Below, piece by piece: positions 1-64,000 of a stretch of 64,000 nt of DNA. The notes beneath the pieces were generated by a model. That model ran no database searches. It was not told the DNA's origin and saw nothing but the letters and a program-made list of their open reading frames with translations. The position numbers and the translations under genes were made by a program. The stretch is from Thysanoteuthis rhombus (Eukaryota; Mollusca; Cephalopoda; Oegopsida; Thysanoteuthidae). The stretch's first letter is position 1; every line of letters begins with the position of its first letter. Location of the stretch: contig OY735206.1 of assembly GCA_963457665.1 (NCBI GenBank), forward strand, positions 28,529,377 through 28,593,376, read 5' to 3'.

Positions 1-715
1 TTTCCCCATTTCCCCCCATGACGACCACAGTTGCGCTAACCTCTGCCGTGTCTCACGAGCAAAGCTTTCTATTTCTTCCCTCCAACTTTTGTCTGGTCTT
101 TTCCATCTGCATTCACTGTCCTATGGGAACAAATCAGTTAGCCTTTTGCTCCATCCATTGTTATCCCTTTTTGCCAAGTGTACTACCCATCTCTTTTTTT
201 TGCAGCTTAGTTATTGATATAATATCGTTCAATCGAAATCTTTCTTTTAATCCATGCTGATCTTCAAGTCACCACAAGCATTTCTCTTTTCTTGGTTCTT
301 TGTGCTATTCTGATAATTAGTTTTGGTAGTGTCTATCTTTCGCATCTGTAGGTCGTAGTTGGTATGATGCATTGATTGTATACTTTACTCTTTAAGCCCA
401 TTGGCAAGTCGCTCTTAAAAATCTCTCTATTCATACCAAATGATTTCCAGCCGATCGTTATTTCATTTTCTCTAACTTTATGATCTGTCTTAGGTATATG
501 TGTATCCCATCTTCGATTCATATAGTCTCTGAGGGAACTTCATCGTTGAATAATACTTTTGTCTTTTGTCCTGTTCGTCTTTAAGCTTACTTTTTTACTT
601 TCCCTATTTAGATCAGTTACTATGGTCTTCAAATCTTCTGATGCTTCTGACGTCATGAAAACGTCATCAGCGAATCTCAAGTGACTTGAGATCCCCATAA
701 TTAGAAGTTGCTACG
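1..715 (-). pseudogene. RTE-type non-LTR retrotransposon, C-terminal half of reverse transcriptase (relic, runs off left edge)
   Basis: Read on the minus strand, the segment gives an RT palm motif (SHLRFADDVFMTSEASEDL, codons near 690-640, holding the FADD catalytic box). It continues through ESKKVSLKTN, WKSFGMNREIFKSDLPMGLK and KVYNQCIIPTTTY (about 450-340). Near 190-20 follow a LAKRDNNGWSKRLTD-like stretch and PDKSWREEIESFARETRQRL. This order matches the RT thumb and C-terminal region of RTE/BovB-like elements (established family knowledge). Stops and frame changes separate the blocks, so it is not functional. The element is 5'-truncated near 715 and its 3' end lies left of the window. Its residues differ from the RTE copies at 9-31 kb, so it is probably a separate subfamily. 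Confidence 0.85.
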
Positions 716-3488
716 TTTAAAACAAATTTTCATGCCAACTAAAAAGCACAAATAAGAAACCGAGTTGAAGAGTTTTAGAAAGGAAAACAAATCATTTATT
801 TAATTGTGTTCCAATAACTGCTAAACGATATTTTGTTTTAAACTTGATCCATACAGGATCCTAATTTTGATTACTTCCTGACCTTACAAGAGTGTCAGAC
901 GAAAAGAGCTTTCAAATATTGACTTTGCTTTGCATTCACTAGTTATGAGGATTTCAAAATTCTGTACCACCAAAAGACTTTTCAAAACATTGGTTGTTTG
1001 TTGTCAGCAGATAATGCAAACATCCCAGATGAAATGAGGTTATACATATAATATTCTAAAGTATATTCACTTGTCTATTCATTTCTAGAAAGTTTTTCAA
1101 GTTTTGTGGTGTTGTTCATCCGATAAGTGTTAGTTGTAAAGAAATATAATTTTTGGTTCGGGGATGCCATTCACGTTAACGAAACAGTGAAGTGGAAATT
1201 TATTTCCTGTATATCGTACGATAGTCCGAAATCATTAAAAAAAAAACCACAGAAATTTATCTGAACATAATTAGGAATATAAAAACGATTTATTTCACAC
1301 CGGTAGTAACATAAATACTTCAAGGTTGGACTTGCATGCAACTAACGTGAAGCAGAAGTCCCGGTCAGCATTAAAATAACAACGTTAATGAAACATCCTC
1401 CCACGAGTTAAAAAATTGTATTCTTCCAAAATAAACAGTTTCCAAAACGAAGCGAACGTCTTATTGATTGACAGCACCAACAACTTCTTCTGAAATAAAA
1501 GCAATCAATTTGTTGTGTCGTGTACGGAGAAATATATCAAAGGACACACTTTCCGCTGAGGTCAAATTATAAGGTATATATATCTTCATTTCATTGAGTC
1601 TCATATGAATTTAACTAAATCACTGTTTGAGTAACCTTGGAAAAGATGTGATTCATCTCTGCGACTTGAGTTTTGTAATATGATCATAAAGAGATAAAAA
1701 AATCATTCTTGAAGAACTAAACGTTTCCCGGCAATGGAACATTCGATGAAACAAAGAGCAGGAAAGGAAAATTCGATATTCTCAATTGTAGACCAGTGGC
1801 TGAAGAGGGGGTTGCCGTCCGAGATGCAAAGCTGTAAAACGATTATTTGGACTAACTTTTGAGCGTATAATTCGCCGCTGCATCGAACAAAGTAGTCCTT
1901 GTGAATGAATGAGTAAAAACATTGAGCTGAAATTTTACAGGACTTCCTTTACAGACCTAAAATAACCTGATACCAAAGTTAGAGCCAAATCGGAAACGGT
2001 CGAGAGCGGCACTTTCCTAAATTAGTCCACTTGACATGGGATGACGCCTAAGATCCCCTCTATCTCGGAAACGCCCCGTTATACGTCCGAAAAACATCCA
2101 TATTCGAATTCTACACCCAAAAGTACGTCTGAAAAACATTGTCCCATAAATTGCCCTCTCTGACTACAATGCCGCCTCAGGTTTATTGTCTTTCAAATCT
2201 TTTATTAGGATTGTCACTTTTCTTCAAGCGGAAATTTGTAGTGGGCGATTTTTCCGTTCCGTGTTCAAATTTAGAGGCGTCATAACGTGACATATAACAG
2301 CGTGGGCAGTGAAATCGGCGAGCCGAGTTCGAAATCCCGTCGAACCTGTTTGCGTTCACTTGGCACGAATGCCGTAAAAAAAAGGCATGAATCCAACTGT
2401 TATCTCCCATTTATGAATACGATAGCTAGACAGACTGTGTTCTTTAGACTCGGCAGGCAACCAGTCTAGTTATATGGCTAACTTTTAAGTCAAAACCTGC
2501 TCACTAGAAATAAATGAAAAAGGGGCGAGCTCTCTTAGCCACTATCTTCCCAGAAACAACATGACCATGCGATCGAGGAGGGGCTGGGAAAGGCCCTTTT
2601 ACGACATTAGACCAGAAGTTGCCGGTGATTATGCTTAGAATCAAGTTGGTAGTCAGTATCCCCCCTCCCCAGTGCCTGAGAAATCTGGAACGGAGTAACG
2701 AAAGACCGTGTAGACTGCTCAGGTTAGATTTGGTGCCGACACCATATAGTCGATGGGTAATGGGTGCGAGGAGAATGTTCATCTATAAAGTTGTGTACGG
2801 TGTCAGAAACAGGGTGTAACTGACACCCGAAAAGTTGAATGGAAACCTGAGCGTTGGCGAGAACGTGTGGAACAACATTGCTACTGTTCATAACTGAGAG
2901 ACGGGTGGGGGCGATTTCAAATCCTAAATGGAGGGGGGGCAGCAAAATCTTTATGAATAGTAGTTCACCTACAGCATTTCTTCTAGCATTATGCAATAAC
3001 AAATCTCACAAAATATGGGATAAGAGGGGGGGGTACTAAAGGATCCAAGACCCCCCCCTCCCCATCGGGGCCTTCAAATCTCGAGCTATGTCATTGCTTT
3101 TAAAAGCACTTAACAAGTTCAAGGATCCCAGTACCAGGGATAGATCTAGGATTCTAGGCGCACTACGGAACGTGAACCTTTAATCTTTAAAATATAGTAT
3201 TATCCTATTTATATATTCGGCCTCAAATCACCCAGTCCTTATTACTGTAAGTGCTCTGTCTCACCAAATCAGATAAACATGACTGAACTTGTTGTTGGTC
3301 TTGGGAATTTCCTTAGCAAATTATTTCTCTTAGTTTCACTACCACATAAAGTATTTAACTATCAGATATTCCTGATAAATCTAACTCATTCTGTTTGAGT
3401 TACTCATTTTTCAATTTTCCCTATCGGAGTTAGAAAGTCCTTCGTCTCAGACACATGAGATGTGCCATTCTAGCACTTGATGCCCACA
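716..3488. other. Unclassified A+T-rich intergenic DNA with a G8/C8 hairpin
   Basis: No supported gene. The only open frames are under 100 codons and look random. A B-box-like string (GAGTTCGAAATCC) lies near 2327, but no A box is convincing upstream. Composition becomes GC-richer between about 2480 and 3070. A perfect 10-bp inverted repeat, GAGGGGGGGG at 3024-3033 and CCCCCCCCTC at 3051-3060, could fold with a 17-nt loop. Confidence 0.5.
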
Positions 3489-3551
3489 TATATCTATCTA
3501 TCTAGCTAGCTAGTTATCTATTTACATCTATCTATCTATCTATCTATCTAT
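3489..3551. repeat. (TCTA)n tetranucleotide microsatellite, interrupted
   Basis: Repeated TCTA units with CTAG variants in the first half and a clean run at 3525-3551. Confidence 0.9.
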
Positions 3552-3636
3552 GAGGTCAACTGCCCGTATTACCGGTACTTAGGGCCGGTCCTGCTGAGTA
3601 CTGACCTATAGGGTTATCGATTAGGGTTCATTGTGT

Positions 3637-3935
3637 AAATACCATATTCCATTTTTTAAGACCAAGAATGACCAGTGTAAAGTGAGTAAAGGCTCATTGA
3701 CATAAGTCCCGATTTCATTACATACCAGTGGAGGCTTCTGATCCCTATCAGGAGCCTCCACAGGTTGCGAGCAAATCTTCCTCCGAGCGGAAAGTCTGTG
3801 TCCATTTACACGCAGGCTAACATCCATTCAAATCACACCTACCTTCTTATGTAATGAAATCAAGACTAATGTCAATAAGTCTTTACTCCCTTTACACTGG
3901 TCATTCTTGGTCTTAAAAAATGGAATACGGTATTT
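3637..3935. mobile_element. Foldback/MITE-like element, 299 bp, with 88-bp near-identical inverted arms
   Basis: The left arm (3637-3724) begins AAATACCATATTCCATTTTT. The right arm (3848-3935) is its reverse complement with only a handful of mismatches; for example, CCAAGAATGACCAGTGTAAA is shared exactly. The 123-bp centre carries a second hairpin, GTGGAGGCTTCTGAT (3728-3742) against ATCAGGAGCCTCCAC (3747-3761), with one mismatch. No coding capacity is visible. I could not identify an unambiguous target-site duplication, so the superfamily is unknown. The arms are much better conserved than neighbouring relics, suggesting recent insertion or arm-to-arm gene conversion. Confidence 0.85.
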
Positions 3936-4036
3936 GCAAAAAACATGCAAAAGTTTCCAAAAGTGTTCTTTATCAGAATAATGTGCACTGTGTATCCACT
4001 CAGAAATGACGGCAACTGCATCCGACATGCCAAACA

Positions 4037-4284
4037 TCTATCTCAGTTCATTCACATCTATCTATCCTTATTTATTCAGATTTATCTATATCAGTTTATT
4101 CACATCTATCTATCCCAACCTTTTCATATCTATCTTTCTGTTTATCTATCTCACTTTATTCATACCCATCTATTCATTTCAATCTGTTTATATCTATCAA
4201 TTGATCTATCCATCTATCTATCAATCAATCAATCTATCTATCTATCTATCTATCAATCAATCAATCTATCTATCTATCTATCTA

Positions 4285-4343
<59 letters not shown>
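4037..4343. repeat. Compound microsatellite: degenerate TATC/CAAT array followed by (TA)n
   Basis: About 250 bp of imperfect CTAT/CAAT units (TTCATCTATCTAT-like higher-order pieces) grade into pure (TA)n from about 4287 to 4343. The tyrosine/isoleucine/serine-rich open frames here are artefacts of the repeat. Confidence 0.95.
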
Positions 4344-4346
<3 letters not shown>

Positions 4347-7223
4347 ACTCTGTTTATATCTGTCTTTTCTAGATTTTCTTTTCCTAATTTCAAGTTTGAT
4401 TAATTGTATTGCCATTAACTATTCCGCATCTACTTACTTTTGTTTATGAATAAGTTTGTTTTTTGTTGCTATTTTTGCATTGTTTTGTTTTATTTTTACT
4501 TTTTTGACTTTATCCATGTTTTGGTTCTGTTACCGAAGCAGCGATTAATTAATTTGTTTCGTGGTTTTAAAAAGTACTTCTCACATGTACTCAATAATGC
4601 TTTCTAATCAGAAGTCAGTCCTTAGAGACTCTATCAGCTTTGTCAGGAAATTAAGTTGAGGCTACCAAAACAAGTATTCGTGTTAGACTATAGATGCGTT
4701 AGTTCTTTTCTTGTGTGAAGTTCTAGCGAGTGCAGCACGGCTGACTTTTTCCTCCAAATTTACCTCTTAACATTGAGTAAAAAAATACCTTTAAACATCT
4801 AAAAACATAGACCCTCCATATATACATACATATATATGTATATATGTATATGAAATTTGGAAATATATCAAACATTTTCAATAAATTGAACGTGACTTTC
4901 ATCTTCAACATTTACATCATTGAAATATTACTTAGTTTCTAAAAAAAAAAATACTTTCATTTCATTACTACTCAAAGGAAAATATTCTTATCTTATTAAA
5001 AATCATCTAAAGAGCCAATTTTAACATGTAGATGCAACCAAAAACCTCTAGAACCAAATAATCAACACATAAATCGGCAACACTGTGGAAGAAACATAAG
5101 TTATATATTGGTAAGTCAGTCATTGACAACGATCGCTGCAAAAAAAAAAAAAAAATTAAAGAAATGAAAGTTATTGGGGCGATATTTGCCCAGCTATAAA
5201 TGATTCCAACTCAGCTGGACATGACCGGTCCAATGTATTAGCAACACTGGTAGATGCCCAGGGTACCAAGTTCTGAGAGCTCTTGCAATGTTACTGTGAC
5301 GGTATGACTTCCCAAATACAAATGAAAAATGGAGAAATTAAATTAATTGTTTAAACAAAATGAAACAACCCAAATAAACTTCCCTGGTGTTAAGTAAGAT
5401 TTATCAAAAATATGTAACAGTTGAATACTTTCTGTTCTGACGAAATTAAAAGAAACAATTAACAACAGAAAGATGAATGAGGACAAGTTCAATCGGTTTA
5501 CAATAGTTGGTTTTAGGTTGCAAGTAAAAAGAAATATAAATACGGTGATTGAATTTCGCCCTGCGGGCGAATGCCAATAAACGATAGAACATCCTGAGGC
5601 TGTAAATTGAAGTTAAAAAATATGCTTGATATGATGCAACAACTGTTTTGTACATGAACAGAGGGAGTGTGAACGAGGAAGAATAACGGTAGTTAGGAGG
5701 GGATTGACAGGAGAAGCAGCAGTCAAGAACAGGTCTTTCTCCGTCAGTACGTTCGTGCAAAAGCTGTACTATCTGCTTTCCGTTGTACCCTTTGTACAAC
5801 GCCCGAAGTTTTGGTTTGTTTTATAAATTTAATACGTATAGGCGTTCATCGTGCAACGATGGAACAATGACATTTGCCCCATCCTCGAAAATGCAATAGA
5901 ATTCATATCTGAAGCTTGAATATGCCATGATCGGTCACAGGTTATATCATTCATTTCATTGAGTTATTCTTCCCACGAAAGAAAACATTTTATACCGAAA
6001 TAAAAATTATTGTGCGTTTTCGTGTGTTTTGGCACCTCTCTATGCAAGTTTTAGTACGATTTCAAAATTAATTTGGGCAGTCCTAGTCAGGATACGCCAA
6101 CATTTTTGTTCTGTCTCTCTCTGCTTTGTTTACTTCTTTCTCCCTGTCTTATTCAGATTTATTGAAACAAGTCACATGATGTCCCCGTTTTCAATTTAAT
6201 TTCACTTTTTTTCATTCGAATTTTAGTTTATTTTGCATTTAGGTCGCTGATTTGATTTTTTTTTTGTAAAAATTTTATTTTCAAAACAGATTTTATTCTC
6301 TAACATTATTTCATGCCATTGATTTAATTCAATTTTTTAAAAATTGACGTTTCCTTTAATTTTATGGAAAAAATTCCAAATGAAATGTTATGAAATGTGG
6401 ACATTTCAAATCGAGGAACGGACTCATTCGAACACCGTTTCGTAATTTTCCTACTTTACGCCATCCGTCGGAATTTTTTTCCCAAATGATGATATTGAAA
6501 AAAAAGAGGGAAATAATTGATTAAGTGAATTTGATTGATTTCAATCAAAGACAGTCTCAACAGTGATCATGAATAACTAACTATTGAGGTAAGCAAACAT
6601 TTTCATCCATTGGAGCGGAGCTTTTCGAAGTGATGAATTAAGTATGACCGCCATCATGCGATGGCCTCAAAAATCATTCTGTGACACTTGAATCAGCCAA
6701 TATCAGTTACAAATTAATCTATTTATCTCAAGCAATTCTTCATGAAATAAAATGACAGAAGATTTTTCCGAAAAAAAAAGGCCAGTATTTGGACTGCATC
6801 AATGTTTAGATACACGCACACATACTAGCAGCTCAGCACTAGTTTATTACCTTGCATGTTTGCCTATTTCAACTGCCTCGACGAATCTTAACAGATATTA
6901 GGTGTCAAGAATTTCGTTGGTTCGGCATTTGGGTTAGATTTTTGGATCTCTTTAACGATCTGTCTGTATTGGTCATAGAATTAGCCCGTCCACACTTAAT
7001 TTTCTGAACATATTCTGCTACCTTTTCAAATTCTATCAGTGTCATACCCTATAGAGTGGACTTAATCATTACGATTCGTCAGATCTGCAATCTAAGACGT
7101 GTAATTGAATAACAGAGAGAGTGGAAAAGAAAGAGTGATTCATGTCGTGTCATCTTGCGTCTCCGAGTCCTCGGTATCTTTTTTTTTTTATAAACATTGA
7201 ATTTATGTTATGATTTTTTTGGT

Positions 7224-7225
<2 letters not shown>
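4344..7225. other. Unclassified A+T-rich intergenic DNA
   Basis: Nothing recognisable in either strand: homopolymer A/T runs, a short (TA)/(ATAC) patch at 4815-4850 and no credible reading frame. A minus-strand open stretch of 117 codons (5799-5446) has no recognisable domain. Confidence 0.5.

Positions 7226-7273
<48 letters not shown>
7226..7273. repeat. (TA)n microsatellite
   Basis: Uninterrupted TA dinucleotides, about 24 units. Confidence 0.97.
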
Positions 7274-7277
<4 letters not shown>

Positions 7278-9386
7278 CATTTTTCTTTTCGGTAAAAAAA
7301 CTTTACTGGTTAGGATGTCATTAAAACAATTATTATAATAAGAGACCCATCAAACAATATTAAAACAAGAGAATTTCATAAAGACAGTAGATATTCGTCT
7401 GTGAATTGGGGATATTCGTCCGACAGTTTGTTTTTTTTTCATAGTTACTAATGAATAAGTCTTCGGTAATCTTTCTGTGGCGTAGTGCACAAGGGCGTTC
7501 TCGTAGGTATCAGTAGATTTTGGGATCGAATTAAACAGGGAGCAAAACATTTTTTCCTTGCTTTCGATATCAGTTGAAGTTTTACCATTAGGCTGGGTAG
7601 GCCTTTCCTTTTTTCTCACTTCCAACGCTAGTGGTGTATTAACTATTAGGTTGCGAGGGCCTTTCCTTTCTTTCTGAGTTTTGACTTCATTTTCGTATGT
7701 AGCAATGACCAGAAGAAAAATATGACGTTATGCACAAATAACAGTGACTCAGTGTCGTACGCATAAACTAGTGACGAATCACTCCAACTTGTAAAACCAA
7801 ACTCTGGTTGACTTGTTCCGCTAAAGTTTGCAAATCCCATTTACAGGGTCTATTAAAGGAGTCGAAATGGGACACTTGGTTTTGGAATAATATTGCACGG
7901 AGAAATGAATTCTGTTTTGTTCACTTTTTAGATCTTAATGAAGCAAGGGAGTTTGTTTCTTTGAATTTCTTCTTTCACCCATGACGACAAATAGATATTC
8001 CAAAATGTCGTCTTCGCTTCAGTTCATTGTAACTTTACTAACAACTCGTGACTTTTTTTTATAAAGAAATCGCTGGATGGAATGGATAAATAACTTGTGA
8101 TCGATAGTGACGGATACCACTTTGCGCACTGGACGTTTATACTTAATACTATATTTTGGAAGGCACTGAATTTGCTTGTCCAGGGTGTCATGAATCTGGG
8201 GACGACCCTGAAGCTGGATTATGTATTTTAGAATTGAAATGTCCTCAAACGTGTTTTTTGTGAATATTTCACACTCTATCAAACGTTAGCGACTAGAGTA
8301 AAAAGATTCAAGAAATTTTTTTTCGTAGGTTTTAAAGGATGTTCTATTTATAATTTAATGCTGAACAAGACCCTTTCGTTCTGTTTCATATACTTGGATA
8401 CATATTAACGTTTTGGATGATAGGTTTAGTTCATAATTAAAAGAAATACACCTTGCATCTATGATTCTTAATTGATACCATGATTATGGAAAACCAATTA
8501 GGATGTATCAAATGTATCCTCATTTTTAAACTCTCTGTGTGTGTTCTCGAGCTTACCTAATGTTATATATATGGCATCACTCAATGATTTTGGCTCTTCT
8601 GAGTTTTCAAGTGTTCTTGGTTGGGTTCTACACTACCTTGCATTTTAAATCATCATAATCAACAACCGATGGCTATTTATGTCTGAGCTCTATTTCAAAG
8701 GGCAAGTAGCGAAACACGTTTTGAAGAGATCTGACTCGCCCAGCCAACCAGCGCACAGATGAAAAGTAGCTCTCTCTTATCATTGGTGAACTTTTCAAAC
8801 AAAAAAGTAACAGCGTCAGCGGGAGGTAAATTGGAATTCTAGCAGGTAGACGGACATAGACACTGGTAGAGACCACAAAGCGCTTAAATCAGTTCTTGGC
8901 TAAAGTGTCAGATATTGTTTTATTTATTTCTTATCCTAAATTCTGCAAGCAGCTCCAGTGAGACCCATTGAAAAATCATTCTCTAAAATTATCAGAATAA
9001 TCTCAATATCTATACCCACCATTTGAAATAAAAGATAAAACTTGATTGATATTGATGGTAATTGGGTACATAAGATAATATTGATAATATATTGGAGCCA
9101 TAGATCGTCTTTAGATGTGACCATTGAATTATCTTTTGGATATAGGTCTGTAAAAAACGAAATCACTTTTGATACACTCTAATCTATAATTCACCGAATG
9201 TTCACCCATCGCAAAAATCAAGAACAGACGGAGGTATGGCCACCAAAACGACGGTGTAAGCATAACTCAAGGAAAGCTAGAGCTACGACCACCATTTTTC
9301 CGACCCGTTATGTTAGCATTCTCTTCTAGATATGGTTCTGCTTGGGATTGAACCCAGGGCTTCTCACGTGTGAAGTAACCATGAGA
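7274..9386. other. Unclassified intergenic DNA with a short direct repeat
   Basis: A direct repeat of about 35 bp occurs at 7585-7622 and 7643-7680 (both contain ATTAGG..G followed by GGCCTTTCCTTT). ATTAGGTTG is reminiscent of mariner termini, but I found no transposase reading frame nearby and do not call an element. The rest (7681-9386) shows no recognisable gene. At 9345-9375, GGGATTGAACCCAGGG is B-box-like on the minus strand and directly precedes the RTE copy. Confidence 0.4.
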
Positions 9387-9748
9387 CAGATCTGCAAATT
9401 GAAAACCAAGCAACGCATACTTGTAAGAATTATGCTGGGCCTCACACGAAGTGACCACAATACAGCACAGTGCATCCAGAAGAAGATAGGAGACAGGGAC
9501 ACTATAGAATCCATTTAAAATCTAAAATGACAATAGGCCGGCTATGTTGCAAGAATGGTGGAGAACCAATGGACATCACGACTCACGACATGGATCCCCA
9601 GAGATCACATGCGCAACCAAGGCCCGCAGAGTATTAGATGGAGAGACGACTTAGACAAATTCAGAAAGTACTGGCTCCGCAACACCCATGATAGAGAAGT
9701 GAGACGAATCCTGGGGAAGGTTTATCTCCAACGACGGACGTTGAAAGA

Positions 9749-9801
<53 letters not shown>

Positions 9802-9802
9802 A
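9387..9802 (+). pseudogene. RTE-like retrotransposon 3' fragment with (GAT)n tail, copy 1
   Basis: The plus strand encodes the extreme C-terminus of an endonuclease/RT polyprotein. A CKLKTKQRILVRIMLGLTR-like stretch is followed, after stops, by GYVARM, WTSRLTTWIPRDHMR, RWRDDLDKFRKYWL, HDREVRRILGKVYLQ and a stop at about 9752. The block 'hVARM-(K/D)-N-W-T' then 'WIPRD' and 'RWRD-L-F' is characteristic of RTE-clade C-termini. A 3' microsatellite tail of GAT units (9750-9802) follows the stop directly, as expected for target-primed reverse transcription products of this clade. It is 5'-truncated and not functional. Copies at 16.1, 20.2, 23.1, 27.3, 30.4 and 52.8 kb share the same residues. Confidence 0.88.
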
Positions 9803-11340
9803 GCATTTGAACACCAAGAAAAATTTAACTCTCAATGATTTGATTTCCAAGTATTTATCTATGTAAGTGATATTAAAGTCTGAGTGTATTTATCTGAATG
9901 TAACCTCCAAGTTTCCAAAATTGCGCATTTTTCTCAGAAGTGAAGAATTGAGGTATCCCTAAAAAAAAGTTTTGGTCTCTTTTTAGACAAAAGGTTCACA
10001 AAAGGAAATATGAAAAAGATTTCAAAATCTGATACGTTTCATAAAAATATTAATCTCATACAATAATCATTGGAAACTGCGTCGAGTAACGTTATTCGGG
10101 CAGCAACCCTCAAGCTTATGTGTACCAAAAACAAGGAAACTAAAATATTCTGAATGGTATTTCTTGGGCATAGATACAATAATTTAATGCATTAATTAGC
10201 CATTCCTTTGATCAGAGATCGATAGGCCGAACACCAAACCATTTTGAAGGATACTAGTTTTCTTTTTTAGAGGCTTCCAAACGCATCTCAATAAAATAAT
10301 TTTCGTTCAGTCGTCTGGTCAGTTTCTATTACGTTAAACAACAGAAATAGGAAGGAAGGGTGTTTTGTGTTTTATATACCAACCACTATTACGTCAGAAG
10401 AGATGTGAAGTCATTAAAAGGTGTGATGTCCCTGAAAAAACATCTATTCTGTTATATCTTCGCCAGTTGCTACAGAATAAAATGTCCGACGTCTGCATTT
10501 TTGTATTTAAAAAAAGCCAAAAGTGGCCAAAAAAACACAAAAAATGGCCATTGACAATTTTTATTGAAAATGATACTCACAGAATATTTCTATATCACGA
10601 GGAAAGTGCGAGGAAAATGATACTCTTTAAAACTTTAAAAGGTTTAATTTTTTTGTGTAATGATTTTTCTGTAGGTCACGTGGTTGTTGGTTAGACTATA
10701 TTCAACTATTACGAGAATCAATTCAACAAGAGAACGATGACTTTTCCGTATTCTCTTCCTTCAACTACTACTATTACCATGGACTATTAAACTTATGGTT
10801 CTCGTTATTGCATGAAGGCTGTTCATTTCACAAAACAGTTGCCTTATCATATTTTTGTCACAATAATTTCAAACAGAAATTCTCAACTTTATACGTCGAC
10901 ACACTAAGAAATGTTTTTGATTTACGCAGACCACTAACTTCTTACTCTATATACGTTAGTATGAATAGGTCATAATTGAAGTATAGGGTCTAAGGGTACT
11001 GGTACTAAAACTACTAAATTGTTCTTCAACCAGTCTCGCTAGCGTTACTTTATGGTTATCTTCAGGACAATATTACAAGCTTCAAAATTTAATCACATAT
11101 ATGGTCCACTTATTGTATTATACTTTGTAAACGTCCACCAGAAATTACTTCCCAGAAAACAACAAATACTTCTACAAACAAGATATTTCCTAGCGTGAAG
11201 GGCGAAAGACAATGATAAAGTGATGAGGATAGGAAAAAGTGGTATAAATCTATTTTAAAATAGTGTGGACTGTGCAAGCAAGACTTCAATGTATACATGT
11301 AGAAATTGATATTGAAAATGGCTGGAAATGCTGCTTCTTT

Positions 11341-11342
<2 letters not shown>
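9803..11342. other. Unclassified A+T-rich intergenic DNA
   Basis: No supported gene. A lysine-rich open stretch of 109 codons at 10365-10694 (+) has no recognisable domain and lies in strongly A-rich DNA. Confidence 0.5.

Positions 11343-11433
<91 letters not shown>
11343..11433. repeat. (TA)n joined to (GA)n
   Basis: (TA)n at 11343-11391 runs directly into (GA)n to about 11433. The same TA-to-GA junction recurs at 44024-44073 and 49660-49728. Confidence 0.97.
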
Positions 11434-11434
<1 letters not shown>

Positions 11435-11464
11435 GGCGAGGTATGTGTGCGAAATGAAATGAAT

Positions 11465-11735
11465 CAGCCTATGGAGTTTTGAGGCAAAGTCTAACTCGCA
11501 CAGGACTATCCCCACCCTTTAAACCATGGGTTTGTATTCTATGGTCCACCCTAGCGGTGCAAATAGAATCAAGGCTTGTAGGTTTGTCAGGAGTGTCCTT
11601 CTCCTGGCAGATGCCCGAGCTAGCTATGGGGTCCCCCACCCCTTAGTAGGAGTGTTCCCACAGTATGGCTGGCATGGGTAGTTGAACTGCAGGACGTGGA
11701 CACTCCGTGAAGAAAATTGTAGTCGTGAAAGTGTG
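11465..11735. other. GC-richer block, probable old repeat of unknown class
   Basis: About 270 bp is markedly GC-richer than its surroundings (CCCACCCTTTAAACCATGGG, GATGCCCGAGCTAGC, GGGGTCCCCCACCCC). No frame stays open and no family was recognised. The base composition suggests an inserted element. Confidence 0.35.
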
Positions 11736-12663
11736 TCCTGTAAGTCGATATACCGTAAAAATTAGATAAATTAGTCCAAATCAGTTTCAGTATTCATTGA
11801 ACGAAACTTTCAAATCAAGTAGTGATATCCCTGTCGCTTTCATCCGCCAGAAATAAAAAGATTGAGACAATCTAGTGATGAAAACCATTAGTTGACCAAA
11901 TCTATGACAGAAGTAGGGCAGACATAATACCCTCAGCGGATATTTGGGGCTTCAAAATACATGAGTTTTTCTATGGAAGATATGTGGTATATTGGAGACA
12001 GTAGATACAAATTATTGTGTCGCGGCACACACTTAGAGAACCATTCATCTAGAGTAATGCACTTAGCTTGTAAAAGAATAAGCCGTCACATAGCTAGTGA
12101 CATCATCATGCTAGTGACGTCATTGGAAATTAGAAACCCTGCTACTGACGTCACGTTTTTGCTGTCAAACAGCTCAGACGCGCGAAAAGTAAAAATTCCA
12201 ATATCAACGTGTCTACTTCGTGCTTCTAACACGATCTCACTAATAAATAAGGTGGGGTTTGTTATCTCCTCTCAGATACTTATCCTCGTCTGTGTATCTA
12301 TAACCATTTCTCTATTTATTTCTCATTATGTCTTTTATTCGCCTGGATGCCTCTGTGAGTCTGCGGTTTTGGTTCTCCCAGCTATTTTACAAGCCACGAT
12401 CCTCAAACTCAACTCTAACTATAACCCATCCTTACTGCCTACCCAAAGACATGCTTAATACCATACTCACACGAAACCAATTTAACCTCTGCAGCTGGCC
12501 ACTTGCAACGGGATAACATTTTAGTTGAGCTGATGTTGCTTTTTTCTTCGTCATCTCAGATTGTTTATGGCATCTTAAATCGCTAGACATTCATTAGAAT
12601 ATTTCAACACTTTTTTGAAGGGAAATAAAAAAAGAAACTCTTATGGGAAACTTAGTTTAAATC

Positions 12664-12669
<6 letters not shown>
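11736..12669. other. Intergenic DNA with a 165-codon open frame of unknown status
   Basis: The plus strand is open from an ATG at 11961 to 12458 without low-complexity sequence. The predicted product has a hydrophobic stretch in its second half (ILILVCVSITISLFISHYVF) and a few cysteines. I recognise no domain, and A+T-rich DNA of this size can produce such a frame by chance. The same interval carries the CRE-like cluster listed separately. Confidence 0.25.
12098..12153. promoter_or_regulatory. Cluster of CRE-like octamers (TGACATCA, TGACGTCA, TGACGTCA)
   Basis: TGACATCA at 12098-12105, and perfect palindromic TGACGTCA at 12115-12122 and 12146-12153. TGACGTCA is the consensus CREB/ATF site. 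Each is preceded by CTAGTGA/CTACTGA-like sequence, so the cluster could equally be a short diverged tandem repeat. No transcription start is identifiable. Confidence 0.35.

Positions 12670-12741
<72 letters not shown>
12670..12741. repeat. (TA)n microsatellite
   Basis: Uninterrupted TA run of about 36 units. Confidence 0.97.
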
Positions 12742-12747
<6 letters not shown>

Positions 12748-12942
12748 GTTTATATTTAAATTTATGTGAGTGTACTTTGGCAGAAATTCTTCTTTCATAC
12801 ATGTTTCGTTATATGACAGACAAGTTTTTTCAACTTTGAGGCAACTTTTTCTTGTTATTTTCTGTTCACTTGTTATGAAACAAGAACATAATTGAAAAAT
12901 AGTGTTCGTCCATCATATTTGATGATGTATATAAATGTATGT

Positions 12943-12971
12943 GTCTGTGTGTGTGTGTGTGTGCGTGTCTT

Positions 12972-13012
<41 letters not shown>
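12943..13012. repeat. (GT)n followed by (TA)n
   Basis: GT units at 12943-12968, then (TA)n from 12976 to 13012. Confidence 0.95.
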
Positions 13013-13018
<6 letters not shown>

Positions 13019-13342
13019 TTATGAAGACAAAAACATACATATGCATATACATCTAAGCATATAATAGGCGTCTATGCGAATTTCTTTTCTGTTTGTGTGC
13101 ACAATGGTCTCATTGGTTAATTTACTTTCCTATTATGACATGACAATGAGCATTATGTCATTGTAACTCTTCTGACTTTATGTCCAATCACTCTTTGAAA
13201 CAGTCTGGGTTGGACCATGACTCAGAAAATATAAATTATGATACTTGAAATATTGAAAATAAATTAGCGAATGAAATAGCTTTAGGCTCCGTAGCGCCAA
13301 TCCATGCATAAATAAACTCATCATTTTTACTGGTATGTTTCT

Positions 13343-13347
<5 letters not shown>

Positions 13348-13398
<51 letters not shown>
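13348..13398. repeat. (TA)n microsatellite
   Basis: Pure TA run of about 25 units. Confidence 0.97.
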
Positions 13399-13401
<3 letters not shown>

Positions 13402-13680
13402 GTAAAACACGAAATACAACCAATTTTTGTGCATCGTTTTTAAACTTGATAAATTACGCTTCATAATCATTCGACGAATTGAATATCAATAGTTGGCAGC
13501 AATTTTTTTCAATAATGGTAACGACACATGTGTATCCATATACATATTTTTGTTTGTATAATTTTCCACTATCTATATATACATATAGATATCGAAAAAT
13601 TTTGAACGTCTTTAGTGATTGTGGCCATGCAAAATTCGAGAGACGTAATTAATTCATCGATTTCCCTTTTTTCATATTAG

Positions 13681-13766
13681 GTTAATTGAGCACTCTCGGA
13701 AGATGGCATGCTGCCAAAAGACAGCTCACGATTTCAGCTGAGCAACTAACCAGACCTGTGTATTAC
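13681..13766. repeat. Dispersed short repeat, copy 1 of 3
   Basis: Contains GGCATGCTGCCAAAAGACAG and, about 45 bp on, GAGCAACTAACCAGACCTG. Related sequence with the same order and spacing lies at 37347-37424 (GGCATTCTGCCAAAAAACG, then GAATAACCAGACATG) and 52353-52432 (GGTATGCTGCTAAAATAAT, then GAGTGACTAGCAGATCTG). Class unknown; no terminal repeats are visible. Confidence 0.55.
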
Positions 13767-14323
13767 TTCTTGATCGAAAATGCTTGCTAGAAAAAGGTTC
13801 CATAAAGTATTTTCCATCGTAACCAATACGAACATGATTTTTCGTTTAATTTTTCCACATTGATATTCCTATCAAAAGTAATTTCTTTCCAAAATTCAAC
13901 TTCTGCCAAAACCTAAAATAGTTTTTAACCTTATCAAGTGGCTAAAAAAATAAATTACGGAATTATTCTTGCCCTTTTTGAATCTATTCTGAATTATGCG
14001 TAACGTTTCAGTCCGTCTTTGGCATAAGAAACAGAAACAAACAGAAACAAACATAGCAAACAGGAAGTAAGGAATAGGAACACACGAACACACAATAGGC
14101 CGGTGCTAACCAAGTTATTCCGGCTTTGTACTGGTGTTCGCTGGCTGCTGATCTGGTTTGATTTAGACAACTGTCGAAAAAATGATGGTAGAACTGAACT
14201 TTATGGGAAGGAGAGAGAGATGCAGGGTTTTGGTATGTAAAAATATAAGGATGGAACAAAGATATATTCGCTAAAGGAAAACGACATCGTGAGCTGTTGT
14301 TGTAGTGCTGTGTTTGTGTCTGA

Positions 14324-14365
<42 letters not shown>
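14324..14365. repeat. (GT)n microsatellite
   Basis: Pure GT run of about 20 units. Confidence 0.97.
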
Positions 14366-14367
<2 letters not shown>

Positions 14368-15071
14368 GTGTTACTATTGCAGCTGTATAGTATATCTAGA
14401 TAAAGACAATGCTCCAGGTTGGTTTTATGAACTCGGACTAAAGGATAGTTTTGTTCTATCAAATATGGCTTCGCTGTCCCGTTATAAGTCAATGTTCATG
14501 CTTGTCTATATAACATTGGAGAGGTTTCTAACAAGACAAGTTTTCTTTAATCACAGCTCTCCAAACAGACCAATTTAATCATCGGTGCTGGGTCTAAGGT
14601 ATTGATGTGTTTCGACATTTATATATATACATGTATCTATCCAGACTTCACTTAACCCTTACTGCTCTGAGTAGAAACTTGAAATTTTGCACACACTCTC
14701 CTCTCAATGAGTACACGAATCCTTTGTGTGAAAATTCCAATAAAACAATTTTTAGTGGGGATGGGGAGGTCAGTATGTGATATAAGTTCATACAAAATTG
14801 GTCCCAACTTAACGCCTGTTTACTTTTTGTGATCACAACCTGACAAAAGGCAAGAGAAGCTACTTATTCATCGATCACCCCTCTTTCCAACATTTTAATA
14901 GATTACTACCAAAACAGCATACATAGATGGCGGTGGTGATCCATAATTTCCCTCGGAATGCTAGTTAAAATTAATTTTGACTTCTTTTTTTTTTTTACCT
15001 TCATCCCATTTTTTTATATCTATTAATTCGGGACGTTTATTTTTACGGCAACGAATGAATAGCGCAATCGA
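14366..15071. other. Unclassified intergenic DNA
   Basis: No gene or named repeat seen. GAAACTTGAAATTTTGCACA near 14668 resembles a phrase common in degenerate invertebrate intergenic repeats but does not define an element. Confidence 0.4.
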
Positions 15072-15180
15072 AAAAAAAGTGAGCTCCTAGTAAGAATCGA
15101 ACTCACATCCCTCAATCAGAAAGAAGCCCATATTACATTTGGTTACGATAACCGCTCCTCCAAAGAAGCTTCATGAGTTA
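15072..15180 (-). repeat. tRNA-derived SINE-like sequence
   Basis: On the minus strand an A-box-like GGAGCGGTTATCG precedes a B-box-like GTGAGTTCGATTCTTAC at about pol III promoter spacing, followed by CTAGGAGC that could pair with GCTTCTTTGG upstream. The cloverleaf is not intact, so this is a SINE head or tRNA pseudogene rather than a working tRNA. Confidence 0.45.
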
Positions 15181-15639
15181 ACAGGAGTATTAAATATTTA
15201 ATAAAGCTGAGAGTCAGACAATAGTTGTGCTACTTTGTTTTTAGTAATTTTAATAACCCTTTCCTTTAAAGGCCCATCTCTGTTACAGCCTCCACCTTTT
15301 AAAGCCCTTTCCTCTGAAAGCACCTCCATTTAAGGCTATCAAAAATAGTATTTCATCCATGGAAGTCACATCTATTTAATTTCTGACATCGTAAAATAGA
15401 ATTCCATTATTTGATAACGTAATAATGGAATGTCAATTAAATGAAATCAGATTCATAGAAGGGGAAGGGAATGCTCAGTGGAGATCGCATTTGTTATTTT
15501 GATTTGTCCGTCGGATAGTCAGTTAGTGACAGCAATTGCTGCTTTAGACGCTAGCACATCTAAAAACAACAACAACAACAATATTGATAGTAATAATAAT
15601 TAAAGAGCTTGTGATATTGGTTCGCCAAATCCTTCTTTG

Positions 15640-15740
15640 TGTAGTTTATGTTGTTACCTCAACGTTTCGGACGATACATTCTCTTTCTCATTCACGCCCA
15701 TGTCCTGTGCCTCCGACTACTCCAACCGACGACGACTTAA
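15640..15740 (-). repeat. GAAACG-type terminal repeat fragment, possibly Penelope-like
   Basis: Minus-strand TCGTCCGAAACGTTGAGGTA resembles the GGCCGAAACGTT motif of the repeats at 26.1 and 41.4 kb, and it too is followed by an AACAACA-like stretch. No flanking RT is visible. Assignment is by motif resemblance only. Confidence 0.3.
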
Positions 15741-16086
15741 CCCAACATAACATCGTCATTTGGTTTTGCATATGGGAAGCATCAAAAAAATTTCACATAT
15801 AAATTAGTGATAATTGCTACTTAGCTTTACACTATTTCGGCTTACCAGAGCTTTTTTACAGGAACGATATACCTCCAGATCACAAGAGAAACCTGTGTAT
15901 ATGTGATTTTGACAACAGGGTGACGCAATATAAGCTGACCATATTGATTTTTCGGTCGACTGATTTTTGTGTTTTGTGTTTTGTGTTTTATGCGTGTGTT
16001 CCTTTTGTGACAGGAATTTTGATATCGAATGTCATTGAAACACTCAAGATATAATGGTCTTTAAGAATGATAATGGTCAGATCATT

Positions 16087-16387
16087 CTGTACCAGCCTGC
16101 AAACTGAGAACCATACTACGTGCACGAGAGAGAATCATGTTCAACATAATATGAAGAGATCACAAAACAGCACGTTATATTAGAGGGAAAACTAAAGTCT
16201 GAGATATGATTCAACCAATAAGGAAAACTTAAATGGCAATGGGTCTGACAAAATATGAGATGGCACGATGAACTAGTTCAGAAAGTTCAGGTTCCGTGAC
16301 GCCCACGATAGAGAGGTTTGGCAAATCTTAGGGAAGGTATTTGTCGATGGACAGACGATAAAAGGATGATGATGATGATGATGATAT
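16087..16387 (+). pseudogene. RTE-like retrotransposon 3' fragment, copy 2 (internally deleted)
   Basis: Begins with the family's conserved CTGCAAACTGAGAACCATAC stretch. It keeps RIMFN (as RERIMFN), KWQW-like and the C-terminal F-R--HDREVW-ILGKVF block, then a short (GAT)n tail at 16367-16386. Compared with copies at 9.4 and 30.4 kb it lacks roughly 110 bp encoding the WAGHVAR to WIPRDH part: the join lies near 16246, between GGGTCTGA and CAAAATATGAGATGG. Stops and the deletion make it a relic. Confidence 0.8.
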
Positions 16388-16747
16388 TCTACGGGAACTT
16401 TATTAAATCTTATTTCATTCACTGCTGCCTGCTGCCTTGATTGGTTAGTTAAAAAACATCGCATGTTTACATATCCTACGCTGACAGATATTAGAGAAAG
16501 ATGTTGTAGTTGCGAATTTTCGACAAGAAAAGATAAAAGTTCCCCGGACACTAGGGCCCCCAGAGTCTGATAAAAGCTTCTCTCATGTTTTTTCTAATTT
16601 TTTCACTGTTTTTATACCGTCAAGTTGGGAGGTAACGTATATAAATAAACAGAAATGAGAGAAGATTGTGAACAGCAGAAAATATACTGAACGTTTGTAG
16701 GAGTGGATACAGTAGACATGAGTAAGAATTGAGGGATGGTCATACGG

Positions 16748-16748
<1 letters not shown>

Positions 16749-16793
<45 letters not shown>
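16749..16793. repeat. (TA)n microsatellite
   Basis: Pure TA run. It is followed immediately by AGGGTGGGCCAAATGTAGTG, which resembles a mariner-type inverted terminal repeat; no matching second terminus was found. Confidence 0.95.
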
Positions 16794-16797
<4 letters not shown>

Positions 16798-16978
16798 GGG
16801 CCAAATGTAGTGAACGATTGAAGAAGTTCATCTCGTAAGCATTTTTGGACATTGATGCTAACCGGAATTTGTGTCACAGTGTCGAGGACAAGTTCCTGGA
16901 ATGTAGCGTAAAAGACTAAATATGACACGATAAGTACTGCGTAACTACTTTTAGCCTATCCTATACTCATATATATAG

Positions 16979-16979
<1 letters not shown>

Positions 16980-17012
<33 letters not shown>
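16980..17012. repeat. (CA)n microsatellite
   Basis: Pure CA run of about 16 units flanked by ATATAGATA and ATACATATATAG. Confidence 0.97.
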
Positions 17013-17017
<5 letters not shown>

Positions 17018-17194
17018 TATATAGAAAGAGAGGTGGGTATATAAAAGTGAGATTAAGATATCAAAAATCCATGCTTGTACAAATGGTTTTCTTTATCCTA
17101 AATTTGACGTTTCACCGGAGCTGGCTATACCACTCAATTGTTACCCCCGCCGACTACACGTCACAGATCGCTCATGAAAACACCATTTTATGTA

Positions 17195-17245
17195 TAACTT
17201 CACTTCTTGATAAAGCCAACTCTAGCGAAACGTAGAAACTGAAAT
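17195..17245 (+). repeat. Hammerhead-like terminal motif (CTTGATAAAGCC...GCGAAACG)
   Basis: CTTGATAAAGCC, a short loop, then GCGAAACGTAG. Motifs of this shape (CTGA/CTTGA-GA, small hairpin, CGAAAC) recur at the ends of Penelope-like elements in animals (family knowledge). There is no adjacent RT, so this is a weak call. Confidence 0.3.
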
Positions 17246-17329
17246 AGAGGGAATCATTTGTACATGTACAGCCTTTTCATATTGTCTGATATATAATAAT
17301 CTACCTTTCTACACTGATCATATATATAT

Positions 17330-17360
17330 GTGTTTGTGTGTGTGTGTGTGTGTGTGAGAG
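17330..17360. repeat. (GT)n microsatellite
   Basis: Short GT run ending in GAGAGAG. Confidence 0.9.
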
Positions 17361-17851
17361 AGTATGCTGAAAGAGCTTTATATATCATTTTTACTTTTTC
17401 ATATCCATCAATGTCCGATTCACCGCTTGAAGAGCAAGTTTATGGGCCATTATGCATTCATCTTTCACAAACAATAATAACTATACAAAAGGTGGTTTGT
17501 ATGAAATTTCTGTCCATGTGCAATTTTAGGTACTTCCACTCAAAAAGTCATACCTTCGTTTTTTTTCTCGAAATTCACCAGTTTTGAGAAAAATTATATT
17601 TATGCGTTGGGAGGAAGGTTTTATTCGTGATGTTACTATAATGCTTAACTGGAGCCCTACTTCCCGTCCGTCGAACAAAAGAAGTTGAATGTAAAGTATT
17701 TGATTACTTTTTAATTTCCATTATGGAAGGTGGTTGTTTAAGTTCTCAAAGAATTTCTGTAACACTTTGTGGAAGAGTGAACAATAGACTATGAAATATG
17801 TGATTGAAATTAGGAGCGGATCCATGCACGATTATCACTCCTACGTCACAG

Positions 17852-18340
17852 TTATATATCAAAACCGCATAATATCGCCGAATCTTTCCTGTCAGCAATA
17901 TCTCCAATATCTATGTGAATTTCAACCAGATTTTGTAGAATGGTGTCCAAATCATATGTAATCAATATAATGTCATGTCTGTCCTCACGATATCTCCAAA
18001 AGTCATGAATGAATTTATATGAGATTGTACAGAGGTGTTGGGAATGAGGTGAGGCAGATGTGGTAAAAGTTGGGTTCCGATTTAGGATTTTTTTCCTGGT
18101 TGGATGATATTTTTCCGTTATTCTTCGAATTATATTTATGTTTACGTCCATGGCTGACCACATAATATCTCCAGATGTAATAAAGAAAATTCGGATGACA
18201 TTTTGTTGCAGGGTAAGCAAGTGGCTACAGAAGAATGATTCAATTCTTCCACCTGACAATGATGTTAGCTGGTTTATGCTCTCTTGGAATATTTTCTGGT
18301 TTAGTTTTTGTATTTTATATGTTTTTAAACTTGCAGCCAC
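17852..18340 (-). other. 162-codon open frame, unknown, possibly fortuitous
   Basis: The minus strand is open from an ATG at 18340 to a stop at 17852. This is the longest frame in the window not driven by a microsatellite, a skewed tract or a recognised transposon. The product is hydrophilic with two cysteines near the middle, no signal peptide and no domain I recognise. There is no visible splice context or promoter. It may be chance, or a fragment of an unrecognised element. The opposite strand has only a 70-codon frame. Confidence 0.2.
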
Positions 18341-19370
18341 AAGCGGATAAAATACATTACTGATTTTTAGTGAAGCCCATGTTATATTCGTGGTCGTATC
18401 GTACTCGAGTAAATTTGTTCAAAGATATCAAATCAATAAATATTTTGAAATAGAAGACCGTTTTATGTTTCTTTGATCCATCCGTAATTTGCTCGTCTTA
18501 GTGATCTACGATTTCCAGTGACACATTTTCGTTTCTTTATTAGGCCCTGTTTAGCAATTCTCCCAGCTTTGATACCCCCTTACCCGCCCAATCTGACTGA
18601 CTGGCAATACACAAATCTTGAAATTCTCCCCTTTTCATATATGTAGTGGTAGCTCGTGTGTATGTTGTCCGTTTACGAAGGCTACTGGCAGGCGATCGAG
18701 TCGTGATGTCGCAGATATTTTTATTTGTTTTCATTTTATATATCAGTTTGGAATAGCGTGACTGACTAATAGACAGCTATACAAAAGAAGGCACAATGAT
18801 ATTCATATATTCAGATGCGAATACGAAGTCACCGCTTTTTTCCTTTCCTCGTATTAATTTTAAATGAATCTCTTTTTAAGTCTGTTTATAAACGATTAGA
18901 ATAGATTATTTTTTCTCTCTTTATTCTTTAATCAAAACATGCTTTTTAAATATCACAAATGCACCATTCCACTGCCTACTCGTGACAAACAAGACATTTA
19001 TTGTTTTGTCAAATCCCATTTACAACCGAGAACACAAAAGAAGAAATAATGACAAAAAGTAAAAAGTGGAACCGGTGGACAAGTGATGGCTCAATGTCAC
19101 GGTAAATCAACCACAATTTTTGTGACTCCGTGTGTTCGATGACCCTGTCTGCAATCTTTGATGTTTCTGGTGTTAGGTTTTAGACCCCTACTACCCCCAA
19201 TCATCAGTCACTTAGAACGCAAACAGTATCCGTTACAAAAATGAATCTTAACATCCTTATAGTGCTTCAAAACTGTCAGAAATAGGACCAAACATTAAAG
19301 AATACAAAACTATCCGTACCTTGCATAAATGTTTCATCGTAATACGAGTATCTTTGATTGAAAAAATAAA
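18341..19370. other. Unclassified A+T-rich intergenic DNA
   Basis: No gene, inverted repeat or satellite recognised. Confidence 0.5.
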
Positions 19371-19790
19371 TCTTTTATCTAAAATTATCTTTTTTCATCT
19401 AAAATTATCTTAAAAATAGACCTTTCATCCAAAATTATCCCTTAAAAAGATCTTTTGCCTTGAATTATCATGAAAAATAGACTTTTTATCCACAGTTATT
19501 CTTTAAAAATAGATCTTTCATCTAAAATTATCTTAAAAAATAGATTTTTAATATAAAATAAGCCCTTTTATCGAAAATTATCTCTAATAAAAGGTCTTTT
19601 TATCTGGAATTATCTTGAAAAATAGACTTTTACCTAAGATTAATTTTGAAAAATAATCATTTCATATGAATTTACCCGAAAAAATAGATTTTTCATCTAA
19701 AAGTAGCTTTAAAATTAATTTTTTCATCTAGAATTATCCTTAAAAACAGATCTTTCAATTAAAATTATCGTTAAAAGATAGATATTCTAT
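19371..19790. repeat. Degenerate minisatellite, period about 33-35 bp, roughly 12 units
   Basis: Recurring core ATAGATCTTTCATCTAAAAT followed by TATCTTAAAA, with substitutions and small indels in every unit. Spacing of successive TTT(C/T)ATC-AAAATTATC blocks is about 33-35 bp. Confidence 0.85.
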
Positions 19791-20224
19791 TTATGGATAT
19801 GCGAAAAAAAGATCATAACTGGACATTGTTGTTTGGCTGGTTGATTATCCTGATCATTTCGGGAGCTACGATGATTCTATACAAATAAAAGATATTGAAG
19901 CAAGATTGAACATTGAAAGATAATGGGAAAAAAAATTTAGAAATCTTTGGTCGAATTTCTGTCAAGTTTGCAGCTTTATAAGGTAGTCGAAATAAGCCTT
20001 TTGAAATGTGCAGGGTAATTTTTGCCCTCCGTGCACTTTCTCTAAGCATGAAGAATCGTTTCTATGAATTAGAAAACTTGGAGAATAGAACTTCTCTGGA
20101 CGTTAAATAAGATTTCTAAACCTTGTAACGTCGTGACTAACGTAGTAAAATATTTGCCGTATTTGTCAAAATATAATTAGTGTATTTCATGCCTGGTACG
20201 ACGCTACAAGTAGTAAGACGCAAC

Positions 20225-20765
20225 CTATAATTCATCAGCAGCAGCTGCAGTAGTCTTTTAATGCCAATCGTTGAACATCAACCTTCCTCCATTCTTGCTA
20301 CATAACCAGCCCATTGCTAATGTTCTTATGATATCTCTGAGCCCTGTTTTTCTTTACTATACTGTGTTGTCTTGTGATATGTTCATGTGGTGTTGATTAT
20401 GGCACTCTCCTGCGTACGTTGCATGGTTCTCAGTGTGAAAGTCAACCTTTTCATAAGGCTCCATATTCTAGCTGCATCGGTGACAAATGGGAGAATGCAT
20501 TAGTTGTGTTCCCTTCTTGTTAGAATTAGTAGGATTTTCTTTGTTCTTGAAGATTGATCTCGCCCTGACGAAAGATTGCTAATCTAGATTGATTCTTCGC
20601 GTGACTTCTTTTGAAGGTTCCATTGATATTCATAACCCTAAGTAGATGTAATGGGCCATTTTTTTTTCAGCCTTACGTTCTATGTTCTGATCGTTGAGTC
20701 TTTGTCCTCAATTTGTCTGTTGTCCATGATCTTTGTTTCACTGATGTGTGTGCTTGTAGATTGTG
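20225..20765 (-). pseudogene. RTE-like retrotransposon relic, copy 3 (minus strand, internally deleted)
   Basis: On the minus strand it reads KTKIMDNRQIEDKDSTIR near 20740-20690, which corresponds to the 'KTK(V/I)M' block downstream of the RT palm in this clade. It continues through a YGALW-like stretch and reaches QWAGYVARMEEG at about 20310. Directly after that it jumps to the 3' tail (GIKRLLQ), skipping the WIPRD to LGKVY portion that other copies have. The usual (GAT)n tail is replaced by GCAGCAGCTGCTGATGA-like sequence. It keeps more 5' sequence than most copies in this window. Multiple stops make it dead. Confidence 0.78.
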
Positions 20766-21169
20766 GAAAGGATTTCCCCTAACCCTTGCAGTTTGACTTT
20801 CGAATGCTAGAATGCAGAGTAGTTTTGAGGGCGTTCTGGAGGGAGATAATGTGTCTTATCAGCCCAGAAATGCAGAATTTGAAAACTGGAAAATGATGAG
20901 TAATAATGTCAAATCATATGAACTGAGGGCTTACTATGGGCTAGAGACCCAATAAGTCCCATCTATTTTACTTATAGCTAGGGGGATGACGGATAGATTC
21001 ATGCTTTTCCCAGAGACACCATTGAAAAATGAATGTGAACAGCCTCGGTGAGATTCCGAACTCGACTTACGTCATCAATTGTTATGTCTTTTGCGCCTCC
21101 TGTTAAGGTTTTGGCATCAACTGAACGCCACATAGTTCTCCTCACGGGATAACAAAAAAGAAGTTCTGA

Positions 21170-21995
21170 CTGGGAAAAATGGCATTATTTTTTTTTTGAA
21201 TAACACAAAATGAAGGAGTAAGGATAAGGGAGATAAAAAATGAAATAAAAACAGAGAAGTAAAAATTAAAAGAAATGAAAATAAAATTGAAAAAATGAAG
21301 GAAGAAAAAAAATAAAAAAATAGTTGAAAGAGATAGACGGTAAAAAAGATAATTATTTTGCCAAAGGAATGAACTAGATCGCAGAAACAAAAGGAAGAAG
21401 ATAAAGAGAAGGAAAAAGAAAAAGTTTAGGAAGGATTAAAAAGAAATTAAAGAAGATGAAAAAAAGAGTGTGAATGAATAGAAGGAGAAACTGAAGGAAA
21501 AGAACAAAGAAAGTATGAAAGATATAAGGAAGGAAATTAACAGAGAAAATGGAAAAGGAGGAAAAAAGAAAGAAAAAGAGGGAAAGAAGGGAGGAAAGAA
21601 AGAAAAGAGAGAAATGAACGAAAAAAGAAAGAAAGGGGAGAAAGGGGAATAAAGATTGATTGTAAGAATATAAAAAATATATAAGAGGGAAAAAAGAATG
21701 AGAGGGAGAGAAAAAACAAGAAACAAACAAGGTAAGAAAGAAAATAGATAGAGAAAAGAAATAAAGAAGTGTAAAAAATATAAAGAAGGAAAAACAGGGA
21801 GAGATAGAAGGAGTGGAAGAAATAAGGGAAAAGAAAGAAAGAAAGAAAGAAGGAAGGAAAGAAAAATAGAAAAAAGAAACAAACAAACTAACGAGAAGAG
21901 ATAGAAAGATTGAAACGTTAGAAGGAAAAGACAAAATAAAAATTTTAGTGAATAAGCCAAAAATACAATTAAAAATAAGTAAGATAAAGGCCACA
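21170..21995. repeat. Long polypurine tract (A/G-rich plus strand)
   Basis: About 800 bp in which the plus strand is overwhelmingly A and G, with local GAAA/AAGG/AAAGAAAG repeats (for example 21835-21860). The minus strand gives frames of up to 206 codons, rich in F, S and L, purely from TTT/CTT/TCT codons. Homopurine tracts of this kind can adopt triplex (H-DNA) structure. Confidence 0.9.
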
Positions 21996-22028
21996 GAAAA
22001 GAAGAGATATCGTATGAGGAAAACCTAA

Positions 22029-22062
22029 CGAGAGAGAGAGACAGAGAGAGAAAGAGAGAGAT
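22029..22062. repeat. (GA)n microsatellite, interrupted
   Basis: AGAGAGAGA units with an ACAG interruption. Confidence 0.9.
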
Positions 22063-22089
22063 AATTAAAGGAACCCCCTACTTCAACAG

Positions 22090-22420
22090 TCAGCATTGTT
22101 TGATTACCAAAGTAGGACTGCCCCGGGTTGGAGGAGCGGGTTGAACAGGGTTAGCCGTACCACTAAAACAAAACACTCCTTGCAATCGACCGCAGCATTC
22201 GGCTCATTTCAGTCACTGGGACACGTACGAAGGATTGGAACGGTGCGAACTCGAATACCATTTGTCCAAACATTAGTCCATCGTGCACGAAATACATTCT
22301 CAGTTTAAATAAATACCATATACCGTTAGTCACTCATTAGAAACCGCCACGTGACTAATATCTCTTGGCAGCATGTCGGGTTCAAGAACGAGCAATTAAA
22401 GAATCGGTGAGAAAAAAAGG
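22090..22420. other. GC-richer intergenic block
   Basis: Includes GGGTTGGAGGAGCGGGTTGA and a 70-codon frame with no recognised domain. No termini were found. Confidence 0.3.
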
Positions 22421-22611
22421 GTAATCAAGGAATTAATTGCTTTTCTAGCTTTCTGTTGGATAACTGAAAAGTCCGATTTCTCAAAGGGCCCAATTTGACT
22501 TGAAATTTCTTTGTAAAATGAATTTTACTTGAGGGGTACAAAAGCAACAAAAACGCTTTTTTTCTAGAGTAAACGCTTGAAATCCAGCCCTCTCGGTCCG
22601 TATGTAACACA

Positions 22612-22623
22612 TTGAGAGAGAGA

Positions 22624-22670
<47 letters not shown>
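22612..22670. repeat. (GA)n microsatellite
   Basis: GA run of about 29 units with one GATA interruption. Confidence 0.97.
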
Positions 22671-22672
<2 letters not shown>

Positions 22673-23084
22673 TGGATTGCTTAAACCTATGGTGACAGTT
22701 TTGATTAACATTGACAGGTCTGGTTGACGGTTTCAGATCCTTATCACCAAAATTGAACGAGAGCAAATAATTCAAGTTTAATAGAGGTCACATTACATAT
22801 TAATATACTTTTGAATACATGCAGTTTCGTATATGCATATGCTCATTCAAATGTGACTATATATCTCTACCACTGCCATTGTCATCAATAACGGAGTGAA
22901 CATTAGTTCACATATAACTATGATATAGGGGGGCTGTGTATCATGGAATATTGACTTAATATATGAAAAGTATCTCTCAATCCAAAAAGAATTCTCAGAT
23001 CTGCCACCAAATTAATTACTTCTGCCTTAGCCCATGACCTACACTTCCAGCAAATGTTATTGATATTTATTGAGAACTCTCAAA

Positions 23085-23516
23085 TATATTTTGTGGACAA
23101 ACAGAACAAAAAGAAGGGTCGTCAGCCAATGTATCATCCCGATAGTCACCTATGAAGCCGAAATATGTAACCTTATCAGGAGATTGACCCTTAAACTTAC
23201 AACCATGTAACGTGCCCAAGAGAGAATTATGTTCAACGTCACATGGAGAGATTACAAGACGGTACAGAATAACAAAAAACAAAAACAAACAAGAGGCAGA
23301 GACATCATAGAATCCTGGAGGAAGCTCAAATGGCAATGGGCTGGTCATGTTGCTAGAATTTCAGGCAACTGATGTAAATCCCAGCTCAAAGCGTGGATCC
23401 TCAGAGATCATATTGAGACCATATAAGTAATTGAAACTGGCAGAAAATAAGATGTGACGAGCAGAAAGCGCTGGGTCCCTGACACCCAACGATGGACGCT
23501 AAAAGTCTGGTGATGG
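23085..23516 (+). pseudogene. RTE-like retrotransposon 3' fragment, copy 4
   Basis: Starts within the CCCGATAGTCACCTATG-like segment (IVTYG motif). It then has the conserved ACCATGTAACGTGCCCAAGAG / RIMFN-like region, TCACATGGAGAGATTACAAG, CAAATGGCAATGGGCTGGTC (KWQWAGHVA) and a decayed WIPRDH. The terminal GATGGACGCTAAAAGTCTGG is followed by only GATGGTG, so the microsatellite tail is vestigial. Several stops and deletions compared with the copy at 30.4 kb. Confidence 0.82.
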
Positions 23517-23837
23517 TGAACATGAGAAAAATTTTAAAAAGACACTCTCTAAATCGGGAAAGAATCCCTGTATCCACCACAAAATTATCTTCCTTGGAAC
23601 ATGGCTCACTCTTCTGCAAAATCTCATTTAAAATTATTGAAAACGTTCGAAAATGTATTAGCCAACCGCAGTCAGAGGCGACCCAAAGGTTTCTCCTTCG
23701 TTCACAGGGAGTTGGGCGACTACCAATAACAATTTATTCCCCCACAATCACAAGCACCATAGAGTATACTCGGTTAGTTGCTGAGAGAACAGTGAATTTT
23801 GTCTTGAGGAGGAGTTTTCCTCACCATTTTTTTTTAT

Positions 23838-23908
23838 ACCAAGATTCGAACCTAGATCATTTTGCGTGTTTGGAAGATGCGCCAACCACCTCATCGTCAG
23901 AGGGTAGC
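23838..23908 (-). repeat. tRNA-Gly(TCC)-like pseudogene or SINE head
   Basis: The minus strand shows GAGGTGGTTGGCGC (A-box region), CATCTTCCAAACACG, which resembles a TCC anticodon arm, and CTAGGTTCGAATCTTGG (B box and T stem). The acceptor stem does not pair, so a functional tRNA is unlikely; a SINE head or tRNA pseudogene fits best. Confidence 0.5.
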
Positions 23909-24729
23909 GAGAAAGAGAGTACTGCAAAGTACATTACAAAGATCATTACAAAATTCGGGGAAATTTATTCCTTATTTTATACGTATCATTGCTTTGTAAA
24001 TAGAAAAAAATGAATAAGTGTTCCATGATTTCTATTGATAGTTCTATATATAAAAGCACTCGAAGTGAAACAATAAAGAAGCCAAGAACGGAAACTTGTT
24101 TTTACGCCACTAAATAACTACGCAGCTTGTATTTTTTTTTCTTAATGAAAATCATTCAGAGAAAGATGTGTAAATAGGGTATATTGTTTTTTTTAAGTAT
24201 TCAAAATGCTCAAAAGAAATCAGTAATCGTTTGTTGTTGATCTCAGGAAATAATGATAATTCCATTTTTTGGTACAGCCAATAACACCATTGGCAGCAAA
24301 AATAACATAAAAATCCTGAAAAAAGAGCAAATAATGTTTTATTATTATATACAGAAAAACTACAAAGCCTACAGTGAATCTGATATTCATCCAATAAGAC
24401 TCAATTAGCAAAGCTATAAAAAATCTTTTTATAGAGGGTTGAGAGCAGCAACTACTAGTGTATATCAAAATATCACTCATCTTATTAATTCCCTCTCACT
24501 TATGCGATCGTTTCACTATCATTGTATATTCCATTGACATATAAAAACGTAGCCCAGACTCCTTGTCGTTGGGTAATATTTTGAAAGATTTTACTCGCCG
24601 ATCATTACTACTGTGTAGTGAATTCGATCCTCACTGGGTCTCTCATGCTTGTTGCTTTGCCGTAATCAAAGCTTAGTGATCAATCAATATAAAAAGGATA
24701 TAAAAAGAATTGATTCCTAATGATGTGAC
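23909..24729. other. Unclassified A+T-rich intergenic DNA
   Basis: No gene recognised. A second B-box-like string, GAATTCGATCCTCACTGGG (about 24619), lies on the plus strand without a convincing A box. Confidence 0.4.
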
Positions 24730-24734
24730 CTTAC

Positions 24735-24848
24735 ACCACTGAAAAGGAAACTATGGATAGAGGGGGCTCTGGGAGGAAAACTGCTGATAAGGGGGGCTCT
24801 GAAAGAGAAATTACTGATAAGGTGGCGCTGAAAGGGGAACTATGAATC
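24735..24848. repeat. Short GC-richer tandem repeat, about 32 bp x 3
   Basis: Units built on GGGGGCTCTGAAAGAGAAAT followed by TACTGATAAG, three diverged copies. Confidence 0.75.
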
Positions 24849-25029
24849 ATACAAATTATATCTGAAAAAAATTATCGATAAACTCATACTGGTGAACGTT
24901 GATGACGAGATTTTTTTCTTATCTATTACGAGAGTTGATTAAAAAAGAATAAATGGAGTCACTTAACTAGGGACCGACAAAGTGAGTTGTAGAGATGTTT
25001 GACACAACTAAAATTTAGTCGACAGACTA

Positions 25030-25405
25030 TATCCAAGTCTGTAGTTGATTCTGTTTCCCTATGGTAGCAAAAAAAACATCAATCCTCATTTCATTTTCAA
25101 ATTTTGTAGTTGACTTTGTTTTCCTACTTAACAACTAAAACAACAATCTTCACCTAATTTCCCAGGTGTGTATCTGACTTTGTTCTTGTACGGTAACAAA
25201 AAGAATAACAATCCTCTCCTAATTTTCTAAGTCTATAGTTGACTTTGATTTTCTGCTGTTAGAACAATTCTCACCATTTTTTTTCAATCTGTACTTGAAT
25301 TCTCTTTCCTACCGTAGTAAGAACAATCCTCACCTAATTTTTGATGTCTGTAGTTGACATTCTTTCCTGCTGTAACAACAAGAACAAACATCCTCATCTG
25401 ATTTA
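25030..25405. repeat. Degenerate minisatellite, period about 65-70 bp, about 6 units
   Basis: Each unit contains CTGTAGTTGACTTTG-like sequence, then TTCCTAC-GTAACAA, then CAATCCTCACCTAATTTT. Confidence 0.85.
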
Positions 25406-25809
25406 AGGGAGTAAACTTTCCACGGTTTGTCAGTTCCGTCACGTTCAACAATATTAAAAAAGAATTAGCATTTCTCTTCTGTGATTTGAAACAAACCACA
25501 TGATCAGTCAGCGGCTCTCTTACCGACTGGGACAATCTGACAAGTCTTATACAGAAAAAAGAACAACAGAAATACACAATAGTTTATTTCTTTCTTAAGA
25601 ATAAATGCATTCATACTAAAAATATTTTTCAATTTAGTATCTTTATGATACAAAACTTGCAATATCTTCAGTCGAAATAAAAGTTGGTGTGAAGTTCAAC
25701 CCCACAGCAGTCAGGCTACATAACATTTATAACATTTTTTCCTTTTATGTGACCCGTGATATCATGCATAGGACATTGGGCAAAATCAAAACTTACATTC
25801 AATCTAATC

Positions 25810-25811
<2 letters not shown>

Positions 25812-25845
<34 letters not shown>
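25812..25845. repeat. (TA)n microsatellite abutting a Penelope-like repeat
   Basis: Pure TA run that joins directly to GATAATAATTAAATAATGAT, the start of the next feature. Confidence 0.95.
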
Positions 25846-25847
<2 letters not shown>

Positions 25848-26300
25848 AATAATTAAATAATGATGTCATCCACAGACAGCTGTTTCGTTGGATTACAACT
25901 TTTCGATGTGGCTATAGACTATCCATTATCCCATCCAGTACCACGAAACCCTCGCTTCAGTACCCAGAGGCTGGCATCTTACCTCTGCCCTTCACAGAAC
26001 TGCACGGTCAGTAAGGTTGAATTTAAGCGATATATATAGTCACGCCAAATTCCCCATCCACCAGAGTATTGCTATGAGGGGAGTGTGGTCTATAATACCC
26101 CCGTCGGTTAAATAAAGGGTTCGGTTCGTTACTTCCCCCACACCTACCAGATGATACCTGATGAATGCTGTAGAGTACAACGGCCGAAACGTTATATGAA
26201 AAACAACCAAGATGAGGATAGTCCGATTAACAATAAAAATAAATATTTTTCGAATGTTCTTAACTGACAACCAATATCGAAGGAGAAATATTGTTTTCAT
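25846..26300 (+). repeat. Penelope-like terminal repeat with hammerhead-like motif, copy 1
   Basis: The first part, with TGATGTCATCCACAGACAG and CTGTTTCGTTGGATTACAAC, matches 50225-50320. The second part (26086-26245) matches 41398-41560: GTCGGTTAAATAAAGGGTTC, CACACCTACCAGATGA, then CTGATGAATGCTGTAGAG, ACGGCCGAAACGTTATATGA and AACAACCAAGATGAGGAT. CTGATGA, a 5-bp stem (GCTGT/ACGGC with one wobble) and GAAAC occur in the order of a hammerhead ribozyme core. Such motifs are known in Penelope-like element ends. Cleavage competence is not shown: extra bases (AU, C) sit at the stem II junction and stem III is weak. Confidence 0.55.
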
Positions 26301-27254
26301 TTAAGGCGATTTTATGCCTTGACAATGTATTTGAAAATTGCTAGTAGTACCCATTTTGTTATTTCAGCCTTTTTACCATTTTTGGTAAAATGTCCTACCT
26401 TAGCTTTTTAACAATGTATCTATACTTGAAAAGTTTTCCGAAGAACTGCAGCACCTTGCTTATGAAAATATTGCTATTAGTCAGAACATCAGATCCGAAA
26501 TGGATTGTGAGTTGACATCGCAGAACTATAAAAACTATAACGCAAAAAGTTAGCAAATTACTTCACACCAAGAGATTACTTAGAAAATACTATTGTGCAT
26601 GTTTTTCAATGTATATCACGCCTTGAATTGAAGTTTTTGTTCTGTTTGCAATATTTGATGATTTATTTTTTCGTTCGATTGTTTGGTAATCAAACAATTG
26701 AATTATTTTTCTGACCTGTTTCTTCAGGCATTGTTGTTTTTATTTCTGTGGCTTGGACTCGTTTTGAATTAAATGGCTTTCAACCGACTCTTTAGATCAG
26801 TAGACTGTGGACGGAATAAAATGCAAATGCAATTGATCTGCTCACTTTTTGTGTGACTAGTTCAAATGTTTCTCTTACTTCATCCCATATTCCATTCAAG
26901 ACCTGACATTCCAACAAGTACCAAAAGATTTTCTAATAAAATGCTCTAATAGACATTTGTTGGCTTTTTTTCAGTCGTTCATAATGAGTTGCCCGTCCAT
27001 GGCAAAAAAGCTAACACAACATTCATTTTTTTTTTTGAAGGTCCGCTGTTTAAGGCCTTCTTCAAGGCACGGGGGGTTGACAGGACTTATTCTGCTACAC
27101 TGGTCCAGGGCGTGTCGACAGGGGCAAAGGGATGGATTCATGAATTTCCCAAGGACATTACAGTAAAGTGGAGATGTTTCCGCTCGAATTTGAACATTAC
27201 CCGCGCCATTAATCACATGGTCACTGAATCCTTCCATTACACGATTTTACATCC
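26301..27254. other. Intergenic DNA with a short GC-richer open segment
   Basis: 27035-27240 is GC-richer and open on both strands (frames up to 88 codons minus; a longer plus frame only by continuing into the RTE relic). A pyrimidine run and AG (TTTTTTTTTTGAAG at about 27028-27041) could serve as a splice acceptor, but no domain is recognised and no donor can be assigned. Confidence 0.3.
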
Positions 27255-27725
27255 TCATCATCATCACCATCATCATCATCCTTTTAGGATCCATCGTTGG
27301 ACACGGGCGTTCTTAAAAATCTCTCGATCGTGGGCGTCGGGGAGCAAATACCATCTGAAATCGTCCAAATTCTATCTTTTGCCGAACATAACTTCTGATA
27401 TGATCTCTGAGGATCCACGTGATTTTCAGCAATTATCTGACATTCGTGGACCAGCTGATTGCCATTTAAGTTTTTTAATGGTCTTCATAATATCTCTGAC
27501 CCCTGTTGGCTCTCTCTAATATAATCTGCTGTCTTGTGATATCTCCATGTTATGAAGAGTAAGATTTTCACCTGTGCACTTTGTATGGTTTTTAGTTTGA
27601 GAGCCGATCTTTTGGTTAAGGTCCACGTTTAAGCTCCATCAGTGACAATTGGGAGGATGCTTTTGCTATAAACCCCTTATTTTAAAACTAATCGGATTTT
27701 CTTCATTCTTACCAGCCATTCATTA
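27255..27725 (-). pseudogene. RTE-like retrotransposon relic, copy 5 (minus strand)
   Basis: Begins on the plus strand with ATC/ACC triplets (27255-27285), the reverse complement of the (GAT)n tail. Reading minus, the family's C-terminus follows: a CPTMDPK-like end, DAHDREI, DPQRSYQK in place of the WIPRD block, and an LKWQSAGPRM-like segment near 27470. The upstream RDIMK, ARDYYDKS-like and CKLKTIQSAQ-like blocks extend to about 27725. It runs antiparallel to copies 1, 2, 4 and 6, and stops are frequent. Confidence 0.78.
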
Positions 27726-27774
27726 GCAATCAGATCCTAAGAGCACATCTCATTATGAATCAAGCACCATTAGG

Positions 27775-28060
27775 TCTCTAAGAAGAATTTCATTTGGGGA
27801 CCCTTCACCTCCTCTTGGGCCTCAGTCGCTCTAACAGGTCCTATCGCAACAACGCCCTACTCAGGGGCAAACCTTGCGCCGGCTCCTACGTTTCATCCCA
27901 GGAGAACTGGACAACTAGTTTTGGTGTTCACCGGTGAGTGGGGGATATTTGAGTTGCAACTCCTCCCGTTCCATTGACATCCAAATCCTCTTCCACGCTG
28001 GATCGGGGTGGGGTGGGGGGTCGTCAGCCACCCTCAAGCTGTGAGATGTATTCTTCCTTC
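27775..28060. other. GC-rich block, possible unrecognised element
   Basis: Conspicuously GC-rich compared with its flanks (GGGGACCCTTCACCTCC, GGATCGGGGTGGGGTGGGGG). No frame or termini were recognised. Confidence 0.35.
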
Positions 28061-29171
28061 TTCGTTAGAGTTCTTTCATTTATTGTTTTTTGTAAAGTTC
28101 ATTTGATTGTTTCAATTTGTTTCTTTCCCACACATTCATTTGTAAAAATATTTTTCCGTATAGCCCCAAACTCTGCTTCAAGATATGGGTGAGTCCCTGG
28201 TTCTGTAAAAAAAACTTTCATTGTAACGGACTGATGGGGTTAGTTTGCAAGTCACACAAAATCCTTGGTTGTCATTTCAGGTTTTACTGAATATTCTTTT
28301 GAAATATTACTAATAGTTGATTAATCATCAGGTTGAGTAGGCTTACGCTGAGAGATCCGGAAAAGGTGAATCAAGAGCAGAAACATGGTTTAATTGTGCA
28401 TATGTGAGTATTTTTTCCCGGGCAATTTTGATTAAATTTCAGTATTTCGCATTAAATGAAAGATTCTTAAGCTTAGATTAAAATCAAATAAAGAAGAAAC
28501 AAGAAAATGCATGAAGGAGAAACAACTGTAAATAGTGACTTTATAAAATGTTCATAGTTTCGAATAAATTGTCTGTTGAATCGTTTTGATCCGCTTATCT
28601 ATTTGTATTTTCATTTCATTCTATTTTTACTCGTGTGCAAACATATGTAGATATAGATATAAATAAAGCTGTAAAAAAGTGAGAACTTCTTATTTTTTCC
28701 TATATGTTACTCTATTGAAGGTTGTAGTATATCGTACATCCTAATGAGGGGAATGTATCACCAGAATAAGTCTAGTTACGATCCTCTATTTAACATCTGC
28801 TGTATACAATCGGTTTTGGTTGGTCGTAAATAGCAGGTACTAATGTATTTTCTCCAGATCTGAAATATTGCAAATTCTATTTCCTTCTCTAAACTAAGCT
28901 TCAAACATATGAACATTTTGGTAGTAATGCCTGGAGGACGTTGTACTGCAGCATGTAGTATGTTACCTTTGCATATAATGATAACCAATGTGTAGTATCT
29001 TCTGTCACGCTAAGGGACGCAATTGACGTAGCAGAATAAACTTTCATTCATATTCTAATGACTAAATAGATATGCTGAATTCAAAGAATACAAAAATAGG
29101 AGAAATAATAGAACCACAAACAGAAATACTAAAAACATGTTTGTGGTCAACAGAACTCTATTCATCAAGGT
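28061..29171. other. Unclassified A+T-rich intergenic DNA
   Basis: Nothing recognised. Confidence 0.5.
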
Positions 29172-29765
29172 CACTGCAATACAAATCTCTATTATGCACG
29201 TATTTAAAAATGCAATATGTACATAAGGCTATTCTCTAAGCTCACAGCAATGCAAATCTCTATTAAGTACGTGTATAAAATACAATGTGTATGAAAATCT
29301 GTTCTCAAAGCTTACTGCAAAGCAAATCTCTATTATCCACATCTATGAAATGCAATGTGTATAGAAGGCTATTCTCCAGGTCCACTGCAATGCAAATCTC
29401 ATTTATTCATGGATATAAAATGCAATGTATATAGACGGCTATTCTCACCGCCCACTGCAATGCAAATTTTTACTGTCAACGAATATAAAATGCAATGTGT
29501 TTAGAATACTATACTCTAAGCTTACTACAATCCAAATATCTATTATTTACGTATATAGAAAGCAATGTTTATAGAGACCTATTCTCCAAGCTCATTGCAA
29601 TGCAAATCTTTATAATAAATGTATTTAGAATACAATGTGTATAGAATGTTATTCTCCCAGCTCACTGCAAATCTCTGTTGTCCACGTGTATAAGATATAA
29701 TGTGTATAGAAGGCTATTCTCCAAGCTCACAGTTATGCAAACCTCTATAATCCACGTATATGAAG
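29172..29765. repeat. Satellite-like tandem array, about 70 bp x 8.5
   Basis: The unit runs CACTGCAATGCAAATCTCTA, TTAT-CACGTATATAAAATG, CAATGTGTATAGAAGGCTAT, TCTCCAAGCT. Eight consecutive units keep a length of 65-70 bp while differing by roughly 10-25 percent from one another. TGCAATGCAAATCTCTAT, GCAATGTGTATAGA and TATTCTCCAAGCTCAC are the best conserved parts. Each unit contains ATGCAAAT, the octamer bound by POU proteins. No open frame spans the array. Confidence 0.93.
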
Positions 29766-30417
29766 AATTCCATATGTAAATCATTATACATCATATATGC
29801 TGTCATTTTCGACGGCACGGGTAAAGTAGCATATGGTATAACGATATAAGTTATTTACCATGTCTTAACGGCACTTCATTCTATTCAATCAAGGGTTGCA
29901 CAGGAGGTGGTGCTTGGTCAGCGGTTATGGGGCCTTATTAGAGTTCAGCCTAGAGGACTTGATTGATAGATCATCTTCCACTGCTTGTATTAAATGTAGG
30001 TAAACGGATATCTATGAACGTTTTTGTTCATTGTTTGGTGTCAGTTTATTTCTACCTTTTCACATGTATATATTAATTTATTTATCATTCGTGCCAACTA
30101 GTTAATCAATAAGTAAGCAGAGAGCCAGGTGTATCCCTCCGTATAATAGATTATTGCTACGTAGGTGTAAACTGACTTACAGATTAGTAGACGGATAGAT
30201 AGATCGATAGATATGATCACTTCATGCTGAGCACCTACCCGGATCGTGAAGGGATAATTTTACAAGCTCATCTTGCATATCAATTAAGGATGTCCTAAAT
30301 TTGATCTTCACTTGGTGCTCCATCACTGTGGCCTTGTGTCAAACTAATCTTAACTGAGTAAATATGATCGAGATTTCAAATTAGTTAGAATTTTGAATAT
30401 TTTACAAGATCCCAATA
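29766..30417. other. Unclassified intergenic DNA
   Basis: No gene recognised. A short GATA/GATAGATAGATCGATAG patch lies at about 30190-30215. Confidence 0.45.
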
Positions 30418-30864
30418 ATCCTAAAAAGAAGAGCATACAACCAATGAATTCTCCCGATAGTCACTTATGGAGTTGAAATATGAAACCTAACCAAGAGACA
30501 GACCTGCAAACTGAAAAGTATGCAATGTACGCATGAGAGAATCATGCTCAACCTTACATGGAGATATCACAAGACAGTACAGTATATAATGAAGAAAGCA
30601 GGTGTCCGTGACATCATAGAAACTACTAAAAAACTGAAATGGCAATGGGCAGGCCATGTTGCAAGAATTAAAGACAATCAATGGACATCACGTCTCACAA
30701 CATGGATCCCCAGGGATCACATGAGAAACTGAGGCCGACAGAACACAAGACGGAGAGATGAACTGGACAGATTCAGGAAATACTGGCTCTGTGACGCCCA
30801 TGATAGAGAATTGAGGTGAATCCTGGGGAAGGTCTATGTCCAACGACAGACATTAAAAGACTAC

Positions 30865-30919
<55 letters not shown>
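30418..30919 (+). pseudogene. RTE-like retrotransposon 3' fragment with (GAT)n tail, copy 6 (best preserved)
   Basis: The plus strand reads PIVTYGVEI-stop-NLTKRQTCKLKSMQ, then an uninterrupted 70-codon stretch that includes THERIMLNLTWRYHKTV, KKAGVRDIIETTKKLKWQWA, GHVARIKDNQWTSRLTTW and IPRDHMRN. After one stop come RRDELDRFRKYWL, DAHDRELR, another stop and ILGKVYVQRQTLKD. A (GAT)n tail of about 53 bp (30866-30918) follows. Only three in-frame stops interrupt about 150 codons, so this copy is younger than the others and can serve as the family reference. It is 5'-truncated, with RT palm and endonuclease missing. Confidence 0.9.
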
Positions 30920-31934
30920 AAAGTGTTAAATGCTTGGAAATAAAATCTGCAGATTATTAAAACGTAGGTAGAAATCAGATGATTATCATCGAAGGAAATG
31001 CGAACGTAGATTCCACAGTGTTATTTTTTAGGCACCAATTTGTGTGGAATTTGCTTTTTTCTTTAAGCTACGGTATTTTAATGGCGTAGCACTGACAAAA
31101 ATAGTTCTACGATGTATAGTTTTTATTGTGCTACAGTATCAAACCCACAAATGGAAATAGAGTCATTATGATCGAAAAAGTGTTCCTTTGAACCAACTTG
31201 AAAAAATTACTCAAGTCTGCACAACTAAATTTGATAAATTGTCGTAAAAAAAAAAAAAAAATTAACATTACTCTGAGATGGACTAGTAAATGTTTGTGTA
31301 ACAAATTGTAGTATTTTTAAAAAGTTGAATCACCCGCTCTTATATTCTCAAACTACAAATGTACACCATGGAATTTCCAAATGTCAGACACTGATCGAAC
31401 TCAATTCTTTAATCAATCATAGGCCATGTGGCTATGGCCGTCGTCATTTAATTATCAAGATCCTAATGAAAACTTGGAAAGATCAATTCTGTTCTCAATC
31501 CACTGTTACTCGGTGCGGAGCTGAATTCGTCCGTGTCGGTGCATGAGCGAGTCTTTTGATAGAATACCCTGGGAGAGGAAAATCATATAGATTTTATTGT
31601 TTGGAAGAAGAAATCTCTTGAGTAGCAACAACGATAAAACGAAATCATTGAAGGGTGAAAATTCTCAACAAAGGGATTATCTCAAGCGGAGATCGAAATG
31701 ATCTTGGATTATTTTACAGGCCACGGGCATTAATATCATTTGAATGCATTAGCGAGGGTTGTTTTTTTTTCAGTCATTCTTAGTACAGAAAAAATATATT
31801 CATAATAACAGATACTAACACATTCACTCACATAAACACACTTAGTCTTTCACATTTTCATTCGCACACACATACACAAATTCATTCATCCTACACACTC
31901 ACTTACTTTCTCTCTCTCACTCACACATGCGCAT
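30920..31934. other. Unclassified A+T-rich intergenic DNA
   Basis: No gene or named repeat recognised. Short CA-rich patches begin at about 31865. Confidence 0.5.
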
Positions 31935-31950
31935 ACACACACACACACAA

Positions 31951-32017
<67 letters not shown>
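31935..32017. repeat. (CA)n followed by (TA)n
   Basis: CACACACA units with AAACAC interruptions to about 31963, then pure TA to 32017. Confidence 0.96.
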
Positions 32018-32020
<3 letters not shown>

Positions 32021-32164
32021 CAGAATAAGTTTAGTGTCCCATTTTCGGTAAGATTTCTCTGTTCCACCCGTTAGAATCTTCAGAATGGCTATTGAGCGCT
32101 TCTGAACAAAGAAAAAATTGAAATATATACATATAATGCACGTATGTTTATTACCATCTATATG

Positions 32165-32201
32165 TACATATGTGAGAGTATATATATATACATATATATA
32201 A

Positions 32202-32271
<70 letters not shown>

Positions 32272-32336
32272 ATACATATATATGCATATATATGTGTGTG
32301 TATATATATGTGTGTGTATATATATGTGCATATGTA
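32165..32336. repeat. Compound (TA)/(TG)/(ATAC) microsatellite
   Basis: ATATACATATATATA units, pure (TA)n, (GT)n at 32249-32270, then TATATATGTGTG units ending at 32336. Confidence 0.95.
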
Positions 32337-32600
32337 TAGTCTAGAAAGCTTTGCAGCTTTAAACACTAAACACATTAAAAACATTTTCAGAAATTTTTTT
32401 TTGCCACTTTTCAGTCATTTATTTCCCTGTATCTGTTTTACATGTACTACGTTAGAATTGTACTATGTGTAAATTTTCTCTCGTTGGAATCATCAGTTGT
32501 TTACTGTTTCGGGGATTTTTAAGACAGAACTTTTATATTACCATGACAATCCAGCATAGATGATCAAACTCCATATCTATATATAGTGTTGATCAAACAC
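32337..32600. repeat. (TA)n-anchored dispersed repeat, copy A
   Basis: Starts AGTCTAGAAAGCTTTGCAGC immediately after the microsatellite. Ordered blocks follow: a TTTTCAGTCATTTATTTCCC-like block, GTACTATGTGTAAATTTTC, TCGTTGGAATCATCAGTTGT, GTTTCGGGGATTTTTAAGAC, and a TGATCAAAC end. The same order and spacing occur at 33805 and 61020, and partly at 50010. Confidence 0.8.
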
Positions 32601-32602
32601 CA

Positions 32603-34135
<1,533 letters not shown>

Positions 34136-34249
34136 TATACAGGGTATTATGATAATTTATTGTATATGGATGTTTCTTTGTACTACACATCCTTTGTTTT
34201 TTTTGAAACAGGGATTGCTTACGTATGTTACACCCCAAAACGTATTTAA

Positions 34250-34251
<2 letters not shown>

Positions 34252-34327
<76 letters not shown>
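34252..34327. repeat. (TA)n microsatellite
   Basis: Pure TA run of about 38 units. Confidence 0.97.
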
Positions 34328-34329
<2 letters not shown>

Positions 34330-34897
34330 TTCATCATGTTTTCTTATAAGGTCATAAAAAAGGGAACAGAATCCCTTATCTGTTGTTGATGATATTTTAT
34401 CACAATGCTCAATATTTTATTTAGGTAAAATACATTGATTAGATTTATCAGGAAAATATATTGGTGAATATCAGCATCTGTGGCATATGTTACTTTGTAC
34501 CGTAGATGTGCTGTGTACTACGGATACACAAAAACGTAAAAATATTTTAGTGTCAGTGAAAAGCAACGGACAGCCAAAGTTCTTTTAGCACAATATAGAG
34601 AAAATGACCCCGATTGTCTAAATTAGAGAACAGCCAATATCATCAGTGGATAAAAGTGTCAAATCCACATTTTGTTTCTATTCTATTAATTTTTTAATTT
34701 CTTTTTAATAGTTCACTGATTGTAACATCTAATGAGAGAGGGCTTGATACATTGCAACTTGAAATCGGAACACATTCCCGAAAATTTTCAAAAAAGGCTT
34801 TTACTTTCCATTAGTTTTTACAGACACTAAAATATTTTTACATGTTCGTGCATCCGTAGTACAAGTGCCCCAAATATACAAAGCACCATATGCCACT

Positions 34898-35105
34898 GAT
34901 CCTTGATGCAGTGATTTGTCAATACATTTGCAAGTAGCATTGACCAGATGTCAGCGACCAGATGTAATCGATCATCAGGAAGTGACACTTGTTTTAGTCA
35001 GGCGATGGTCAGGCAACCACAGTCCTCAGGCGTCCATGGGCATCAGGCGACCGTGGGGCCTCTGCCGACTATGGGGACTTGGGATAGGGGTCTACACCAA
35101 TAGAG
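34898..35105 (+). repeat. GC-rich repeat with internal short tandems, copy 1 of an inverted pair
   Basis: From GATCCTTGATGCAGTGATT to GGGATAGGGGTCTACACCAA it is homologous to the reverse complement of 37625-37830. Internal elements include GACCAGATGT repeated twice and CAGGCGAC-like units of about 19 bp. It stands out as a GC-rich island within A+T-rich DNA. No frame is conserved between the two copies. Confidence 0.8.
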
Positions 35106-35182
35106 ATGAAGAAGAGTATCGTAAATTTTTAGGCATGACTTTTGTTGGTAGTTTGACGATAATCCCGTTTCAGAACATCAAC

Positions 35183-35204
35183 TATATATATATATATATA
35201 TATT
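35183..35204. repeat. Short (TA)n
   Basis: About 11 TA units. Confidence 0.9.
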
Positions 35205-37346
35205 GATTGTAATTACTGTGTTTCTGAACATAGGTGTCTTGTTGCTCTCACTGATTTCTCTAGCGATGAAATTTGTTTTATGCGACTGGAAACGCAGACC
35301 CTGTCGTTATTCGACTTTAAAAGTGTGTTGTAGGTGAATTGAAACATATTGGATATGCCTTTGTTTTTATTCTTCGATACTTCACCGGTTGGAGCAGCAC
35401 ACATTCAAAGTCAAACACGTGCCAGCGTGCAACCTTGGGCAAGTTGGCATAACCACTAAGAAAAAGATGAATTCACATCCATGCTCATCAATAGCTATAT
35501 TGTGAATGAAACCCTCTCTTATGAAACCTTTAACTATTTTGTTTCTCAAATCTGAAAAATTTCCGGGAAGTCTGGAGGTTTAATCAATTAGAGGCACACG
35601 AAACCAAAAGTATTTTAAATGATACTGACACAACAATAATTTGGATCAGCACTGAGAAGAAAAGAAATCACAAACTCAGTTTTCCAATGACGAATGGAAA
35701 GTGAAGAATCAGTTTAGAATTAAAACTACATTTTAAATAAAAACCCCACTAAAACTTGAAAAAATGATTTTATCAAAACTGATACATTTCCGTGGGGTTT
35801 GGAGAATAGATAGATTGAGAGCATATTTTCTCGGTCGGAATTTGAACTCGGTATGTTACATTCATTTTCTGTGGCTTCAACAACTCTGATATTGGACAGC
35901 AATGATTTCAGAACGACTATTTACTAAACTTTTTTTTTCAAAATAGCATATCCCCTTCCTCATCTGTGAGTAAGTTTAAATAAATGACAAAAAAAAACTT
36001 GCCAAGATATTGCAGATTCAAAATAAACTCACTTTCATTTCACAAAAAAAAATCCTTGAAGAAAAAACAGAGAGAAAAAATAATTTTAGGCAAAATTATT
36101 TCCTTTTATAACAAACGCAGAACCCATAAAGCACCCAACTTGTTTCAGTAAAACTCAACTTTAAAATGTGTGCTGCAGGTATATTGTGATCAGCTACCTC
36201 AGATGTACCGAGGTTTCAATCACTTAATTATTGCACCGCCATGGCCTTGATATGACGAATTACGGCCAAGAAATTGTTTTTTTCAAAGCATTGACCGCCC
36301 CCCACATTTGATTACATTCAAATAGATAATGGAAAAAACACATCTGAAAATGTTGAATTGGAATATATGCATACGTTGGTTTCATAGATCTAACTCAAAT
36401 AGTTTCTTGAGGAAATTGAAAGTAAAAAAGCCGAAGTTTGAACCTAGTCAATCAATTCTGTTTTCCAAGGCACTAAGTACTCGGCTTTGATGGCTATTGT
36501 GTGTGGACTGAGAATTACTGCTCAAAAAGAATATTTTTAGAAAGCATTGCCACCGAACTCCGTGCATGTGAGTAGGTTCAGATGAATAATGAAAAATCAC
36601 TATGAATAATTCTGATTCAAAATACGTATACATGATTTGATCTTATAGATCTAAATTTGATAGTTTTTCTGAAAATCATAGATTGAAAAAACAGAAAAAA
36701 ATTTTTTTTTCGGGAAATTTGTTCTCTGCGAGCACAAATAGAGACTCCATAGAAATTGACTATCTTTTGTTTCAGCAAAATTTGACTTAAAGTTGTGTGA
36801 TATGGTTAATTAGTATTATGGTGATTCTAGATATCCCATAATTTCGGTTTTGTGATGCGTAGTTCTCGATATCTTGGTGTACAAAAACACAAACCCACCA
36901 CATACTGTAGTACTTTATAAAATTCACGCACACACACACATATACACACACATTTATATATATATGTACTCTCACAGAGATTTCAAAACTTATATCAGCA
37001 CATAAAGTCTGTTGTTGGACATAGGCCGCCTTTCCCTTATAAATACAAGGATTATGGCCTTTATCCTGTCAAGCTGGCCCTTGACGATCAGAATGGGCCA
37101 GCATAAGTTTCTTCTATTTTGAACTCATTCTGGCTGGCTGGCTATGTTTGTTTCGCATACAGGCTGCATCGATGGAGTTTGAGGTCTTAAAATTCAAGCA
37201 TCTACTCGTTATTATATCAAGAAAAATAGAATTGATATTTTTAAATCTCCACCCCCGAAAAAAATGAATTTAGATTTTTGAGTGATCAAAAAAAAGGCAA
37301 GATATGTAACTTATCCCTCGATTGCTTGATATTTCCATATCTTCAT
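35205..37346. other. Intergenic DNA with weak tRNA-like B boxes
   Basis: No gene recognised. Minus-strand B-box-like strings occur at about 35840-35855 (GAGTTCAAATTCCGACC) and 36437-36452 (AGGTTCAAACTTCGGC), about 600 bp apart, in a stretch that looks locally duplicated: both lie upstream of similar 'GAAAAA.. AAAAATTT' and 'TTTCAG.AAAA.T.GACTT' sequence. At 37020-37040 TGTTGTTGGACATAGGCCGC is, in reverse complement, close to the AYVQQ-type codons at RTE 3' ends, but it is too short to call. Confidence 0.35.
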
Positions 37347-37424
37347 TTGATCGGTTCCAGCACGGCATTCTGCCAAAAAACGTCGGTCACGTGACGGTTT
37401 CCATTAAGAGAATAACCAGACATG
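37347..37424. repeat. Dispersed short repeat, copy 2 of 3
   Basis: GATCGGTTCCAGCACGGCAT, TCTGCCAAAAAACGTCGGTC, then GAATAACCAGACATG, parallel to the copies at 13681 and 52353. Confidence 0.5.
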
Positions 37425-37624
37425 TTTTTCCTTAATAATTTCTTGCCTAGACACAAGTCAAGTCACCCCACCAGTATATTGAGTGGAAAAATTATGCGCT
37501 TATTGACATTACCTCCAAAACAACATCTGATGTTCTGGAACAAGATTATCGTCTAACTACCAACAAATGTCATGTCTAAAAACATACGATGCTTTTCTTC
37601 ATGACTGTTTTGCTTCTTCGTCCC

Positions 37625-37830
37625 TATCGGTCTAGACCCCTACCCCGACGCCCAATGGTCGGCTGAGGCCCGACGGTCGCCTGATGCCCATGGTCGCCTG
37701 AGGCCCATGGTCGCCTGACCATCGCATGACCAAAACAAGTGCCACATCCTGATGATCGATGACATCTGGTCGATGACATCTGGTCAATGCCGGTGGCAAC
37801 TTTATCGAAGAATCACTGCATCAAGGACAG
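37625..37830 (-). repeat. GC-rich repeat with internal short tandems, copy 2 of an inverted pair
   Basis: The minus strand contains CAGGCGACCATGGGCCT followed by CAGGCGACCATGGGCAT and CAGGCGACCGTCGGGCCT (three near-identical units), plus CATCGACCAGATGT twice. The whole block aligns with 34898-35105, ending in GATGCAGTGATTCTT near 37825. Its tandem units are more regular than in copy 1. Confidence 0.82.
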
Positions 37831-37921
37831 CCTCACGCCACTGACGATTATATAAATATTGAGTCTGGAATATTGAAAAAGGAAAAACAAATATTCTTTC
37901 AAGACTTTCATATATACATAT

Positions 37922-37923
<2 letters not shown>

Positions 37924-37970
<47 letters not shown>
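37924..37970. repeat. (GT)n microsatellite
   Basis: Pure GT run of about 23 units. Confidence 0.97.
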
Positions 37971-38027
37971 GAGATAATAAAATTGTATGAATAGAAATCT
38001 TTCTCTGAGTGTTCATGTGTGCTTATA

Positions 38028-38350
38028 TACTGGGTGTTTAAAAAAGGATGCAACTGTCTTTTGGCAACTTGTATTCAAGATATTTGAATCTAAAAACTCT
38101 CTTTTAAAGACACGAATCACAAACGTTTTATAAAATATCCCAATCCAAAATACATTTTAACTTTAAAATGAATTTTGAAAGTGATATCCTGAACCTGGGT
38201 GCATTTTGTACCCATGTTATCATATAAACTTTCCATTATATCTGAAAACGGCATAGCTGACATAACACGACGGAATGGACGCTCGCATGAAGCAAGCGTA
38301 TGATGCATGCTTTTCAACTGCTAAATACAGTTGTCGCTGAGTACATTGTT
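38028..38350. other. Possible mariner-type terminus and flanking DNA
   Basis: ACTGGGTGTTTAAAAAAGGA at 38030 has the form of a mariner/Tc1 terminus. No matching opposite terminus or transposase motif was found; a 66-codon minus-strand frame is uninformative. Confidence 0.25.
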
Positions 38351-38379
38351 GTCACGAGACTAATATTGTAGTCTGGGTA

Positions 38380-38389
38380 TATATATATG

Positions 38390-38472
<83 letters not shown>
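38380..38472. repeat. (TA)n then (GT)n microsatellite
   Basis: TATATGTATGTA lead-in, pure TA to about 38453, then GT to 38472. Confidence 0.97.
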
Positions 38473-38619
38473 ATTATTGAGTGTGTGCAAAAAAGCGAGT
38501 TTTTTTAACTGGAGATTAAATACATGTTTGGAAACAATTTCTTTCCTATGAACTTTAGCACACCCAATAAATATTAGAATGTTGGTACTTTTATCATATG
38601 TTGAAATGTAATTATTGAT

Positions 38620-39015
38620 AGCTCACGTGGCCATGAGTAAAAGATAATTCAAAGTAAGGAGCACATTATCAAGGAAACATCTTTATATCAAGTTCAATGT
38701 AAATCTGACCTAAACAGCTGAGAAAATCGGTTGTTAAGTTGTATAGTTTAAATGCTATTATTGACAGATCAGGAGACCCTGAGTGAAAGATCTTTTCAAT
38801 AAGAAGCATCTTATCAAGAAACACCTTTCTATCAATTTTCAAGTAAATCTGACGCAAAACAGCCGAGAAAATCGATTTCAAACGATTTAAAATCATAGTT
38901 TAAACACCATTATTGCCAGATCATATGAACTTGAGTGGAATATTTTTTCTTATCAAAGGACACCTTACTACCAAGTTTTTAGTAAATCTGACTCTAGATA
39001 TCTTAGAAACAATGT
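38620..39015. repeat. Tandem repeat, period about 130 bp, three diverged units
   Basis: Each unit carries CATTATTG-CAGATCA, then GAGT--AAGAT, a CTTATCAAG-AACACCTTT block, ATCAAGTT---GTAAATCTGA and C--AACAG-TGAGAAAATCG. The last unit ends in CTGACGGACGGAGAG. The 'accaagtttt-gtaaatctgac' phrase is common in degenerate invertebrate intergenic repeats. Confidence 0.75.
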
Positions 39016-39612
39016 ATACTGACGGACGGAGAGCAAATCTTATAGAGAGGTGAAGACGCCTCTAAAAATGTTTTAAATAGTAATTTCTGTGCTTATCATC
39101 GTATGTGGTTTCAGTACAGTCTATAAAATATTCGTAGTGGAAACAAGTGGAACAGATCTACACAGGCAGAAATACTTAGGACTAAAACTTACCAAGATCA
39201 ATTCAAACATCGAGAGTCTAGCCACAAAACAATAAGCACAGAGGTCACAACGAATAAACAATATAAGTAAAATGTCATTTTAGTTCCATTAATTACTTAA
39301 AAGATGAGGGAGCCTTTTGGGAAGAAGGTGAAGAGAAACACAGATTCAAACTATTACAAAATTATCTTCGTGCGATAAAGGAAAATATTGCAAGGCAAGA
39401 GACCTGGCAGTCAAAGGCAGAGGACGAAGCAGCCCAAGAAAATCAGCCCGGTAGCCTCATTAGAAAGATTTTCATGGCAAAGCTAGCAGAAGAAAGTATT
39501 TGCTTTAAAAAAAATCAATAGAAGAAACAGAAATGGGCAGTTGAGATAATGAGCAAACCATTGAAGTTTTAACACACTGATAGATTTTACCAATGCCAAC
39601 AACGTTTGAAGA

Positions 39613-39829
39613 GGTACAGTGAGTGGAAAATGTATCGAATATATTTCAGAAAGTTCATTTTAACATCCTTATACAACTTCATTATCGACAGAATTTGGAC
39701 AGAGGGTGAAAGAAAAAAAATTCAAATTTAACATTAGATAGTTTTGCACAAAAATTAAAAACCTTCAGTCCAAATTCTGCCAATTCTGAAGCTGTGTATT
39801 TTTTAAAAAAATGTATCGGATACTGAATG
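39613..39829. mobile_element. Short inverted-repeat element (MITE, Tc1/mariner-like ends), copy 1
   Basis: Left end TACAGTGAGTGGAAAATGTA then TCGAATATATTT; right end in reverse complement TACATTCAGTATCCGATACA. The left 50 bp match the right end (reverse complement) of the element at 58803-59047, including AAGTTCATTTTAA. Both termini begin TACA, compatible with insertion at TA dinucleotides. No coding capacity. Confidence 0.6.
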
Positions 39830-40215
39830 TATTCTGCATTGTCTGTTAGTCATCTCAGAATCTCAAAAAGTTTTCAATGAAATTTTGTTAGAGAAAGGAA
39901 CATGGACCGAGGGAGAATTTGTTAAATTTAGCGGTGGATCCAGGACGTTTTACATCCTACCCCTCTCACTGTAGCTATATATCTGTCCACCAAAAGTTCT
40001 CACTGAATTGCGATTAAATCTTCTGGAAGGTTAGGCAGTGGAGTAGAGAAGAATTGTTCAAATTTTGGTTTAGATAAACAGATTTCTTTCCATTTTTTTG
40101 ATAAATGTATGTATCAACTCATGTTTGTACACACAATCTCTCGAAATGAATGAATTTCCATTTTGTTGAACAGTTGGCCATGGGAGAAGGAAGAATTGAT
40201 CAAATTCTGGGACGG
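39830..40215. repeat. Very degenerate tandem repeat, period about 120-200 bp
   Basis: The pieces AAAAGTTTTCAATGAAATTTTG, GAGGGAGAATTTGTTAAATTT, AAAAGTTCTCACTGAATTGCG, AGAGAAGAATTGTTCAAATTTTGG and GGAAGAATTGATCAAATTCTGG recur in the same order. The first unit may begin inside the neighbouring MITE. Confidence 0.5.
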
Positions 40216-40846
40216 ATGTAAGAGTTATTTACACAGTTATCTGCCCTATATCTTGGCTTCATATACAATGATTTTCATTTGCTTTCAGTGGCGATGACGT
40301 CGGAAGAGGTATACGGTCTCTGAGTACCTTCAATTTCCAGACGTGTCATTTACACAGTTTTTGAACAACGGACAAATATTAGTCTGGTAATTAACTAGCC
40401 ATGCCTGTAACCGATTATCAAACATGATGGATTGTTGGTTTTGGTGTGATGAATAATTTGGAGCATGGTTGTTTAAAGCCTGTGGAGTGTGTGGGGAATA
40501 TAAATTCAGAAAAATACTTGTCCTTCCTGATAGGGGAAGGGGGGGGGGCTCTTCCAATATCCAGTAACGGTTACTTGGACAAGAACAGCTCAGTTTTCAA
40601 AAGAAATTGCTAGTATTATACCCATTGCTTTGCTAAAGGTATACATAGGAGTGGAAATTTAAAGCTCCTTAGTATCTGGTGGAAAACTCATTGAGGTTGC
40701 CTGAAATGACTATCTCTAGCATTTGACCAAATTTTTTGTTCACACCGACACGAGAGTGAGTTCGATTCCACATCTTGTTATTTTATCACCTTTATGTTTC
40801 ATCCTCTACCCTTTTGCATGTATTGTCTTCTCCCCTTCTCTTTCTT

Positions 40847-40850
<4 letters not shown>
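40216..40850. other. Unclassified intergenic DNA
   Basis: No gene recognised. A G10 run sits at about 40541-40550. Confidence 0.45.

Positions 40851-40904
<54 letters not shown>
40851..40904. repeat. (CT)n microsatellite
   Basis: Pure CT run of about 26 units. Confidence 0.97.
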
Positions 40905-40908
<4 letters not shown>

Positions 40909-41194
40909 ACTGCCTTCTGTGTGGTCTCTGTGTTACGATTCCATCTACATAACCTCACTACAACCCCCGCCCTTTAAATGTGATTTTTTTTCAAAGTATG
41001 ACACAAGGAAGTGTGCAGATACATTGCTTATTAAAATACACACGGAGGAATAGACTGAAAACGATTAGCTGCTCTAGAAGTCAAACTCCACTCTGAGCAA
41101 AGCTTATATGACGTAGACTCAATGTTTTGAAAACATTCCAACTTTTGTAAAGAGAAGAAAAACATATCTCTGAATTTTTGAGATGAGGTATTAT

Positions 41195-41281
41195 TATTAT
41201 TTCTATTATTTTTCGGACCATCCTCATCTTGGTTGTTTTTCATACAACGTTTCGGCTGTTATACTCTACGGCCTTCATTCA
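41195..41281 (-). repeat. Penelope-like terminal repeat, copy 2 (minus strand)
   Basis: The minus strand reads GAATGAAGGCCGTAGAGTAT, AACAGCCGAAACGTTGTATG, AAAAACAACCAAGATGAGGA, TGGTCCGAAAAATAATAG. It is the near-perfect inverted partner of 41461-41547. Confidence 0.7.
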
Positions 41282-41282
41282 C

Positions 41283-41376
41283 ATGGACACATAGCGTAGT
41301 GGTTACAGAATCTGAAAAAATTACAGCAAGTAATCTGATGGTTCTAGGTTCAATCCCAGTATGAGACAATAATAAT
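41283..41376 (+). repeat. tRNA-derived SINE-like sequence between inverted Penelope-like ends
   Basis: CATAGCGTAGTGGTTACAG fits a pol III A box (TAGCGTAGTGG). GGTTCTAGGTTCAATCCCAG, about 50 bp on, fits a B box and T arm. The anticodon arm is not intact. Trailing AATAATAATACTAC may be a SINE tail. Confidence 0.55.
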
Positions 41377-41397
41377 ACTACTAATGCTAAGAGGGGA

Positions 41398-41560
41398 GTT
41401 CGGTTAATATACCTTGTCGGTTAAATAAAGGGTTCGGTTCGTTACTTTCCCACACCTACCAGATGAAGGCCGTAGAGTAAAACGGCCGAAACGTTGTATG
41501 AAAAACAACCAAGATGAGGATTGTCCGAATAATAATAGAAATAGAAGAAAAACAGTTTTC
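41398..41560 (+). repeat. Penelope-like terminal repeat with hammerhead-like motif, copy 3
   Basis: Shares GTCGGTTAAATAAAGGGTTC, CACACCTACCAG and everything through AACAACCAAGATGAGGAT with 26086-26245. The core reads CCAGATGA, A, then a perfect 6-bp stem GGCCGT/ACGGCC around AGAGTAAA, then GAAACGTTG. This matches a hammerhead order (C-GATGA, stem II, GAAA) except for C-to-CA at the start and one extra A before the stem. Confidence 0.6.
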
Positions 41561-42333
41561 TTTTAACTGAAAAGGATCTTGGATCAGTCCAAGCTTGTGG
41601 ATTTAATAATATAGTATCTAGATATTTTTCAAGATAAATTGCATAGATATCTAGATAGTTTTAGATATAATTGGAGGCAATTCTATGTAACACTGAAAAG
41701 ATAAGTTGGTCTTTCGGGGAAGGGTTAAATCGTTTTTATAAATCTTCTAGCGGGGTCAAAATGAGGCTGTGTGCCAAATTTCAGTCTCTTCAGTAGTTTT
41801 GAAGGGTTTTATTTTGGTTAGGGTCATTGTTATTGTCATTATCGTTACCAGGGGAAAATAAATTCGACTCCAATCAACCATTTAACGACAATGTGCGATG
41901 CGAAATAATATCAAATTACTCTCGATAGGCACAAATCAAATTGGAGTTGTATGAAAATTGTTCCTTCAAAGCAATGAAGAAAGTAGTTCATCCTACTTTT
42001 ATTGCAAGAAGGAAAACAGACTGCGTGCAGAAATTGCAATATTATGTATACAGTTCTTGACAGCACTTGTCTGCATTTGTGTGTTGAATAAAACTATTTG
42101 TTTCCAATTGAGTTTCCAAACTAATTCTTGTTAAAACATCCCAATCAAAAACATTAATCTCATAAAAAATAAAAGAAATAATATCGTCAAAAATGAAATA
42201 GTTACAAATATATTGTGTAAGTTACGTTTAGAGGAGTTCCATCATCTGCGTATAAAGAATCTACTTATGAACCAGACAATATCATATTCAGTAACAGAGC
42301 ATTAGTTAAAAGCTATGACTTGAAACGGATGCA
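41561..42333. other. Intergenic DNA, possible upstream part of the RT relic
   Basis: Contains TGTGTGCCAAATTTCAGTCT (about 41769), a phrase common in degenerate animal intergenic repeats. From about 42040 A-rich sequence leads into the RT relic without a recognisable domain. Confidence 0.35.
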
Positions 42334-43035
42334 AAAATATTAAAAATTCCCGATCATGTATTGGAGACCTAAAATGCATAAAAATTGAATTGGTGCTCAC
42401 TTTATGATAGCCTCTTGAGTTTGTATTACTAAACCTCTTAGCAAAACCATTTCTAATGTTTTTGATTTGAGATACAATCGAATATAGAAATTTCATAATA
42501 AAAGTAAGCTTTATAGTAATTCAAATCTCTTTTGGGTAGTAAATAATTCTATGTCCATTAAAGGAAAATTGGACATTATAAATACCCGTAGAGGCACTAA
42601 ATCTGTCTCAATCTATGATTTTAGCACTCTTCACGCAAAACTCCTCATAACACTTCATAAAAGAATTAAATGAAATAATAGACTTGGCATTTGCAGCAGG
42701 AAATAGTAATTATATTGGGTCTCCAAACTCTAAAGCTTTCTAGTGCAAAATAAGAAAAGTCAAGACTTACTTTACGTGTTCTATCCTCAAAGCAATTATT
42801 AGGGAATGTTACTTTAAAATAAGAAATAAATATTTCATCAAATCATAGGTGTCCCTATTGGAATTGATCCTGCCCCTGCCGGGCAAATTTGTATCGACAT
42901 GAAATTATATTCCTGTCAACTCTAATTAAAACCTAATATAAAATGAGCTCATTTATTCTCAAGTTGTACCCGTTTTATCGATGACCTCTGTTCTCTGAAT
43001 GATGGAGAGGGATTCGGGGAATAATGGAGTAATAT
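42334..43035 (+). pseudogene. Reverse transcriptase relic, probably Penelope-like
   Basis: In one plus-strand frame with scattered stops: MYWRPKMHKN (42356), TKPLSKTISNVFDLRYNRI, SNLFWVVNN, then SVSIYDFSTLHAKLL (about 42605-42645). After frame changes follow GVPIGIDPAP (42848-42877) and RFIDDLCSLNDGEGFGE (42970-43020). These correspond to successive RT motifs: fingers 'YWxPKxHK', the 'YDFSTLYTKLP' motif A region, 'G-PMG-D-AP' motif B, and the FIDD catalytic box of motif C. I assign the lineage to Penelope-like or a closely related retroelement class from family resemblance; the diagnostic GIY-YIG endonuclease is not visible. Sequence after 43035 turns into CTTT repeats. A GAAACG-type end at 43725-43770 could be its terminus. 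Confidence 0.75.
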
Positions 43036-43795
43036 ACATATCCTAAGGATCTTGAATCTTTCTTTCTTTCTTTCTTCCTTGTACTACTTTTTCTCAGTCT
43101 ATAGCTCTAAAAAATGAATGGATGGCATCGTCACGAGCCTTATGACGATTCAAAAAACAACGTTGACTATCTCTCTTTAACCACTTCTTTTTCGGGTTAA
43201 CAAATTCCTTAACCGGTCTGGAAATTGGTCCTAACATGCTACGTTCCTCGATATTGAGAACTGTTGAATTCCATCGCAGTTTCAAACATAAATAAACAAA
43301 AATCGGTTCAAAAATGGAATTCGATGGGGAAATTCTCTTTTTCAAAAACTGTTCTGATTTACAAAATAACTGCATGCTATTTCTTTTTAACAGAGAACTT
43401 TCTTCAGTGTTAATCGTATCATTATTCAGTATTATTCAAACAATGCTCAATATGCATTTATATGTACTTCATTAGCCGCAGCAAAAAGATTTCCTTTTTA
43501 AAAGCAATACATTCAAAGATTGCAACAACATGAAGGAAAATATAACTTAGCAAAAATATATTTATATATGTTATTGAGCTGAACAACCAGCATGAAAATG
43601 ACTGCATAGTAATTGAAAGTTCTCATCAAAGGGAAGGCGTCTTGTTAATACCAACAATTTCTCTAACCCATCCGATCATTTCTATATTTTTCTTCTCAAT
43701 TTCCATCAAATCAACTTTCGCTTTCAAAGCCCCTAGGAAGCCCTAAGCAAGGGATGAAACGTAGGTAAGCTACTATACTCTTTTTTAAAAAAAGT

Positions 43796-43798
<3 letters not shown>
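43036..43798. other. Flank of the RT relic, with a TTTC microsatellite and a GAAACG-type hairpin motif
   Basis: (CTTT)n at 43058-43080. A 93-codon minus-strand frame (43375-43094) has no recognised domain. At 43726-43765, CCCTAGGAAGCCCTAAGCAA then GGGATGAAACGTAGG gives a short CCCT/AGGG stem followed by GAAACGT, in the style of Penelope-like ends. Confidence 0.4.

Positions 43799-43851
<53 letters not shown>
43799..43851. repeat. (TA)n microsatellite
   Basis: Pure TA run. Confidence 0.97.
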
Positions 43852-43853
<2 letters not shown>

Positions 43854-44023
43854 TATACACATAGACTGGGACTGTAAAAATATCAATTTCTAATATTTCT
43901 CATTATTCATGTTTCATATTTCATTTATATTCATTTTCTTATTTTCTCATTTATTTATTGAAGATTAACATAATTTGTTCTTATTTTCGATTACTTAAAA
44001 ATTCCGATTATTTTTTGACGAAG

Positions 44024-44024
44024 C

Positions 44025-44073
<49 letters not shown>
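44024..44073. repeat. (TA)n joined to (GA)n
   Basis: TA to 44048, then GA to about 44073. Confidence 0.96.
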
Positions 44074-44761
44074 TGGGGAAGGAGGGGGAGGGAAGAGATC
44101 AAGATCATCTAAATAAAAGTGTCTTTGAAGGGACCAGGAGGGTTCCCACAAGACGTCTATGTATATGTCTACGGTTTTAGGAATATATAAATTTATATTT
44201 GTACATTTATTTACGTATGTATCAACTCTTCTATGAAGTTTTGCTGTGCAATTCGTATATGTATATCAGCATATAAAATGGCGTATACACATACAAACAT
44301 AATCTCACACAGATACACATACACGAGAGGAGAAGCAGAGAAAAGGGACAAGATCCCTCGTGATCTGCCTTAGCAGCTTGTTGTTTTTAAGAAGACCACA
44401 CAACATCAACAACGCATGTGTCCTTAACCGAAACTGCGGCCGAATCGAGAAGCTTATATTGTAAATATTTGTCTACTGACTCGCGTTGGGCCAAAGGATA
44501 AGATGATGACTTTTTTTTGTTTATTTGTTAGACGGGGCGTCTATGACGACGAAAGGGCAAGGCTCAAGTCACTTTTATTTTGAAACTTCAACGTTTCTTT
44601 TTATTCAGTTATGTTTTTCATGAATCGTCTGATTATGGGGTGATTCCAATTGCATGAAGCATCTTGAAAGATAACAAGATTAGAATTGAAGGAACATAAT
44701 AATAACTGCTGATGATCATTCGATTTCTGGTTGGGATATTTTGAACCAATCACATAGCTCC
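44074..44761. other. Unclassified intergenic DNA
   Basis: No gene recognised. Confidence 0.45.
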
Positions 44762-44974
44762 ATATATATAGATATATATGTGTATGTGTTTGTATACATA
44801 TACATATATGTGTGTGTGCATATGTACGTGTGTGTGTGTGTGTGTGTGGATATATTATCACATGATATACATATATAGGTGTGTATATATGTGTATGTGT
44901 GTGCATGCATGTATGTGCATACATTATTATATTATATGTGTGTGTGCACGCAAGTGGTTGTATATATTGATATT

Positions 44975-45033
<59 letters not shown>
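44762..45033. repeat. Compound (TA)/(TG)/(ATAC) microsatellite
   Basis: Alternating ATATATG, GTGTGT and ATACATAT units with three (GT)n runs, ending in (TA)n interrupted by ACATA. Confidence 0.95.
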
Positions 45034-45245
45034 TGCAAAAATTCGATGTTTTATTTATTTTCACGATGAATCAGATGATCAGGGCAATAAACTATTTGCA
45101 TGAACACACACACACACATGTGCGTGTGTGTGTATAAATATATGATAATTTATATCAATGGGTATACTATATATGTATAGATATATGAATATGTATAACG
45201 CAAAAAATGTTTCATTTATTTTCATGATGAATCTGGTGATCTGGT

Positions 45246-45281
<36 letters not shown>
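45034..45281. repeat. Direct repeat pair of about 55 bp plus terminal (TA)n
   Basis: TTTTATTTATTTTCACGATG then AATCAGATGATCAGGGCAAT (about 45049-45090) recurs as TTTCATTTATTTTCATGATG then AATCTGGTGATCTGGTCAAT (about 45210-45250). Each copy is next to (TA)n and CA/TG tracts. Confidence 0.75.
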
Positions 45282-45582
45282 CCTTATCAAACAATCATGA
45301 AATGTGATGGAAACGCTGCTCTTTTTAAAAAAAATTCTTCAGTTATATCTAAGTCATACTGGAATACAAATTTGTTGCACTTAATGTATTCAAACAAACA
45401 ACATAAAGAGTGATGACCATTTGATTCCTGATATGCGTAATTTTTTCAACATTATATACATATGTTATTAAGAAATGGATAAGTGATCCGATAGAATGAT
45501 TATAGATTGCGTTATATCATATTTAACTTCATTTGATATGATCCCCCGTTATTACAATGTATCATTTTGCCCAGACAATATA

Positions 45583-45640
45583 AATAGAATGAAGCGTAGC
45601 GTTGCTCTTACCATTGAGCTAAACAGCTGCTAGTGATGCA
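45583..45640 (-). repeat. tRNA-like 5' half (A box only)
   Basis: Minus strand GCTGTTTAGCTCAATGGTAA then GAGCAACGC is an excellent tRNA D-arm/A-box match. The T arm is missing. Confidence 0.45.
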
Positions 45641-45649
45641 AAGGCCCAA

Positions 45650-48600
45650 ATGACTGTTGGCTTGGACTTCTAACCTAAAGCGGCTACCCTACCTATCTGC
45701 CCTGGTGCTGGGTTAGGGGACAGCTTGGAAATGCAACAACGGAGGATACAAAGGTCAGCACCTCGAACTGCAGTTCCAGAGAGGATAAACTCAAATAGGC
45801 AACGAACAACCCTTCTAGAAAATATCACCAGAAAAGAGAGGGCGATGATCATCATAACCAAACGTTTCTATCAGCGAACTATGAATCAATTGAAAAATGT
45901 ATCACTTAAAGACGGGCCCAATGGTAAAACACGCCGGGAAAGTAGCCAGTACTACAGGTTCTGTGGAGCTGAGTACAGAACCTATTCAGGAAGAGGGGAA
46001 CCCAGGGTTATCCTTTAGTGCCCCGAGCCCCTAAAAGAAGGAGTAGATCCGGTTCGATGAGGACGTGGACAAAACAACAACATCATGGGTAAATACAAAA
46101 AGGAAATTTCAGACCATGTGCACTCTCATTGCTAATCCCTTCGGCTTCACTAAGATCCTCCAATTGTAGCGACCAAGCACTTCCTCTGCAGAGGATATTG
46201 ACCACCATCTCAGTAGCACTCTCGGTGACATTACTGGTGTCGCTCGCCAGCTGAGCCAGCGACTCAGTTGAACATCTCTGACCCCACCCTGAAGAAGGTC
46301 AAATAAGCTGTCAAGGTGGCAAGAGCAAGTTCCACTCCCGGCCCCTGCTCAGCACCGGAAGGAAGATCTTCGACATTGTGGCTCAATGAATAACTGAATT
46401 CCTCGTGGAGATTACACACATAAACACTTCAGTCCAGAAGTGGAAAAGAGTTCCAAGAGTATTCAGTCGATACTTAAATCACACAAGGATGGTGATGCAT
46501 ATGATCCAGGAGTTGACTTTGCATCAGTCAGGTTAGACCAGGCTTTCCCAACTTTTTTGACGTTACAGCCCACTTTCATATAGATTTTTTCCACCGCCTA
46601 CTTGTTTAGTAGATATTCAAAAGGATACTAGAAACATTCTTAAAAGACATAATTGCTGTTTCTTCAATGAAAGTAATGCATAGTAGCGACATCAAATACC
46701 ATGTTTAGATATCATCAATGCATTCCCTGTGTCTGATGTCTGCTTAATATTTCAAGAGTGTTACATGAATATATGCATCACGTACCTACCTACAGAGAAT
46801 GTAGTACAAGTGTGCAAATATTGACGCATTTCTCAATGTACCTGCATTATATGTGATATCACGGTGCTTTCTGAAAAATTATTCATAGAAAATATCGCTG
46901 TGGACTCATTTTTCAGTCATTTACAGACTTCAATACTCAAAATGCTACATTGCTGAACAAAATTTAAAAAAGAACAACGCCGACTTCCGCACTGTAGCTC
47001 ACCGCCCACTCAAGAGTAGAAATCGCTCACTGGTTGGCGATAACGCCCAATTTGAGAAACCCTGGGCTAGACCTAATCACTGCTTATGGATCGATGCCAC
47101 TCAAGCTTGTCAAAACTGCCCGAACAAAACATCATGTGTCAGACAGCATCAGGAACCCCATCAAGGATTATTATAACAAAAGTCTCCCCAAGACTGCTAA
47201 CATCGGTCAAACACCGACTGGAAAAGGACATGATCACTGGCTGTGTGGTCTCGGTACCACCACTCTTCTTATTAGTGAAGAGGCATCATGTCAAAATTTG
47301 GTACCCGGTAGCCCCCTATAAGGGCATTTATAGATGACCTCACAGTGACGGTTACGTCTGTCCTTGGATACAGATGGCAACTCCAAGGGCTGGAACAGTT
47401 CATCACATAGGCAAGAGTGAGTTTTTAGCCAGCCAAGTCCCTGGTTCTAAAATGGCAGGGGTACGGAGCCCAGATAGTTTCAATTCAACACAGGAGGTAT
47501 CCAAAAATCAGATGTACCAGAAAAACTGGTCGACGACTTAGGCAAAATAATCGACACTTCCCTAAAGGACACAGCTGCATTAAAAAAAAAATAGGAGTTA
47601 CTTAATAATCTAGCCCATAGCAATTAATGAATAAGGTCTGCCAGGGAAATTTAAGGCTGGGATATAATAACACGGAGTTTTGCTTATGTTACCCTGTTCC
47701 CATTCTAATCTACAATGTATCGATGACAACAGTGGAGACACAAGAGAGACCATGCACTCTATCTCAGGAAGTGGGGCTACTGAGATCTTTAATCAGCATT
47801 GCCATATACGGTACTCAACCAAACTCTCCATTCCTCTGATGTCAAAGTCGCTGGTGAGAACCGGAAGAAAGTGGCAGACACACGAGGCACCTAACAGAGT
47901 GGAGGCACGGCTATGACACAAAACCGTTGTTGACACTGAGGCCATGGGTCGGGCAGGATTTGTCAGTTTTCCCTAAACTGCGCAACGACAAAACCCGTGG
48001 AAGGAAAAACTGTCAGCTGGTACAAGAAGAGATATGAACGTAGTTGGAGGAAGAGCACTGAAGCAAATTTGGTGTCATCTACCAACAAGATGCCTAGACC
48101 AAGCAGCAATGAGCAGAACCTCGAAAGATCATTTGCTCAGAACTCTGAAGCGCTGGAGCACTAAGCATTAAATTCTTCGTCCAATCGGTGTACGACGTTC
48201 TCCCGAGCCCTCTCAAACTTTAAATCTGAAACATTGCAAGGACACTGGAGTATATCCCCTGTTGCTACCCGAGGGTGTTAGGGACAAGGCAATGCCGCTG
48301 GCGTAATGACCAAGTCCAACGGTCTTTGGTGGACACAATAGATGGAGGAATTCAGAACAGCAAGGATCTCAGACGACCTATCATCTTCGTTAGAACTGGA
48401 GATACGGGAGGACTTCCAGCCACCGCTTGTGACCGCTAACTACAGGTCGACCTGGGAAAGCAGTTCAAGTTACCAGAGACCATCACGACTACTTAGTACC
48501 ACCCAGACATTCTGTTATTATCACAGTCTCGAAGCAAGTTGAAAGACAAGGGGCTAAATTTGCAGAACTTGTATCAGAGTGCTGGAGCAATATGTGAATT

Positions 48601-48850
48601 GGGTGCTAGGAATTCGTATTGGAACTCCATTGAGTAAGGGGTCTGCATAGCAGACAGTGAAACTCAAAGAAGAATGGAGACTGAATCGCAGGAGAGCCAC
48701 TGAAATATTCTTGGAGCTGTAGTGACTGTAGATACGGAGGGGAAATTCATGGATGGGCATGCCACTTGGACACTAGTCGGGGGCTGATCACCCCCGGCTG
48801 GGCCATCCGAACAAAGGTGTCTGAAGATCAACTGCCTGTAACATCATATG
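45650..48850 (+). pseudogene. R2/NeSL-type non-LTR retrotransposon relic with RT and restriction-like endonuclease, split by a MITE
   Basis: The plus strand carries, in order: an N-terminal basic segment (open 45725-46018, TLLENITRKERAMIIITKRF); VKVARASSTPGP (about 46310-46350), the entry to the RT; and KIFDIVAQ-stop-ITEFLVE with INTSVQKWKRV (about 46365-46450). The MITE insertion at 46531-47072 follows. Then come RLDLITAYGSMPLKLVK (RT motif A region, from about 47065), RTKHHVSDSIRNPIKDYYNK, LEKDMITGCVVSV, and AFIDDLTVTVTSVLGYRWQL (catalytic FIDD box, 47324-47383). Further on are VRTGRKW (about 47850), QSVYDVLPSPLKL (about 48180), WRNDQVQRSLVDTI (about 48290) and HPDILLLS (48500-48523), which fits the PD box of the REL-type endonuclease. 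The 3' end GGGGCTGATCACCCCCGGCT is typical for this family. Many stops and frameshifts make it dead. Confidence 0.85.
46539..47064. mobile_element. hAT-type MITE, 526 bp, with 8-bp target-site duplication
   Basis: The ends CAGGCTTTCCCAACTT and AATTTGAGAAACCCTG form imperfect terminal inverted repeats of hAT type. They are flanked by GGTTAGAC (46531-46538) and GGCTAGAC (47065-47072), an 8-bp duplication with one mismatch. Excising the element and one repeat joins the host RT reading frame through ...SVRLD and LITAYG, which confirms the boundaries independently. No transposase is encoded. A second family member starts at 63882. Confidence 0.92.
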
Positions 48851-49429
48851 ACCTCGAGTCCAAACAGCACCGATATTGATGCTGACAGTTTTCAATGGAA
48901 AATATTTCCCAAGGAATTTGTTAGTTATAAAATTTCTAAAAAGAAATCTTTTAAGAAGTCTTTTAGCTATATGAGGTAGTTGGATTGAGTTGGGTTTTAA
49001 AAGATTACTTTTCGAAACTTGAAAGAAAGATTTATTTGCCAAACATTCGACTTTTCATTTGTAGTTGGATTGAAAGTACAAAAGATTACCATTTTCAAAT
49101 TAAAAAAAGAAATACTTGTTTTCATTAAAATAACACGATAACTAAGTTTTGCCAGGAAGCACCACATTGGGCTTGTTTATGTTGGTAAAACGTTGCTTTC
49201 AATGACGTCATCCGGTATAAAGGGAAAGCGTGTGCGTTTCATATCGGTGTACTAATGGCATATGTAATTTCCATGGTTTCTAACAAAACAAAGAATAAAT
49301 AGAATATCTCAACAGCCCAGAAAATATTGTTCACTAGTGCATCAAATGGCTAGAGAAAAACAGGGAATGGTGGAGTAGCTGTATATTTAGTGGGTTGCCT
49401 TAAGAAAAGCTGGAATTTTCTTTATATAT
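48851..49429. other. Unclassified A+T-rich intergenic DNA
   Basis: Two related stretches, AGTTGGATTGAGTTGGGTTTTAAAAGATTAC (about 48979) and AGTTGGATTGAAAGTACAAAAGATTAC (about 49063), suggest a short direct repeat of about 85 bp period. No gene. Confidence 0.4.
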
Positions 49430-49433
49430 ATAC

Positions 49434-49466
<33 letters not shown>
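49430..49466. repeat. (TA)/(GT)n microsatellite
   Basis: ATATATATATGTGTG, GT to 49466. Confidence 0.93.
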
Positions 49467-49655
49467 ATTCAGATGCAGTTATCGCTTGAACACAACCCTC
49501 ATTATTGTTCGATTTTTTCCCTCTTTACTACCAGAATTTGCTATCACAGCTATATGAAAGCATTAGTCTCAACAAATGTTTAAGAGCACTTGTTTGATAA
49601 TTTCAACACTTGATATCATAGATTACATAGATGGGTAGTTTGTAAAAATCAAGTT

Positions 49656-49756
<101 letters not shown>

Positions 49757-49917
49757 AGACGGAAGGGAATTTGGTGATAAAGTATATACATTTCTTTGGG
49801 TTTCGCTTCGAGAACAGTTTCGTGCTCATTCTCAAATAATATGTTACACAGCTTGAAAAATGTGTGGAATCTTACTTGAACTTTTTAGATCGGCTCACAT
49901 CCCCCAAAGAAACAAAC

Positions 49918-49946
49918 TTATATATATGTATATATACATATATATG

Positions 49947-50010
<64 letters not shown>
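49918..50010. repeat. (TA)n with TACA interruptions
   Basis: ATATACATATATATGTATATA lead-in, then pure TA to 50010. Confidence 0.97.
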
Positions 50011-50014
<4 letters not shown>

Positions 50015-50320
50015 AGAAAGTTTTACCAGTCTCCAAACTCCAGATATCTTACTAGAATCAAATTTATGTCGTTTCAATCAATGATTTCCAAACAAATGTT
50101 AAGGCAATTTATTTAGGCTCTCCAAAGAGTTTCATGTTTCACACAACAGTAAATATAATGATACTATCTGTGAATTCATTTGTTGGGATCATCAGCAAAT
50201 GTTTCGGAGATTTAAGGACAAAACATATACATATCATAATAATTAATAATTGTGTCATCAACAGACAACCGTTTCGTTCTATAACAACTCTTCAGTGTGA
50301 CTATAGACTCTCCAATATGG
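50011..50320. repeat. (TA)n-anchored dispersed repeat, copy D, fused to Penelope-like sequence
   Basis: Starts GTCTAGAAAGTTTTACCAGT at the (TA)n junction. It carries TTTATGTCGTTTCAATCAAT and TTTGTTGGGATCATCAGC, and a TGTTTCGGAGATTTAAGGAC block as in copies A-C. It then continues with ATAATAATTAATAATTGTGT, CATCAACAGACAACCGTTTC and AGTGTGACTATAGACTCTCC, shared with 25846-25925. It therefore bridges the (TA)n-anchored family and the 26-kb Penelope-like repeat. Confidence 0.65.
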
Positions 50321-50689
50321 TCAGGGAAAACAAATAGGAGATTCATGTATTAATGTAGAAGACATTTTTCCAAAAAAAGGCAAAGTGCAAATAAAACTAA
50401 GGCCAAACGTTGTCAGCTTGCACAAATTCAATTCTACTATCATTTTATTCTCAATAAATTCCCCAAACAGATCGAGGACAACACCCTTCTCCTCTTGAAT
50501 AAAAATAGCCACCATGTCAAAATTTCCTCTTTAATTGGAATGTCATATGCTTGAAATTACCTATTTGTGTAGCACAAGTTCTGTAATCGTTTTCAAAGTT
50601 CACATTTCTATGTTACTACGATGTCCATTCCTAGAAATGTCAGCATATTTTATGTCGCATTTCGTATTTCCGAATCTAACAACGTTAAT
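50321..50689. other. Unclassified intergenic DNA
   Basis: No gene recognised. Confidence 0.45.
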
Positions 50690-51055
50690 TATCTCCCCTT
50701 TCTTCGGTTCCCCTCTATCCACATCTCATTATCTTTCCGTTTTGTCCTTTTCTCTCTTTTTCGACTCCTTTCTTTTCATTTTTTCGTTTTATCTTCCCTT
50801 TCCGACTTATCTAGAAGAATGTCTTTCTTTTTCGTCTCTTCAACGAAAATATCCTTTTTTTTCGTCTCTTCCAGGATATATCTTTCTTTCTCGTTTTTTT
50901 CTAGAAAAATGTATCTTTTTCATCTTTTTCTTGGAAGAATATCTTCCTTTATCGTTTTCTTGAAAAGAATTTCTCTCCTTTCCGTCTTTTTGAAGAAAAT
51001 GTTTTTATACTATTTTTTCTTCCTACTAAAGTTTCTCCCTTTCTTTACAACTGCG
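50690..51055. repeat. Pyrimidine-rich tract with a degenerate ~39-bp minisatellite
   Basis: T/C-rich plus strand. From about 50805 to 51005, units built on GAAAAATATCTTTCTTTTTC then GTCTCTT/GTTTTCT recur five or six times. The F/S/L-rich frames of about 145 codons are artefacts. Confidence 0.8.
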
Positions 51056-52352
51056 TCGTAAGTCGGTGTATCTAAGAACAGGAAAATTTCTAATGTTAAG
51101 ACCAATTTAAATAGGTTAGCGTGGTTTATAAGGAATTAAGTGACCCGGGGAGAGAGTGCTTAAAGAGAGATAGACAGCGTTCCTAACAAAGAGAGAAAGC
51201 TATTATCATAATAAGAGGGGGATAATAAGACAGAGAAAGTATTATAACGGAGTGAAATTATGTTTTTACGTCACCATATGACATATTATTCCCTTTTCAA
51301 AAATCAGTTCTCGAGATAGAAAAAATTGAATACAAGAAAGAAAGCAAGAAAAAAGAGAAAGAAAGGAAAAAGAAAGAAAGGAAAGAAAAGAACGACAGAC
51401 AGACATACCAAACAGTGTTTATAACTCATGTATACACTTCGTATATGTATATTTGATATAATAGAGTAAGGATTCGCTACACAAACACGTTCATGTTTCT
51501 GCCCTGTTTGGGCTTTTTCAGGCAAATTAGTACACATACATTTATATATGAATATTTTCTTTGCCAATGAATTATATTGCGTGAAAAAATGTCTCGTGCC
51601 CCAAAACGGAATTGAAGCACATAAATCTCTTTGTGGGGAGTGGACAATGATGTCCTATTTTTCACTGAGAAGACGGGTGGGTTCGGGAAATCTATGAGAC
51701 ATGGTGGAGATATTAATTGCACAAACGAGGAAATGAATTTAAAACGGTTTCGATTACTTTTTTTCAATTTTTGGATGCCTAAAAAAGAAATTTAACTTTA
51801 AAAATACGTGATTAAAATGTGCAGTTCGATAAATTTGATAACATGTGGTCGATTTTTTTTTCATTCTTGGAATGAATGCGAAAAAAAGATCTAATGATAC
51901 ATTTAGATTAAGTTATGCTCATGTTAATATTCATCAATGCCATCACCAACTTCAAAAAGTGTTGTTATGTTTAAGTTTAACCAAGGATTTTTTGTCCCGA
52001 ATAGTACTTCAAAGGAGTGAACTTTATCCCAGGAAATTTTGTCTGCAGAATTTTTGTCCGGTGTCATCTTTGTCCTACGTCCGAATGTGTCACGCATACA
52101 GGTCATACCAATACAGTTAAAAGTGTTGAAAATATATTCACCCTTTATTATGTCTCGAAAAAACGTTTTTGTTATCGATTTTTGAAAATTGTCCCGAAAA
52201 GATGGTATGGGCACATTTTACAATATAATTTTATGCTGAATTGGTCCCTTTTTTCACGATTCTTTTCTGAAAAATCGGATGTTTTAGTGATTCAAGAAGA
52301 AATGGAGAAAATACCTTATCCATTGATCAACCCCTTTTTCCACTTTCTTTAT
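51056..52352. other. Intergenic DNA with a short purine tract
   Basis: AAAGAAAG-type purine tract at 51318-51398. Around 52000-52090, TTTTGTCC occurs several times (a degraded short tandem). Frames of 90-112 codons at 51845-52355 show no domain. Confidence 0.45.
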
Positions 52353-52432
52353 TGATCACCCCAAGACGGTATGCTGCTAAAATAATTTTTGATATCATGA
52401 CAGTTTCTACTGAGTGACTAGCAGATCTGTCA
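52353..52432. repeat. Dispersed short repeat, copy 3 of 3
   Basis: TGATCACCCCAAGACGGTAT, GCTGCTAAAATAATTTTTGA, then CTGAGTGACTAGCAGATCTG; same order as the copies at 13681 and 37347. Confidence 0.5.
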
Positions 52433-52839
52433 TTATTCATTATACATAGAGGCATTTTAATCACCCCTTTAAGGCCCGTTGTTGACAGTTGATGGGCATT
52501 ACCCTGCCTCTCTGGCCCATAGCGTCGTTGGATACAGGTGGATTTCTCACTATCTCAATGGCATTACTGTTAAATGAACGCAAACTGTCTCAATCTGTGC
52601 CGTTAATCGTTTGGCCACTCATACCTCCATTATACTAACATAATACCCGTAAAAAATGTAAAAATTATTTATGTCTGGATCGGCACTTCTGCCCAAGATC
52701 AAGGTATGTTCACTCTGGCGTCTCTCTGAATTGAAGATTGAAGTATCTGTTCGTTTACTGATAAGTGTTACGCACACCAAATTATATGCGGTACTAATTT
52801 TCTAAACAAGGACATTACGTGTCTTGTTAGATGAAAATT

Positions 52840-52985
52840 CTTGCTACACTTCTCTATCGTGGGCGTCGTGGAGCCAAAACTTTCTGAATTTGTTTAGTTC
52901 ATCTCTCCATCTTGAATTCTATTGGCTTCGGTTGTGCATGTGATCTCTGGGGATCTATGTCGTGAGTCATGATGTCCATCACGAA
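52840..52985 (-). pseudogene. RTE-like retrotransposon 3' fragment, copy 7 (minus strand, short)
   Basis: The minus strand reads ATGGACATCATGACTCACGA then CATAGATCCCCAGAGATCAC, equal to the WTS-LTTWIPRDH region of copies 1 and 6. It continues to WRDELNKFRKFWLHDAHDREV and breaks at about 52840 without the (GAT)n tail. Both ends are truncated. Confidence 0.8.
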
Positions 52986-53244
52986 GTGTCCTTCCGTCCG
53001 TCCGTCCGTCAGAAAATAAACGACTAGATATTAGATATAAATACAGATCATTATGATTGAAATCTAGATGATTCTGGCAAGTTCCGACCCTGGCCCCTGT
53101 GGAGATAGTTCTGGACAATTTCGTAGATTTTTTTCACACATTTCGCGAAGAAATTCTCTTGGGGCGCATTCTAGAACTCTCTCTGAGTGAAATTTTGTTG
53201 AAATAGCCCTTCACTATGGAAATACCTTGCGTATCATAGATGTG

Positions 53245-54415
53245 GATATTTTTTTTTTCGTTGACTTCTTTCATGCTGTTTTCTTTGATATTTTTCACTT
53301 CCTATTCTTTTTTTTTTCTGTTGTAAAATTCTCTCATTCATATCTTCTCTTGAGTGACTCAATTCTTTTGTTTATTCCTCCTTTTGGTCTCACTAACTCC
53401 TCTTTTTCTTTCTCTTATTCTTTTTTCTCATTTTTATATTCTTCTCCTTTCTTTCTCCTTATTTTTCTTTCTCCTCTTCCACTTCCTCCCCTCCCTTCAT
53501 TCTTTCTTTATTTTTCCTCTTTCTCTTCGTTTACCTCTCGTCTTTTTTTCTCCTCTTCTCTTATTTCTTTTTTCTCTTTCTTTCTCGTTCGTTATTTCTT
53601 TCCCGTTTCAACTTTTCTTCATTTCCGTCCCTCTATTTCTTTTCTCTCCATCTCACTCCTATTTCACCCCTTTTCCTTTCACCTTTTCTCTTTTCTTTCT
53701 TCTTTCCCTATTTATCCTTTCTTTCCTCTTCACAAATAATTTTCATCTTTTCTCATCCTCTCTATTATCCCCTACGATTTTAATTTTCTTTTTCAGTATT
53801 ATTCCTATATAACAAAACCTTCTTTCTTTTTTCTTTCCCTCTCCTTTTTTCTATTCCTTCTTTTTTTTTTTTACTCCACCAATCTTTTATTCACTTTTTC
53901 TGTTTTCTTCTTTTCTTCAGCCAAATTTTCCTTTCTCTTTCTTATCTCTTTCTTCCTTTATCTTCAGTATCCTCAATTTCTTGTTTTCTTCCTTTTTGCA
54001 TCATTCCACTGGTCTCTCTCTCTCTCTCTCCACGTGCACTTCATTCCTTTTTTCATCCTTCCTTCTTATTAAATTTCTTTTTTTCTGCACAATCCTTTAA
54101 CGTCTTTTTTTCTCTTTTCTCTTTCTTTTCTTTAATTGATTTCCTTTTTCCACTTTCCTTCATCTCGTCCTCTTTCTTCTCTCTCTTTCTCTATCCTTTA
54201 CTTAACTTATTCACTTTTTCTTTTTTCATTTTGTCCTCTTTCTATCTTTCTCTATTCCTCTTTTTATCCCATCCTCTTTTTCTCTCACTCGCTCTCTTTC
54301 TTTCTCGTTTTCTCCTTTCCCTTTTCTCTTCTTTTCTTCATCTCGTCGTCTTTCTTTCATTCTTCTTTCTTCTTTCCTTTCTTTCAGTTTCTCCTGTCAT
54401 CATTCTTTTATTAAT
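53245..54415. repeat. Long polypyrimidine tract (C/T-rich plus strand)
   Basis: About 1.15 kb with very few purines, built from TTTC/CTTT/TCTC words and including (CT)n at 54013-54031. Apparent frames of up to 170 codons are F/S/L-rich artefacts. It is the mirror of the purine tract at 21170-21995. Confidence 0.9.
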
Positions 54416-54600
54416 TTGTACTTTCCGTTCTGATCCTCAACACCACTATCTGCTCCCCCGAAGCCTGAACACAACTCCCCATTCCCCACTCCTTCCAAGA
54501 AGACACCACCCCACTTCCCAAACCCCCCATCATTCATTACTTCCGCCTCGTGTGCTCTTCCTCTTCCTCCCTCTTTTAGCTTTACATTCAATATAATTTC
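54416..54600. other. C-rich extension of the pyrimidine tract
   Basis: CCCC-rich sequence such as CACCACCCCACTTCCC, changing from T-rich to C/A-rich composition. No gene. Confidence 0.5.
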
Positions 54601-54700
54601 AAATCTATTTCTACTAATTCTAATGCAATGTCATTCCCATTCTTTACTGCGCAGAACGGCAAACTCTTCCAGAAAGAATATTTCCATATGTGTGTTTCGA

Positions 54701-55450
54701 AATCTTTGGTTAGACGCAGCCAAGTTTTGATTAGCTATAAAATGGGTATAAAATATGCTAACCCGACTATGGCTATAGAATGGTTACCCAGGATTATGAA
54801 TTGAAAAGTTCCACACACTCGCTCACTCGATGCTGGAAACGGCACAGAATGAACGTGAATGAATGCGTGGACAATTCATGAAAGAAAAATCGTTAAAGTT
54901 AATTCATTAATTATATTGAGTAATCCACACACCAATTCACACGATGTTAAAAACCCGAGAACATTATTTGTGCGGTGTTTTTGAATCGAGAGAGTGAGTG
55001 AGAGTGCTGAAATTCAAAGTTTACTACAGTGGTAGCCATTTTATAGCTATTCATAATTGGGATACTCAATTTATAGCCATCTAAAATCGTGGTAGCCATT
55101 TTATAGCCACTTATAATGATGGTAGCCACTTTAGAGCCATTCATTATCGGGGTAGCTATTTTAGAGCCATTTGCAATCGTGGTAGCCATTTAATAGACAC
55201 TTAAAATGATGATAGCCATTTTATAGCCACTCAAAATGATGATAGCTATCTTATTGCCATTTATGATCGTGGTAGCCATTTTGTAACCACTGACAATCAT
55301 AGTAGCCATTTTATATCCATTTACAATCGGGGTAGCTATTTCATAGCCATTTTATAGCTATTTATATTCAGATGGCTATTTTATATCTATTTACAATCGT
55401 GGTAGCCATTTTATAGCCAACCAAAATTTTGCCACGTTTAACCAAAGATT
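54701..55450. mobile_element. TIR element of about 750 bp containing a minisatellite
   Basis: The left terminus AATCTTTGGTTAGACGCAGC (54701-54744) and right terminus ending GTTTAACCAAAGATT (55406-55450) are inverted repeats of about 45 bp, both running into CCATTTTATAGC on the inside. Subterminally, CACTCGCTCACTCGATGCTG (54815) and its partner TCGAGAGAGTGAGTGAGAGT (54985) form a second inverted pair. Most of the right half is the ~32-bp minisatellite listed separately. No transposase is encoded and no clear target-site duplication was seen. Confidence 0.75.
55022..55425. repeat. Minisatellite, period about 32 bp, about 12-13 units, inside a TIR element
   Basis: The unit is approximately GTGGTAGCCATTTTATAGCC then ATTTAAAATCGT, with 10-20 percent divergence. 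The last unit merges into the right TIR, which itself contains GGTAGCCATTTTATAGCC, so the array appears to have grown out of the TIR. The minus-strand frame with recurring GYKMATTI peptides is a by-product. Confidence 0.9.
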
Positions 55451-56133
55451 ACCTAAGGCATCCACTTTCATCCTCCTTTCTAACACTCTGCTTTTACAAC
55501 GTAGCTATCGACATTAAGTTTCTTACGCAATTCTCCCTCTAATTTTTAGTTGTCGGTATGTACTAAAATCTTATGTTGAGTAATTTTTCCTCGGTGACAA
55601 GAGAAGCCACCCTTGATAATTTTTATTTGTTTGTTTATTTGCAAATGCTTAAAAAAAAAAAAAACTGGATTCATTCTGTTCACATTAGATTGTACTAATT
55701 TTCTCTTAAAGAGTTACCCAACGGGTCACAGGGTTGTCTAGTTTCAACTAATTCTATAAGTACCACAAACTGGACTAGAGAGCACTGAGAGACCTCATAC
55801 CTCGCCGTACAGAAACGAAACACTGAATGCAAATAAAGAAATATAAAAAGGCAAAGGAGAAAATATACCCGAACATTGGGATACGTCCCTCAAAATTCAA
55901 ATCTAGCCTTTCTATTAACTTGGATTTTAATCCCTTTCCCTGCATACAAATACAGATATTTCTCAATTAGATGCTTACTCCCGGATCTGCCAGGAGATTT
56001 AATCAATTCCTATGTAGCCCATGGCTCATCATTTCACTAAATTTCACTGAAGTCTATGAAGAACTTTTGGAGATATTTTGTGGACAACCAGACGGATAGC
56101 CAGACAGAGAGCTAAACAACCAGACAAATATGA

Positions 56134-56137
<4 letters not shown>
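55451..56137. other. Unclassified intergenic DNA
   Basis: No gene recognised. An A14-like run lies at 55651-55664. Confidence 0.45.

Positions 56138-56203
<66 letters not shown>
56138..56203. repeat. (TA)n microsatellite
   Basis: Pure TA run ending in CATACATATATATAA. Confidence 0.97.
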
Positions 56204-56204
<1 letters not shown>

Positions 56205-58302
56205 CATATATATAATTCCAATATAATATATATATATCTTCTAACTTTAATGGTGGAGGTAAATAAATGTACCTTACTTCTTTGGATAGTTCTAATGAAG
56301 AGTAAATGTGAGAAGACAAAAGAGGTTATGTTGTATTAATATTTCACCAGAATGTGCCGGGTCGTCTGTTACGAAACCCAAAAGTCAAATCTATCTTGAT
56401 GTGATATTTATTAAGTTTAGCAACTTACGGCAGTCAAATAAGGGGAAATGTGGTGTAGATGTTATGCCAATTTCCCCAAGTGTGTGTGATGGGGTGTTGA
56501 GTCAGTTTTAATACCGATCAGCGACACCAATAGGAAATATGCCCTCCAGGCCAGCGCCAAAGTTTCATACACTTGAAATTGCACAAGGGTTTAAAACTTT
56601 GAATTTGCGCTACCAGTAATATTCTACTAAATAATTTTTGGTCTGGAATATGCCCCTAAAACTTTTGCACCCTAGGCGACCGCCCACTTTCACTCAATGG
56701 ACGTGCTATCCCTTTACGTCCCTATTGCAACAAAAACGATGAATTGGATTTGAACTCTTCTCCGTAGAATCGATGTGACTAGTTGATCTCTATTAACTTT
56801 GTCTTGTGTCCGCACATATTCTCTCTCTTCCTCTCCTCTCTGACGTGATGGCGGGAGATTTAATGGTTTACATTTTTTCAAATCGTTTTTTGAGTGCACG
56901 TTTGGGATTACACATTCTTGTCTCCAAATGTCACATATAAGTAAAGAAAGAAACTTTAGTCATGTGCTTGGAATTTATTTCAGCACGTTTTTGTCTTCGT
57001 TATATCCAGATTTGTAATCGGAGATGCCAGGTCCTTAATTCTTGCCAAGGTTGCACTTACGGAAAAGCGGTTTACGTGAAGAGAAAGCAAAAGGGGGTTG
57101 TCACATGGGTTTCAAGATAATCCGACGTCTCAACTTTCTTTAATTATATGATTCGAGGTTTGGCTGAGTAAATGCAGGTGGCACGCCAACTGCCCACTGA
57201 TAGTACGTTTGAGAGAACGTTTCTTTTGGAAATCTTTGTTTTAGGAAAAGACAAAGGCTTCCATTATCGCTCCCTGATTATTATGACTTGAATTGAACGA
57301 TAGAAAATATTGGTAAACTTAAAACCAAAACAATGATGAACTGATGAACGTGATTTTAAAACATGGTGTTCAGTATATTGGAAATGGGTAGCTGCAAGGT
57401 TCATTCCCAAACATTCTCCCAGCATTGTACCTGTACATAAATTGAATATTTACGTGATCATAGGTTGCCACTTTAACGAAGTTTATCTAAAATAAAATTT
57501 GAAATAATAAAACGTTTTCATAATAATTCTGTCGGATAATACATCCATTTCTTAATAATATAATTGTCCACGTCGAGAAACAGTATTGAGGACATAGAAA
57601 GTGAATTAACAAGATGACAACGTAGGGATAAAGTAGTTGTTTGGCATTCGACTTTTCGCCGGTCTGTTTATCTTAATAGTTATAATAAATGTTTCCCCAA
57701 CCCTTCATGAAATGTCATTTTTCTTTTTCACTTCCATTGTCCACCTCTGACTGACCTAAGTATGGCGTAGCTTGGAATTAGAGGACCCAGGAGTTGGCTC
57801 CTCGATGGGGACTCCTAGAACATTTAGTGAGATCTGTATTTGGACAATGTTAGTACAAATGCAGTAAACGGACTACTACTCATAAACATTTTAAGGGTCT
57901 CTTCCATCGGTGTCCTGAGAGGGTAGACTATAATATCATCCTCAGTTTCACCCCTTGACCTAAGTAGATGCATTCCTCAGCCTCGTTTAAGTATTCATCC
58001 TCTATTCTTATAACAGTTCTCAGGACGTTACTCCTGAGCCTTAATTAATTATTACTTCTTCATTTGCTGTTTGCACCCCTTCACCTTCTCTTATCTCAGG
58101 TCGTGGAGATCTTTGTAAGGATATTTCTTTGGTTAAACTTACAAAAACATAGAAAAAATCAGACACAGCATTTTATTGGCACCATAATGAAAGAAATGCA
58201 TTTGGGAACTGTTCATGTACTTCCTAATTGGTTCTTCTGTTTGTGCCATCTGTGTAAAGTCTTTCATCTTGCGTGCTTTACAATCTGTCTTCTTGACACT
58301 CG

Positions 58303-58305
<3 letters not shown>
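56204..58305. other. Unclassified intergenic DNA
   Basis: No gene or clear repeat recognised. 57730-58060 is less A+T-rich and contains CCTGAGCCTTAAT / CCTCAGCCTCGTTTAA-like phrases that may be a degenerate tandem repeat. Confidence 0.4.
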
Positions 58306-58352
<47 letters not shown>

Positions 58353-58492
58353 TATATATATTTATATATATATATACATATACATACATATATATATATA
58401 CATATCTACATTTATACATATATTTATATTACATATGGACTTATATATGTATATGCAAACATGTACATATATATATATATATGTGTGTATGT
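58306..58492. repeat. Compound (TA)/(CA)/(ATAC) microsatellite
   Basis: Pure TA to 58340, short (CA)n, then ATATATAC/ATATTTATAT units to ATATATGTGTG at about 58490. Confidence 0.93.
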
Positions 58493-58679
58493 AAGGTTAT
58501 GGGTAGGGTTTGGTTTATGTGCGAGTACATGAAAACCCACGTACGTATGTGTTATGCGTACAAAAGAAATCAAAGTCGAGATGAATATATTTACTTTTTG
58601 TTCTGTCAGCGAGAATTAAACTACTCGCACGCCCACTCTCTGTATCCATCCATCTATCATGCTAGCTAGCTTGTTATTC

Positions 58680-58733
<54 letters not shown>
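58680..58733. repeat. (TATC)n microsatellite
   Basis: Clean TATC run of about 13 units. Confidence 0.97.
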
Positions 58734-58802
58734 CAGTTGCTTCACATCTGTCTATCTATATATCTATCAATCAGTCTTTGTTTATATCTATATATATATA
58801 TA

Positions 58803-59047
58803 TCCACATTGAGTGCAAAAAGTATCCAATACATTTCAAAGCATTTTTCAAAAAGGTTTTTTTGACATATTATTCAGCTTCAAAATTTTGATCAATCATT
58901 GAGAAGATATAAAAAGCCATCGAAAATATCAAAATTAGTTTGAACATTAAATCACAAACGAAAATCAGAAATGTTTGGTTTGAAAGTGTAGATGAATTTT
59001 AAAATGAACTTAGTAAAATGTATCGGATACTTTTTCCTCTTACTGTA
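58803..59047. mobile_element. Short inverted-repeat element (MITE, Tc1/mariner-like ends), copy 2
   Basis: Left end CACATTGAGTGCAAAAAGTA then TCCAATACATTTCAAAG; right end, reverse-complemented, TACAGTAAGAGGAAAAAGTA then TCCGATACATTTTACTAAG. AAAAAGTATCC-ATACATTT is shared by both ends. Outer TA dinucleotides on both sides fit a Tc1/mariner-type target site. No coding capacity. Confidence 0.72.
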
Positions 59048-59279
59048 TCCATCTATTAATTTCAGGCAGTTCGTATCTATCTCTCTGTCTCTCTGTTTGT
59101 CAAAAGGTACGTTGATAGCCCAGACTTATTGCCATGCAACTGAATAATGTTTTTAAGTGGAAGAAAAGTGAAAGTCTGCAGAGTTAGTTTCCTCTTTAAA
59201 TGATAAAATCCAAATATCTGACCCTAGATAGATACTGAGCAACAGAGATAGATAGATATGGACAATGTATATATATATA

Positions 59280-59386
59280 GTGTTCTGTTAGTCTCATAAC
59301 TACTGGCATTTGATTACTTGAATATCTCGTCGGCATAGTCACAATAATATAAGTGAATACCAGTAGTTCTGAGACAAACAGAACAC
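59280..59386. mobile_element. Foldback element, 107 bp
   Basis: GTGTTCTGTTAGTCTCATAA then CTACTGGCAT (59280-59311) is inverted at 59355-59386 (ACCAGTAGTTCTGAGACAAA then CAGAACAC), with four mismatches over 32 positions and a 43-bp loop. Likely a small MITE or hairpin relic. Flanks are TA-rich, so the target duplication is ambiguous. Confidence 0.75.
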
Positions 59387-59434
59387 ATTAGCGAAAGAAG
59401 ACAAGGAATGAGTTATTTTGACCTCTGCCAAGCG

Positions 59435-59535
59435 TTACGGGGGGGGGGCCTATGGCCCAATCGTTTAACACATAGCAAGGCTATATAGGAGCACCCATCG
59501 AAAAGACATGAATTCGAATCCCACTGGGGCTCGCT
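59435..59535 (+). repeat. tRNA-like sequence, possible SINE head
   Basis: TATGGCCCAATCG (A-box-like) is followed about 55 bp later by TGAATTCGAATCCCACTGGG (B box and T arm), then GGCTCGC. The preceding G9 run (59440-59448) and imperfect arms argue against a functional tRNA. Confidence 0.4.
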
Positions 59536-59652
59536 TTTTCGTTTTCTGATACGTGGTTGTTTCCTTCACTACAATAAGTAATTCGGTCTGAGCAAAATTT
59601 AGTATTTAAAAGTCTCTATACTCACATTGTCAGATACTTGTACTCATCAAAG

Positions 59653-59654
<2 letters not shown>

Positions 59655-59697
<43 letters not shown>

Positions 59698-59812
59698 GTT
59701 TGTATACAAACAAATCACTCACAATGAATTGCAGACATATTTCTATCGATGCATACACACGCACACACACACAGTGTACACAAGCACAATATATATATAT
59801 ATATATATATAT
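59655..59812. repeat. (CA)n and (TA)n microsatellites
   Basis: (CA)n at 59657-59684, a short TA run, CACACGCACACAC at about 59755, then (TA)n at 59790-59812. Confidence 0.95.
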
Positions 59813-59934
59813 TCACTGATAATATCGTTCGTATGTAAATGTATGAAAAATGTATATGAAGATAAAGAGCCGAGAAATTATTAATTTTGCAGTCTCTCGG
59901 TGTATTATCTCTATGATACTCACAACTCACGAAC

Positions 59935-60130
<196 letters not shown>

Positions 60131-60134
60131 GAAT

Positions 60135-60480
60135 GATGGAGCTCCGTGGAGGACGTGTATCTTAGCATTATCTAATTTTCTTTATGTCGCTATCTCTAAA
60201 CACAAGTGGTGACTACGAAAACAACTGCGCGTCAAATGCACGGATGGCTTGATGGATGCTTCTCAGTTGGTCCAGGCACTCCGCGGGCCCGGAGCGCACG
60301 TACTTAATCGGCACGAGTGGCTGGAGGCCATGCCAATTTCCTTTACATTGTCTGTCTGTTTGTATAGCCCACTCCGAGTGATGCATGTCTGTAAGTCAAC
60401 CGGTGCTATAACTACATCCACACCTTAGAATCAACAATCCCGCCTCCGAAACAGAAGGAATCATTTCCATGCGCATATGC
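60135..60480. other. GC-rich island of unknown nature
   Basis: About 345 bp, including CACTCCGCGGGCCCGGAGCG then CACGTAC. CTCCGCGGGCCCGGAG is a near-perfect palindrome. It is surrounded by microsatellites. No domain is recognised in any frame. It may be an exon, a CpG-rich element or an unrelated insertion. Confidence 0.35.
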
Positions 60481-60514
60481 ACATAAAACAAATGTTATTA
60501 TTATTGCTATAGGT

Positions 60515-60745
60515 AAACACACACACATACACACACACACACGTACGCACACGAACACAAACACATGCGCGCGCGGGCACATCAGGCATATATATATGTG
60601 TGTGTGTGTGTGTGTGAGTATACTATTGTATTATAATTTGTAACTCTCTATATGAATAAATGTCATATGTACAGAGATACGTACACGCACATACACAAAC
60701 ACACACACGCATATATTTATGTATGTGTGTATGTGTGTGAGTGAG
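60515..60745. repeat. Interrupted (CA)n/(GT)n microsatellites
   Basis: CACACACATACACACA with GCGCGCG at about 60569, (GT)n at 60597-60616, and CACATACACAAACACAC at about 60688. Confidence 0.9.
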
Positions 60746-60897
60746 TAAGAGAAATGTGATCAGATCAGGTGACGGTGACAGCTATAGGAATTTTCTCAAG
60801 AATTAAACTGGGAGGCATTTTTACGACTTTCAACCAAAAAGAGAAGAGAAAGAGTGATCCCTTCCATATTTCACATCTGTTGATTTTCGCAGAATAT

Positions 60898-60935
60898 CAC
60901 ACACACACACAGACACACACAGACACACAGACATA

Positions 60936-61019
<84 letters not shown>
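60898..61019. repeat. (CA)n followed by (TA)n
   Basis: CACACACAGACACACACAG units, then pure TA from about 60938 to 61019. Confidence 0.97.
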
Positions 61020-61021
<2 letters not shown>

Positions 61022-61310
61022 AGAAAGCTTTGCAGCTTTATACATAAAATATATAAAAAAAACAAATTTATGTCATTTCAGTCAATTATTTCCTTATTTC
61101 TTTCAGTGGATCTCATGTTTTATACATAATTTGATTTTGTGGTACTATGTAAGATTCTTTTGTTGGAATCATCAGTTGTTTACCATGTAATCCTTTTATG
61201 GATTTGAAAATCAAAACAACATTAACATTGTTCCTCAGCATTGTTGATCAAACATCCCCCTCCAGCTACGATTTCAATGTACAGCTTTAATTGTTCATTC
61301 CGAATGTCAA
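61020..61310. repeat. (TA)n-anchored dispersed repeat, copy C
   Basis: CCAGAAAGCTTTGCAGCTTT at the (TA)n junction. It then has TTTATGTCATTTCAGTCAAT, TATTTCCTTATTTC, GGTACTATGTAAGATTCTTT, TGTTGGAATCATCAGTTGTT, TTGTTGATCAAACATCCCCC and CAGCTACGATTTCAATGTAC. Its structure is collinear with 32337-32600 and 33805-34135. Confidence 0.82.
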
Positions 61311-61685
61311 TACTGCATACATATATATGACTGATGGATGGAGAGGTTATATCAGACACAAAGAAGAAACACAGATCGTGTGAAAAGGTATACTTGTTTA
61401 TGAGATCAACTAGTATTAATGAATCAGACTTTATTGCTATTATCAATGGATGAAGTACTCGTTGCAATGAAAATAATTGCAAGAATTGAAAATTGTATTA
61501 TAAAAACAGTCGAAATTAGGATGAAAGTAACAAATTTCATAAAAGTGATATGCTGCAATATCCCCTCCAATAATTATCATAAATATGAGTCTATAAGCTT
61601 ATCTAGGGGTGGAACAAAGAACTTAGAGGACTAGGTTTTCGAAGGTATTTGAGTAAAGTGAACATAAAAATCCCGAGCTAGTATT

Positions 61686-61765
61686 CACACACACATGCAC
61701 ACACACATGCACACACACACACACACACACACGCACACATACACACACACACGTAAAAACACACA

Positions 61766-61820
<55 letters not shown>

Positions 61821-61825
61821 GTATA

Positions 61826-61883
<58 letters not shown>
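61686..61883. repeat. (CA)n and (TA)n compound microsatellite
   Basis: CACATGCACACAC units to about 61765, then TA interrupted by TATGTA to 61883. Confidence 0.96.
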
Positions 61884-61887
<4 letters not shown>

Positions 61888-62047
61888 GAGATGTAGATAG
61901 AGCAAGAAAAAGTGAGAGATAAGTGGGGAATTAGACAGATTGAGAGGGAGAGAGATTTCCGTGCATACGATGTACATAGTTTGCATAGACCATAATGAAT
62001 GGCTTATGATGTAATGTAACTATTATATTGTGTATGTTTTTTCTCTT

Positions 62048-62049
<2 letters not shown>

Positions 62050-62113
<64 letters not shown>

Positions 62114-62230
62114 TCCGTCTCTCCTGTCTTTCTCTTTATATATACATAGAGAGAGAGAGAGAAGGAGAGAGTGAGGGGGACATACATACATGCATACATA
62201 CATACATACATACATACATACATGCATATA
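62050..62230. repeat. (TA)n, (GA)n and (CATA)n microsatellites
   Basis: TA at 62050-62111, GA at 62149-62163, CATA at 62180-62224. Confidence 0.96.
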
Positions 62231-63177
62231 AATAGGGATTTGAAAGATAGATAGATATCAGCTTGTTTTAGGAGGGTTTCCTTTAAGTGAAAGATCAATT
62301 TTGGTAAGCAAATTCAGTAAATATCTTTTTATCTGATATCAACCCTAAAAATGCATCTACTCATTAAGATTTTATCCAATGTTTATTCAAGTATTATCCT
62401 TGCAGAAGATATTTCAACCGACCTTTCGAGATTTCATTCAACAAAATTTCACTCAATCTTTTGCTTTCTGTTGTCTACACCTTTCCCCATTGGATTATCA
62501 AGCCTCATAATTGCAAGCTTTTTCCATTCCACTCTTTTTGTGTTCATCATAAAATTAGGATAAGCGTAACAAGCTTGGTTGTGCTTAGGCCCAACCCTTT
62601 TGCTTCATTGAAATCTAAAAAATCCAAATAAAACTGTATTCATTTCTTCATATAATACGATTCCTAAACTACGTGTCTCATTTGAACTCACTTATTAGTA
62701 GTTCGTGCAATAAAAAGTCGATCTGAGTTTAGAAGAGTGGATTTGTCATTAGTATTTGCGTACATAACTCTAATTCGTGCTGAAATGATGTCATTGTTTT
62801 TTGGTGAAGTCATCGTCATTGTTATGACAGACGAAAATAAAGTCAAAATTCAGTTGTAGGAGATTGACAATAATATTTTTCATAACAGAAATTCAATGTT
62901 TACAAAAGAAAATACCGAGAATTGGCAAAATGTGAGTTAACACAACATGACGCCATGATATCACTCTTTCTTCTCTTCACTCTCCCTGTCACTTATTCAT
63001 GTCCTAAATTCAAAACTCTTAAATTCCAATGTCTGACGAATTCACGATAATAAAGTCAACTCTTGTATTTTGACAAAAAAATCACTTAAATTAAAATACT
63101 TCTCACACTCAAAAGGCGATGTCTAACCTGTGTTTATTCTTATATATGATTATACACGTATGAAATTGTTTCATGAA
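62231..63177. other. Unclassified A+T-rich intergenic DNA
   Basis: No gene recognised. Confidence 0.5.
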
Positions 63178-63881
63178 CAGGGTGTGCCATAAAGACTTAC
63201 CCATCACGTAATTATATCTCATAAAGTCAGGCTTTGACCTGGGTGTTTGACATTTTGCAGAGAGCATCTCAAACGTCTATTCTTTCTATGTTTACAGTTT
63301 CATTTGTCTCACAAGTGATGAAAGGTGAATGTTTGCCGAAAGACCATTCATAACGTCATGAAACGTTTTAATGAGTCAAGAACAACCTTAAACACCACCA
63401 CCCTGGCAGAAATTGCTTGGTTCGCGCCAGAAGGGTCGTCGAAGCTGTGAAGAAGTGAGTGAGGAGAAATCTTCGCAGAAACACAGGGGAAATTACGAAA
63501 GAGATGAGATTGCCGGAAAAAAAAGACAAAAAACATTTAGAATGATCGTGGAAGAGGATTTAGGGGTGAAGTCATACAAAACGCATTCCAGCAGCCTCAA
63601 AGCAGAAGCGATTCGACGGAGAGAGAAATGTTAGAGGAAATACAGAGAACCTCTGACATAGACGTCATCTGATTTAATGAGGAGATTTTCACTGCGCAGG
63701 CTGTGACGAATTCCCGAAATGATGGGGCTTATGCAGCTGATGCTTTACGCACGAATACTATACCTGTAGGAATCTTTCTTGTCATACGTTTCACTTCCTT
63801 TCTCTATTGATGGTAACTGGCGCGAGAAAAAAATTAAATATAGGGTACGTATAACGTTTCGCTATTCTTTAATGTCTAGAT
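63178..63881 (+). pseudogene. mariner/Tc1-like transposase relic with left terminus
   Basis: The left terminus CAGGGTGTGCCATAAAGACT (63178) has mariner-type form. Downstream, in shifting plus-strand frames: KTIHNVMKRFNESRTTLNTT (helix-turn-helix side, about 63340), VVEAVKK-stop-VRRNLRRNTGEITKEMRLP (about 63430-63510), then FRMIVEEDLGVKSYKTHSS (about 63537-63595). After a stop comes DVI-stop-FNEEIFTAQAVTNSRNDG then AYAADALRTNTIPVG (about 63662-63770). The last block corresponds to the 'FSDEKIFT' motif around the first catalytic Asp of the DDE/D domain; here the Asp is Asn (FNEE). It is therefore dead. A hAT-like sequence cuts it off at 63882. Confidence 0.82.
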
Positions 63882-64000
63882 CAGGTGCTCTCAACCTTTC
63901 ACCAGGAAAATCTTTCCACCATCAGCCTGTACAGTAAATATTCAAATGAATACAAAACAGATTTTAACACTTCAAAAATAAACCACTTTCGTTTTAATGG
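63882..64000. mobile_element. hAT-family MITE, copy 2 (left part only, runs off right edge)
   Basis: CAGGTGCTCTCAACCTTTC is a hAT-type terminus. The following CCACC-, AGTAAATATTCAAA and ATACAAAACAG blocks align with 46585-46640 of the 46.5-kb copy (CCACC-, AGTAGATATTCAAA, ATACTAGAAACA). The inserted position would make GTCTAGAT (63874-63881) the target duplication if repeated beyond the window. Confidence 0.65.

Follow-up and report, generated by a model that had tools for sequence, protein, structure and literature searches.

Tandem arrays of a 30-bp terminal inverted repeat segment in a foldback-type element of Thysanoteuthis rhombus

The window analysed here is the whole stretch of 64,000 nucleotides on contig OY735206.1 of the Thysanoteuthis rhombus assembly GCA_963457665.1 (28,529,377 to 28,593,376, forward strand). 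It contains an element with terminal inverted repeats (TIRs), as the initial annotation made from the sequence alone had claimed. We corrected its span to approximately 54698–55453, on the basis of the inverted repeat and of the end 5'-GGTAAT taken from other copies. The inverted repeat pairs 54701–54748 with 55403–55450 (48 nt, 83% complementary). The left TIR (54698–54748, plus strand) has the outer end CGAAATC, versus GGTAATC in relatives, and its inner edge is included in a 30-bp unit. The right TIR (55403–55453, minus strand) ends in GATTACC, which is GGTAATC on the other strand, and overlaps the last unit of a tandem array. The TIR alignment scored 32, compared to a maximum of 16.5 among 2000 pairs of 60-bp window segments with the same spacing. 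A cruder control with 500 random pairs of 461-bp segments gave a 95% level of 30, a 99% level of 72.5 and a maximum of 79.5, high scores that we assume to be an effect of simple repeats. As this cruder control is less favourable, the recurrence of the ends in other copies is the stronger evidence. The TIRs of the window element are real, which is settled by the presence of the same ends at other loci.

The left arm of the element (54730–54800, minus strand) holds about two degenerate 30-bp units that are inverted relative to the main array. It is followed by a first palindrome (54809–54878), a middle segment referred to as M (54873–54926, plus strand) and a second palindrome (54924–55000), with M situated between the two palindromes. 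Both palindromes are decayed in the window copy (fold z of 0.35 and −0.67, respectively). These three parts, which lie between the left arm and the array, were absent from the initial annotation. The right arm (55029–55427, plus strand) is a tandem array with about 12–13 units as counted by eye. TRF found 10.8 regular copies at 55029–55352 with a 73% match, after which there is an irregular stretch and a last unit, and two scripts counted 14 and 11 units. Both the tandem-repeat analysis and the start-to-start spacing of the units gave a period of 30 bp, rather than the 32 bp reported at first, with a higher-order period of 90 bp. The 18-bp unit core GGTAGCCATTTTATAGCC, allowing up to three mismatches, had 12 matches in the window versus 0.03 expected, and all 12 fall inside the element, including one inverted match in the left arm. 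The unit thus contains the inner TIR sequence, which bears out the link between the unit and the inner edge of the TIRs that the initial annotation had drawn. Divergence within the window array (0.281) is near the value between loci (0.307), showing that this array is old. The element contains one ORF of at least 80 amino acids (54947–55189, minus strand, 80 amino acids), which is partly derived from the repeat and has a 10-residue period. As judged by eye, the start of this ORF is closely preceded by an in-frame stop. The frame therefore does not cross the array, and we rejected a coding role for the array.

Copies of the element were collected from the 2.73-Gb assembly, which consists of 514 contigs. 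A first DNA search gave at least 92 matches (best 40 of 599 candidates) and yielded 38 places including the window, all of which were compared. A second DNA search, with copy L028 as the query, gave at least 121 matches (best 40 of 666 candidates) and yielded 17 further places, 16 of which were used (one on contig 30 was left out), for a comparison set of 54 loci in total. The 38 loci of the first search were found via the array, which means that this sample favours long arrays. Read in the orientation of the array, the family has a shared anatomy, with an end segment E (GGTAATCCCTACTTATACGTGGCCAAATTTCGGTTGGCTATAAAATGG) and at least one inverted unit, then a palindrome (P), M and another palindrome, and lastly the array and an inverted E. 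E was detected at 18 of the 38 places, P at 31 and M at 26; few copies contain the full set, and the arms of the copies are very unequal. At least one of E, P and M was found within 700 bp of the array at 33 of the 38 places; of 38 control pieces taken from the window, two gave such a hit. The five places with none of them are L013, L022, L030, L036 and L040, and three of these (L022, L036 and L040) have a second TIR type at the end of the array. This second type is present at 17 of the 38 places and its outer end is also GGTAAT, with flanks that are unrelated in several copies and common in others.

The initial annotation had named minisatellite copies free of TIRs as evidence that would speak against its reading. 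Some part of the element is carried by 36 of the 38 arrays; the exceptions, L013 and L030, have none detected within 700 bp, and at the L013 locus a second, better preserved copy of the element lies beside the array. No clear free satellite was seen among the 38 arrays (approximately 6 to 58 units by script count). The palindromes are better preserved in some copies than in the window. Both fold strongly in L032 (z of −4.7 for the first and −3.0 for the second), whereas in L028 the second folds (z of −6.8) and the first does not (z of −0.36). Together, these copies place the element in the foldback-type structural class, with long TIRs of tandem direct repeats inverted around a middle domain.

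The ends of the element are not restricted to copies with an array. The exact end word AATCTTTGGTTARAC, which the initial annotation had put forward as a probe for further copies, proved a poor family marker with 40 matches genome-wide against 25 for the reversed control, and we dropped it in favour of the consensus end. This consensus, GGTAATCYYTRSTTATACG, had 626 genome matches with at most one mismatch, versus 11 for the reversed control. Seven small regions were taken from the consensus-end matches, two of which were picked because they have facing ends less than 100 bp apart. Five of the seven (L066–L070) are MITEs of 85–91 bp with the end GGTAATCCTTGCTTATACG or one close to it; the other two contain the end word alone. 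The five MITEs have the first 19 bp of the element, without the unit or the palindrome, and their flanking octamers agree at 3, 1, 2, 4 and 7 of 8 bases. The end therefore belongs to a wider genome-wide family than the array-bearing copies. As end-bearing copies without an array exist, the array does not invariably accompany this end, and as the MITEs have the first 19 bp without the unit, the copied segment corresponds to the inner portion of the long arm. TIR copies that never contain the minisatellite had also been listed as counter-evidence; the family includes array-bearing copies as well as these five end-sharing MITEs without an array.

In 18 loci, referred to as the H group, the element lies within the same repeat, H. 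The 8-base consensus GAAATGGG adjoins the element on both sides of these copies, as derived from 9 left and 16 right flanks. Among the right flanks are those of L014, whose end was misplaced (the consensus is unchanged without it), and of L010, with 5/8 agreement. Left and right consensus sequences agree at 8/8 bases when the length compared is 8, and at no more than 4 bases for lengths of 4–7 and 9–14. At least six of the eight bases match GAAATGGG in 7 of the 9 left flanks and 13 of the 16 right flanks. Seven H copies can be read on both sides, and their left and right octamers agree at 8 (L050), 6, 6, 5, 4, 4 and 4 bases, which means that L050 is the only one of the seven that still has a perfect match. 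Outside H, there are seven two-ended copies, among which L020 has 7/8 agreement in low-complexity bases and the rest, including the window copy, have 0 to 3. We read the H group as one ancestral insertion that was later copied along with H. An insertion into H with an 8-bp duplication would leave an empty-site junction of the form ...GAAATGGGTATTAG... that holds a single GAAATGGG. In the 12 H copies where both flanks were measured, the distance from motif X to motif Y ranges from 321 to 1992 bp.

The number of units differs strongly between loci. Per arm, it ranges from approximately one (L051, by arm length) to approximately 58 (L024, by script count), with script counts being approximate because mismatches are allowed and overlapping matches can be counted. 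The TIRs stay alike over this range, which is the outcome that the initial annotation had expected. Within the H group alone, arms have approximately 1 to 51 units; the right arm contains two or three units in L046–L050, approximately 42 in L019 and approximately 51 in L015, and two copies, L033 and L010 (the latter without M), carry the long array in the left arm. Where M is present (33 loci), 24 loci have the longer arm on the right and 9 on the left (this arm-length comparison covered 53 of the 54 loci; L051, with no unit above the threshold, was left out). In the compact H copies, the two arms are symmetrical in inverted orientation and contain approximately one to three units each, with about one per arm in L051, again by arm length. 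A compact form thus exists in L051 and a few others, although it does not follow from them that this form came first.

In most arrays, units resemble one another more within a locus than across loci. Of 36 arrays with 573 units (two of the 38 arrays were dropped, each with fewer than five usable units), 27 had a lower divergence between units within the locus than between loci, and 9 did not. In L012 it was 0.129 within versus 0.278 between loci, and in L028 0.100 versus 0.223. The closest pair of loci, L028 and L051, is 91.5% identical on the right side, from the last unit outward (376/411), with approximately seven units in L028 versus one in L051. This shows that the unit number has changed since the two shared a recent common right side, with the direction of the change not proved by the pair alone. 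Local expansion of a segment of the TIR arm after insertion is well supported by these observations. The initial proposal that the array was seeded by the TIR is partly supported, in that a segment of the TIR arm expanded locally, but it needs amending, as growth is seen on both sides of the element and among copies of a single insertion. Replication slippage or aborted repair, the routes named in that proposal, are candidate causes.

We propose the following explanation. The basic form of the element would have been nearly symmetrical, with a GGTAAT TIR, one 30-bp unit, a palindrome, a short asymmetric M, a palindrome, one unit and a TIR. Judging from the H copies, it would once have been mobilised by a cut-and-paste transposase generating target duplications of 8 bp, for which a Merlin-type enzyme is the leading candidate. 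Once inserted, the element would gain or lose 30-bp units in place in one of its arms, the right more often than the left, and we infer that this probably occurs via unequal exchange or replication slippage between units. The array is built of TIR sequence, since its unit represents the inner part of the TIR arm. It would then collect mutations, as in the window copy. We consider it probable that this account of an old, non-autonomous foldback element whose arm units change in place after insertion is correct, and extend the same judgement jointly to the window element as a decayed, old, non-autonomous DNA transposon of the foldback type. Whether the transposon or the satellite came first, and whether an array grew before or after insertion, are usually hard to tell. 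An apparently single insertion in H that is present in many copies, with approximately 1 to 51 units in either arm, thus allows post-insertion growth to be studied directly. More tentatively, the paired palindromes beside the arms could make the border between arm and palindrome a hot spot of breakage and repair, at which one arm of an immobile insertion is re-grown repeatedly from the inner segment of the TIR. If so, the H group, with its many copies of the same ancestral insertion, would provide a natural set of expansions that occurred independently, on the left or on the right.

Arm variation could also have arisen mainly from recombination between copies, which would make the loci mosaics instead of products of growth in place. 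The left sides of L028 and L051 are only 71% identical (208/293), in contrast to their right sides, suggesting exchange between copies with a join at or near the array. From this difference it follows that exchange between copies also happens and the gain of units is not the sole process. In addition, M is absent and fewer palindrome halves are kept at several loci (L015, L023 and L035), as exchange between palindromes would give. However, exchange alone does not give units that are specific to their locus, as found in 27 of 36 arrays. Recombination as the main source of the variation is a possibility that we take seriously without favouring it, and both processes may act.

Capture by the element of a 30-bp tandem repeat that already existed and later became part of its ends, as has been proposed for Xenopus miDNA4, is unlikely. 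The five short MITEs place the unit outside the minimal end, and L013 and L030 are arrays without a detected element part nearby, both of which agree with capture. Against it, compact H copies have few units in each arm with inverted symmetry, and nearly all arrays (36/38) are accompanied by some element part. Very unlikely is an arrangement in which M is an invertible cassette, flipped via recombination between the palindromes, while arrays always grow on one side. M does have the minority orientation relative to the array in 8 of the 26 places where it is present. Relative to H, however, M points the same way in all 11 H copies that have it, and what switches side is the array, with the limit that only one of the 11 (L033) has a left-arm array. 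This constancy makes inversion of M unlikely. Finally, chance, or an ordinary minisatellite beside an unrelated inverted repeat, can practically be dismissed even in a window that is rich in tandem repeats, as the best score among 2000 random 60-bp pairs was about half that of the TIRs and this anatomy was found again at dozens of places.

Returning to the proposed foldback element with arm units that change in place, its ends and the length of its duplication fit the Merlin superfamily, of which it is a candidate member. The Mutator superfamily, with duplications of about 8–11 bp, is also compatible with the duplication length seen. Merlin elements are described as having a conserved terminal 5'-GG-3', target duplications of 8 or 9 bp and TIRs of 24–462 bp, and internal tandem repeats are on record for them (PMC8101967). 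The terminal 5'-GG is present here, in GGTAAT ends with unrelated flanks for both TIR types, and the putative duplication is represented by the 8/8 consensus match in the H group, which we read as one ancestral insertion, with mostly none outside H. The internal tandem repeats are a further likeness to what is described for Merlin. The Merlin transposase model PF12762 (DDE_Tnp_IS1595) had 40 matches in the genome, and GGTAATC TIRs were not found around the four of these 40 candidates that were inspected (approximately 1.5 kb on either side, 3.4 kb in all), so no transposase with the same ends was seen among those four.

The closest structural parallels are other elements with repeats in their TIRs. 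Tetris, or TIR-220, of Drosophila virilis is described as a non-autonomous foldback element without coding capacity, whose TIRs contain internal tandem repeats that vary in copy number and share a 37-bp stretch with the outer part of the TIR; it makes 8–10-bp duplications, an origin of the repeats from the TIR has been proposed, and the repeats seed satellites (PMC4079207). Our element resembles Tetris in its foldback form and in the variable tandem repeats of its TIR arms. Unlike Tetris, with a unit of approximately 220 bp and free satellite arrays of kilobase size, it has a 30-bp unit, arrays that are mostly still inside the element, and paired palindromes around its middle segment. Galileo, of the P superfamily, has a repeat of approximately 210 bp in up to three copies within long TIRs, again in variable number (PMC3573991), and its most proximal transposase binding site lies approximately 70 bp from the end, with further sites in the TIR repeats (PMC3688188). 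As in Galileo as described there, tandem repeats of variable number lie within long TIRs, and the unit here lies similarly far from the end; by this analogy, the 30-bp unit may carry a putative transposase site. For Xenopus, Xstir and miDNA4 are reported as MITE-borne tandem repeats of variable number that are either derived from the element or captured (PMC12628747). There the repeats are described as internal to the MITE, whereas the repeat of the present element belongs to the inverted arm. The principle of TIR-derived tandem arrays is thus already published for Tetris and related elements, and the present element is a further case. No account of this element family was found in the literature searched by text, not by sequence, which is weak evidence of absence.

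The window and the flanks of the copies contain further repeats. Eight loci (L016, L017, L025, L027, L031, L039, L042 and L045) have a common flank to the left of the array that looks coding on the opposite strand, as judged by eye. Pfam searches gave one match, below the cut-off, for flank pieces of L016 and L025, and no match for the flanks of L017 and L031 in six frames each. Other arrays of the window were considered as TIR-flanked and rejected: five sites scored at most 14, and 19380–19783 scored 26, which is under the 95% level of random pairs (30). A 70-bp tandem array at 29158–29761, with 8.7 copies and a higher-order period of 210 bp, had no flanking TIR within 400 bp. At 34900–35114 and 37613–37827, a 215-nt inverted repeat (85%) has arms 2.5 kb apart, and its right arm contains a 17-bp tandem repeat (37650–37718). 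The region 34900–37827 is possibly another long-TIR element with a repeat inside its TIR; Pfam found no match in six frames of 35100–37600 at an E-value of 0.01. A dispersed repeat of 133 nt is present at 9569–9701, 30681–30813 and 52847–52979, and the last of these copies forms an inverted pair with each of the others (83% and 80%).
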